Below, in pieces: positions 1 through 64,000 of a stretch of 64,000 bases of DNA (position 1 is its first letter; every line of letters begins with the position of its first letter). The stretch spans positions 8,731,191 through 8,795,190 of the forward strand of contig CM036628.1 of assembly GCA_020746105.1 (NCBI GenBank). Direction: 5' to 3'. The notes below the pieces were generated by a model that was given only the letters and a program-made list of their open reading frames with translations, ran no database searches and had not been told where the DNA came from. The position numbers were made by a program, and so were the translations under genes. Source of the stretch: Trogon surrucura. Taxonomy: Eukaryota; Chordata; Aves; Trogoniformes; Trogonidae.

Positions 1-280
1 CACATGCCACAGCGGTGCAAAGCGTATAAAATAAATGATCCTGCAGTGCCAGGGCTGGCGTTCGGGTTTAGGTCACAGGAGGTTTCCTCGCTGTTGGGCA
101 GAGCTGCCCAAGGGCTATGTCAGTGCTTGGCAGAGCAGTGACAGCCCTGGCCTCGGCCCCCAGGAAGGAAATGAGCCGCAGCGGGAAACAACCTTATCTC
201 CACAGCCTTAGGGTCAGGAGTGAGGCAGGTGCCGGGGTCCTTACTTGGGCCAAGGAGAGCGGGACAGCCGGGAGCCAGGC
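1..280. other. Upstream flank, no gene recognised
   Basis: Moderately GC-rich sequence before the CpG island. No recognisable exon, repeat family or regulatory motif was seen. It may be intergenic DNA upstream of ZBTB33. Confidence 0.4.
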
Positions 281-1460
281 AGGAACTGTCAAGGCCAAAG
301 CGAGGCCCGTGCGCTCGGCTCTCGCCTGCCCAAGGCCTCCGGTGGAGCAGGGCCGGCGAGCGGCCAGGTGCAGGGCTCCCCGCGGGGCCTTGGGCCTGTC
401 ACGGCCTTCGCCGCACACCAAGGGGCGGGAGACCGCGGGGAGGGGCGGGCAGCGGGGCCTCAGGCGACCTCCGAGGGCTCCTGGGAGCCCGCTACAGCGC
501 CACGGCGGCCGAGGCGCTCCCGGAGCTCCGGGGGGGAGGCTCCCGGCGGGCGACCGGGCCTGGGCAGCCCGCGGCGGGCAGGCACACGGAACGCCCCGAG
601 CGCTCCCGCCTGGGGCCCCGGCTTGAGGCGGCTGAGGAACGACTCCGCCCCGCGCAACCCGAGCGCGCCCGAAGGGTGCCGAGGCCGTTCGGGTCAGGGA
701 GCCGAAGGGTGCCGAGGCCGTTCGGGTCAGGGAGCCGAAGGGTGCCGAGGCCGTTCGGGTCAGCGAGCCGAAAGGTGCCGAGCGCGCTCGGGCGGCGAGC
801 GCGGCGGCCGCCGGCGAGGGCAGGGCGGCGCAGCGCCCCCTGGCGGCCGCGCAGCGGGGGCGGCGCCCCAGCCCGATCGGGAGGCGGCGGTCGGTGCCCG
901 TTGCGCGGGGCAGGCGGCGGGAGCGCAGGTAACGCGGGCCCCTCGCCTTCCCCGTCCGCCCCCCCAGCCCCCGCCGCCGGCAGGGCCCGGCTCCGCTCGC
1001 CTCGCCTCGCCCAGGAAGTGGCGGCGGCGGGCACGGCCTTTGGCTGCGCGAAGGTGGCGGCGGGGCGGCCCGGCAGCTCCGGGCCCGCCGCCTGTCAGCC
1101 CCGCGTCGCCCAGGCGGGGCCCCGCCCGCAGAGCCTCCCGCCGCCGTGCCCTCCCCGCGGCGGCGTCTGCGGCTCGGAACGGTCGCGTTCATGGTAAACT
1201 TGGCGGGGGGGCAGTGGGGCCGGCGGAGCGGGGGCCGCGGGGCAGAGCGGGCTGTGCCGCGGCTGCGGCCGGCGCTGGGAGCGGGCGGGCCCCGGCCCCT
1301 TGGCCGCGTCCTGCCCTTCCTGCGCGTGGAAGGGAAAAGTTGTGCGAGTGCAAGGAAGGGCTTACAGCGTGTAGCTCGCCCTTCGTCTGTTCTGATGTTG
1401 ATTTCTCGTTTGTTCTGGTGTTTTTCGGGGGGGCGTGGAGTGGGAAGTGCCGGTAGGTGA
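281..1460 (+). promoter_or_regulatory. ZBTB33: CpG island, probable ZBTB33 promoter and non-coding first exon
   Basis: The stretch is very rich in G+C and CpG by eye, and both strands carry long but meaningless open frames, as expected for GC-rich DNA. It lies just upstream of a coding exon that begins two bases after a splice acceptor, so at least one non-coding 5' exon must lie upstream, most simply here. Candidate donors are after 928 (GCAG|GTAACG), after 1193 (ATG|GTAAAC) and after 1456 (GTAG|GTGAGT). I cannot tell which is used. No TATA box stands out, which fits a CpG-island promoter. Confidence 0.7.
669..782. repeat. 33-bp minisatellite in the CpG island
   Basis: Tandem array with a 33-bp period. 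Copies start at 669, 702 and 735, with a partial diverged copy from 768 to 782. Copies 1 and 2 are identical by eye, and copy 3 has a G-to-C change near its end (CAGCGAG instead of CAGGGAG). Each unit holds several CpGs. The period is a multiple of three, so it also appears as an 11-residue repeat in the flanking open frames; I do not take that as coding evidence. Confidence 0.9.
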
Positions 1461-2065
1461 GTTAGTTTGATTTTACAGGTCTTTTCTTGTTGCCGTGCTG
1501 CCTCAGGATCTCGGTTTCAAACACACATAAAAAAAACCAAACCTTGCAATATATTGTACCCCTGTATTAGATGAGGAGGGGTAAAAAATTCTTTTCAGGG
1601 CGAGGAAGTGAAGTATCAATAGCATTTTCATTAACCTCACTTGGCTGGTAATGCACAGATTTTGTTGTCTGGCCCATAAATAATGTGGATGTTTTTGGGT
1701 TTTCTCGTAAGAATTTAAGGAATATTTTCACAATTAAGAATAAATCACTTTCTGAGTGCCCATATTCTTGTTTTTCAGATTTACCTTATTTGCTGCTGGA
1801 TCAGATAAGCAGTTGTTTCTGTGTTCCTCACCATGTAAGAATAGAGGATATGTTCCGAATTGCCACATGCCTTCTGTAGAAGGTGAAGGGACAAATAACA
1901 AGAAAAAGCAAATCTGTAGGGTGCTGTAGCTTATAAGCTTATGAATAATACGTCAGATTTGTTTTCTCAAAAGAAGGAAGATAAACAGTAAATGTGGGAG
2001 CGCTGTCAAGCAGTTAAAACCATAAGTCTGCATTTTTACTAACTTGATGCATTTTCTCTTTGTAG
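1461..2065 (+). other. ZBTB33: ZBTB33 5' intron
   Basis: AT-rich sequence between the CpG island and the coding exon. It ends in a pyrimidine-rich tract and the acceptor TTTGTAG at 2059-2065. No further exon or repeat was recognised. Confidence 0.6.
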
Positions 2066-2067
2066 GA

Positions 2068-4110
2068 ATGGAGGGGAAAAAACTGATTTCTGCAACAGAC
2101 ACACAGTATTCTAATGTGCTTCTTCAGTCTCTGAATGAACAACGTGGCCACGGACTTTTTTGTGACGTTACTGTCATCGTGGAGGACCGGAAATTTCGAG
2201 CTCACAGGAACGTCCTTTCAGCCTCAAGCACATATTTTCACCAGCTTTTCTCAGTGGCTGGGCAAGTGGTTGAACTGAGCTTTGTAAGAGCAGAAATTTT
2301 TGCAGAAATTCTTAACTATATTTATAGCTCCAAAATAATCAGTGTTCGGTCCGATTTACTTGATGAACTGATTAAATCAGGGCAACAGCTGGGCGTTAAA
2401 TTTATAGCTGATCTGGGTGTGCCTCCGTCGGAAGGAAAAAAGATGCCGAGCGAGGTCAAAGATGGTGCTTCAGAAGCTTCCACTTCTTGTCCAGTTCAAA
2501 AGGATGCTGAAACACAAGTACCTGTAATAAGGTCAGAAAGTCAAGAGGTAACGGATGGAATGCCTGTTATAACACAGTCATTCTCCTTACACGGCATAGA
2601 ATATGAGACCACAAAAATTACAGTGAGTGATTCAGACGATGAGGATGATGATGTAATTTTCTGCTCTGAGATTATTCCTCCAAAAGAATGTATTAAAGAT
2701 CCAAATGCTACGGCCCAGAACCAGCCTTCCCCAGGTCCAGCTGGCGTTTCTGACCAAAAATCGTGTGGCTCTGGGGGCTCTCCCCACTTGACGAGCACTG
2801 CAGGAGCTCAAAAGTTCACTTCATCCACCAGTCAGCTAAGCCCAAACCAAACACAATCAAGTGCCGAATCACTTGGCTCCGCAACGCCACAGCATTTGAC
2901 TCCCAGTATCATTGTCCTAAATAAGCCTCTGCTTAACTCATCGCTCGGTGCCAGTTCCTCGCATCCAACACACGTGACCCCTACAATTAATTTGCTTGAG
3001 GAGAAGCAGGAGCCATCTAATAAGGGCTCCTTAACTGAAGTGGAAACGACTGCTGTTGATGATGAAGTGGTTGTTGAAGATGATGTCGATATCATTAGCT
3101 CCTCTAGTCCTGGCTCAGTCAGCAGTAGCTCTTTGGTTCAGCAACCTTCTGTACCCAAGGCAGCAACCACTGAAGGGTCAGGTGTACAGAAAAAACAGGT
3201 TGTTAAATTTGCAGAAGCGCCATTTTCTAAACCTGGAGATTTTAAAATAAAGATCTCAGATGTCCTTACTGGAAACAACAAGGAATTCAGTTCAGGTATA
3301 GCATCAAAGCATGTGGCAGAGGGGCAGAAAATCATAACATTAGATACAGCAACTGAAATCGAAGGCTTATCCACGGGCTGTAAGGTTTATGCAAATATCG
3401 GTGAGGATACGTACGACATAGTCATTCCCGTAAAGGGTGATTCCGAGGAAGGCGAAGCCAAGGTTGATGAAGCGCCCAGAACATCTGGCGGCGATTCTCC
3501 GAACAGGAAACGCATGAAAGTAAAGCACGACGACCATTACGAGCTCTTAGTGGATGGGAGAGTCTACTACATCTGCATCGTGTGTAAGAGATCGTATGCG
3601 TGTCTGACGAGTTTACGGAGACATTTTAACGTGCACTCCTGGGAGAAGAAGTATCCGTGCCGATACTGTGACAAAGTTTTCCCCCTTGCAGAATACCGCA
3701 CAAAGCATGAAATTCACCACACCGGCGAGCGAAGGTACCAGTGCTTGACGTGTGGCAAAACTTTCATCAACTACCAAATTACAGCCTCCCACATAAGATC
3801 AGTTCATAGCCAAGACCCTTCTGGAGACACCAAGCTTTATCGATTGCACCCTTGCAGGTCTCTGCAGATCAGACAGTACGCGTACATTACTGATCACACA
3901 AGCAGTATACCCGTAATAAACGAGGGGGGAATTGTTTATCGTGTTGGCACAGGGAAGGATGGTGCTGAAGGAACAGCAGCATCGAACCCTCCAGCCAAAC
4001 AAATTACCTGGGATGACATTTTTGTTCCACAGGGAAATGAAGCAATTTTTAAACAGAATCCATCAGAGGGAAGTACTGAATTTGAGTTTGTAATACCGGA
4101 ATCTTACTGA
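2068..4110 (+). CDS. ZBTB33: Transcriptional regulator Kaiso (ZBTB33)
   Basis: Single-exon coding sequence of 680 aa (about 672 in human, from memory). ATG 2068 is chosen because the exon starts at 2066 just after an acceptor and the residues from there (MEGKKLISATD) match the Kaiso N-terminus; upstream in-frame codons lie in the intron. Residues about 10-118 are a BTB/POZ domain for dimerisation and co-repressor contact. An acidic run of Asp/Glu lies near 186-196. A basic, NLS-like stretch RKRMKVK starts at 480. Three C2H2 zinc fingers follow: C503/C506/H519/H523, C531/C534/H547/H551 and C559/C562/H575/H580, with the TGERRY linker between fingers 2 and 3 and the conserved C-terminal extension. 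The protein ends FEFVIPESY. Kaiso is a nuclear protein that binds methylated CpG pairs and the TCCTGCNA site, partners p120-catenin and recruits NCoR (family knowledge). The frame is intact with no key residue missing. Confidence 0.98.
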   Translation: MEGKKLISATDTQYSNVLLQSLNEQRGHGLFCDVTVIVEDRKFRAHRNVLSASSTYFHQLFSVAGQVVELSFVRAEIFAEILNYIYSSKIISVRSDLLDELIKSGQQLGVKFIADLGVPPSEGKKMPSEVKDGASEASTSCPVQKDAETQVPVIRSESQEVTDGMPVITQSFSLHGIEYETTKITVSDSDDEDDDVIFCSEIIPPKECIKDPNATAQNQPSPGPAGVSDQKSCGSGGSPHLTSTAGAQKFTSSTSQLSPNQTQSSAESLGSATPQHLTPSIIVLNKPLLNSSLGASSSHPTHVTPTINLLEEKQEPSNKGSLTEVETTAVDDEVVVEDDVDIISSSSPGSVSSSSLVQQPSVPKAATTEGSGVQKKQVVKFAEAPFSKPGDFKIKISDVLTGNNKEFSSGIASKHVAEGQKIITLDTATEIEGLSTGCKVYANIGEDTYDIVIPVKGDSEEGEAKVDEAPRTSGGDSPNRKRMKVKHDDHYELLVDGRVYYICIVCKRSYACLTSLRRHFNVHSWEKKYPCRYCDKVFPLAEYRTKHEIHHTGERRYQCLTCGKTFINYQITASHIRSVHSQDPSGDTKLYRLHPCRSLQIRQYAYITDHTSSIPVINEGGIVYRVGTGKDGAEGTAASNPPAKQITWDDIFVPQGNEAIFKQNPSEGSTEFEFVIPESY

Positions 4111-6930
4111 AAGGCATTAAATGCTGGAAAAAGGAATCGGTGCAAAAAAATATTGCAGGTGTTACAAATGAACTGTTAAAATTTCTGTAAAATCCTATGT
4201 TAAACTTGGTCTGCCAAGTCATCAAATGGTGGCACTTAGATGGATCATTAGTAACTGCAAGTGATTTGTGGAAGCGATTCATCTGAAAGTTTACTTGAAT
4301 AGAGAATAAGATATGTCCAAGGAACTGGCAGTGTTTTCTGGTATGTTAATTTTGATGAAAACTTGGGGATTTGTAGCTTGAAAAGGTACAATTTCTTCTA
4401 AAGTAATCAAGGTATTTCCTGTACCCATACTTATTATGTAAACGCTTTCTTTCATGTTAGCACTTCAGTGCTGAATTCTGTTTAGGCGTTATCCAAGAAA
4501 ACAGATTTTTCATCATCCATCTTGAATATGGAACCATTTAAAGAAAAAAAAAATCCCACGAGTCATAGTTATTTTTGTGAACAATGCATTACTGCAAGGG
4601 TCCAAAATAACTGATCCAGTAGTTCGGAGTAGTGTATTTTTGACCTAGCATCTTAGTTCTGCTTTCATAAGCACTATGAATCATCTGACTTCAGGCAAAT
4701 AGTCTTGCCAGCGAGAGACACTCGGTTAGGGCTAACTCGAACAAACTTCACTTATATTTGCCAGTGTGATGACCAGAGTATTCAGTGTCTGGACCATTGT
4801 ATTTTACTCTATTTGCAATGGAGGGGGCGAGGGGGAAACCCAAACCCACTCAGTAGTGAAGAAGCTTAGAACACTTAGGAAGGAGATAATTTTGCCTTTT
4901 CAAAGCCGGAGGAATAATGTTAGGTTTTCTTACCACTGGAAAAGATGCCAGTAGTTTGGAATAAAGTACTGTTGTTCCTGAAGAGCCTAAAAAGGAAGGG
5001 CTTCAGTCCGATTGTTTTATGTTTTTTTAGCTGAAAGCTTTTAAATTTACTTCTCAAAACTATGAAATAAGCAGTTTAGCACTGAGACTACTGATGATCT
5101 TGTATACCTATTGGGCTAGATCTTTAAGTGAAATAGGAATTTGGGTTTCCCCCCACCCTCCTCAGGATGTGGAAACAGGAGGACTAAACCAACAATCAAA
5201 AAATACGTTCAGTCCACCATAATCCAAAGCAGAATGTCATCTGTTTTCAGTTTCGGGTTTATTGTATTGACCTTTTCTCCCTGCAATTGGTACATGTTTA
5301 AGCACTTCAAGACAAATTAGCTCTCCAACCTGAACAGGAAGCATTAGATCTGAGAAAACGGCTGTTTACCAGAGTCATAGTTTAGCATTTCAGATTTAGT
5401 GACTTGTTGAATTTTTGTAAATGGTAATGTGAAAACTGCTCAAGTTCTAGAGGTGACTGAGAAAGATTGTCGTGAATAGTACTAGTGAGTAATTGTAACC
5501 TTGCATTGCTTAAATGACAGTTAAAGGGTTTTCTTTTCTTTTTCATATTATAATTAAGCATCTTGATCCTAGGACCTTCAAGGTTAAGGTTTTAGACATA
5601 CAGTACTCTAGACAGAAAGACGTTTAAATGGTAAATGGTTCAGATACAACCTGAATTATAAAAAAGGGTACCAGAAATCCATGTGAGTAACGATGGGAGA
5701 AAGAAGGATGTCATGCTCAGCACTTCTGTTTCGTAAGCGGTGCACTTGATATGCGTGATGATTTCCAGATCATCACTTTCCAGGGTTACAGGTTGGATTT
5801 TACCTGAGATGGCGTTTCAGCGGTCAGAGATAACCCTCGCAAGACAAACGTACCTGGCGCAGGCAGCTGCGGCGTAGCTGGCTTCACGCTAGATTGAGAG
5901 TTCCTGAACTTTCTGGCAAGATGACGACAACGTTAGTTTTGTCATTGACGCGACGCATCTGGAGTTAAGCGTACATCGCAAAGTGTACATTCACTAAGAA
6001 TTAAACGTAATGGCTATTGATACTTGCTGCTGATATATTTAAAACGTTAAATTAAACTGTGCCTACTAAAGGTCTCTTTTTGGAGGAAAACTGGAAAATT
6101 AGGGCTTTGTAACTATTTTTGCTAGAAGACTCGTGCTTGCATGTGTCTCAGGGTCTTCAGTTTTCCTTGGAAGTGATTTTTGATATCCAAAGTCCAGAGG
6201 TCATGTAAAGCGTTTTTTTTTTCATTTCACTTCCAGTATTTATGGGTTTGGAAACATGCTAAATCTGTTCTTCTGAAACTTTTTATGGGGCCATGAGCTT
6301 TTATATTTAGATTTCTGGCTATTGCACTTCTATTTGTGTTGTTTTGTTTGTTTTTGTAAACACTTAGTTTCCAGTTTAACTTAATGAAAAACCTTATGTA
6401 AATACTAAGAAATTGGCTTTGGGGTGATGGAAGAAAAAGATTGAATCTAAAAAAGAGCATTTATTTAAAAATTAAAAATTTCAAGAGAGTGTGGTAGCAA
6501 ACCTCACGGTCATTTATATGCATATAAAAACATTAACTGATCTGCTGCAAATAATGGTAACGGTGGCTGCATCCTCACTGTATGGTTTCTTTGGGGTTTC
6601 ATACCATAGCATTCCAGTACGTGACTTAAACAGATACTGAGATAACAATTGACTGCTTATTTATTTTGTACTGTTAAGGCATGCAGCTTATAAAGAGATG
6701 CAAAAGCTGACAACTATATACATTGAAGATTGAGTTCTACAGCTATTGCCTAGGAACAGTTCCATGTGAAACCATTTCTGCCAGGTCTGTAATGTATATA
6801 GTTGTACAGTCTTTCCTTAACATACTTTTTAAACTTGTGTTCTACTTTTCATTAATCAATACTTGATATTAGTTCTTAGAGCTTTCTATGGCAAAAATAA
6901 AAAAGTATAATTCTAAAGATGGGTGTAGCA
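4111..6930 (+). other. ZBTB33: ZBTB33 3' UTR (probable) with two candidate poly(A) signals
   Basis: AT-rich, gene-free sequence after the Kaiso stop. AATAAA occurs at 4960-4965, followed by a GT-rich stretch, and again at 6896-6901. Human ZBTB33 also has a long 3' UTR of roughly this size (from memory), so the distal site is the likelier end. No transposon was recognised. Confidence 0.55.
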
Positions 6931-9900
6931 TGTTTCTTAATGACAACTCAGCCTCTACAGTCTAACACGTTAGTTTACCAGCAGTTCTTTTCCAGGTCTT
7001 CGGGAACAGCAGGGAAGCCCCAGAGGGAAGATGGGGGGATGGAAGGTGTTTTTATTTGTGGCTTTGGGGTTTTCTGTGGTGTTTGGTTGGTTGTTGTTTT
7101 GAGCACTTTCCAAGAAAGCAAATTAGCTGAAAAATCCGTGTGTATTGTGAATGCTGGGATAGATGCTTAACTCTCAGAATACGCAGAGCTGCTGTGGAAC
7201 AGTCTGTCAAGTACTACCATTGTTGCAAATGAGCCAGAAATCAAGAAAAACACAGTGACCAGTGCCATGTGTTGCAGATAACTCATAGTTAGGGCTCCTC
7301 TTCTTACCAGGTTGCTGACTAGTTGTGATTTGAAAGAGTTAGACTGTTGGTGAACCGTGGCTAACGTGGAAAAGTTGGTTACATTATCTAGATATTTCAG
7401 GTAATGAATGCAATTTAATAAGTAACATTATCAAATGATGGTTTAGCTGCCTTTGTCTCCTTGGCATAGGGCTTCCACCTACTTCTTCTAACACGAAAGA
7501 GCAGCTGACACTATTAGGACAGAATTAGGCCCAAAGAAATGTAGGAAACATGGAAGTAAGTAAAGGAGACACTTAACAATGCACTGGCTGGCTGATTTGC
7601 GTCAGTGCTAAGCAAACAATCAGGAGAAATTACTTCAGAGTGACTGAAGTGAGGGCACCCTGTTACATGGGTAGAACTGCAGAATTATAAAGTATGGGGG
7701 CATCTGGGATTTTAAAAACGGAACTTAAAAAAAGATGCCTCTGGCTAAACCTTTGCAATACAGCACCACTGTCCAATGCAGTGAATAGTTTTGTTTTTAA
7801 TGTGATATTATACTGGAATTCCTCAACCAACATTAAAGATGCTTGTAAAACAGGAAAGTTGCTAGAGGGTCAAATGTACTTTGTAAATGTTTACAAAAGT
7901 CACACGATTTTATTTAACTTTGGTAAAGTAATAAAAGGGTACATATGAGTCACAATTTGACATTCTCGTAAGAAATGATGAATACAGTGCAGAGTGTTGC
8001 ATTTACATTAAACGTTTAGTTTCACTCGAGCGGAAGGAAATGGGAAATTCAACAGAAAATCCCACTGGTAATTTTTGAAATGCAAAACCGGACTTGTTCT
8101 TTAATAGTGAATTTAAAGCAGCAGTGTAATTTTTGCTTAAATACCCCTCAGAAAAAAACAAGAATTTGGATAACTTTCTAAGTTTAGCATTTGTCAACTC
8201 AAACCCAACGAGAATCATTTCCTAATTGTTTCTTTGCCACTAAGTTATGTTCCCCTCATGAGTTTCTTAGTCCCGCCCTGCAGTCTGGCCTTGTCCTTCT
8301 AGCCCTGTTGACAGGCACAAATGGCAGAGTATGTTTGTCAGAAGTGGGACAGGACTGTTAGCTTTAATTTAAAAGATGCAGCAATATCATGTTTTCTCAG
8401 ATTAATGTACCCTTCCGATTTGTGGGGACTTTTATCAGAAGTACTATTTTAAAATTGCCCAGGATCTCTTTATCGAGATTGAATTCAGGAAGATGATATA
8501 AAATGGATGATGGATACAAACAGTAGATACATATTTCTAGTACGCAAATTTATAGGAGCTGCACTTCAACGATGTATAGTGAAACAAAATGTCATCAAGA
8601 TATGTTCTGCATACGCTACTGCTTTAAAATCCCAGGAGTTCTATTCCTTTCTCCAGCTGTTCATTTTTCTTCATTACTCAAGAAAAGTTATGCTTACTTT
8701 TGGGTAAACAGTCACCCTTTAGCTTATTAATACACTGATTAGTATTTGACAGTGGAAATGATAAGGTTAACACATAGCCTAGCCTACAGGCTTTGCAGAT
8801 GCATAGGATAATAAAGTGTGGGTCTACTCTGAAAAGTGGCATCAGAGACTTCAGTGTTTCTGTTCCACATTGACAGTATTTCTTTACTATTTTTTTTAGA
8901 TTAAAAGTGGAGAGATGCCACAGTTCAAAATCTGGCTGGATTTCCCCACACCTTAGCATGCATTCCACTTTTAGATTCTGAAAGACAGATTTAGCTTTAA
9001 GGTACCTTTCTGCCTGCATCAGTTGAAAGTAAAGGTAGCCAACTGAGGATTAGGAGGAATGATCTGATGCCAAGGAAATTACATCTTCAGGAAATAAGGA
9101 ATAAAATGTCAATACCTTATTTTTTTCCCTGAAGGAAGCAGCTGAGAACGTTCAGGTTGAGCAACTCGGATCTGAACACTGTCATCTGAAATCACCTCCT
9201 GGAGTAGAACCACACTTTACAGGACACTGTGTCACGTAACAAAGCTGACCTTTTGTTATGCAGGATGCATGCAAAATCTGTTGGAATCTAGATCAATCAG
9301 CACAGTCATCAGCTGAAGATTAAATGAAAGTCACAACAATAATTGCAAATTCCTATCAGTTTCATCCTATATTACATGGTGTTGAATTTTATCCATGTGA
9401 GACTTACATCTTGGAGAAACACTAGTGGATATTCCTTACGTGCAGCCCATAATATAGCTACTAAAACAGTGCTTATTCAGGGTGCTGATTCAGTCCATTA
9501 AAAAAGTTACAAGTACAAGCTTAAAAAAAAATTCCCAACCAAATAGAAGGGGGAAAAAGATATTAATGTTTTCACTGCACTGTTTTCAGTGACTTGCGCA
9601 CAGTTCCTGATACTCTTTATAGGAATACATGGAAGATTTAGGCAGTACAACCACCCAAACTGTTTTGACTTGAGCATTGCTTACACAGAATTCAGAGAGA
9701 GACAACCCCGTTTCACCTTTTATCTTAAGAAGTATCCTGAACCAGCTTGTCTATTAAAGCTTTTCCCCTCAAAAAAAGCAGTATTCCAATTGTTTTGCTA
9801 GACATACGTGAAAATATTCTATGACATTACCTGTTTTCGTAAGCATAAGTTCAAGACACTGTTGTGGTTCCCCCCAAGATTTTTCCAGTGCATAGGCTGC

Positions 9901-10362
9901 AACCAACAAGTGACATAAACTGGGTTCTGTGGCCCTCAAAATCCCAGCAACTGGAGCCCCAAGGCCAAACAAGACAAGTGTCAAGTTGAGCTGTCTGAAA
10001 GCACCCTCACCTTAATCAGAAGGATACTGTCTGGCAATGAGCAATCTTGGCCACTCTTACTTTAAGCTTGGCACAAAACGCTTTATTAAAAACCAAGGAC
10101 TACGTGAACCTTGTGGTAAAATGAGACTGGGGTCACCCACTACTCAGCAACACTGCAAAACACCAGCAGTATGTCCCTTTCCTCATACTTCATTGTCAAA
10201 TCTTTGGAATAAGTCTCGCAAGAAAGAACGGTCCAATCTAATATTTGTATTTGCAATTATCTTCTGTATCTATCCTCCTGCTCCCTCACACAGTGAAATA
10301 TAAATATGAAATGTTCACAATTATTTCAATGGCAAATATTTTTTTCTTCTTTCCCATGTTGT
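6931..10362 (-). other. TMEM255A: Region between convergent ZBTB33 and TMEM255A, including TMEM255A 3' UTR
   Basis: No coding exon was recognised. On the minus strand, poly(A) hexamers (TTTATT on the plus strand) are at 10082-10087, about 280 nt past the TMEM255A stop, and at 7909-7914, about 2.4 kb past it. Either could end the transcript. The two genes are tail-to-tail and their 3' ends may come within 1 kb of each other if the distal sites are used. Confidence 0.45.
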
Positions 10363-10521
10363 TTATGGTGTATAAGGTGGTGGCTTTTCAAAAGGTGGAA
10401 AATACGGTGGTGAGTAACGAGGAGGCGCATTAGAGGACCACATGTAGCTGGGAGATGGCGAGACTGACTGGGGGTCATCGGAGAGGCCAGAAGGAGTGGA
10501 GGCTGGAAACACGCTGGAATG
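10363..10521 (-). CDS. TMEM255A: TMEM255A coding exon 9 (last)
   Basis: Starts after acceptor GCTCTGCAG and encodes [12 protein letters not shown]... to ...FEKPPPYTP, with the TAA stop at 10363-10365. It carries both PPxY motifs. Phase 0 start, 52 residues. Confidence 0.95.
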   Translation of the reverse strand, partial: HSSVFPASTPSGLSDDPQSVSPSPSYMWSSNAPPRYSPPYFPPFEKPPPYTP

Positions 10522-13500
10522 CTGCAGAGCGACAACAAGAACAACATAATGTAGCCACTTCTTAATGTAAAGGACCCCTGGTAAAGTGGTACTTCATTAC
10601 CAAGCAGTGCAAAATTAACATTTCAAGGCTCACTTCTCTAAAACATATCTACACGCAAGTAAATATTCAAATAACTTGTTGCGGTCAAGGGAAGCACAGC
10701 CTGGAAGTAACCATTCTGCATAATGTGACTCCTTACACCTAAAACTGAAGAAGGTATTTAAAAATAAATAAGTAATAATTAAAAAAAAATTCATCAGTTG
10801 TGCGTACCTGCTGGTTTTCAGAGGCTGGACAACTAAAAACTCCCGAGTCTCAAATATTTGGTTTCACAAATCAACCAGTAGCAACAATGAACAGGCTGCA
10901 GATAATTTATTTTTCTACTACTTTTTTTCTTCATTACAAATAAAAATAAATAAATTAATGATCACAAAATATTATATTCCTTCAATAAGTAAGAAGTTTG
11001 AAAAGGTCATGGTTTAACCCCAGCCAGCAACTAAAGAGCACACAGCCACCTGCTCACTCCTCCCCCCCTCCCAGTGGGATGGGGAGAACTGAAAAAAAGG
11101 AAAACTCATGGGTTGAGAACAGCTTCATAACTAAAATAAAACAAAATATAATAACAATAATAAAATACAACAAATTATAATAATGAAATAAAAGAGAAAT
11201 AGACCCCAAGAAAAGACAAGTGACGCACAAAGCAATTGCTCATCAGCTGCTGAGTGATGCCTGAGCAGGGATCTGCCCCCGTACCAACTCCCCCCAGTTT
11301 GTATACTGGGCATGATGTTCTGTGGTTGGGGATATCCCTTTGGCTAGTTTGGATATGCTCCCTCCCAGCTTCTTGTGCTCCTGCACACTCGCAAAACGTG
11401 AGATGTTAAAAAGTCCTTGATTTCCTAGCAACAACTAAAACCGTCAGTGTTTTATCAGTGTTCTTCTCATACTGAAGCCAAACCACAGCACTAGTCTGAA
11501 AAAAATTAACTCTCTGCCTGCAAAAACCAGGGCAGTGGAGAAACAAAATTTTGTGCATGCCTGAAGATTAATTTCTGCTTTCCAAAATACCATCGTTATC
11601 AAAAATACCTTTAGGCCTAAAGCCTCAAGTCACACGGCGCTGGCGCTGTCAGAGACCTGCGTGCAGGCTGTGTTCTGTCCAGAAACAGGCCGGACAAACA
11701 GGCAATGAAATACAGTCACAGAATGCTCCTCCGGCCACTAATACAGCTGGGCACAATGTCATTAGCCACGGCACAAGCGGTGGCCGCTGCAACACCCCTC
11801 GGCTTGTGTTCCTCTGAAAACCAGAGAGCTGGGTCTGCCCTGTTAGAGCCGTGTGGGAGAGCCAGGCTCTTGCAGGGGCACAGGCTGCTTTAGAAATTCT
11901 GGAGTGTTGGTGCTTGGGGGTTTTTCCTCCCCTGAAAAATGCGTGGGATGAACGGGAAGCACTGACTTGGCCAATTCTTGCGGCAGAGGGAGCGCAGCCT
12001 GCAGAAGGGATTTGAGAGGGGATTTGAGGCAGGATGACAGGGACGAGGGTGTCAGGGTGGTACCAACACTGCTCAGGTCAGAGCAGGGCCCAAGGCAAGA
12101 GAGAGCCTCCACAACCTCAGATAAGGCTTTCATTCAGGTTCTCAAGTTCCCTGGATGATAAGCAAGGCTCAGACTTGGAACTGCATTTGAAAGAGAGACT
12201 TGGCTACTTTAAATATAGATTACCTCAATTTATGCCCCAGCTTTTGTGCTGGCTCCTAAGCCAACAGCTGTGCTCACAGCAGTGAGGCACAGAGAGACTT
12301 TCATCTGCCTGACTGAGCTGTGAGCTCCAGCAGAGCCCAGAAGCTGAAAAACTGGGCAAATCCACCCAGGCCGAGCTCTCCACTGGTACTGCAGCCACAG
12401 TACAGACAAATCCTGAGTTAAACGGTGCTCAGTACCAGCTGAGCGGCAGAGAAGAGGACTTAACAGCAGAGCCTGGATTGGTATGTGCTGAGGCTGGCAT
12501 TTCTGTAACTGTAAAAAGTTACATAACACTAGTGACTGTCTCAGGTTGCGTTAATCTCAAAAATTAGTTACAAATCTGTATAACTAAGTCCTAGAAATGC
12601 TGATGCCAAGTGTTTGAATATTTCTAGGAAGCACTGACAACAGTGGTGTCTAGTGGCACTAGCAGTAAAACATGAAAGTTTTAGACTCACATTTCCTCTC
12701 ACGTATGTCTCTGACGAGGGAGATGGTGGCTATCACAGAGCACACCTCTGTCAAGAGTTAGGGCTGGGCTGGCCACTACATGAAAGACAGATGCTCCCTA
12801 TAAACCTTTCTCCCTCCTCAAAGGGGAAAGAAAAAGCGAATGAGGCAGAGACTTACGGATTGGAAAAAAAATCCTAAACCAGCCGTAATGAAACAATAAT
12901 AGTACTAATAAGAAAATAATAAAAACAAATTATACAAATAAATGAAGGTAATTAAATACATTAAACCACAATATCAAACCCAACTCCCCCCCAGTAGCAA
13001 TTTCCACTGATGGTGCAGAGCAGGTGGCATCAGGGAAGTCCCAGGCTGTGCAGCAGAGGGGAACTGGACGCAGGAGCTGGATTCAGGAACTCAGGATCGG
13101 GATCAAGGGCAGAACAACAGATTGAGTCCTTCTCAGACACTGGCCACTGAAGAAGAGAGCTTAACCTCTGTGATCCTTCAGCTTTATACTGAATATGAGG
13201 TATATGGAATGGAATACTTTGTTGGTCAGGTTTGGGTCACTTGTCCTGTCCGCTCCTCCCCGGAGGTGAAAGCTTTTTACTTCCTTGTGACCCCTTTACT
13301 TCCCGGCATCACCAATATGTTACACAAGATCCAGCAATGATCTTAGTCACTATAGGAGCAAGTATAAGCAAGAGCCTTTCTGCATGCCAATCCCTCATAG
13401 TAACTATCAACATCAGGTGTTACCACTTCTAGTAGCAGTCACTGCCTGCGAAAGCATGCTGTTAACTTCAGAAAGTGCAGCCTCTTAGAAGAGAATGAAC

Positions 13501-16500
13501 TGAAAAGTAAATTCACTGAACAGGATTTTTTTCTGGTTTAGCTCAAACCAGGACAACCTCTTAGTTGACGCCGAAGACCTTAAGCTCTTATTATTAAAAA
13601 AAGCCTCCATCCCTGATGGTTGCAAAGAAAATGTATGATGCGTTAACATCACCACTGTGGTAACATCCACCTGACAGAAGAGCTGAGGAGAAAATGTCCT
13701 CATCTGCTTCAGTAAGTGAAAGCTGATGGTGACAGCAAGGATGACAAGAAATCACTATTTCCAGCAGCACAGGTTCATAACTCAGAAGAGGAAGGGCTGT
13801 GTTATAGCAGAGGTGATGTTTGCAGGGACTGTTCTTAGACCAGCTGAAGTACGTGGAAAAAAACCACAACAGAGTATCTTTTCAGTCAGTATGCATCTTC
13901 AGGAGCTCAAATAGCTTTCCAAAAGCTCATCCATTTCTCTCAGATGTAGCAGTTGGCCTAATAAAAACCAGCACCTGAACACCTCGCTTTGCCTCTGTCC
14001 TCAGAGCAGTGCGGCCACCAGAGACATTGCCTATTTTTAACGTGGCCTCTACCAGCAAATGACAAGGGAGGCAGCAGGTTCTGATGCCTTCTCTTCAAGG
14101 ACAGCTTTCAGGAAAACACTGCCTTAGTAAGAGAGAGCACTGCCAAGGACCAACGCCTAGCAGGAAAGATTTGGTATTCTCAAAAGGAAAATTAATCTCC
14201 GTGAATGACAAGAAGACAGCCCTCCAGAGTCCTGCAGACCGGCTGGATTTAACCTTGCTGCTAAGCAAGAAAACATCCTGTAACGTTCCCTACCTGAAAG
14301 TCGTATGCGGAGTAGGGAGGCAGGTGAGGAGTGCTGTGGTAGTAGGTGTTGTAGGATGTCACTTGTGGCCTTGAGTAGTAGGACACCGAAGGGTGTGCAT
14401 TTTCAACTGTGCAGTTCAGCGTAGGGAGGGAAGGAGTCTGTTAAAACAAAAAGAAGAGAATCTCAAGCCACTAACCAAGTCACCGAAAGCTGACAGCTGA
14501 ATGAACACAGAAATGATTTAAAGGAGCACTGTGTGCCTTTAGAGCTCAACTCTGTTGAATTAGCAACAGGCAATGCAGTTCCCTCTTAAGCAGCAGGTAA
14601 GAACAAGGTCACTTCATTCCCCAGCCACCTTTTGTTTCCTCTCAGACTCTGCAGAACAAACTGGCAGTAGCCCAGTGCATGCCAGCCCTCAACCAAAGCA
14701 ACCACTCAGATTGCATCTTCACAAGCAGAAGAAAGGATCCATTAATTTTGATTACTCTGTTATTCAGTGCATTTTGAGATCAGCATATTTAACTTCTCTT
14801 GTACTTCTGTTCGTAGACACTTCTATATGTAGCGGTTTTTTGCAGAGGTTTACAGGCTGTCTGGTGTGTATCAAATCTCAAAAAAGCTGCAGGCCTGGTT
14901 TCAGATGCAATAAAATTAAGTTTGTTTTCCTAGTAGCTGGTATAGAGCTGAGTTTTGGATTTAGGATGAGAATCATGTTGATAACACACTGATATTATAC
15001 CAGACTTATACCAAGTCAAAGATATTTCATCTTCTCACACTACCCTGCCAGCACAGGCTGGGGGTGCACAAGCAGCTGCGAGGGGATATGGCCACGACAG
15101 CTGACCCAAAAGAGTCAAAGGGGTATTTCATAGCATGTAACGTCACACCCAGTATGTAAAACGGGGGCAGGTGGCCAGGGACACCATGGCTTGGGGGTTG
15201 GTTGGATATCGATCAGTGGGTGCTGAGCAATTGTATTGTGCATCACTTGTTTTTTATTAATTTATTATTATTATTGCTACTACTACCACCACCACTACTA
15301 CTACTATTGCTATCTGTTCCTTTTCTGTCCTATTAAACTGCCTTTATCTCAACCCATGAGTTTTACTTTCTTTTCCAATACTCTCTCCCATCTCACCACG
15401 AGGGCGGGGAGTGAGTGAGCAGCTGCGTGGTGCTTAGTTGCTGGCTGGAGTTAAACCACAGCATCTACAATGCACAGCTGGGAATGTGTCTCCTGTCTTT
15501 TTTGGGGAAGATCTTGCTGAATCTGAAAAAATTCAGAGTTCCGAAGTAAAGCACCCTTAGTGCATGACCCAAGGTTTGTTTGTAGGGACACAAATGCTCT
15601 TTTCTAGGTTGCTCATTTTGTATTAGTCTGAATGAGTTGCAAGAGACTGAAAAAACCCACCAAATTTATCTGCTGAATGTTCAATTCTCCCTGTTGATTT
15701 GTCCTCTGCAGAACAAAAGAGTATGGAAGGTAATTGGCAGCCTGGTTAAGTGAGGGTATTTCAAAGCTCATGTTGTCAGAACAGCATTTTTTCATTATAT
15801 GAAATCTGCAATCTTTCACCTGGTTTTGGTCTCCAGTTCACTCTCACATATTCTGCATCATGAAGAAACTAGATAGAGAGTTTCAGCCTAACGCAGCTGC
15901 TTAAACAGTTTGTAAAGCTCAGAACTCTACTGCTTAAGAATTGATGGGCAATGACCGCATTTCCTTGTAGAAGGGTCAATACTACAAGAAAAAAAGATAA
16001 TTTTTAAGAAAGTTTTGCTGTGTTGTGGGTTTTTTTGTTATTGTCAACACCTCTGAGAAGGTTCCTTTTGAAAATACAATCTCCCAATCCCAATTCTGTT
16101 TATCTTTTCTAACTGTGTTCAGGTTGTGACACCAGATCAGAAAAGTGAATCATTTCCACTTTCTCCTCACAGTGATTTCATGACCTTTTTTCCAACCTGA
16201 CTGTAGTGATGATAGATCATTTGCATTGAAATACTGATAGCTGTTTTCGTGATTAGTTTTAAAAGGCAATTTGCCTGATTTGTTCTGTTCAATGCACAGA
16301 GAAATTGGTAACATCTTACCATGTCTTTAAAGCCTCCAAGTATCGCTGCTGTAATGATCCCTAGGAACAGCCCCACTATGTTCAGAATCGTTGCTGACCA
16401 AAGCAAGTGGTAGAGGTGGATGATGTCCTGGCAGCTGCTCACATCAATGTATTCATAGTAGCCTCCAGAAATCTCTACTCTGCTAGATTAGAAAAAAAAA

Positions 16501-19500
16501 CACAATAATGATAAAAAAAATGCACTACACATCATAAACCCTAAGTACTCCTGCTGGACAGTAAAATGCATTCTGCAATTTAATGATAGCCTGGACCTAA
16601 CTACTGAGGGAGTGGGGCTAAACCCTGCTAGATCCCACGCTTGCGGCATCCAAGGCGTCCCTGCATGAAAACAGCAGAAGGTGACTTGACCTGCTGCGAA
16701 ACAAGTCCTGCCAGGCTTGTAAATACCCGAATGACCTTGAGGCTGAATCTGCCTCTTAATTCCATCATCTGAAATCTCCACAGAGATCCTGGAGGCTTCC
16801 CAAGGACAAACCCGTGGTGTAATTACGGAGGGAGATCAGTCCGTGCCCCGAAGAGCAGCAGGTGCTGCTCGCAGTGTCCAGAGCAGCTGGGTGGGATGAG
16901 CAGAGCTGGACTTGGCCACAAGCACCTCCGACCCTGCTGCTCTGCTCCAGCTGCCTGCCTTTGGCACGGCATGGGCTGGCAGCAACCCACGCACCCTGGC
17001 AGCGAGAGGTCTTCCTGCTCACATTTTTAAGTTGTTAACGCATGCAGAAAGGTACTGAGAAAATGTGGTCAAATCCACTCAGGTCATTACTTTGTAAAGG
17101 GAAGAGCGGCTCCTGCAACATGTGGGCTGGAGCCTCATGGGTGGGATTCTTCAGTAATGACTTCTCTCCTGAGGGAACAGGCTGGCCTTCGGTGTAGCTT
17201 GCCAGATGTGGTGGGCTACAGCGAATTCCCCGTAAGAAAACATTTATCAGGGACAAACAATACTAAGGGCTTATGGATGACTTATCTCCCAGCATACATA
17301 TGGGGTTAGGCTCAAAGTGCACAAGGGCTTTCAGGAAATGGGGAAGAACAGGCTCATATGTAAGTCCAAGAAGCAGGAGGTTCAGTCTCAGCTCCCCAGC
17401 AGACTCTACAAGGCCTGCAGGAACCTGCCCCCTTTCACAAGAGCCACCCTCCTTCCCTCATTACTCAATTTCTGTTTCTTCTCTTCCTTTGTTCCACACC
17501 TTGTTGTAGCAGGCCACTGCAGAAGACGTTGCAAGGAGACCAGGATTTCAAGCAGAATCGAGGCAAGAGCGTAACCACAGGTTGTAGAAACTCGAATGAC
17601 AGCCTGTATGACCTCTGTATAACCTGAGCACCTACCATGACTGCCTTTAACAACACAACCTGTATGTACTGTTTGCAAGAGCTCGTTCCTATGGAGATGT
17701 GTGAGAGTGTAAAGCTCTCAGCGAGCCTTGCTGCACCACCAGGAACATTCAGCACAGCACAGATAAGTACAGCATGTATTATCAACAGGAAGGGGCTCAT
17801 CCAGTGCTGCCACAGCCAGGGTTCCCAGAACTGGGAGGGATGCAAGACTGCTGTCGCTTTTTCTATAATTTCCAGCCTTTACATACTAGGTGAGCTAACC
17901 AGCTTTGAGTGCCTGAGCCTTTCTTACTGAGATCCTGGAAGAACCAGCACCTCCTCAGTGCAGAACACTTGTGTGTGTGGTATTAAGCAAGACTGTGATG
18001 ACAACAACTACTATCTTGTATCAGAGAGGGGAAAATGGGTCAGAGGCGAGACTCTGAACCAAACTGACTGGGGGAAAAAGTTAAAAGTTCTTCTACTCCA
18101 GTCACTTCTCCATGTATCTAGTAAAAAAGGATCATGTTCTGTAAACCGTCAAAAGGAAGTGTGAGCTTCACCCCTTTGCAGTCGCTTCTACAGAAAAGAA
18201 GTCCTACAGACACCAGGGATCACTCTTCCCAGCACACAGAACCGCCCTCTCCATCACAATCAATTATTTAAGTGGGGGCCAGCCCAACTAAGTACTGTGA
18301 GAAATGCTAAGCCTGAAACAGCCTTAGGCAAGAGCCAACACCAAAAAAAATCAATTTATTAATTACTTGCTGACACACATTAGACAATCCCAATGATATA
18401 AGCAACGCATGCCGTAAATTAAATTGGCTTAGGCACAGCAGCCAGATCTAATGACGGTGTGATCACTATGCAGGGGTTCTCGATTGGTAACCACCCTCGT
18501 GACTCATCTTTGCAGAGGGCTGGTACAGTTTCCAGCCTCTTCTGACCACGAAGGATATTCACTGGACAGAGAGGACGCTGATTTATGAACATGCAGGTGG
18601 CACCAGCCTGCGAATTTTCCTCCCTGTTTAGTAGGGTTGTGAATGAAATGGTGACAAGGTGAGGAAGAACAGTGTCCCAGGAAGACACCAAGCATGGGAA
18701 AACTCTCACCCTTTTCATTTTTCCAGCTGAGCTGGCCCAGAGCATGCCCACTGGTAGCTTGGATGACTTTAGTGTATTTCAAACGTGCCTTTGGTTATCT
18801 TTTGCCTGAAAGCCCTTGTGGTTAGCAACCACAGCTTAAGATCCCTTCCCACAATAGCTGTCATTAACTGATACCTTGCTCCTGCCTTATCCTGGCCCTT
18901 CAGACACCTGCAAACCAGCATGACCACTGCTCGTCCCTCCCACCGCCAGGAATGGTATTTTTAGCTTACTTTCCACAGTTATACAGGTCACAGCAGAAGC
19001 AGGTGTTGGTTTTTATTTTCGGCGTGCAGGGTGCTCGGCGCTGAGGGTGACAGACTGCCTGTGTGAATACAGAAAAAACACATAAAAGCACACAAGGACA
19101 TAATTACCAAACACAGTTTCTGCTGCTAGTTGGCCTGCTCTACATGGAGATTTTGCCCTGATCTCCTGATTAACCGCAGGCAGATTTTTCTTTCCTTATC
19201 TTGCAGCACAGCTCCTGCAAAGTACACAGCTATATTAGAATAAAGGCACACTAGACTAGAACAGACCAGCGTTTCCTTTCACCATGGGGAAGTCATAGAT
19301 AAGCACGTGCCTGCGAAGAAAGGGTGTTGTGCAACTCCTGCAAGGAGCCAAGGCCTTGCTGAACTAACACTCCTCACCACACAGCAACTCAGAACAGTTA
19401 AGTGTCTGTGGTGGGTGGTAACATCCAAGCTCACATGGACAGTCTTTGGGCTGAAAAGAGAACGGTCACCACCAATGCCACTGGGTAGTACTTTGCACCT

Positions 19501-22500
19501 CAAGCAGGCATTTTAATTTGGAATACAGTAATTATTCAAAACTACTTGGAACTTGTGAGGAAATCACAAAGAGACTCTTGGTGCACAGCAAAGGCAGCCA
19601 AAGACGACCACAGACACTATCAGTACGTGGCAGGAACATTCATCCCCAGTGGGCTTGTTTGGAGAAGACATCAGACAGCAGAGATGCAGAGGCTGGTCTA
19701 TGCTGCTCGTATTCACCGGAATTAGTGCTGTCTGAACTCTTAACCCACCACCCTCCTCGTTAAACGAATGGTGTACTCTCCTATCCCCCATCACTTCCTC
19801 TCCACCTGCTCTTTCACTAACGTGGCCGTCCCAAGAGTGGAGGAATTCACTCCCCGAGTCCTCTTGGCACCCTGCTCCTGCCCCAGGCCCAGCTTCCCAC
19901 CCTCTCCTTGCTTTGCAGACCTCTGGGACCCCGAAGCAACAGCCTAGCAGCAGGTTCCTCCGCCTGCACCATGAAGCCAGCCCCTTCACAGAGACAGCAT
20001 GGCCTGAACCTGCTCTCACCTCTGGTGGGGTCGTGCTCTTGGAGTAGTACTGACATCGCCCCGCGTACAGTGGCCTTAGATCCTGCAGACAAAAAAGTAC
20101 CAGGCTTAGCATGGAAGCAAACCCAAAACCTGGGGAAAGGGGGCCAGGCTTTAGGGAGATCCTGCTCTCGCATCAGCACCTCAATACAGTGGTTGTTCTG
20201 CAACACCCCCCCCACGGCAGACTCCCCACCTCATCCCCCCTAAGCACCAGCTGATATTTAACTCTGGTCCTTGGAGGCATGTACGTGTTGCAGCTAGCAT
20301 GAGAGAAGCAGGCTCCTAAGTCAGGCTTGTTTGGGTGAGGGCAGCCACCCTAAACTGAATGATTCATTCCTCACCCTCCCCAGACACGTCCCAGGGCTGC
20401 CTGACGTGTTTCCAAGGGTCCTTCATGCTGAATCGTAAGAAATTTTCATTAAATTCTTGGCAAATTTATCTTTCTGGGCTCCTCAGTGACTCGTGGGAAA
20501 GCTCCAGAGGATTACCTATGGCTCCGTCTGCAGACATGCATTAATGTCTGGCTTTGGGGCAGTCTGGTCCCCAGGGCAAAACCTCTGGGGGAGCAATGCT
20601 GGACGTGTATCCTCAGCAGTGAGCCCTTCCCAGAAGCAGCCGGACTTGCTCTCCGGGCATCCAATCCAAAGCTTGGGGTGGCTGGGTAGCAGCAGGTGAC
20701 AGGGGAACGCCATGTGCTAGTGTGGCAGGAGCACATCTCCAGCAGGACAGTGACGTTTTTGGACTGTTAAGGGGGGAAGCAAGGCCAAAAGCACGTCCGT
20801 TCATCAAGAGGCAGAAACCAGAGCCCTCGACATCCCGACTGCTCAGCTCTGGCTGTCTCAGACACGCAGACATCCCCCGGGCCAGCCAGGAGGACGTGCC
20901 AGCTCATGTCATCACCCAGCCCACGAGGTCAGCACCTAAAAATCCCAGAGCAAGTCTATGGGGCTCAGATGCACACGGCCAGGACCGGAGTGGAATGAGC
21001 TTCACCTTTTTTATCAAAAGTAATGCTTCACATGCCCTTGCAAGGAGAATCGGAGATGGCCAAGGCTTGCTGGTTGCATCCAGAAAGATGGAGACCTACC
21101 ACACAGCTGAGTGGAGCTGCCCTTCGCTCCGTCAGCAAGTCTTGCTGTCCTGCTGTCTTCCTATCGTTGGAATGCTCAGAGGCAGGAAAGGGGAGACAGC
21201 TTGACAAGGAGAATAACGAGCCAGCTGACATGAGGTGTTCCCACTTCAGGGTAATTCTGACCTTCTGAAACTCCTTTCAATTCTGATCACAAATAGGCCC
21301 CAAAACTGCCTTTCTAATTCAATTTTGCCAAAAACTTATTCACCACTAATAACTGACTCTTTTGCACATTCTGTTTTACTAGCAATTGTTCAGGCCAGCA
21401 GTAGCTCGTATTTTTTAAGTCATCAAATAGAAACTGAAAACCTACTGCTAGTGCTTCCTGTTTATACTGTAACACTTTAATGAACTTCGTATCAAATTGC
21501 TTCACCCTACTACAACATCCAGTGATTTGATCAGCATTAATAACTACTTCTGCTAATATTTAAAGCACAATACATGTTACTGCTCATACATTGTCCCTTA
21601 GCAATAACTCTTAACTGTCCCTTAGCAAAATCTTACAGTTTTGAGACTCAGTAAGCACACAAAGCATACAGAGAAAAACTAAAGCTGAGCTTTAAGATGC
21701 TTGCTGCTAATTAAAAAAAATAGTTCCTAATGCTTGCTGCTAATTTAAAAATATTTTTAAATACATTTTCCTTAAGTTTATGATTTAAAACAGGATTCAG
21801 CACATGACACATATTTACAGGGTTTGATGTGTCCTGATAGAGGATTATGGACACCATCCCTTGTTTTCCTAGAGCGAAAGCGTTGCAGGACCTGTGTTTT
21901 CCTAGAAGCACTTACTATGTGTCTGGCAGCAAAGACACCGTCTACTATGGCACAGCAGAACGCAGCAATGACACCAAAGCTGATGAAGACGATCGATGCA
22001 ACCAGCTGAGAAAGGAAAACAAAGCAAAGTATCATCTGCCTCTCCACAACCAAGCATTTTGTGCCCTCTCCAGAAGGATACATAAACCACAGTCAGTCAA
22101 GCAATCAATGACCCAAATGTTTGCCCAGGCTGCACAGACTGGTCTCATTGAAGGCAATGGGATGCGTCTCACAAGAGAGTGTCAGCTCCTGCAAGGAGGC
22201 AGGAGCACTGCTCTTGAGCCAGGCTGGCTCTCTGGGGACTGGGTATTGTAAAGCAAGTTCTTCCATGACTCCAAAGTGCTAAACTTAGGCTGAAGATACA
22301 CCTCCTCTTCTAGCTGCTGCTGTCCTTAACTCTTCCCTGGAGAGAAAGGAGGGCATTTCTTCTCCACATCCTGGAGCTGCTCCTGTGAACACTTCCCAGG
22401 GTGCAAGGACACTGCTGTACGTGAACCTCTCTGGTGGGACTGCGCCTTCAGGGAGCAACACTTTCATGCAGGCGTAAGCACAAAGCCATGAGCTCAGAAG

Positions 22501-25500
22501 GCAGGTGACCAGCCCTCACCACTGGTGGTGTACACCCTCCCAGCAGCCTGGCTGGGCTCCTCAGGGCCAGGCTGTGTGGGAGCACAGCTCCTGAGACCAC
22601 CCCCCATCCTGGGGGAGCTGCAAGCAGAGATGTCCACTTCCAGCTCAAGGAGGGAAGTCAGACAGGTCTGATACTCTTCCACTGGCCCCATCCTGTCCAT
22701 TCTTAATATTGGGACGAAAGCATTCAGAAGGTAAACGAGAAATACTCAAACCCCAATCCAGGTATGAGAAACAACGGCTCTACTCCCACTATGCCCCTTT
22801 AAAACCCACCTCTGCCAAGGTGCCCGAGGAACCATGTATGAGAGCCAACACCACCCCTCTCCTGGGTCCCAAGGTGCTGCCAGGGGCTCCAGACCAGCTC
22901 ATCACACACAGAGCTCCCAGTACCAATCCCCTTCGCCAAAGTATGTCACGGATACCAACAGGGCAGTGGAGGGAGGGCATTCAAACAGACAGGTTCACAA
23001 AGACATCACTTGGGTAACGGCAGTATTTCCATTTAAAGAACTGAAAGCTTTACTGGGTTTTTCCCTGTCGGTTTTCCACTCCAGTGATCACAGCCTTCAA
23101 GTGTTGGTTGCTGACAGCTCTTCAAAACTGTTGCTCCACAAGGACAAAGATGACTCTCTGAGCAATAGTAAAAATCACTAATAGCACAAATACAAAAACA
23201 GCAGTTAGCTTGGCCAGCACTCTCAGGCATCTCAGGTATCCTGCCATGGAGATGTTAATTTTAAAGCTCCAGGTGCTAAGTTTGCTCAAAAACCTTAGTT
23301 CCTGCCTCTGCACAAGGATCCAGTTCTCAGAAAGACAAGTCAAATCCCTGGACAAACACAAGCCAGAAGGATCCTATATGTATTTTTAAAGTATCCCAGG
23401 AATTTTAAGTTAATTGGACTGTTTTTACCTAAACCTCCCTCAGTGAAAACAGACCTTTCTCCAGCAACATCCACATGCAGACTAGGTCAGATTGAGCAAT
23501 TAAGGGAGATGCAGGAGGGCTCAGTTGGGACAGCAGAAATGGCCCCTGTACAACTGCTTACTCCAGTTAGCTTCAAAATGAGGGAAAATAAAATGGTTTT
23601 CTAGATGAGGCAAGTTCTCAAGGCGTACACTATCCTACCGCAAAAAACCCAAACAAACACTGGAGCAGCAGATAGAGCAGACTGTGAAATAAACCCAGTG
23701 ACCACACAAACAAGTCACGGTCACTAGTAACAAGCTGTTACTGGAATATTAGATGCTGTGCCACAACATACTTGCAGATGGCAGCAGGTGACAAGTTTTC
23801 TATGATCAGGTCCTAGGCTGGGGCCCTGTTCCTGTCAGCTGTAAACAACCAGTGAAGCTACACAACGGGAGAAAGCACAGCTTCTTACAGTCTCAGTGGA
23901 AGAAATGGGTTTTGTAGCTTAGGATATCTTGTAGCAAGTTTAGTTTTTTCTGTACCATCCTTTGTTTCGTACCTACATGAAAAAGGATATTCCCCCTAAA
24001 TAGCAGGACCCTTGGAGATGGGAAGCGAGCCAAACACTAAATATATACAATCAAGGTATTTGTCAGTCACACTTGCTTGCACATAGGAGCTGCCAATATG
24101 GTTATGCAAAATAATACAAGTTAGTGATGATACATTCATAACAGCCCTACTAGGATATAAGGATCTGGTTAGAAATGGATTTTCTCACTTTATTTACAAT
24201 TTCCTCTCTCTAAGCTGGAAAACGAAAAGCCTGAAATCCAAACACTGAAAGTTTATTATAAAGAAAAATCTAACAGCAAATAAAACCATACAAATTCATT
24301 TTAAAAATCCCACAGTTTTTAACTGATTTGGGATTGACAATGCTGGTACTGTAGCAAGCAGAAGTCCCTGTCAAGAGCCATGTGATACTAATGATTGATC
24401 TTTGCTCATCTAACTCCTGCCAAAGTGAGCCACACCAAGCAATGTTCAGTCCAGAAGAGACAAACTGGGTTCAAACAGTGCAGAAACCACAAATGAGGAG
24501 TGTCCTGGGCTGAAGTTCCCTTTAGGCCACTGTCCAGCGATACATGGGCTGCAAAGCTGTTGGTCATTACTTTTTCATGGCACCCATGCCTGTCACAAAG
24601 GCACGGACACTGCTGATCGGGTAGCCTGGGTGTAAGCTGGAGCTGCTGGCAGCGCTGAAGGCAGGTGGCACCTGACCCTCCCCATGGGGACCAAAGCTCT
24701 CCCTTACTTTGTCAAGTGGGATGTGTAGACGCGTGGCACAAAAGCCAATACACCTGGGTGTTGAAAATTAGAGGTCTATTCCTGTTGGCAGGCTGGAGAG
24801 AATCAGGCTTCAGGCTGGCTCTCCAGGCTAGCCATGCTGGCTTGCTTGACTCCCCAGTCAGCTTACGGGCAGAAACACGCACAAGAACACGCAGCAGAGG
24901 CTGCTTTTAGCAATTCCTGCCATCACTGAGGAGCAGCTGCGTAACAAGCAACACCAAGATTGCCTTTTGGCAAACTAGGCCACAGGGGAAGTTCACAGAA
25001 AATACAAAAACCATAAATCCTGCACTGCCAGTGGTATTACGGAAACACGTTAAGGTCAAAGCTGCCACAGTAAGGTGCTCTTGAGCGAGCAGAGATGTGA
25101 CTAAGGCACAGGGACAGTAAGTGATAGCTACTGCATGTTCTCTCTCTGGTCAGGGCAGAGACACGCTTGCTGCCAACCGAGGCAGCAGTGACGCAATCCC
25201 TGCAAAGCTGGGTCATGTGTGCTTTTTAGGACACAAAACCATGGAGTGATGAGAAGAATAAACACGGGCTACCCAGGGCTCTTCAGAATAAACAAACAAG
25301 TCAGAGCCACACTGTGACTCACGGCTCTCCTGTGCAGAACACAGGACTGGCACAACATGGTCACTGCTCAGCCAGACCTTAACATGATGCTAAATTTTGA
25401 GCAAGAGGCTTGGAAACCCTGCTAGGATAGAAAGAATAGGATATGCTGCTCTTGCGGAGCCAGCATGAAAACAACAAAAAATATCCACTGGGAAAATCAC

Positions 25501-28500
25501 CTCCCCTGCGCCCTGTGTGGCTGTCGGAAAGGCAGTTTTCCTTTCCTACAGGGCCTGCCTCACCCTCTCCCTCCTGTTCTGCAGGGAGCACACTATTTGC
25601 AAACCCAAGGGCAAGGCAGCCCAGCCTCTGGATTAGGACAAGCAGGAATTTCTCCCCATTCCCTCTGCAGCTTGGCAAATGTGCCTTAGCCACGGGCCAG
25701 TGGGAGAGGCCAGAGGGACCACACAATGCCTCCTTGGCTCCTGGGCAATCTCATAAGAGGAAGGGCTCTCGCTGCCGGAGCACGGGGCAATCACCGGGGA
25801 TGGGGATTGCAGCCGCTCGCTCAGGAGAGCCAAGCAGAGCTGGCCTGTACCTCCCCACACACCACCTCTAGCCAGCCACATGCAGCAAACACAGAGAACA
25901 GGCTAAGGAAGATTGAGCTTGACAGCCTGCCTGGACAGCATCAGGTACCGAATTCTCTCTATCTACACCTTTTGCTAAATTTCCCCAAAAGACTTCCCCG
26001 TGCCCTAAACCCCATTACTGACACCTCCAAGCATGACAGCCCTTACCTTCAGGCACAGGCAAGAAGATGAGGGGTTTGTGAAACAGCATCTGCAAGCCAT
26101 GTTTAGGAGTCATCAGAGACCCACCCAAGGCCACCCAAGTCTCCTGCACTTGCCAAAGGGGGCAAACCAGGCCAGCTCCGATCCCACTGCACAGGGAGAC
26201 TCCCTCCCAACCCCAGTACAACCTCAGTTGTGATCATATTGTATCAGCAGCGCTGGTCTCATCTGCTCTGGGCTATCTGCATGTTCACTGCCCATCTGCC
26301 CTCTTCTGAACGTTGCTCCCATGGAATGGGACACCAAAGACCTGTCATACCAGCGGCTGCCCAGTCCTAGCACACAAAAACCTCCTTGTAGAGCAAGGAG
26401 GGAACCAGAGCATGCTGTGGTCCACACATCTGGTCTAGCCAGTGTCTTCTGTGCTTCTCAGGTCCCCAACTGCCTGCAAAGTTTCTTGGGTTTTCCTTCC
26501 TACTTGAAGAGGTGTATGGAAACAAGGACTGGCAACACACCCATTGAAGAGCAACACTGGAGAAGTTGGTTGCTTTTCAATTACACCAGTCTTCATGCTT
26601 TTGATCATTCTGATGCCTTGAGTGACTTATTCTCTAGCTGTATCTAGAGCAGAGAGCTCTGAGCACTCCAGTCCTCAGGACTTTTTGCTGGGCCCTCTAA
26701 GGGCTTTCACCTCCAGTCTCTAGACTGGCTGTCACACCACCTGCTCAGTTTTCATCTCTATCCTTTGCTTAGAACACAAAGTGACCAAAACCAATTTTTG
26801 CACAGTCCCACACCTCTAAGAATTTATTTTAAAAGATTTAAGAGAAATGTATTATGTTTATTTGCCATATTATGTACCACATACTGTGACAGCTCAACAG
26901 AAAAAGTGTTGGGCATGACTCTGTGATGTACTGACTGTCCCGAAAATTGCAAACACTCAACTTCAAGCCCTTTCAGAAAAATCCCACTGAGTTCAATGAG
27001 AGTGTGTACAGTCACTTTGTGCATCCTTGAGTATTTTTTTTCTTAAATTTTAAAATATCAGGGTTTACAGCCTTGTTCTCCTGGGCTTCCAGAAACCGTC
27101 TCCCATTCTCAATAGGTATGCAACATCACCCTGGAAGAGCTAGGTAAAACCAATAATGCTTTCCTCTAAACAAAAAAAATTGAGTTACCGTCATTTTCTA
27201 AAAAGAAATTGTTACAATGAACTTACCATTTGCCTTTTGTTTTCTATCAAGTTTGATCCAATTATTCCAAGAAATGACCCAAAACCAAGCTGGAAAACAA
27301 CATACTGTTAGCATTTAGATCAAGACAATATCCAACATATTTTACATACAGACAGAACACAAATAAACCCAGAAGCAGCAAAAGAACATACTGCGGATGT
27401 GCGAACACTCTTCCTTCAGCAAGGAATCAGTGGAGTCTTTCACTAGCAGAAACTATCAAGTGCATCCCTTATATGACACTGAAAGTGTGTGTAGAAACCA
27501 CTAAAAGCGTGTGTAGAAACCAAAAGGATGAGTTCTGAATTCCACCCCCTCCCCAGTGATGCTGAGAAATGGCTGGTGGATGAGGATATGCATTGCTGCC
27601 TTGCAACAACCCTACCAACGCTCAGGAGCCTTCAGATGCAAACTCAGCAGGACCATGTCACTAGCATCTGCAGGACCAGGCTTTCGTAACCTCACCAAGG
27701 GTGTGAGCAATCACCTGTGACTTCAACTCTGAGACCTTCCTGATATGAAGTAGGGGAGAATTATTCTCAGGAAGATCTGGCAGTTTTCTGCTGCCTTCTA
27801 CTCCTCCCTCATTTCCAGGGGTTAGGATGCACCACCCAAGATCTTCTACCAGAAGGCAACAGAATAAATGACTCCAGAAAAAGCATCTTTTCTTGCTGCC
27901 ATAACTAACAACATCGTTCTTATTTCAGCTCAGTTAAGTCAGCCAGGAGTGCAATCTCCCAGCTCCTTTCTACACAGCCTTAGGCTACTTAGCAACACTA
28001 AACAGAAGTTTCTAGGACAGAGCACACCTCAGACAGGCCAGAAAGAGCAACTTCAACCAGGAACCACTGATTACAGGGGCAGATGCAGAAATACATCTGT
28101 GTGACACCAAGAAGGGTCTTTGATCAACGTAGAGCACATCCAGCTCCACTTCTATGGGTTGGTAAAATGAGAATCGCTGGAAAAGTCCTACAGATGGACT
28201 GGTCATATTAAACAGGTTCAAATCCAGTCAATCGACTAAGAGGGCAGTGAAGATCCGGGTGAGAATGCCAAAGAGCTGGGCAGCTCCTCAGGGAGCAGAA
28301 TAAGGCACGAGACAAGCTGCAGTGATTCAGGAATGAGTCAACTAACCCGGAATCGATATTTTAAGATCCAGGAAGAGAAAACAAAGGTTTAATAAATCTA
28401 TACCAACAAGCAGAGGCATGTGCAGAGATTAACAGATGCAAACATGATGACAAGTCAGACTCACTCTGCCAAAGCCCAGGAGCCTTCGGTGCAGTGCTGC

Positions 28501-31500
28501 GGGCAGTGAGGGCTGGGAATAAAGAGAGCAGCTGGTCAGGCTGCTGCTTCCCAGCTGCCTGCCTTCCACTCCGAGCTCTTGGGAGCTAGGGACAAATGAC
28601 CATGGTGGGAAATGCAGGAACAAAGCCTACTGCTTAACACTGGGGCAGGAGGCAGGCAGGGCAGAGAGTCAGAGGCACTGCTGAACTGCCCCAAACTGTG
28701 CTCCTGGCCTTAATATTTCACTCAGCTTGGGCAAGTAACGACCTTCCCCAAGAAACAGGATCGATTCCAAGCCCAAAACTTGGGAGATCCAGGCATTATT
28801 TTCAGTCTGGTGATGTTTAGCAACAAGAAGGTTGTGTGGCAAAGCACATCTAAGGCAAATGCTTAAGAAAAAGATATGCCCTTTGAACTTGACCCAAAAC
28901 ACGTAAGGGAAATATTTGCATCACCTTTCACAGCTGCCTCAACCCAAAAGGTGAAATACTTTAGATAATTTCAAGACAGTTCAAAAAGAAGAAATTAGAG
29001 CAAGGCTGTACAACAGGTGAAGACAAACGAAATCAACAGATTCTCATTAATTAATGGGATTTTTCACTGCATTAATGGGAAAACCACTTGTTCTTCTGCA
29101 GATGGGACAAAGAGATCTTAGTAATGTACATCAGCTGCATCACTTATTTGCTGGTGGATATGATCCCCAGGGATGTCTGTCTGACAGGAGGACAGGACAC
29201 AAAAGCAATGAGCTTTTCCAAAGTAGAGCCCCAGGCCAATATGCTTGACAAGGAACCATTACAGAAGACATTGGCTACACAGAGCCTAAGAGTCATTCAT
29301 TTACACAGATGCTGAAAGCTGATATAACTTGGAGACAACACCTGTATCTCACAGAGTCTCACTTCTGTAGGGGTGCTTGCCCTCTGCACCTGATTGTTTC
29401 TCCTGCCAGCTGAGCATCACTGTCACAGTCGGGGCTCCCCGGGCCCAGGTCACTCATCCAGCCACAACCAAGAGTATTTCCTATAGAGGCACAGCCAGGG
29501 TGTTCACAGACGTAGTTGTGAAGGTGTCAGTGGTCACAGGAGGAGGGTGGAGGCAGCTGGCTATAGGTCATGTTGTGGCACCCTCTGCTTCAGCTCCTCC
29601 AGTTGTGTCAACAAGGAACTGCACTGTTAGGGAAAAAAACCAAAACAATACCAAATCCAAAAAGCCCCAACCAAACAAAACCCCATGATGAAAGGAAGGT
29701 CTCCAGTGCCCGGTTCTGTCCTTCTTCGGGAGGCCTGGGAAGACGATCTGCTGCACCGGACAGCCACTTCTTTGCATGTTTCCTCCTTGCACAAGAGGTG
29801 CTCGCCCAAGACACACAGGTTAAAAGAGAAAAGAATAGTGCATTAGGCATGGCAGCGATGAGACATCTGACGTTCCATGAGATGATTTTCATCCAGGGAT
29901 CTGGTCCACACATGAAGAAGACAGTCAACACATGAAAAGACTTCTGGCTCTATCCTCTCCTTACCAGTGCAGGGTACTCAGGGTGTGACTACTGGTGGGT
30001 GTAGCATTAAGAGTGCACAGAAATCCCTGATGGAGATACTTGACATCTGTGTGAAGGTCTGGATGATAAGACCTGCAGGGAGCTGCCTCTTCAGGGCTGT
30101 GGAAGCCACCCACTTGGGGACAACTCACTCATGCACCACAGCAAGCCCTTTTTCCACAGTAAAGGGAGAAATCCCAGCTTGTTACAAAACATCAGCTATT
30201 TTAAGCACCTGCTGAAACATCCAGCAGCACACTGAAATGCATTCCTGTGCAGGGAGACAGGCGAGGTCGTCATGCATTTCCACACAGCAAATTAATGAAC
30301 TAAGAGGGGGAATTTGGTGACAAACACAAACTGTTAGGGTGTATCTGAATAAGGTTACCCAATGCCCTTCCCAAGTCCAGGAATTCATTAATTCCTTGAG
30401 TAGACCGAGTGTTACAGAAGTGTAAGCAATGCTGACGTTCCTGAAGCATAAATAGCACAGGAGATGTCAGGGGGACATGAACAACAAGCTCTACCCATCT
30501 GCATCAGCCTGCAGGACCTGCTTAAAGCACGACGCTCAACTCAGGCTGACAGAGTGTAGGTTAAATGCAGAGCGTTGGAAGCCAGCCTGCCACCTTTCTT
30601 AACACCTTCCTTCTGTACTTCTCTTTAAAAGAGAACAGGCCTAAACGTAGGAGTTAAGGGGTCTTCTTCAGTCGTAGAAGAGCTTGTCCACAGAGATGTA
30701 TAGACCTCCCTGAGGTCAGCAATGTGTGGCAAATAAACCAAACCACAAGAAGGCAAGAACAAGTCTCCACCTACTTATCTGAGCTGGCTTTAAGCTCCTA
30801 TCTTTGGGGCTCCCAACCTAAATGCACGGCACTGCACAGCCACCACACCAGGAGTCTCTAGCTGGGGTGCTGCTGTTATGCTCAACCTGCTGAGGCACTG
30901 AATTTGGCTGCAGCTTCTGTGCTTTTTTCTGAGCATCTCAGACACGTACAGGAACACACCAGGACTTGCTTTCCAGCTCGTATTAGACCTCTGCTCATGC
31001 TGGGAGGGCATGATGTACTTGCCCCCTATGCTTCTGCAGGAGGTTATGCATCTGCTGGCAAGAACACTGGGCACCGATCCTCTTCTCTAAATTAAGCCAT
31101 TTGAAGCTACAAGATTGTCCTTTCCCATTTTCATCTATTGATAACAAAAAAAGAAGAAATGGATGTGCCAGCTGCCTTGATGTGCAGGCTCCCCTGGCAA
31201 GCTGCCACAGCTATTGCCAACGTGCTTCTCCTCATTCAGGGACTCTGAGTCGTTAAACACTTTTTGCAAGTGAACTTCATGACCGCGAGCTCACATGAAC
31301 AGTATTTCAAGACCTGGTCTCTCAACTATTCTTGGCACCTACAGTCCTTCTTTGCCCTTCTTCTGCCTGGGGTTAATGTGATGTATGCAAACAAAGAATT
31401 TCTAAGGTTGCTTTGACTGACATAAGACCTATTCATCTGTCTCACCGTTAGCTCAAAAGCATGTTATTACCTAAGCTCAGAGGAAGCTGCCACTTGCATG

Positions 31501-34500
31501 GGATTTTTGCATGGGAATGAGCAGCAGGTGCAAAATAATAATAATAAAACAAATGAATCAAATGGCAATGAAGTAGCTAAGCATAATATTCAGGATAAGA
31601 TCATCCTTTATAACATTTGCAGCATTACAAGGGACTTTTGTAGGCAATAAGTTTTCTAGACCTACCTAGGAGTTCTATACTTACAATAACCCCTGGGTAA
31701 TAACCTCCAACAGTCACATTTTGGGTTCTTGTTGTAGCAGCTAGGCCCACCGTTAGAATTAATACTGACACAATGAGGAGAGTCACAGTTACGTAGAGGG
31801 AATTTCTTTTTCTTCTATTGAACGACCCTAAAAACACACATACACAACAGAATTTGCTGATTCCATCTCGGGGACAGTCACGGTACCACAAATTTCTCCT
31901 CCCACCACCAATCACATTGTGGTGAATTTTCCTTCTTCTAACTTGAGAGTATTTTTGGGTTTGGCTGTCACTTTTCACCTTCACTAACACCATCAAGCAA
32001 TACTAGGGCATCTGATTTCATGTTCCCTTATCATTGCTCTGACGCAGATGAAGACAGCCTCAAGAATTGTAACTTCTGCAAAGCTCATTTGGATACACGG
32101 GAGCCTCTCAGCGCCTCTGGCCTGGGGCAACTGAGCTAATGAGAAATATTACCATTAGGCATTTATGCATTTTCTGATCTGTCTACTCACATCAAGCTAA
32201 ATAACACAGTGTATGCCACTTGTTTGGAGGGGGGGGAAATCTTGGCTGTAATCCTATCTTAAAGCACTCACAATTTTCCATTTAAATGAGACATCATCAC
32301 TAACAACCACTTCCCCTCCTGTAGTATCATCCTCTACTTTCAGCAAGGACCAAGTATTTTTAGATGCTCGAATAATGAATTTGTGAATTGAAAAAAAAAT
32401 CATCCACAGCTGGCCAATTATGGTTTTTTCTTTTATATATTTATAGAACTTGCAAATGAGCATAAATATAAAACAGTGATTCCATCAGCCAAGAGGAAAT
32501 CTGGCTGCAGCATTACGCTCAGCAGTATCCTTCGCTGCGCTTGTTCAGCGCGTGCTCTGCCATCTTCACACCACTTCATTGAACAATCCTTTTAATTATA
32601 TTTCATACATTATGTAGACATAACCCAGCACTTGTGAGATTGGCTGGCAGGGTAATGGCTGCTGGGGCCACCCTGAACCCCATCCCTGCAGCCTGGGGCT
32701 CTCCAACAGACCCCAGGTGCATCCCAGAGAGTCCCAAGTGACGTGCATGTCACCAGCACTTCTCAGAGTGTTTCAGAGAAGGGCAGGGATGTGTCCCAGG
32801 AGCAAGGAGCTGCTTCCACCATCACCGAGTGCATTCCCTAAAGCAAACGATGTTGGGAGTCCACCTGAGGTGTTCATGGGCTATCTGACAGCCCATACGT
32901 GGTGAGATATGGCACCTGCAGAAAAGCCAGGAGGACTCAGCCAACCGAACACAACTTCCTTGCCCACAGTCTCCAGAGAGCAGCACATCAGGCCGTGCAG
33001 GGCAGCTTTCTGTCTCAAAGATATTTGCCCCAGGTGCCCATAGGACCCTCTTCAGGGTCTGCATATATCTGCAGCACAGCTAAAGAGATTTTTTCATCCT
33101 AATAACCACACCAACGTAGCCATATTGTAGAAATTATGTCCCTTTCTCTGCAGGGACAGCTCTTTCCCAGGAAAAAAAGGGCAGCAGCTCTGTGTTGCTC
33201 GTCCACATCTCCTGCACCCTGACCCACAAGCTGTGCTGCTGGCAGGAGTGCTCCCTCCCCACGCAGGTCGACGCCCTGGGCTGGCATGGCTGCCACAGGC
33301 ACCGGGCTAGATTATTTTGCCCACGCCAACCAGGTGAGCTTAAAACCACAGACAAGTCCTAAACTTAAGGCTTAAAAGCCCATCATGAGAAGATGAAAGG
33401 CAAGAGAGGTTTGTAAAGAAACACAACACCCCTTCTGACTGTCCAGTGTCTCTGGAAGGAAAGCTCTCCACCCAGAAACCTTCTGCTCTCATCCTGGAGC
33501 ACAGCTGTGACCACACCTCTGGGACATTACTGGGTCTAAGAGCAACTTAGTCCTTAGCTGGAATGAACAGCTAGACAGTTACTCATTTCACACAAAATAA
33601 AATTAAATAGCTACTAGGGAACCGTATGATCCAGGCTGGATCAGTGATCCTTAATTTTTCATGTCATTTTTTACGGGATAGGGATAAAGGTACCCAACAC
33701 TTCATTGCAGGTTGCATGTGGACTTAATCCTTTTATTCTACTAAATCTGCCACATAAGTTAATAATATAAAATCTAGACTTCTAAAGAATTCAAAATTCA
33801 TCAAGATATTAGGCCATTCCGTACCTATTGCCTCTCAAATGCTTGTGCCACGCTCCAACTCCAATGTAATCACTTACATGCAAGCGTCATATAAACATCT
33901 CAAAATTCCAAAGTACTGGAACCAAAGGTTTAACCAAACAAAACTTTAGGAACTGCAGAAAAAATGGCTACAACTTATATGGGTTAGTTTTGAAACGAGA
34001 GAAAGAATGAACCTGTCCTGCTTACACACAGATTAACAAACCTCTGATTACTGCTACAGTTTGGCTGGCAATGAGCAGAAGGCAAGTAAAACCATCCACA
34101 AAACTTAAATTCTTTGCAGTTAGGCCGTGTGGGTGTGCAGATGTTTCTGTGCCACGCAAAACCAGCCCGCTGAGCACGTCGGAGTGAGCAACGCGGGTAC
34201 AGGAGCACCACAACTGAACACACACCCCTATTCCTGCATTTCCATCAGAGACCTTCAGAAAGTTACAATGAAAAAATCTGCAAAATGTGCTGTTTTCCTC
34301 ACAACCAGAGTGCACTGTAATAGCATTTCTGCAGGAAAACACGAAAAGCAGCAGCTTGAAACCCTGTTTATGGATTCCAAACTTGTTTCAGAACCACCAT
34401 GTTTTCTATTCTTACATTTCTACATTGTTTCCCAGCTTACAACTGGTACACACCAACAAGCAAAACAGAAGCGAAACAAAAGGTTTCCAATTGGAAAATT

Positions 34501-36101
34501 TCTGAAAGCTTTTCAATATTCCTCCTAAGATTAACAAACAAACAAAAAAAACGAAACCAAAATGCTTTTATTTCAAGTCCTGACAAAACCAACCATAATA
34601 TTTTAACTTGATATTGGAAAGATATGTGAAATTGAAGAATAATGTGATTACCTCTACTTCAGCTCTGTACTGGGACACCAATTAGATTTTTCTCTTTCTC
34701 TGAAAACACGTTTTGGCACATGCAGATTGAGAAAGAGCATTTGTGCTTCTGTACAGATGCCTGCAGCTGCTTCTGCATACATGTACTCATTCTCAGTATC
34801 TCCACTGATAGCTGTTGAAGGGCTGCCCTGGCAAAATTCTCTCTCTCAACATTAATTTTTGCTGAAAGTATTTCCCATTAGATCGTCTTCCTCTTTGCTG
34901 TTGAGCTTAGTACAGCTTTACACACAGAAGTGGAGCTATGACAGCTTTGCTATGTCTGCTTTTAAGAGACAGTAATAGCCTCTTCTCTGTGATTTGTCCA
35001 AATTACACACCTCAAACCTTGCGGTGTTTACCTCAACCTCAAACAAGGTGGTTGGAAACACCGTGCTTAACTCTGTGACGAAGATGTAAAGAAATTAATG
35101 CTATCAGTAGTCTGGCTATTTCTTTCGCTACAGCGGCATGCAGAACGTGGACAGGCTCCAGAAAGGTAATTTTAAGCCTCAGAAACATTTTCTTATTATA
35201 GTTGACATATATAAGCCCACTCTAAGAACACGGTTGCAGAAGGTTTCTCCAGCTAACTTTAAAAGTTTTCAGTGATACGTATCTCTGTACTGCCCCGATC
35301 TGCTTCAGCTTTTTCTCCGATTATCAGAAGAAAACAGACAAGATGGCACAGAAACAGCACCGACTGCTCCATCTTGTTCTTTGAGGGGGGGAAGCGACAA
35401 GTGAAGAACAAGCACCAAGTAGCCAGCTCTAGCTGCTCCCCTTGGGAGACCCGGGGGCAAAAAGCACCGACCCTTCTCCTCCTCCTCCTGCTCCATTTCT
35501 CTGTTCAAAGAGCAGCGCCGGGACTCGAGCCGCGCTCCGAACACGGCCCCGCCGGGCAAGGCCGACGGGAGGGGGACGCCGGGGGGTCTGCAGGCACCCG
35601 CTGGGACTGGCGGGAAGCCGGGGAAACTGCAATTAGCGGTGTGGAGAGATTCTCTGACCTAATTAAAGGAGGCGCAGGAGCGCTGCGAGGGGAGCGGGCG
35701 CGCTCCCCGTCCCTGCTCCGAAGGATGCTGCGGGGGGACCGGCGGCCGCCTCCGCCCGGGCACCGAGCCCGACACACAGGGGGCTCTGCCGCAGCCCCGG
35801 CACACGGGGAAGTGACACACACACACACGCAAACACGCACACACACAGAGACAGGGACCGGCCCCCGCTGCGGCGGACACCGCGCCCGATAGGCGGCGGG
35901 GCGGGCAGGGCAGCGGGGCCGGGGGTGGCGGCGGGGCTCCGGTCCGGTTGGGACAGGGGCGGCGGCCCCGGGGACTCACCGCCCAAAATGGCCGGGCACC
36001 GCCGCACGTCCCCTCGCCCCCCCGGCCCCGGCGCAGCACTCACCCACGGAGTCGGGCAGCGCGACGCCGCCCGGGCGCTGCTGAGTCAGGGACTGCCGCA
36101 T
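10363..36101 (-). CDS. TMEM255A: Transmembrane protein 255A (TMEM255A, formerly FAM70A), nine coding exons
   Basis: Coding exons on the minus strand, 5' to 3': 36101-36044, 31827-31685, 27289-27227, 22005-21916, 20082-20020, 19058-18970, 16482-16320, 14437-14294 and 10521-10363. All have GT-AG borders and compatible phases, giving 323 aa. Membrane segments lie at about 31-52, 65-82, 89-112 and 194-219. A Cys-rich loop is encoded by exons 6 and 7 ([12 protein letters not shown]). The C-terminal tail is rich in Pro and Tyr, with PPxY motifs at 304-307 (PPRY) and 318-321 (PPPY), which in general can bind WW domains. It is a four-pass membrane protein of unknown biochemical role, and I add no function. 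A segment of about 24 residues present in the long human isoform between exons 5 and 6 (from memory) was not found here, so the product matches the shorter isoform. Confidence 0.95.
11005..11534 (-). mobile_element. Solo LTR of an avian endogenous retrovirus (old copy, minus orientation)
   Basis: Begins with the hallmark TGGTTTAACCCCAGCCAGCA and ends near AAAAACCAGGGCA. In between it has the A-rich AATAATA stretch, a GATATCCCTTTGGCTAGTTT block and the block TAGCAACAACTAAAAC. The same elements appear reverse-complemented at 14892-15463, which proves the family relation inside this window. No internal viral genes are attached. The family name is not asserted, but the type is familiar from bird genomes. 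Confidence 0.85.
12700..13500 (-). mobile_element. Second, different LTR fossil (avian ERV type), borders approximate
   Basis: Recognised by blocks such as GTATATGGAATGGAATACTT, TTGGTCAGGTTTGGGTCACT, the AT-rich AATAATAAAAACAAAT stretch at 12895-12960 and the end block AGTGCAGCCTCTTAGAAGAG. It resembles a common bird LTR type distinct from the copy at 11.0 kb. Both borders are uncertain by about 60 bp, and the left one more so. No viral coding region is present. Confidence 0.6.
14294..14437 (-). CDS. TMEM255A: TMEM255A coding exon 8
   Basis: Acceptor TTTTAACAG, donor CAG|GTAGGG, 48 codons, phase 0 at both ends. Encodes the start of the Pro/Tyr-rich cytoplasmic tail ([13 protein letters not shown]... 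to ...[10 protein letters not shown]). Confidence 0.95.
14892..15463 (+). mobile_element. Solo LTR of the same avian ERV family as 11.0 kb (plus orientation)
   Basis: Starts near GGCCTGGTTTCAGATG and has the block TCCTAGTAGCTGGTATAGAG, AATCATGTTGATAACACACT and a trinucleotide-rich centre. It ends TTGCTGGCTGGAGTTAAACC ACAGCA, the reverse complement of the left edge of the 11.0 kb copy. It is therefore in inverted orientation to that copy, about 3.4 kb away, across exon 8. No viral gene remains. Confidence 0.85.
15251..15313. repeat. Trinucleotide-rich simple repeat inside the LTR
   Basis: Runs of ATT, then CTA/CCA triplets (ATTATTATTATTGCTACTAC and onward). This is the pyrimidine-strand counterpart of the A-rich AATAATA stretch in the inverted LTR copy at 11.13-11.19 kb, so it grew from LTR sequence. 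Confidence 0.75.
16320..16482 (-). CDS. TMEM255A: TMEM255A coding exon 7
   Basis: Acceptor TAATCTAG, donor GACATG|GTAAGA, 1 + 162 nt. Encodes the loop after the Cys-rich stretch ([14 protein letters not shown]), the conserved [14 protein letters not shown] and the fourth membrane segment ([20 protein letters not shown]). Confidence 0.96.
16483..18969 (-). other. TMEM255A: TMEM255A intron 6
   Basis: No exon, transposon or regulatory element was recognised in this 2.5 kb. Confidence 0.6.
18970..19058 (-). CDS. TMEM255A: TMEM255A coding exon 6
   Basis: Acceptor TATTCACACAG, donor GGAA|GTAAGC, 29 codons plus 2 nt. Encodes [16 protein letters not shown] then [13 protein letters not shown], the Cys-rich extracytoplasmic loop. 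The front half is more diverged from mammals than the rest of the protein. Confidence 0.9.
19059..20019 (-). other. TMEM255A: TMEM255A intron 5
   Basis: I looked here for the extra segment of the long human isoform (…STKNSPSTRVMRNLTQ…, recalled from memory) and did not find it. Nothing else was recognised. Confidence 0.55.
20020..20082 (-). CDS. TMEM255A: TMEM255A coding exon 5
   Basis: Acceptor TTGTCTGCAG, donor CCAGAG|GTGAGA, 21 codons in phase 0: [20 protein letters not shown] then E. Part of the large loop between membrane segments 3 and 4. Confidence 0.93.
20083..21915 (-). other. TMEM255A: TMEM255A intron 4
   Basis: No exon or known repeat was seen. A short direct duplication (GCTTGCTGCTAATT) occurs near 21698-21744. 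Confidence 0.6.
21916..22005 (-). CDS. TMEM255A: TMEM255A coding exon 4
   Basis: Acceptor CTTTCTCAG, donor CACATA|GTAAGT, exactly 30 codons. Encodes the third membrane segment, [20 protein letters not shown], then [10 protein letters not shown], essentially unchanged from mammals. Confidence 0.97.
22006..27226 (-). other. TMEM255A: TMEM255A intron 3
   Basis: 5.2 kb of intron. No exon, transposon or conserved regulatory element could be recognised by reading. Confidence 0.6.
27227..27289 (-). CDS. TMEM255A: TMEM255A coding exon 3
   Basis: Acceptor TTGTTTTCCAG, donor CAAATG|GTAAGT, 21 codons: [20 protein letters not shown] then M. It completes the second membrane segment. Too short to stand out by itself, but the phase and sequence match exactly. 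Confidence 0.96.
27290..31684 (-). other. TMEM255A: TMEM255A intron 2
   Basis: 4.4 kb with no exon recognised. A 17-bp near-duplication at 27484-27522 (period 22) and an AATAATAATAATAA simple tract near 31537 are the only local structures noted. Confidence 0.6.
31685..31827 (-). CDS. TMEM255A: TMEM255A coding exon 2
   Basis: Acceptor TGTGTTTTTAG, donor GTTATT|GTAAGT, 2 + 141 nt. Encodes [12 protein letters not shown], the first membrane segment ([20 protein letters not shown]) and the conserved [16 protein letters not shown] is an N-glycosylation sequon. Confidence 0.97.
31828..36043 (-). other. TMEM255A: TMEM255A intron 1
   Basis: AT-rich intron whose upstream part runs into the CpG island. 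Contains the CA-type simple repeat near 35814-35850. No other exon was recognised. Confidence 0.65.
35814..35850. repeat. (CA)n-like simple repeat
   Basis: Interrupted ACACACAC/GCAAACACGCACACACAC run in the CpG-island edge of intron 1. Confidence 0.85.
36044..36101 (-). CDS. TMEM255A: TMEM255A coding exon 1
   Basis: ATG at 36101-36099, residues [19 protein letters not shown], donor GTGG|GTGAGT. It matches the family start (MxQSLTQQR…LPDS). 19 codons plus 1 nt, joining GG of exon 2 to make Gly. Confidence 0.95.
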
Positions 36102-38689
36102 GCTGCCGCCGCAGCCGCCGGGCCACGGCGGTGGACAGAGCCCCGGCACCGGCCCCGCCGCGCCTGCGCGCCGAGAGCCGGCGGGGAGCGGCGGGGCCGG
36201 ACCCCACCGCACCGAACCGCCCGGTGGCGGGGCCGGGGGGCGGGGCCGCGGCGGGGCCTGCGGGTTTCGGCGGGGAGGGCGCCGCGTCTGCGTTGTTCCT
36301 TCCAAAATCGGTTGTTATTTCCCCCCTCGGTGCGGGTACCTGGTACCATTCTGCTGGAAACCAGCCCTAGAGGGGTTTTTGGGAGGGACAGAGGTCTCGC
36401 CCCATCGCCAGGAGGTTCCTGATGCTGGACCCCCCCCCGCCGGAGCGCTCAGCATCCTTTTCCCATCCATCCCGCGCCCCTTTGCACTCCAGCAGCTCGC
36501 AGCCCAGCAGCAGCCCCGCTGCCCGGGCCGTGCTGTCCTCCGCCAAACATCTCCCCGGCCCCGCTCTGCCCCCTCATTCTCCCCGGAGCGGGGCTGATGG
36601 CGCTTCCCCGGCAGCCGCCACGGGCACCGGCCCGGGCTTTCACTTTCGGTGCTCCGAGATTTGTGCTCCGGCGTCAACACCCGCTGTCGCCTGTGCCCGT
36701 CCCACGGAGGCATCACTCCCAGGAGAGCCTGGCAAGCTCCAGCCAAGGAGCCAGGGCAGGCCCTCAGCCTCCGTTTTCCATATTGTATCTGTAAAACGGG
36801 GATAAAAGCATCTTCCCAGCAGGCTTTGTAATTGCTTGTAAATCACTTTAATGCCCTGGGCTGAGAGGTGCTAAGTGCAAATCATGTAATTATTTCAAGC
36901 CAAAGCATATTTCATCAAGTTAAAGGAAACTAATCCTACCTCTGCTTCAAAAAACCCCCACACTTTTATTGCATAAAAGCCTAATTACCAGCTTCTCCTG
37001 GGAGTGTACGCTGACAGTGGTGCAAGAGGCAAGTTACAAATGCCCAGATCAATTAGTGGGAAGCAGTAAGTCACCTGCAGAGAAAACAGCAGTTATTTAC
37101 CTCAGATGAACTAGAGGAGCCCCCTGCTTACTGCTTGTGCCCCACTGGGCAGCGGGGCTGGCACTGGCCCCCGCCTGCTCAGTCACCCCCACTCCCCCCT
37201 AGCGATGGAGGGGACACGAGACAACCTTTGTGATGGGGCCGCATGACAGGCGGGCGGCTGTGGGAATCTCACACCAGAGCTAAGCGCTTGCTTGTTTCAG
37301 AGCCCCGTTAAGGACTTGCCCTGAGAGAATTTGCAAGAGAGCAAAGAATAGGTATTTTATTAAAGCGACTGATACAACAGTTTCGGGATTGCTGTTGATA
37401 AATTCACTCACTGCAATAGCACTAATATATAATAATAATAATGCTAGCACAATACTGCCCTGGGTATTTCTCACCAAAAGGTGAAAGTGCAATTCTTACC
37501 ATGAAGGTGTCCCTGTCTCGGGTGAAGAAGAAGGAGCACAGCCCATCAACTGCCTCTTCTGGGTTTGTTCTCCCCTCAGTGACATACTCCCTCCATATTC
37601 CTTATATTCTAGCCTTATCTATCTCTCCTCCCTGGGGTGATGTTTAGCAGGATTTCAGTGGGAGTCGGGGACTATAGTCATAAATGTTTAGCAGGTACTT
37701 CTCTAGGCTCGTTATCGTAGTCTTGGCTGTCAACTTTAATGTGCATGTAACGGGTAATGAAGCAAAAGGTTTCACTCTGGGCACTGTGGCCTTCAGAATT
37801 CTGTTTTGAAGCAACTTACTTGCCTTCAGGGTGGTGTTGAAGTCGCTAATCTCTGTCTGCCCACATTCTTTAGCCAAAACAGGGCTGTCCTGGCACCACT
37901 AGACTCCCGCCTCACTGCGCAGGCCTTGTTGATCTCCATCCCCAGTGTCTGCACAACAGATGAATGGACACCTGCATTCTTAATTCCTCGGGTTAAAATA
38001 ACACAGACACGGTGCGTGTGCTGCCGAGGAGCTGCTGGTGTCCCAAGGTTGCTCAGGCCATATTAAATCTCTGTGCCCCACCCCAGCTCCCTCGCGCTGA
38101 CAGGCAGGCACCGGTACCGAGCCAGCCCTGCCTGCGTACCCAGCAGCAGGCATGCAGCAGCCCTGGCCAACTCGGCGCAGACCGGGGCAGCTGCCAGACC
38201 TCTTTCTTTCCCGCTGTGCCCATTTATTAGCACAGCCGGCGAGTGGCTTTCGGCCATGGTGAGGAGAGAAAAGGGAGAAATGATGCTTTGCCTGCTTGAA
38301 CAGCATGGTGCAACTGCCCTGGAGCCCAGGGTGGGTGTCCTGGTGACTCCAGGCAAAGCTCCAGCCTGGGGCAAGGCAGCCTTTCCCCACCATTGAACAG
38401 GACCTGGCTTTTCCATGAAAGGCTGCCAGACCCATTGGAAATGTGCCAAGGGCATGAGCTGATGGACAGCACTGAGCTTCTGCTGGGACAGAAGGTGTAA
38501 AACAAGCCCCACTCTTCCTCGAGAGATGCATGGGGCGCAGCTGGGGATAGGCAGCCCTCACACGCTGCCATCGCACCGCTGGAGCCATTCCAGGCGCTGC
38601 TGCAAGGTTTTGGCGAGGCTGGTCCAACACCAGTGCCCTGTCCCCCTACTGTCCCCCAGCACTCCCACCACACCAGTCCCTCGCAGCAG

Positions 38690-39490
38690 CGGGACAAGTC
38701 AAAATGCAAGGTCCTTCGCCTGGGTCTGGCCAATCCTAGGCACAAATACAAACTGGGCACAGAGTGGGTTGCAAGTAGCCCTGGAGAGAAGGATTTGAGG
38801 GTGTTGATTGATGAGAAGCTCAACATGAGCCGGCAGTGCACTCATGCAGCCCAGAAAGCCAACCGCATCCTGGGATGTATCAGGAGAAGCGTAGCCAGCA
38901 GGTCAAGAGAGGTGATTCTCCCCCTTTACTCTGCTCTTGTAAGACCCCACCTCGAATACTGCGTCCAGTTCTGGTGTCCCCACCATAAGAGAGACATGGA
39001 TCTGTTGGAGCGTGTTCAGAGGAGGCCACAAAGATGATCCAGGGGCTGGAGCACCTCTGCTACGAGGACAGGCTGCGGGAACTGGGATTGTTCAGTCTTG
39101 GAAAGAGAAGACTTTGGGGGATCTAATAGCTGCCTTCCAATACCTGAAGGGATCCTACAGGAAGGCTGGGGAGGGACTTTTTACAAGAGCATCCACTGAT
39201 AGGACAAGGGGAAATGGGTTTAAGTTGAAGGAGAATAGATTTAAATTAGATCTTAGGAAGATATTCTTCAGTACGAGGGTGGCAAGACTTTGGAATAAAT
39301 TGCCCAGAGATGTTGTGGCTGCCCCCTCCCTGGAGGTGTTCAAGGCCAAGTTGGACAGAGCCTTGAGTAGCCTGATCTAGTGGAGAGGCGTCCCTGCCCA
39401 TGACAGGGAGGTTGGATTAGATGATCTCTAAAGTCCCTTCCAGCCTGGGCCATTCTATGATTCTATGATTCTATGATTCTATGATTCTAT
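38690..39490 (+). mobile_element. 5'-truncated CR1 LINE retrotransposon
   Basis: Encodes the C-terminal part of a CR1 reverse transcriptase: [54 protein letters not shown] and [20 protein letters not shown]. The frame shifts near 39030 and then continues ([32 protein letters not shown]). The 3' end shows the CR1 tail (GGTTGGATTAGATGATCTCT … TTCCAGCCTGGGCCATTCTATG). The 5' start is approximate. The copy is dead because it is truncated and frameshifted. Confidence 0.95.
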
Positions 39491-39491
39491 G
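39453..39491 (+). repeat. Octamer repeat at the CR1 3' end
   Basis: About five copies of ATTCTATG in tandem, the characteristic 3' microsatellite of CR1, here unusually long. Confidence 0.9.
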
Positions 39492-40307
39492 ACTTCAGCA
39501 CACACCCACCCTGCCCTTAACACACCATCTTGTGCCTGTATTTCACAGGTGGGGAAAAATCTGATAATCCACAGCCCCAGTCCACAGGTGTCACAGCAAG
39601 GTGTCCCTCTGGTTTTTGTTTTGGTGACTGTGGCCAGCTTTTACAGCCAGGTCAGAGAAGCCAACATTGTGTGTTCCTAGCTGCTGTCTCAGTTTGAAGA
39701 GACAAATATAGAACTGCCCCTTGAGCTACCCCTTCACTGCAGAAGAGATTTTGCAAGCACTAACCATGGCCCCGCTGTGACTGACAAGCACATATTGACG
39801 GACACATGTGGCCATCGAAAGCCCTAGTGATTTGCTAATGTTTATTAACAGCTACACAGTCTCCCTGGGGCAGAGAGCTTGGATTTCCCCATGTAGGGCC
39901 CTGGCTGGCATTAATGGGGACTCGTGTGCGAGGCAGGATGCTGCGAGAGTGCTGCAAAGGGCACCAGCTGCCAGGAGCCTTGGGACAGGATCCTGTTGCA
40001 TTGAGCTCACCCCTCTTAGGAAAGCAAGTTATTTTCTGATCCACTCCTGAATGCTGGAGTCCCACAGAGTAGGGAGGGAAAGCAGTGTGGTTCCTCGCTG
40101 ACAAGCAAAGGTCTCGGTGCAGCTGCACTCGCTCAGCCTTTCTGGGGCAGTGCCACGGGCCTGGGGAGATGTGCTGAGGAGGGGGCTGTGCCTGCAGGTC
40201 CCCAAAAGCCAGGGTGACATGGCACGCAGGATGGGGCTGGTGCTGCTGGGCTCAGCCTCAGGCTCCTGCGATGCTGACACTCACGTTTCTGTGTTTCACA
40301 CCCAGGG

Positions 40308-40370
40308 ATGGACAGGAACGCCAGCGCCGGGGGCACAGAGGGCCAGCACAGGAGCCCTCACCAGAAGGTG
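40308..40370 (+). CDS. ATP1B4: ATP1B4 coding exon 1
   Basis: [20 protein letters not shown] then V, donor GTG|GTGAGT. It joins in phase 0 to ENKREEK of exon 2. ATG 40308 is the only in-frame start with a good donor at the right phase. The exon assignment is by phase and donor quality rather than strong homology, since N-termini diverge fast in this family. Confidence 0.8.
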
Positions 40371-43300
40371 GTGAGTCTTTTGGGGGCTGTTGATCACCCT
40401 TGGAGAGGTGAGGTGGGGGCTGCTGCCGAGGACTTGCTTCGTGGCTGATAAATACAGCTACTTTGCTTTAGGAAATGCTGCTTCATCACTTAGGCAAAAT
40501 GTAAGCGCTTTTACTGAAGGAAGGTGTGTCTGGCTGGTGGTCCTGGGCAATGAGGGGAGCTAGCATGGGTCAACCTCTGCACCTCTGGCTTTTAGTAGGA
40601 GGAACCCACCACTGGGAATTGACCTGGTCTAGGGTGAGGATGAGGGGAAAGCCCCTGCTCTCTGTCAGGCCACCCACGACCGTTGGTGCAGCACGATCCC
40701 AGCAGGGATGAATCTCAGCTTTGCTTCACTGCCTGGAGTCACCGCAGCTGCCATGGCAGCAGCAGCCTGGGGCTGCCCAGTATTGGAACATGGCTATGCC
40801 CCTCCTTGCCCCAGCACCCTGCTACCCCAGCTCCTGTCACTCCTCCTGCCCCTTGTCCAGGTGCAAGGGGTTGCTCTGAAACAATCTCTGGTCCGGGGGC
40901 AACACCTGGGAGGTGTTGCAATCCAGACCTAACCCAGCTCCCTAGCTCAGGGGCCTGAGCCAGGCCCCTGGTTGTGGGACCATCCTGTCCTGTCCAGTTG
41001 CCCCACACAGACCTCCCTACCCATGGGGAGATCTCAGGTCCCTCTCAGCCTTCCTGCGTTGCCACAGAGCCCTCCGCGGCCTCTCCCAGCTGGCAGGATG
41101 GGACCCTTCTCTGTGTGCTGGATATGCAGTGTAGAGCCAGTAGAGCTGGAAACCTTTCCCCCGCAAAAGCTTTCTGCAGGGCAGAGTTGCGGGGTTCCCT
41201 TTGTGAGACCCCATGGGAGCATCATCCCTGTAGTCCCCGCCCAGCTCCAAGCATTGGTAGCAGCTTCTGGGCAATGACTCTGCACACAGCTCCTGTGCTG
41301 CCCTCACTGGCTCTGGGCTGCAGCTGGTGTGAGATCCAAACAGCTTTTCCAAAAGGCTTTTCCCAAGGCAGCACTAAGCATCAGTGCAGAGTCCCTCCCA
41401 GCAGTGCCCCCTATTGTGGCAGTCTGAGAAAATGTTTCCAAAGCAGCTACCGGTAGCTTTTTTGTTTAATAGGGAGATCAGGAGGAAGAACTCTTCCTCC
41501 TCTTCCTTCCATCACTTGCTCTTCCACGGGTGTCTTGGCAGCCAACAGCCCCCACACCTCCCATGTTCTTGCTGGTGGCTCATGCCAGTCGTGGGACTGC
41601 CGCTTCCCTGCTCCAAAATCCTCTGGTTTCACCAGCTCTGCATGAAAGAGGGCTGTGGCCATGCAGGAGCTGGATCAGGAAGAGCTCCAGCCCAGGGTGC
41701 AGGATCTGGGCCAAGAGTTGCCTTTGCTGTATGGGCGGCTGTGGGCATTTTGCCGGCAGCAGCGCTCTGACGCAGACGTGTTCCCAGAAGAGCCCCGCTG
41801 AGGCTTTATCCAGATCTGACTGGGGCAATCAGTGGGATGGTGATGGTTTACAGCCCCCCTGGGTCTGACCCAGGCTCTTCAGGGCATGAATTTAGCCTGT
41901 GGAGTCAGTACTCTCTGCAGCATTTATGTGTCTGAGCAGAGTTTAATCCTCGCCAATTTGAAGGTGCTTCCAAGCCAGACTTTCTGCCAAACTGCTGGCT
42001 GCTTTCTCGCTCCCCTGGGGTGACCTGTGGGGTGGTAAATATCTCACTTGTTGGCCCTGGCTCCAACAGGTGCCCACAGACAGCGAGTTTCCATGGCCCT
42101 CAGCGCAGACATGAGTCAATCATGCCAGTGCAGCTGTTGTGGGGCTGCACTTGGCAGCAGTCGAGGCAGCCTCAGGGAGACGCGGCTGGGGTGGGCAAGC
42201 ACGACCTTGACCCAGCCAAAAGATGAGTTTTCACTGCTGAGGCAAAAAGCAAGCTCTTGCTGCCTGAGGAGATGCTTTTCCCTGAAACTTAGTGTAATTA
42301 AGAAAATAACAACACAGGGATTTCTCCAAAGACTAAGCATTTGCTCACATGCCAAGAAAAACAAACTGGATGACCTCTTAAATAATGCCACCTGCTGTCA
42401 TCTGTGGAAGCACAGAAAATGTGCACTTGCACTTGGAAACATTGCAGAAGCGTGGGAATAAATCTGGCCCTCCCAGCTCACAGATTTTTTTTGGTCATGT
42501 TCAGGCAGGTGGTATAAGTTGACTTTCTGTAAATGCCAGGACAAGGAGACAGTGCCCGGTGTGACGCCAGTGATGTACGTGTCATGGAAAAATGGATATT
42601 AGGATCTAAGCGATCTTAAGTCAGAACAGCCAAAACTGCCTCTCTTTAACTCAAGAGTGATGATGGGAAAATGGAAATTTGAAACATTTCCAGCTATTAA
42701 GTGCTTTTGTATTTATTTTTGGCCAATGAGATGTTCAGCTTGCGTGTGGGGGTTGTGTTGTGTAATTCTTCCAGGAAAATAAGCGGGAGGAGAAGGTCCA
42801 GGATCTTGACAGAGGGGAGGACGACATGGGAAGCAAAACCTGGGCAGACTTGTCTGGGGAGATGAAGCTGTTCCTGTGGAACCCGGAGGAGAGAACGTGC
42901 CTGGGGAGAACAGCCAAGAGCTGGGGTAAGTCCTTTCTTCACCCTGCTTTTGGGAATTGTTACTGTTTCTGCTTCCTGACAGATGCACTTGCCTGTGAAC
43001 ATCCTTGATAGCTTGGACTGACCACCCTCACCCCACATTTTCAGGGTAGAAGTTTCTAACCAGTGCAGTAAAGAACTAATGAGGAGAACAAGCAGAAAAC
43101 CTTTGGAAAGTTACCCTTGGATGTTAATGGCTGCTGTGAATGTGAAAGCAAAGATTTTGGGCTGCCTAGACCATATATTGGGAAGAAATTAGGAGTCCGA
43201 GTGAGCATGGGAGTTGCAGGTCGATCTGCTGCAGCCACACGCCCCTCCTGCCACTGGTGTATTAATTCAGGAGCCCATGGGAAGGTGGCATTAGGGACAT

Positions 43301-46300
43301 CAGCATTGGTGGGAGAAGAGCTCCCAAGTTGGGGGGCAGGTGTTTTGGGGAGGATGCACACTGCAGGGCTGAGCAGCCCTCCTTGCCTGCTCTGAGACAG
43401 GAAGGGCTGGTCATCGTTGTCACTCTGCAGCCTCCCACGGCTTGACACAGCAGAGCCCTCACGTGCTACCAAGGCTGGAGGGCTGGGATGTGCCAATGAG
43501 GGCTTTGAGCACCTTGTCTATTTCATCTGTATCCATGTGGCCTTCAGAACTCATCACTGAGCCAGGAGGTGCCCTGAGGGGTTAGGAGCAGCCCAGAGGG
43601 CTGCAGGTAAGCACTGTTGCAGGCTCAGTGTGAGGCCAAGGCGTGACAGCACTTGTGAAGCCATCTACATTTCTCCTGGCAGCCCACGGCCCGTGTAGCA
43701 GAGTGAAAATCTCCAACGATATCCCAGTGTCACATGCACATGCATGTTCATGTAATGCTGCGAATTATTGGGGGTTGCTGTCTGAAAACCTCCACGCGTG
43801 AGTCTGGGGTGGACCTTGAAATCTACGGTTGCTCCCCTGTGCCGGGTTTTGCTGCTCCATTGCTGGATGGGAAGGTGCAGATTGGAGTGTGGGAGCAGGA
43901 TGGGGGTGACAGTCCTTAAGGACATGGGTTTGGGTTTCTGGAGACTGCCAGGTACTCTCTGTGTGAGAACTTGCTCAGACTGATGTGGATCTGGCCCTCG
44001 CTGGCTACTGCTGGAAGTTAGTTATTTAACAGTCTCAGGGAGGGTGTAGTGTCCTCATGCACCCTGGGAGCATCACGGTGTGCTGCACAGCCCCCCCTGC
44101 CCCGTGCACATGTGTCTGTTCAAGTGCCTGTACCAGGGGTAGGAGAGAGGCATAGAAGCTACTGTGAAAATTAAATTTTCTTTGAAAATGAGAGCATTTG
44201 GAGGTGAGTGGAGCTGAACTTTCCTGCTGTCATCTCACAGGTGAGGGGGAGAGAGCTTGCCCAGCCTCAGGCTGCTCCCCTGAGCTGGCCCTGAAGGTGT
44301 TCCCCTGGCACAGGGGCCGCAGGGGATTTGTGCTGCCAAAATGCAAAGGCCACAGGGTCAGCACTGGAGAACGCAACCCCTGGGAAAGGCTGCATGCCTG
44401 GCTCTGCTGGTGACAATTCTTCCTGCTTGCAGGAAACAAGAACAGGAATGATGGCAACACAATGTCCCAACAAGCATTGTCTCGGCACCCCAGTATCAGC
44501 TCCAGCCCTCCTGGGCTGGTGCAAAGGCACTGTCTCAGCATCATTGTGGCAGGGCTGGACATTGTCCCTGCTGTGCCACCAGCAGTGGTGATGGTCCCGT
44601 CTGTCCTGGCTCTGCCCACAGCAGGACATAGCCCTGAAGTTGTTCCCAGCACCGCGGCCCCGGCAGAAGCACGGCAGGAGTGCACATCTGCGTTCCCAGG
44701 GCTGCCTCCGAGCTGCCGGCACGTTTCTCCTGGGAAATGTTTGGAATAGGGCTTCACTTTGCTTTTTGAGCCACTGGGTTTTATTCACAGGCCGCAGCCT
44801 CTTGAGACATCCTCAGCCATCAGCGTGGTCCAGAGGAAAAACAAACCTAGTTCCTGGATGTCAGGCCTGTGAATCAGCCAGCAGTGCTGCAGGCCCTGAG
44901 CGATGCCGCTTGCTTCAGTCCCAGCACTGGGGTCCCTGTGGCACAGGTGACAGGAATCGGGGCAGGAACATTGCCCTGCAGGGCACGTCAGGAATTCAGA
45001 TGTGCTGAAGCCACTGGTTACCCTCATGCGTTACTGTGCCAAGAGAAGATGGGAAGGGCAAGAGCCAAGGTCATTTCTGTCTGTTGGATAGAGCTGAAGA
45101 AGGTGGACACACAGTCCTGACCCAGTTCTGGGAAGGGCCATGCAGCCAAAGGGGTACAGATCCAAATGGCAGCTGTCCCAGCCCCAGGGCTGTGCAGGGA
45201 CTGTGTATGGCTGAGAGTCTTGCATCCTAAAATGCCAGGGTTTGTGTGTGGAGTGGGGCTGCGAGATCCCACCTCTAAAATGGACTCAGAGCTGCCGAGA
45301 AGCTCTGAGGGTGGCTGTGCATCCCTGCGGGACACAGCCCACGGGACGTGTGCTGGTTGTGTTAACAACGTGCTCTCTCTTTTGCAGGCTTGATCTTACT
45401 GTTTTACTTCATTTTCTACACGTGCCTGGCAGGAATGTTTGCCTTTTGCATGTACGTGATGCTGCTCACACTGAGCCCCTACACCCCCACGTACAGGGAC
45501 CGTGTGTCTCCACCGGGTACGTACCCCAGCAGGCCAGTGTCAGGCACCTCTGCCAGCACTCACCCAGCAAAATGCCACTGAAACTGTGTGGAAGTGACCT
45601 CGGGTGAAGCCCTCCCGGAGCTATATGCTCAACCAGCCCTCCATAACACAGGGTGTTTATAACTTACCTCAGGGCACTGACAGTGCTCTGCAGACGATCA
45701 GGCATCTTAAACAGCACCATGTGAAACATGCATTCTGATTATGCCAATTGTTATTTTAATGGTGCTAATCGTTAGGCTAATTGTAAATGAAGAAGTTCAG
45801 GCATTTCATAGGTGATGTCCATTCATTTCAGTTGCTGCCCTGCACCTTCAAAATAAAAACCCTGTATCTTCAAAATAAAACTAAATCTAGAATAGCTTTT
45901 ATGCATTATTATTTGTGTAATTCCTGGCAAGATAATGTTCAAAAACTCCTTCCACTGTGACAAAAGTGGCATGTTCTCTGTGTTTTTGTGTTGGTGAGGA
46001 ACACAAGTGCCCCTTGCTCAGCTCCCTGCCTGGAGCTGGCTGCATGACTGGGAGCACAGGGGACCCATCAGCCTCTGTGTGCAGCGCCAAGCCCATCTTT
46101 TCCTTGCAGATATGCTGAGACACTCCAGCTCTCATATGTTTCCCAGGGTATTTTGATGTTCTCTGGGTGTGAAATGGAGATGATGGATCAGTGAGTTGAA
46201 GAGAGAGTTAATCTGTGAACTAGTGCTGCCTCTCTGTGTCTGTGCCCAGCCCAAAGCCCACTCACAGCACAACCAGCTGTGGCCAGTCCACTCATGCCTG

Positions 46301-49212
46301 CTCCTTTTCCTTCTCCAGGAGTAATGATCAGACCATACTTGAATGGGTTCACCATTGCCTTCAATGTCTCTCAGCCCAGCACATGGCAACCCTATGTGGA
46401 CAGCATGCACCAATTCCTAGCAGGTAAGCTCTTAAGCACTCCAGGAGTCATGTTGGCAAGTTGTTTTCATCCATGCACAGACATACATGGTGCAGGGTTC
46501 TCCTCCTGGGCATCTCACAACTGCCATCTAGAAAGAGAGGCTATAAGGTGGTCATGAAAGCTTCTGTGGGAGGGAGCCTTACCTTTCCAGGTGGGACTTT
46601 CTTACTCCCTTGACATGTGGACATACTCCAAGAGCGTGGGTCTGTGCAGGTGTCGAGAAATGTTAACAAGTCTTTTGGTTCCCCGCCAGCTTATGATGAC
46701 AAAGTTCAAGAGGAGAAGAATATCGAGTGCATCTCAGGACAGTACTTCATCCAAGGGGGCAATGAAAGCGAGGAGAAGAAGGCCTGCCAGTTCAAGCGCT
46801 CACTGCTGCAGAACTGCTCTGGCATTGAGGACCCAACGTTTGGATACTCTAAAGGCCAGCCTTGCATCCTGCTGAAGATGAACCGGGTACAGAGAAAACC
46901 AGTTGTCTTAATTCCTTCTTTCAGTGCATCCCAGTGTGATAAAAACCATGCAGGGATTGAAACTCCTATGCTGTTCAGGCCCAGGGAGAAAGGGAACTAG
47001 AATCCCAAAACCTGCTGGCTCTAGAAAACATAAAAAAAGAAAATGTACAAAACTTCCTTAGTTTGATTTGCTGAGGCCTGAGTGCTTGGAGGGTCTTGTG
47101 CCAGGCCCCTGTGTGGCAGGAACTGAGCTTTAGCGTTACACACCAGACCCAAGTCTCTTTATAATGGGAATTTTCCTGGAATCAAATTTATTTGAAATCT
47201 TCTAATTGCATGGTGGCTCAGTGCACGCTGCTGGAAAGATAAGTGGGGGTGGATGTGAGCTGTGTGGGGAAGTGGCTGTGCTACTGCAGGGAGTCTGGGT
47301 TCTCGGGGTGCTCTGCTCTCAGGCAATGACAAGCTGCCCCACATGGGGTGGCAGACCCTGCTTCTCTTCTAGGAGCACATAACTCCTGTCCTGAGCAATG
47401 TGACTGGCACACAGAAGACCTCCAGCCCTGGAAGAGGGAGGCAGCACACCTGGCACAGCATTTCATAGAAATGTGGATGTTTTTTGGTTTTGCAGATCAT
47501 AGGCTACCGCCCTGGCGCTGGGGTCCCCGTGAGCGTGGACTGCAAAGTGCAGGTACTGCCTTCATTCGTGGTGTGTGCAGGGCCAAATCTCTCATTCTGA
47601 TGGACACTACCTTGGTTTAGCCACAAAAACTCACAAGACCCAGTGCTGTTGATTCCTCTGGGTGCAAGCAGGGGACAGTCTACCGAGAAGGACAGAGGAC
47701 ACCATTCTCACGCTTCCCATCTCGGCCCTCACGCTCCAAGCACTGTCGGCTCCTGCCAGCCTCACTGACAGCCCTCTCTGCTCAGTCCCCAAGGGCAGGT
47801 CTGTGAAGCTGGGTGCCAGGGTGCCAGCTAGGACCTGGAGCTGGCAAGCAGGGAAGAGGCAGGAGCTGCTCACATCTACCCCCACCCACTGCGCAGGACC
47901 CTCGGTCCTGGGGAGGACCCTGCAAGCCAACAGCAATAAGGTGAAGGAAGGGCTCTGGCTGCCTGGGCACCAGCTGGATCATACCTTTAGAGAGCGATAA
48001 AGCACAGGTCCCACATGCTACGTGTGTACCTTTTTCTTTTTTTCTTTTTCCAATCACAGAAAGGCAATGATAGTGATCTCAGATCAGTGGACTTCTACCC
48101 TGGAAATGGGACATTTGATCTCATGTATTATCCCTACTATGGCAAGATTACTCACGTGAGTAAGGACTCTGGCATCTTTACTATGTCTCCCTGGGAAGGA
48201 GAGGGCACGAGCTGCTGCACTGAGTACAGATGTGCTTTCTGGCTATTTTGGGCAGATGCAGGCAGGAGGGAGGCTACAAGCACTGGGATTACAGTGCTCT
48301 ATTTCTGTCTCTGACAAACTGCAGGAAATCCTTGGGGACTCCGGTTCCCCCTTGCCAGCAATGCGAATGATTGTATTTATGATCTGGAGACTAAGACTGG
48401 CTTTGCTAATTCCCAGAAAGTCTCAATACTAGCATTTTCCCAGAGCATTAGGGAAGTCAGGGCTTAGGCAACACAAGAGGAGAAGGACGGGGCTTCTGTC
48501 AAAGCTGTGAAACACCAGGCTGGGTAGCTCAAAACAGAGCAGTCCAGCATGGGTGGCCAGCACTGCTTTGGTCTGCACCGCACAGCATTAGGAGACAGCA
48601 GACCTTCACAGCAACAGCTGAAATGGAAGATGAGGCAGGCACTAGACTCCTAATGTTATGCTGGTGCTGCTGAGGGTGAGCAACAGCCCCAGATGCCAGG
48701 TCTGCACATCCTTTGAGCACACAGATCAGAGGAGTATCATGGATTTTTTGCTAAAGTCAGTTTTTAGAATAGCAGAAAGTATTTGAGAGTCCCATTATCA
48801 GGTGTGACTTGTCCTGGCTAACCAGCCCAAGAGGTGCAGTGCAAAACTTCAATGTGATCCTGTCTCCCTGAGGCACAGGCACAGAAAGGCTCAGCTTCAG
48901 CATCCTGAGGGACCACAACAGACATCAGGCAAATGCACTCAGACACCTGGAAACCGTGAACTAATTACTAATGATTTGTCTTGAACATGAAAGCACTGCC
49001 TGCTTTTCTGCTCCCTCAAAAATTACACTTAAATCTCCCTTTTTTTTCAGGTCAACTATACATCCCCCCTGGTAGCTATGCACTTTACAGACGTGAAGAG
49101 GAACTATTTGGTCCCTATTCAGTGCAGTCTGAATGGAAAAGGTATTATCAACGATGTTAACAGCGACCGCTTCCTGGGCCGAATTATCTTCACTCTCAAC
49201 ATTGGAAAGTAG
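40308..49212 (+). CDS. ATP1B4: Na+/K+-transporting ATPase beta-4 subunit (ATP1B4), eight coding exons
   Basis: Coding exons: 40308-40370, 42775-42925, 45388-45516, 46319-46423, 46690-46886, 47496-47552, 48060-48155 and 49051-49212. All have GT-AG borders and matching phases, giving 319 aa. It is a type II membrane protein with a cytoplasmic N-terminus (1-72), one membrane segment (about 73-100) and an ectodomain. Six ectodomain cysteines fit the three beta-subunit disulfides (163/182, 192/208, 231/291). Sequons are N130, N174, N191, N250 and N268. The family motif YYPYYGK is at 257-263. The N-terminus is short and lacks the long poly-Glu stretches of placental BetaM. In placental mammals ATP1B4 became a nuclear-envelope co-regulator in muscle, whereas in birds it is regarded as a true pump beta subunit (published knowledge); the sequence here fits the ancestral form. 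Confidence 0.96.
40371..42774 (+). other. ATP1B4: ATP1B4 intron 1
   Basis: No exon or recognised transposon; moderately GC-rich intronic sequence. Confidence 0.6.
42775..42925 (+). CDS. ATP1B4: ATP1B4 coding exon 2
   Basis: Acceptor TAATTCTTCCAG, donor TGGG|GTAAGT. Encodes the charged segment [20 protein letters not shown] and the conserved juxtamembrane stretch ([18 protein letters not shown]). Confidence 0.95.
42926..45387 (+). other. ATP1B4: ATP1B4 intron 2
   Basis: 2.5 kb with no exon or recognised repeat. Confidence 0.6.
45388..45516 (+). CDS. ATP1B4: ATP1B4 coding exon 3 (membrane segment)
   Basis: Acceptor TCTCTTTTGCAG, donor CCGG|GTACGT. Encodes [20 protein letters not shown] then [22 protein letters not shown], the single transmembrane helix and the start of the ectodomain. 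Confidence 0.97.
45517..46318 (+). other. ATP1B4: ATP1B4 intron 3
   Basis: No additional exon seen. A local duplication of CTTCAAAATAAAA occurs at 45847-45882. Confidence 0.6.
46319..46423 (+). CDS. ATP1B4: ATP1B4 coding exon 4
   Basis: Acceptor CCTTCTCCAG, donor GCAG|GTAAGC. Encodes [20 protein letters not shown] then [15 protein letters not shown]. Contains sequon N130. Confidence 0.97.
46690..46886 (+). CDS. ATP1B4: ATP1B4 coding exon 5
   Basis: Acceptor TTCCCCGCCAG, donor CGG|GTACAG, 2 + 195 nt. Encodes [40 protein letters not shown] and [11 protein letters not shown], holding the first four ectodomain cysteines. Confidence 0.98.
47496..47552 (+). CDS. ATP1B4: ATP1B4 coding exon 6
   Basis: Acceptor GTTTTGCAG, donor CAG|GTACTG, 19 codons: [19 protein letters not shown]. 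Contains Cys231. Confidence 0.96.
47553..48059 (+). other. ATP1B4: ATP1B4 intron 6
   Basis: Intronic; nothing else recognised. It ends in a long pyrimidine tract before ATCACAG. Confidence 0.65.
48060..48155 (+). CDS. ATP1B4: ATP1B4 coding exon 7
   Basis: Acceptor CCAATCACAG, donor CAC|GTGAGT, 32 codons: [20 protein letters not shown] then [12 protein letters not shown], including the beta-family YYPYYGK motif. Confidence 0.97.
48156..49050 (+). other. ATP1B4: ATP1B4 intron 7
   Basis: Intronic; nothing else recognised. It ends in CCCTTTTTTTTCAG. Confidence 0.65.
49051..49212 (+). CDS. ATP1B4: ATP1B4 coding exon 8 (last)
   Basis: Encodes [20 protein letters not shown] then [19 protein letters not shown] and [14 protein letters not shown], with TAG at 49210-49212. 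Contains the sixth conserved cysteine, Cys291. Confidence 0.97.
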   Translation, partial: VNYTSPLVAMHFTDVKRNYLVPIQCSLNGKGIINDVNSDRFLGRIIFTLNIGK

Positions 49213-50500
49213 CCACTGCAAACACTGGGCACTTAGGTTAAGTCAATCAGAGGCTTTTTCCTTTTTAAAGCATAAAGCCAGCATTTTTTTTCTGCTAGAA
49301 AAAAACAGGCACACAGAGATTTTTGTTAATTTATTTTTGTTCATAGTTAGGAAACAAATGAGATGCAATGGAGCATGGAACCACATTTTTCATCATCTGA
49401 CATAAATCATTATTAGCAAAAACTAAAAGTTATTTCCAGGCAGAGAACCTGCGAAAGCATTTCAGTTTTGATTAAAACCCCCCCTGCTATCTGAATACTA
49501 CTTTCATAAGGTCTTTTATGAGTGACCCCTGTGGAATGCAGTTTTCCCTGGCTTTAAATTTTAATCTTTATTATTATAGTTCTATGTGCATTTCTCAGGC
49601 AAAAGATAGCAACAGGGTAGTTTATTAGCATTATTCTTGTATGACGTGGTTTAAAAAGTGAAAATGGCAGATCTCAAAATGCCTCCTAGGATCTTCAGCA
49701 CCAGGAGCATCTTGACTGCAGCATTTTACACAGCTTGTTCAGCACACCCAGGGTGTTGGAGCAAAGGCCATGTAGAGAATCATTTGCCCTTGAACCCTTC
49801 CAACTGTTCCTTTCTGAAGTGGAAGGATTTATGTATTTCTCTATCCTCCTCCTCACTCCAGTACTTCTCTCTGCCCCAGGAATCCTCACCCAGTATATTA
49901 CAAGTGAAAGGAGCTCTTCTCTCCCTGTCATGGTTCACAGGCTGACGGCTCCTCCTTCCCCTGTTCAGGCACAGAAGCACCAGTGAAATCTGTTAGACCC
50001 CCCCTGCCCCCCAAATATTTCAGGCCTGCCCCCCAAATATTTCACGCCTGTTCCAGAGAGGTCACAACTATAATGCTGTGAAAAACCACTGGGAAATGTT
50101 CAGTCGTTCACAGGTCAATGCTTGTATTACGGAAGTCATCAGTTTATCATCCCCAAAGACCTACGAGGCCTTTGTCAGAGAAAAGTCCTGCAAACCTGAG
50201 CAAGCTCTGCTGTGTGAGCAGCCTGGCCCTCCCCGGCCCCTGAGCCGTCGCATTTGACAGAAACAAACCACACTCCGTACGTTAGGAGCTACAAGAACAC
50301 GGCGGGACAGGACACTTTAGGATAATGTACTAGTTGGAAAGCACACTTACTAAAATTACTGACTGAACAAGAGCATTATGGTATGTTTGTCCTACATCCT
50401 AGTCCAGGTACTATCTGCCATCATCATTTCCTGATCTATATTGAGTCTCTGAGAAGTAATTTTTTGTATTAAAAATAAAGCGACTGCAGTAAAATTAATT
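49213..50500 (+). other. ATP1B4: ATP1B4 3' UTR (probable)
   Basis: Non-coding sequence up to an AATAAA at 50474-50479. An imperfect 22-bp tandem duplication lies at 50003-50044. The length is inferred from the hexamer only. Confidence 0.45.
50003..50046. repeat. 22-bp tandem duplication
   Basis: CCTGCCCCCCAAATATTTCA at 50003-50022 is repeated exactly at 50025-50044. Confidence 0.9.
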
Positions 50501-53500
50501 CTATGGTACTATTCTTAAAACACCGGTGTAAGAGATGCAGTTTGTGATTTCAGCTCTCTGTGCTGGCCAACTGGGGGCTGAATTTGAAGGCAGCGTGTAA
50601 GGTGACCCTTGAATTTCTAGCACTTGATTAGACTTCTAGGGCCAAAGAGTTCATAAGCCCAGTACCATAAGCCTCACTCTACACTAAGTACCAGAACAAA
50701 ACATCAGGCAAAACAAACGTTTACTGAAAACTGTCAAAATCCTGAACCAGAGGTAGTTTGGGGATTAATTTTGCTTGGAGTTCGTTATTTACATGACACT
50801 GATAGAGCCAGGGCAACACAACCCTTCTGCCTGCACAACGCATTTAAAGGGGTGTGTTCTGATCAACAGAAACCAGCTTCTACTGAGGAAGATGCTGCTG
50901 TGGTAGTGGCTTTTCCTTCTGACGTCAGAAACAAGTTAAACCTACAAACATTTCCCCACCTGCCAATTGCTTTAGCTCTTTTGAAACATTTGTATTTCTG
51001 TGGAAACCAAACCCTCCATGCTTCAGGATGTGAAATTAACAGTCCTCCAGCTAGCAACAGGACAAATCCACTCCTTACCTGCCTATTGGAAGGACTCATG
51101 AAGCAGGTGGTCCTTTAGCAGACACTGGACTCATGCTTTGATCCAAGCCACAAAGAAAGACCAACTGCTTGGGATGTAAACGCATGAACAGCTTAGAAGC
51201 AAAAGCTTCTGTTCCCCCACCAATATCTAGATCCCATCACATCGATGATCCCATTGGAAAAGCTCTCAGAAATAGCATGTGTCTACTTACACTCAACCAA
51301 AACTTTAAAAAGACTGTAGTTAACTTTATTTTCCATACACAGAATCTGCTTTCAGCATATTTGTACAGATTTGGAGAACTGTGTACACTTCATGCTACAA
51401 CCACCTAGAAGTGCTGGCTGAGTTTCTGTTGAAGCCCAAAATAATAGTTTATATGCATATATAAAATATATGTTCATTTATTAAATTGCTAGATTTTATT
51501 ATAATAACCAAGCAAAAGTGATGCAAAATGCTTTAATCTGCAATCCGAGCCCAAAACCATGGATGGAAACCATCTGCTGGCGGCAGAGAAGTAACACGCT
51601 TAGACAAGTAGGTGTTACTCAGAAATTGCCAGTCCCAAAATAATTCACCATTTAAGACTCTGGCAGGGAAAATCAAGTATTGCAAGAGCAAGGGTACAAC
51701 ACAAATGACCAAGACAACTAAAGCCAACACACACAGTCCAACTCAGCAGCATTTACTCAATTTAAAAAAAAAAAGGTTGTCTTTTTCACTCCTAAAAAAA
51801 AGAAAACTTGGTTCAAGAGTTCATTTGCTGTGCAAAAAACCGTGTTGTCCAATTCAGGCAAAGCTTATCTTTGGTCACAGTGAGGACAAGAATCATTGAA
51901 CGTGCAGGTATTTCTCAAATATCGAAAGTAACTCTTTCGAAATCTCCCTTCTCTGAATATATAGCTATTGTGAGTTACTTAAACATCAGTGTTGACTGTC
52001 TTCTTTGTGCATGTGAATCAACAAAGGTGCTTTCCCTACAACACAGATAGAGGCTCAATGCACAAAGAGATTAAATATTAAAGCTGCTTTAGTAAATACT
52101 TGCTGCAGAGGACAGAAGCTTTGTGTGCCACCCGCAGATCTCTGCAGACCTCGCAGCTCTTGAGCTGCCAGTTGGAAATCGGGGTTCACCAACTGCAAAA
52201 GGCTTTTAGCACGATGGACCAAAAACGGTGAAAGAGCAAGAGGCTTCTTTCATCTCATCAACATGAACCTGATGGGAATGAAGCAGAACACAACCACAAA
52301 GAACGAGCTTCTATTCTGGTACAGGTTAGATATGGAACGCAGAATTGCAAGAGGTATGACGCTAATAACAAAGAAATAATCTTTAAACAAGTCAGATGCT
52401 CTAACTCCTTTGGAAGTGACTTTCTTGACTATGTATTAATTTCTGCTTTATGATCAGCATTCCTCATACTACAAATTTTGCACTCTTACACTATTCAACT
52501 GTTTTTAGAGAGCAATAAATAGGAAGTTAAAAGCAGATTAATGTGATCAAACCAGACTGGTTTTGCATCTTCACTTGCATTTCTAGATCACAGCTTTTCA
52601 GTGATCCCCTGCTAACCCATGAAAGCCATCTAAAGGAACTGCAGGCATCTCTGAACAATCACCATTCTCGGTCAGTCTTTGAGAGCTCTCAAAATACTCT
52701 TGAGCCTCACACAGACCAGTGCTGAAGTGCTGTGTAGTTCCTTTTATGTGAACAGAGTCAAAACTGAGACAAACTGCAGCCAGTGAAATTCCAGCCTCCC
52801 ACCCTCATTTCACAATTGAACTCTGAACAAAAGGCAAAACACAGTCAAACAAAACAGCACAGGACACAATTCCGGCAGCAGACTGTTGGCTTTTCTGAGT
52901 AGCGAAAGTTCTCCAGGACTGAGCCTTATCTTCGAGAACAAAGACATTAAAGACATCATGCCAGTGCAAAGCTATTTAACATACATTAACAGTCAACTTC
53001 TCCATGCTGATGTTAAATTAATTTACTAGAAGAAGCAAATGTTCTTCTCATATTATGTTAGTTTATTAGTGAGACCTTTACAGTCAGAAAGAATAGGAAA
53101 TTCAGACTGATTCACAAGAACAAGTTCCTAATGAAAAAAAAGGCAACAGCCATATTTCAAGTTCCTGATAGAAGCCTGTTAAGAGCTTGGTGTTCATTTT
53201 CCCACACCATGTACAGTTCCCTTTCGACACAGCAGTCACACCTCTAATTATGGTTTTAGCTCTAGTCTGAGATAAGCTGTAAGCAACTAGAAATTTTCTT
53301 GTATAAAAAGATTAACCAACAGAAAAAGTTTTGTAGATGTCTTCTTTACTTAAAATAATCCTATTTCTCAAATGGACACACATCACCCCTACTCAGTTCC
53401 ATGGTCTCCAGAATCATACAGTAGCTCCAAATAATTCTGCAATTCATCTTCAGACTCATGGCACATTATTCTGTCATGAAGTGCTTTAAACTTTTAAATA

Positions 53501-53602
53501 AACTATGAACTCATTTGATTTTCTTCTTTTTAAAGGGGAAATCAGGAAGTCTGGAAAAAGGAGAAGAGCGGGGAAGGTAGCAACAGGGACGGAATTAAGA
53601 GA
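50501..53602 (-). other. LAMP2: Between convergent ATP1B4 and LAMP2, including LAMP2C 3' UTR
   Basis: No coding exon seen. Minus-strand poly(A) hexamers (TTTATT on plus) at 51495-51500, 51477-51482 and 51325-51330 are candidate ends for the LAMP2C transcript, 2.1-2.3 kb past its stop. The two genes would then end less than 1 kb apart. Confidence 0.45.
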
Positions 53603-53745
53603 TTATACAGACTGATAGCCAGTACGACTTTTTCTTCTTCCAATGACATAAGATATAAAGACAAGAATGATAAGGAAGCCAAGTGCCATGCCCACCGCGA
53701 TGGGAATAAGAAAGTTCAGGTCAGAATCAGCAAAGCATTCTTCAG
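53603..53745 (-). CDS. LAMP2: LAMP2 alternative last exon 9, isoform C
   Basis: Acceptor TTTCTGCAG, phase 1, 47 codons with TAA at 53603-53605. Encodes (A)[18 protein letters not shown], the membrane helix [16 protein letters not shown] and the tail [12 protein letters not shown]. It matches LAMP2C at nearly every position. The Arg/Lys-rich tail linked to nucleic-acid binding is intact. Confidence 0.96.
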
Positions 53746-56700
53746 CTGCAGAAAGAAGAAAAACAAAAAAAAAAAGCAAGGAAGAACAAATTAGTAAAAG
53801 GAAATCAAGCATTAGAGACTAAAGAAAGCAAGTAGCAAACAGACATCTTTGAGAATTTACACTGTATCAGATACAGTAATACATCTAAAGTAAAAATAGT
53901 ATCGAGCTAAGAATTGATAGATTGATTTCTTTAAACACATACACTGCACACATGATTTGAATTGGTAATATACTTCTGTACATTTAATGTCATCTTCCTC
54001 TATTAAGCAGTACCTGGAGTTAGAAATGTGAGGACAAACCAGCAGTCTGAGCATGCGTACGTTGATGAACCTGAGTTAACAGCAATACAGCAACAAAAAA
54101 AAGACAAACTGGTATATCACTGTCCTGTCTCAGTGACTTCCAAAACCCTCAAGCCACCAGCACTTCTCTAGGTTCCAGAGAGAAATAATGGACAGCAAAG
54201 CAAGGAACAAGGTAGAAACTACAGGACAGCCAAGATATATATGCTGAAAGCACTGAAAGGAAAACACAGAAAGACTCTCTTTTTTGGGTAAGCAACTTTA
54301 TTTTCAATCCAAATACAAATCCCAGTTTCAGCCGAGAACTATGTGGACCTTACCAAACCAACACAAAAAAAAAAAGCATGAGAGACAGCTGTTATGCTAC
54401 AGTGGTTTTTAATATACAGGTTATAAAATATGTGATGAACTCCTTGCTGATACAAACACCCACGCAAGAATTAGCGAACAACACCGGGAGCTGATGCCAA
54501 ACTCAGCGATACACCTTGGACACGGAGGCAGGGCTTGGCATTCTTCCCATCTTGTAAAGAGAGCAGAGCTCTATCCGTGCAGCGCCAAGAAGAGATGTTT
54601 TGCAAGACATGATATACAGCGTCTGTGCGCTGCTTCAACACAGTCAGGGTGCTTGACTTGCAGAGCAGAGCTCCTCACAGAATTTTTTTGCTTGAGTTCA
54701 TATTAGAGCAGAGTAAGCATCACACACACATTCAGTGCTTTAGCAAAAATTAGCCGGTGTTTTAAGTGAGGATTTAAACCATTTGAGCCTCTAACTGAAT
54801 CAGTTCTGGGAAATTCACTGTCTCCATTTAGCTCACTAGAATCCAGTACACACCTACCACCACCCCTTTACAAAAGGCTCTACATTAGCCTTTGGCTAAG
54901 AAGAAAAAAAACAACCAACAACACGTGGAGGTTCATCATCTAAAAATACTCAACTCGGACAACTTGAAGACACCTATTGCCAAGCAGAGCAACACTTGAA
55001 AGGGGAAAGAGGAAAGAAAATGTGTTCCTTGTGTTATGAGCTACTTAAAATATTATGAGTATTGAGAAAGTATTTAAGGATGCTAAAAAGAGAATTGTAT
55101 TTGATATTTAGTCATCTTTGCTCACCGAAGATCAACATATACAACTGAACTGCCACATTCTGGATAATGGGTCATTAATACTAAACATGAATAAATTTGC
55201 TAAGGATGAAAAGTGCCCAGCTGGCAACGACAGAAATTCCCTTTCTCTCTTCTTTAAAGGAAAGAGATTGCAGCAATACACATCACACTATGGCAGTGTT
55301 ACAAGGAATTCCCAGATGAAAAGGATTTAAAGTTTCATGCCAGGAACATTCCAGCCTTTACCTCGCTCCAGTTTGCCACTGCTGGTGGCACACACCTACC
55401 CAAGTGCTGCTGCCCTACAATGGTTAGAAGCCTCAGAGAAGCGTCTTCGAACGCAGAACCCGGTAATTGCACACCCCAACAAAGAGACTCCACATTCAGG
55501 CCGGGAGGAACAGCTTTCTTGACGTATTTGGTTGAACGTGTGTCTTCATTGAAAATCATCATAAATTTTGTCCCTAACAGTTTTAGCCCCAGTATAAATG
55601 CTGTCTTTCATTTTACTTCCAATTAGGAGATGCAACAGATAGCCTAGAATGTTGTGGTTTTATTGGAATATACTATACAACAGGAACATTGTGGTTAAAA
55701 AAGAAAAAAAGTTCATTGGCTGGAAGAGCTTCTTTTGAGTACTAGCATGGCATCTCTAAGCTAAAAGATCAGAAATCTTGGTATTTTAGAGCACAATTTT
55801 AATATTTAGCAAACTCTATAAGGCACAGTCCATACTAATCAAAACAAATCACAGTTTATGATAGATTACATCCCTTAATATTTAACATACACAAGTACAC
55901 ACAAGTTAAATGCCATTTCCACAAACCAGAACAAAACTATTTTATTCACCTGCTGCCACTGCATGCCTTCAATATTCTGAAATTAAAAGTGTAGTATTTT
56001 GGAAGAATTTAAATTAATTCTTTAATTGATTAAAAAAACATTAGAAAAAACTTCTTCACTGTGCAGGCAGAGCCCTGGCACAGGCTGCCCAGGGAGGTTG
56101 TGGAGTCTCCTTCTCCGGAGACATTCAAAACCCGCCTGGACGCGTTCCTGTGGGGCTGCCCTAGGGGATCCTGCTCTGGCAGGGGGGTTGGACTAGATGA
56201 ACTCTAGAGGTCCCTTTCAACCCTTAACATTCTGTGATTACGAACTAGAATGTATTCCAAGTTGTTAAGGTTTAAACATAAACCACAATATATTCTGCAT
56301 AACTCCTTAACCAGGTTTGTTTTTAAAAAGCCATTTGCCTGACTTGGCAAGCAAGCTGTCTTCTGAGTTTTTTTTTTTTCTTAAATGAACTGTCCCATTT
56401 TAAAATTACTCATATCCAGCACTAAACTGTTTCTTGTAACAGAAGTAAGCTAGTAAGCACTAGACAACTAACCTCCCCAAAGGTGCTCCTACTGCTATGG
56501 GTACAATGCAGTTGCCCATTTCCGGGCTGCAGCCTCCAGCTAAACAGAAACAGGGTAAGTTTGAAAAATAAATGCATTTAAGAGAAGTATTTAACACTGT
56601 AATCTCCCTCTAGTTATTTATAACAGGGCATCAGTCATCCATCCACAAAATCCTGACTACCTCCCCCTCCCCAAAATACAACAGTTCCCCTTCCCAAACA

Positions 56701-59700
56701 CGCTGACTGACTCCTAATTCCGCGACACACTTTATTGAAACGCCACTTACTACAGGACAGCAGTAGCTAGTGCTTGTTTCGAGTTTTGTCACACTCTTGC
56801 AGACTGACTTGTATTGATAATTTGATGGAAATTTGATGCCTGCAGTCTCACTGTAGTTTAAATTCCCTTTGACTGATTTACATTCTTAGGAACCCCACTG
56901 TTAAGCTCTTTATAAAGAGCCTATTAAAATATTTGTGTTTTCCTTCATATTAACAAAGCTTCAGCTGACTCCAGCTTATATTTCAGGAAGGTGCTAATGT
57001 TATTTTGACTTTGTGTAGCAGATAAGAAGGTAGCTGTAACATAATGACGACACAAGCAGTGCAGACTAGAATCAAGAAGAAAGGCTACAGGAGTGGATCA
57101 CATTTTTTCCTGTTGTGCTATGACCACTGAGTTCACAAGATCAGCCAGAAAGAGGTGCAGTGAAGGGAAAAGTAGTGTCTCTCTCCATGCAGATGAAAAA
57201 AAAAAAAGGAGCATGGAGCAGTACTGTTACCAGAAGAACTGGCAGCCCAGACAGGGTCAACACAGCTTCTACCACAGAGGATGAAGCTACTGACCAATTC
57301 TGAGCAGGCTCCCTAAGGTTTTCCCACTTTTGCTGAATGCAGAGACTGATTTCCATTTTTCAGGGTGACCACAAGAAGGAAACTGTTCACATCTGTATAC
57401 CAGTTTACAACAGTTAGCAAAATCAATCATAAAAACACCTTGTCTGAATGGAGCTACAACTGATAAAAGAAATTTAGAGGCAAATTTCTAATGATGAACC
57501 AGACATACAGTGTCTCAGTTAGTTCCCAAGCTGCCTTCTGCTAGCACACAGTACCCCGGCACACCTCAGAATGTGCGGCAAAACAAAGCAATAAGACACA
57601 GACAACGGAGGACTCTTGGAGGAGCACCTTCCCCAGCTATGTAACACAATCTCAGATGTACACTGATTGAAGTTGACCTTATTCATTCAGTTTATTTTCT
57701 TTTAAAAAAAGACAGTACAGGATGTCTGTTTTCAAATTGGTTAAAAAAATGTGAACAAGTTTCCTTAAGAAATAGAACAATCTTTATTATTTAGAGCACA
57801 TGTTGAACAGGTTGACAGTTCCCTAAGGAGCAATACATACAGGAAAACTAGTGGTTTTATAACAGGCAGTCAGGTGAAACTTAAGATGTTTTTTGAACCA
57901 GTTATCTGCATATCAGTTTAGGAGTACTTCAAACTCTGAGCCAATATACTTGCAAATGAAGATTAAGTTTCAAGTTTTTACAAGATACTTCCAGTATTGT
58001 TAAATTTTGGGAACAGTTTGCACTAGTCTATACCGTCAGTTGGAAACTGCGCACAGTTCAAAAACGTGCATGGTCAGCTGAAGACAGTGTGGTAGCTACT
58101 CCTTAACAGAAATGCATGTGTAACTGGTGCCACTAAACATCAGTCAAAACCACTAAAAATCTATATCAGCTTCCGCATTTGAAGATATATTAATATGAAA
58201 GTCATTAGATCCACTTTTTAAAATTTTTAATTATAATGGAAAGTCCTGAAGCCTGTTTCAGGATTAAATTTATAGTCGTTCCCCACTTTCATTAAAATGA
58301 ATTTCAGTAACTGATGCAAAATTCAAGCTGTAGACTACAAGCTATAGTAAGCATTAACCACCCATACTTGCTTCCTTGGCTAGTGTCAAGAGTAACTGTT
58401 TTTATGGAAAGAAAAAAATTACTGAAAGAAGTGTATGTTATGATTTGTATACAAACATGCCACAGACATCTCTACAACCCTAGAAAACACTAATAAAACA
58501 CTAAATCAGTTTTGACGCAGGCTAAACTCATTCTAATGGGGGAGATGTTATGTTCATTAAACAACTAGTTTAGGCAGCTCATTTTATGACATAGGCAAAA
58601 AAGCCACACTTACCTAAAAGTCTAAAAGACTTTTTTTTCCATGCAGTAAAAACTATGTATTACAGTAAAAGGAGGGCAGAGAAAAGTCGTGCAGCAAGGG
58701 TTAGTCTTTACAGAGCTGCAGTTCAAGAACATTCCAGTTGCACTGCATTTTTTAAGCTCATTATCCTTTCCATAGAGCAAGGAAAAACAGGTGTTGTGGG
58801 TCCATCTCAGACATGTTTGGCTTTTGCATTCTTAACATTAATAATGCTACACAGCAATCAAACACAAAGTACATTAAACATTCAGAATGCCAATGGCAGG
58901 CAGTTATAATATGAATTTTGATTGGCAGAGAACCATTCAAAATGAAGATTTAAAGACAGCTCAAGCTGCAATAACAGATACTGGCTCATTAAATGAAAGT
59001 GTCTTTAAATAACGGTCATTCAAAGCAACAAGACAGACCAGTTCTGTGCAGAGTACGATATAAAGTTAAGTGCACTTTAAATTTCTGGAATATTTAGAAA
59101 GGTTATTCCCTTTAAACTGATGCCAGCAAAAAAAGCTTGCACTAATTTAGCAGAACCCTGCCTCAGTTGAATATTTTAGATGAATGCCAAGGTATAATAA
59201 ATGATGAAGATTTCAGTGCCTAACAGTATATATTTTTTTTAAAACAGCACTGAAGTTGTCTTTTGGCAAGTATAGGCCACCCATTTTTTTTGTACAGCCA
59301 GGGTACAGGAATGATTCCTGAAACTACACCAAGGCAGGAGTAAACTCCTCAAATTCTGTCAAAGCTAAGTTACTGCTGCCACTTCAAAAGATCACTTAAT
59401 CACCAGCCTAAAGTTCAATTCTATGAAAACCAAAGTTGTTACTGGGCATCATACAATCCTTGTCAAACACTGTACGAGTCAACATAGTGACTAATGCTGC
59501 CAGCTTAACCCACAAGTATGACAACATCTAAGGAACGCAGAGGAGAGAAGCAAGTACAAATTCTATGCTATTCCGGGAGTTGCCCAACACATACCAGTTT
59601 AGAATGTGTTCTTGTTTCAGGCTATAATTTGTAAAAAGCAGAAATAAATCTTAAACTCTGTAGAGGTTTTGCAAGATAAAAATCCTTAGCTTAGCAATTA

Positions 59701-62700
59701 ATGCAGTATTTGACATCTTCAAAACAGCTATGAAACCCACGTCGTCATCTTAGAGCAGGAAAACAATAAACGTAGTTCTGCTTCATTTGAGATAAACATT
59801 CTCTGCTTCTCAACTCCAATTAGCTGTGGCTAGCCATTACTCCTAAGTTTGGGGTCTTTTTTGGACTTCAGAACTTGCACTTGCTTTGTTTAGAGTGAAA
59901 TCAGAACAGGAATCGCATTTAGATTCACAAAGTTTGATATCCAGCATAGCTTTTTCTTCTGCCAATTATGTAAGCAATCACTATAATGGCAATCAAGCCA
60001 GCAAGTGCAGCACCAACTACAATTGGAATTAGAATGCTGTCATCATCCAGCGAACACTCCTGGGCTGTAGATGAGAAAAAGGTTGCAACAAGGAATAAAT
60101 AAAGACAGAATACTTGCCAAGTGTGGTACAAAAAAAATAATAAACTGTTTAATATGAAGGTGTTAAAAATCAAGTGTTATATCTTTAAACTAAGAAACTG
60201 AGAACTGCAGAGGTCTCATGGGTATACCTAGCACATATTAAGCATTATAATCACTTGGAACACTTGATAAACTAGAGAAAGCTAATGTTGTACAAGTTTT
60301 CACGTGCACAAGAGCTGTACTAGACATGGGAGGAGCCATTCTTCTACTTTTAAGAGAGAACCAGGCTTATCTATTTCATGCTTAAGGCAAGTCTGGTGCT
60401 TTTACTCACTAAGAATAAAGTGACCTAGATGTGGTATCAAGAACCTATCCAGAACGGAGGTGTGTTACAGAGAGATGAAGGAACTATACTAGAAGGAAGC
60501 TCGCTGCAACTTGAACTAGAGTGAAATGTGACCCTAACTCTATAGAACTTATGATAAATGCTGCTAACCCTGCACACATTTGGGGAGTTAACTTATCTCT
60601 GCCTAAAAAAGGAGTTCTCAAATCTGTACCTAATCTGTCTACAGATTAGTCTAGTCCAATAGAACTGTGCTGCAAGTATTAAGTGCAAAGATTAGGTTAC
60701 ACTGAAGATCAAGAGGTCATTTAAGTCATTCTAGTTTTCCCCAGATAAGACCAGGATAATGCAGCAAACAAACACTCTAGAATTTTCCTTTAGTTCTAGA
60801 TATCGAAGACCGCTTCTGAAAGAAGCTCTGTTGGTTCTTTTTTTTTCTCCCAACACTCCTATTCCTTAGACAGACAGGCAAAAAGACACAAAACACCTAA
60901 CGGTGTTACCAGAGTCCACGTCTGCTTAAGTTTTGTCCCATTTTCTTGTCTATTCAAGCTACAAAAAGCTGTATGTAAAGATGATGTCAAGTAATTTGTA
61001 ACTTATTCTGCAAGGCAGTGCTTAAATCCCTCCTTCAGTGTCTCCAGCTCCTCCAAATTTTATGAAGAGAACTAACATAACTAGTACACCTTTTTTTTAA
61101 GTGAGAACAAAGTTTTCCCTGAACTTGAGTATCAGTCTCAGAAGATTCTCTTCATTCCACGTGTAAAAAACAAAAGACAAACACAATGGAACACAAGCTT
61201 CAAGGGTAAAGTGCTTATGCCCAGCACTGATGCTGTTTAGCAAGTAGGAACTCTGCAAGCATTACAAGAATTAACAAAAAAAGAAGTCTTACCTGTAGAG
61301 AACTTATTTGCCTTCACAAGGAATGGCTGAATCCATAGATTAAAAGTATGTATCTGAAATTCTTCATTAATCTCAAGAGTTTGTTCTTTTCGGCACATGT
61401 AAGAACTGCCAAGGAAAGCATCCCACTCGCTGAAATTGTTGTTACCTGCATTTGAAATGACTACACAAAGGGGAAAAGGAAATTTGCATGTCAGCTTGAA
61501 ATGCAAGAGAGCTGTTAACACTATCGTAAGACTAAGGAGCTCAGTCTAGAGGGGTCAACTTAAACATCAGCTACTCTGGAAAATACGGTAGTTTGAAGCA
61601 CAATTCATCTGCTTAACTAAAAAAAAGTCAGGCATTGAAGTTATCACAGCACTTAGCAGTAACCTATCCTCCATATAGATGTGCCATGAGGCTTTCCTTG
61701 TAGCTTGGCACATCCCAACACTGCAGTCACGAGCATTTTAGCTTTAGTGCCCTTTTAACTGGAGTAGCCCTGACAAGCAACCTTACAAAAAAAAGTTTTG
61801 GAAAAAAGTATGGCTTAGTTTTTGGAGGACTGGTCTCTTTTCCCAATGAGAGTTAAGCAGAAGTCATCAGAAGACAAAGCAGCATCTTCAATCAAAGACA
61901 ACTGCTGGTTCAGGGGAAAAAAAAAAAACAAAAAAAAAAAAACAAAAAAAAAACACTTCAGAGTTGATACAAGTGTATTTCACAGCTCAAAAAATTACAT
62001 TACTGAAAACAGCTATCAAGAAGCTCTCAATTTATATATATTTATCAGACACCCCATTAACAGAAGCTTCAGTAAAAGAGAAGGATTGCACACTGCCATT
62101 TAAAGTAACTCTTGTAGACATTTCTGCTTATTACTTTTGCTCCTACCAACTTAAAGACTTAAGGTAGGAAGTAGCAGTAAGCATGAACAGCACTGAAAAA
62201 AAAAAAAGTCGGAAGTGTTCGATTAACATCGAATAAAAGCTTACACTTGGCTTTAAGGTAGATACTATTTCTTACCAGAACCATTCAGATGGTTGAGCAG
62301 CGTAACATTCACCTCTTTCAGATAAAATTTTTGTCCACCTTCACTTGTATTTTTCTGTTTAAGAAGGAAGAACCAACTATTAGTGTGCAATTCCACATTT
62401 TTAACTTTAAGAACACAGGCTTTACAAAGGCTTACGCATTTACTACAGTCTTACACTTTCTACAGCTTTAACCCAATTGAGGCAGTGGGCTAGCCAGTTC
62501 CACTTCCTATATGGGAACAGTCTACCACCATCAAATGACAGACGGATTTTGCTGTGAGTGATCATCATGCAAAGATGTTAAAGTGGAAGATTAGTTTAAA
62601 ATAAAAGAAGGTACTTACAACAACAAATGTGAAACCGATCAATGTGCTATTTCCATCATTCAATTTCAGAGTAGCTGTCCTATTACCACAGGTACCATCT

Positions 62701-63466
62701 GCAGTAGTTGTCTTTGGATTGATGTTGATCAGAAGAGGCTGAAACACAGACATACCGCATCAAAGCCATTCAGCTGCCATTAGGAATCCATTGTTTCAGT
62801 CAGTAGCAGTCTTAGGCTAGAAGAGCTCATCATGAAGAAGACTGAGCCTGGCTTCTATCGAACCAAGGCCACCTGATTTACATGCTGGTAATACTGAAGC
62901 AAACATATTGCCCAGTGAAGTCTTTTGTTGACCTAATACAACAGGTTAGCTCTGGCTCCCTCTGTGGGAAACGACAGTATCTGCAGGGACTGACTGCCTT
63001 AAACACTAAGAAAATGCCAGGCTTTTAATGATGTCAGAGGTACTTCAGTAACAAGCTACATCGAATCCACGCAAGGTTTTGAGGCTAGGTATGCCACAAA
63101 ACAATTCTGATGTCAGAGAAGTGCTATACACAATACTTGGAAGCGGTTCTGGAGAGCCAGCAGTGTACAAAGCAAACACCCTGCCCTCCCATGTCATACC
63201 AACTAACTACAAGCAGCCTTTCTATTCTTCTATATAGAAAAGAAGCACCTTGTCTTGGGAAACATTCAGCTGCAGCCCCACAATAGCCAGAAGACAAGCT
63301 GTATTTCCATTTTTAAGAGAATAGTTTCCCGTTTCTGGATTCTCCACAGGTTTGGGAGCAGTAGTTGGAGCAGGCGATAAAGTGGTGATCGATGCAGTAG
63401 TTACATTGGCAATAGTAGGCGTAACAGTAGGTGCAGAAGTAGGTGTATCAGCACGACATCTAAACT
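53603..63466 (-). CDS. LAMP2: Lysosome-associated membrane protein 2 (LAMP2), exons 5-9, 5' part outside window
   Basis: Minus-strand coding exons: 63466-63249, 62738-62619, 62354-62276 and 61460-61293, then alternative last exons 60064-59925 (2B) and 53745-53603 (2C), with a dead 2A exon at 56539-56400. The part present covers the Thr/Pro-rich hinge, the membrane-proximal luminal domain with its cysteines (NTACLL, DGTCGNR, YMCRKE, EC) and the alternative membrane-plus-tail units. Each tail ends in a GYxxΦ lysosomal sorting signal (GYQTL in B, GYQSV in C). LAMP2 is a heavily glycosylated protein of late endosome/lysosome membranes needed for autophagosome-lysosome fusion. 2A serves chaperone-mediated autophagy and 2C has been linked to nucleic-acid uptake by lysosomes (published knowledge). 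Exons 1-4 must lie beyond 64000. The exon numbering follows the human gene. Confidence 0.95.
54297..54302 (-). terminator. LAMP2: Candidate poly(A) signal, perhaps of the former LAMP2A transcript
   Basis: AATAAA on the minus strand, lying downstream of the 2A relic and upstream of the 2C exon. Inferred from position only. Confidence 0.25.
56046..56239 (+). mobile_element. CR1 LINE 3' fragment
   Basis: Contains the CR1 3' end blocks CACAGGCTGCCCAGGGAGGT, TCTCCTTCTCCGGAGACATT, GGACGCGTTCCTGTGGGGCT and GGTTGGACTAGATGAACTCT, ending ATTCTGTGATT. Only the last ~195 bp are present. It belongs to a different CR1 subtype from the 39 kb copy, as judged by the tail octamer. It lies 160 bp beyond the old LAMP2A stop codon, in opposite orientation to LAMP2. 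Confidence 0.95.
56400..56539 (-). pseudogene. LAMP2: Decayed LAMP2 isoform-A last exon (9A relic)
   Basis: Read on the minus strand after the acceptor TTTCTGTTTAG (exon start 56539) in the phase shared by the 2B and 2C exons, it gives (A)[25 protein letters not shown], a TAG stop at 56462-56460, [17 protein letters not shown], a TAA at 56408-56406, F, then TAA at 56402-56400. This aligns without gaps to the LAMP2A membrane-and-tail unit recalled from human. VPIAVGA, LLAYF and AGYE-F are kept. The Lys-His-His-His motif needed for chaperone-mediated autophagy is now K-Q-F-S, and the Gln codon of the final GYEQF became TAA. Two separate nonsense changes plus non-conservative changes argue for real decay rather than a read error. 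No other copy of the 2A exon was seen between 53.7 and 61.3 kb. Confidence 0.88.
56540..59924 (-). other. LAMP2: LAMP2B 3' UTR and flanking sequence
   Basis: Minus-strand poly(A) hexamer at 57783-57788, about 2.1 kb past the 2B stop, is the best candidate end. AT-rich; no exon or transposon was recognised. Confidence 0.5.
59925..60064 (-). CDS. LAMP2: LAMP2 alternative last exon 9, isoform B
   Basis: Acceptor TCATCTACAG, phase 1, 46 codons with TGA at 59925-59927. Encodes (A)[17 protein letters not shown], the helix [16 protein letters not shown] and the tail [12 protein letters not shown]. It is a clear LAMP2B tail, the form abundant in heart and muscle in other species. Confidence 0.97.
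60065..61292 (-). other. LAMP2: LAMP2 intron 8
   Basis: No exon or recognised repeat. Confidence 0.6.
61293..61460 (-). CDS. LAMP2: LAMP2 exon 8
   Basis: Acceptor CCCCTTTGTGTAG, donor ACAG|GTAAGA, 2 + 165 + 1 nt. Encodes (V)[39 protein letters not shown] and [16 protein letters not shown]. The last base G is shared with whichever alternative exon 9 follows. An alternative acceptor 15 nt inside (AATGCAG|GTAAC) is possible but would break the phase with exon 7. Confidence 0.95.
61461..62275 (-). other. LAMP2: LAMP2 intron 7
   Basis: Contains an A-rich tract with single C interruptions at 61916-61953. No exon seen. Confidence 0.65.
61916..61953. repeat. Poly(A)/C simple tract
   Basis: Three runs of about 10-12 A separated by single C. 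Confidence 0.9.
62276..62354 (-). CDS. LAMP2: LAMP2 exon 7
   Basis: Acceptor TCTTAAACAG, donor TCTG|GTAAGA, 26 codons plus 1 nt: [20 protein letters not shown] then NHLNGS. FYLKEVN is the family-conserved core; NTS, NVT and NGS are sequons. Confidence 0.95.
62355..62618 (-). other. LAMP2: LAMP2 intron 6
   Basis: Short intron with nothing else recognised. Confidence 0.7.
62619..62738 (-). CDS. LAMP2: LAMP2 exon 6
   Basis: Acceptor GTGTTTCAG, donor GTTGTT|GTAAGT, 40 codons: [40 protein letters not shown]. Contains a conserved luminal cysteine. Confidence 0.93.
62739..63248 (-). other. LAMP2: LAMP2 intron 5
   Basis: No exon or recognised repeat. Confidence 0.65.
63249..63466 (-). CDS. LAMP2: LAMP2 exon 5 (hinge and start of second luminal domain)
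   Basis: Acceptor TTTCTTTTCAG, phase 1, 72 codons. Encodes (E)[18 protein letters not shown], the Thr/Pro/Ala hinge expected to be O-glycosylated, then [20 protein letters not shown] and LQLNVSQDK. The donor AAG|GTGCTT is weak (T at +5), but no better site keeps the frame. Confidence 0.9.
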
Positions 63467-64000
63467 CTGAAAAGAAATTTTAACCACCATTTCAGTGCTG
63501 AAATTTTATTCAAGTCTTATGACTCAGAGGTCAGTTCCATACAGATAACGATTTCTTTGCTGAAATCTAGGCTCACTGTGAGTCTGCTCATCATCAAGGC
63601 AGAAGCCTCAATCTCAGCACTATGACACAGTATTGCAAAAAACTTACAGCTACCGTTTTCCCAGAAGTTCCAATATCCACAGTTTTAAGTCCACGTAGCA
63701 TAGGCAGTACTACTTACCTATGACACAGCAAAGTGAAACACATGAACAAAGACAGCGAAGTGATGCTGTGGTTTAACCCCAATTAACCATCCCAGCCAAA
63801 ACCAGCACAAGCGGTTATAAAAGTGTGATGTGCATTCGCTGTAGACTAAATAAGCGACTCTACTACATGGCTAGATGTAGCACAGTGATGAGCTCATCTC
63901 CTTTGAGCAGCTGAGCCGTGAGATGAGACAACATGCTCTGGACTATTTAAATGAAAGAAAAGAGGCTACCACTGAAAACGAAAGACAGTCAGTTAAAAAC
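63467..64000 (-). other. LAMP2: LAMP2 intron 4 (partial)
   Basis: No exon 4 was found before the window ends. Contains the collapsed LTR remnant at 63764-63809. Confidence 0.6.
63764..63809 (-). mobile_element. 46-bp LTR remnant: both LTR ends with the middle deleted
   Basis: TGCTGTGGTTTAACCCC, one edge of the LTR family seen at 11.0 and 14.9 kb, is fused directly to AATTAACCATCCCAGCCAAA plus ACCAGCACA, which resembles the other edge (compare AATTAACTCTCTGC … AAAACCAGGGCA at 11508-11534). About 500 bp of LTR interior is missing. Confidence 0.65.

Follow-up and report, generated by a model that had tools for sequence, protein, structure and literature searches.

In the 64-kb stretch of Trogon surrucura DNA analyzed here (the window, whose positions serve as coordinates throughout), the terminal exon for isoform 2A of LAMP2 is dead in the assembly. 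This is well supported by two in-frame stop codons in an exon that lies between the intact terminal exons for 2B and 2C. We consider it very probable that LAMP2 exon 9A, one of the alternative terminal exons, has become a unitary pseudogene, and as coding sequence the relic most likely has no role.

LAMP2 is located on the minus strand, with its 5′ exons beyond the window. Four shared exons were recognized by their splice sites and open frames at 63249..63464 (hinge and start of the second luminal domain), 62619..62738, 62276..62354, and 61293..61460, all on the minus strand, and they join into one open frame. The two bases before 63464 complete the previous codon, and the donor of the last shared exon joins the alternative ends. 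Along the minus strand, the alternative last exons are arranged in the order 2B, 2A-like, and 2C. The 2B exon (59927..60064, minus strand, end GYQTL) and the 2C exon (53603..53745, minus strand, end GYQSV) were intact, as the earlier note had described them; both were open and in phase, and with their own profiles they scored 111.4 bits (2B) and 120.4 bits (2C). Both forms contain Pfam PF01299 (luminal) and PF21222 (membrane segment) above the cut-off. This succession of a luminal LAMP domain and the LAMP2 membrane segment is that of a LAMP2 gene, whose 3′ part lies within the window. The named protein with the best identity was LAMP2 of Trogon melanurus (P0029; 99% over 45% of the query), which showed one difference from the window LAMP2 by direct sequence comparison. 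P0029 stops short of the tail and therefore carries no information on 2A.

The 2A relic is located at 56400..56539 on the minus strand, preceded by the acceptor ctgtttag and in the same phase as 2B and 2C, with its reading frame running from 56537 to 56400. By codon count, a TAG stop at 56460..56462 lies within the membrane helix, a TAA stop at 56406..56408 replaces the Gln of the GYEQF end of the targeting tail, and the final TAA is at 56400..56402, all on the minus strand. The relic has K-Q-F-S at the site of K-H-H-H in the solved human 2A tail (PDB 2mof), and 20 of the 39 aligned residues are identical when counted by eye. Thus, the positions of both stops, the K-Q-F-S, and a match of about half of the residues to the human tail, all of which the earlier note had claimed, were confirmed.

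The relic shares with exon 9A its place between 2B and 2C, its phase, the VPIAVGA start of the helix, LLAYF, and the AGYE-F end. It retains 11 of the 14 strongly conserved 2A columns, and with X at the stops it scored 30.2 bits for the LAMP2 membrane segment, against a Pfam cut-off of 27. According to section 4.2 of PMC9221867, LAMP2A depends on a basic tail to bind HSC70 and substrate, on helix glycines to form oligomers, and on a GYXX-phi end for targeting, and section 4.2.2 requires the cytosolic tail to have three or four basic residues. In the relic, the frame through helix and tail is interrupted by the in-frame TAG and TAA. Its tail has two basic residues only, both Lys (KKQFS for KHHH) and both behind the TAG, and its targeting end reads AGYE-stop-F, again behind the earlier stop. 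In place of GAALAG it has GAPLGR, in which the first glycine is kept and the second glycine position is Arg, with a Gly one residue before that Arg.

We compared the three terminal exons with their bat counterparts. The relic matched at 22/46 residues, compared with 40/46 for 2B and 42/47 for 2C (Fisher p 6.5e-7). However, working 2A tails also diverge, as the bat tail matched that of koala at 32/46, caecilian at 21/45, and fish at 25–28 of 43–45 residues; low identity alone is therefore no proof of decay. Because working tails vary, 11 of the 14 columns are kept, and no frameshift is supported, the stops carry the case more than identity does. Frameshift-aware alignment at penalties of −8 and −12 detected no frameshift against six of the seven comparison proteins (the alignment with the seventh, P0080, could not be used), in line with the earlier description of the match as gap-free. 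The three fish tails with a usable alignment need a one-residue gap against the relic because they are longer. At the lenient penalties of −4 and −6, frameshifts appeared for some or all comparison proteins. An origin of the TAG from compensating one-base indels was not supported: the gain of the frameshift over the plain alignment was 6 (koala, penalty −4), and 228 of 300 randomly mutated controls reached it.

Alternatively, the 2A exon might otherwise be working, with stops that were introduced in sequencing or assembly or that belong to a rare allele carried by this individual. The unbroken frame and the remaining conserved columns would fit such an origin, but the rest of the exon has also diverged far, both in the tail tree described below and from bat 2A, and the adjoining 2B and 2C exons are clean. 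We regard this explanation as improbable.

We consider it equally improbable that the exon is still spliced and yields a truncated LAMP2 containing half of the membrane helix, which would be secreted, shed, or retained in the ER, and either functional or degraded. The acceptor and phase are kept, the acceptor has the same pyrimidine content as that of 2B (16/22 in each), and polyA-like signals, such as AATAAA at 55946, 55664, and 54302, are found in the interval from the relic to exon 2C. However, sequences as short as an acceptor and a polyA-like hexamer may survive by chance, and the likeness to 2A continues past the first stop, where a truncated form has no need of it. Just 3′ of the relic, the minus strand at approximately 56240–56040 resembles, by eye, what we take to be an avian CR1 repeat.

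The identity of the dead exon was evaluated with tail profiles built from 47 distinct 2A, 27 2B, and 25 2C tails; of 207 proteins, the 35 whose tails could not be classified were left out. The relic scored 47.3 bits with the 2A profile, 25.1 with 2B, and 23.5 with 2C. The top shuffled relic scored 7.6 bits with the 2A profile (1754 reported of 2000 made), and the match to 2A is not due to chance. In a tree of 33 tails, for which the tool warned of few columns and long branches, a branch supported at 96/93 placed the relic with the 2A tails. Its neighbors there were koala and caecilian 2A, with local support of just 82/53. The branch length of the relic was 1.7, and those of 2B and 2C of the same bird were 0 and 0.023. 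The relic shared 22–23 of 46 residues with three mammal 2A tails, compared with 15/46 with its own 2B and 14/46 with its own 2C. Its place between 2B and 2C, its phase, and its best match to 2A are those of an exon 9A orthologue, and the order B, A, C is that given in the figure 5 legend of PMC9221867. By position and sequence, the interval is assigned to 2A. The reading in the earlier note, a 2A exon broken twice, is thus upheld by profile score, tree, position, and stops. Derivation of the interval from 2B or 2C by copying and decay has a negligible chance of being right: the three alternative exons are related and the relic does score with both other profiles, but its 2A score is higher by 22 bits, it shares fewer residues with its own 2B and 2C than with mammal 2A, the tree puts it with 2A, and it is located between B and C.

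In six-frame profile scans of the 64-kb window, the relic, 2B, and 2C alone rose above noise, and nothing else resembled 2A. The earlier note had stated that it would be overturned by an intact 2A exon at another place in the locus, spliced to exon 8; for the window, such an exon was rejected. The lesions of a unitary exon pseudogene are present, and the search for other copies covered the 64-kb window alone. In favor of the unitary pseudogene we counted position, acceptor, phase, the B-A-C order, the 2A score, the tree, the identity contrast, the stops, and the window scan. Against it we counted the variability of working 2A tails, the retained columns, the lack of a supported frameshift, the acceptor pyrimidines, and the pass in Pfam.

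We compared the relic with known cases of loss. STK33 is reportedly a unitary pseudogene in neognath birds. As in such bird pseudogenes, a function otherwise kept in vertebrates appears to have been lost with a remnant left in place, although there the whole gene was lost and in the trogon one alternative exon. Section 4.1 of PMC9221867 describes second LAMP2 copies without exon A in European eel and Asian bonytongue. In these copies, as in the trogon, exon A is gone while B and C stay. However, the two fishes keep another LAMP2 with all three exons, whereas the trogon window shows one locus and no second copy.

To estimate the age of the loss, we let the B and C exons decay neutrally in simulations, taking two stops without a frameshift as the outcome. 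This outcome was likeliest at approximately 0.17–0.2 changes per site, a peak that varies with the assumed indel rate. Its likelihood was approximately 16 to 37 times below the peak at 0.02 changes per site and just approximately 2 to 4 times below it at 0.05. A very recent loss is disfavored under this model. The neutral rate in birds is close to 2 per site in a thousand million years. Taken with this rate, the simulated decay suggests a loss tens of millions of years old, with wide limits.

We then considered the spread of the loss among birds. Among the best 120 of 131 LAMP2 matches, the named bird proteins with a readable tail comprised nine 2B and twelve 2C, and none of the 21 was 2A, in a count that omits many truncated bird rows, the bird or bird-like rows P0014, P0019, and P0025 (odd ends), and the unnamed P0024 (2B tail). 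As a yardstick, 18 of 51 fish rows among the same listed matches were 2A, with paddlefish P0059 (2C) left out. The bird tally is weak because the database consists of cluster representatives and many one-isoform predictions and because of truncation. It gives a weak hint that the loss may reach beyond trogons. The earlier note had placed the loss of the exon "in this bird"; this holds at the DNA level, but the wording may be too narrow given the old-looking decay and the absence of 2A among the readable bird tails.

No bird 2A protein candidate was found with the relic tail as the query. The bat 2A tail as the query gave 89 proteins at E ≤ 10, whose printed names were all of mammals, with some rows nameless; the absence of birds there says little because distant fish 2A tails were missing too. 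The 2A tail of the caecilian Rhinatrema bivittatum (P0086) was also strongly diverged (end PAYEHF, branch length 1.2), suggesting that 2A may be loosening in other tetrapods.

That the loss of the 2A exon dates back to the early history of a large bird group, such as Neoaves or Telluraves, is conceivable but less likely than not. Chicken LAMP2 is reportedly the subject of papers by Hatem (1995) and Gough (1995). A figure legend in PMC9221867 includes chicken in its list of species scored for exons B, A, and C, and the legend of S5 in PMC12404552 describes an alignment of all LAMP2 isoforms of human, mouse, rat, and chicken. Both legends treat chicken as having the isoform and speak against a loss across birds as a whole. 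Among the matches listed in the open-licence literature, we found no report of LAMP2A loss in a bird.

Elsewhere in the window, a single open frame of 694 amino acids at 2026–4110 (plus strand) contained a BTB domain that passed the Pfam cut-off and zinc-finger matches that fell short of theirs; by mammal gene order, we presume that it may be ZBTB33 (Kaiso). One of seven open frames examined gave a Pfam family, and Pfam analysis of 10 further open frames of the window gave no match. A GC-rich tandem repeat of 33 bases in approximately four copies is located at 669–800. As expected, a scan of viral contigs detected no LAMP2.

To our knowledge, LAMP2A is the sole known receptor of chaperone-mediated autophagy. 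Translation of a transcript that ends in the relic would terminate approximately 15 residues into the membrane helix, before any cytosolic tail, and so the product would have neither the HSC70-binding basic tail nor the GYXX-phi targeting end. The rest of LAMP2 probably stayed under constraint, with 2B and 2C still made and LAMP2A protein impossible. The lesions are presumably fixed in the species and the loss old. PMC9221867 describes LAMP2A as the receptor that limits chaperone-mediated autophagy and as widely kept in vertebrates. Judged from its exons, this bird has likely lost classical LAMP2A-dependent chaperone-mediated autophagy, which would be absent or replaced, for example, by endosomal microautophagy. 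Since the 2A exon has decayed beside intact sister exons, the bird may be a natural knockout. If this is true, a warm-blooded animal lacking this exon alone, with 2B and 2C retained, would offer a natural isoform knockout in which one could test which functions depend on the pathway and whether endosomal microautophagy or another receptor substitutes for it. If the early loss were also true, thousands of bird species would live without LAMP2A and classical chaperone-mediated autophagy and would use another route instead.
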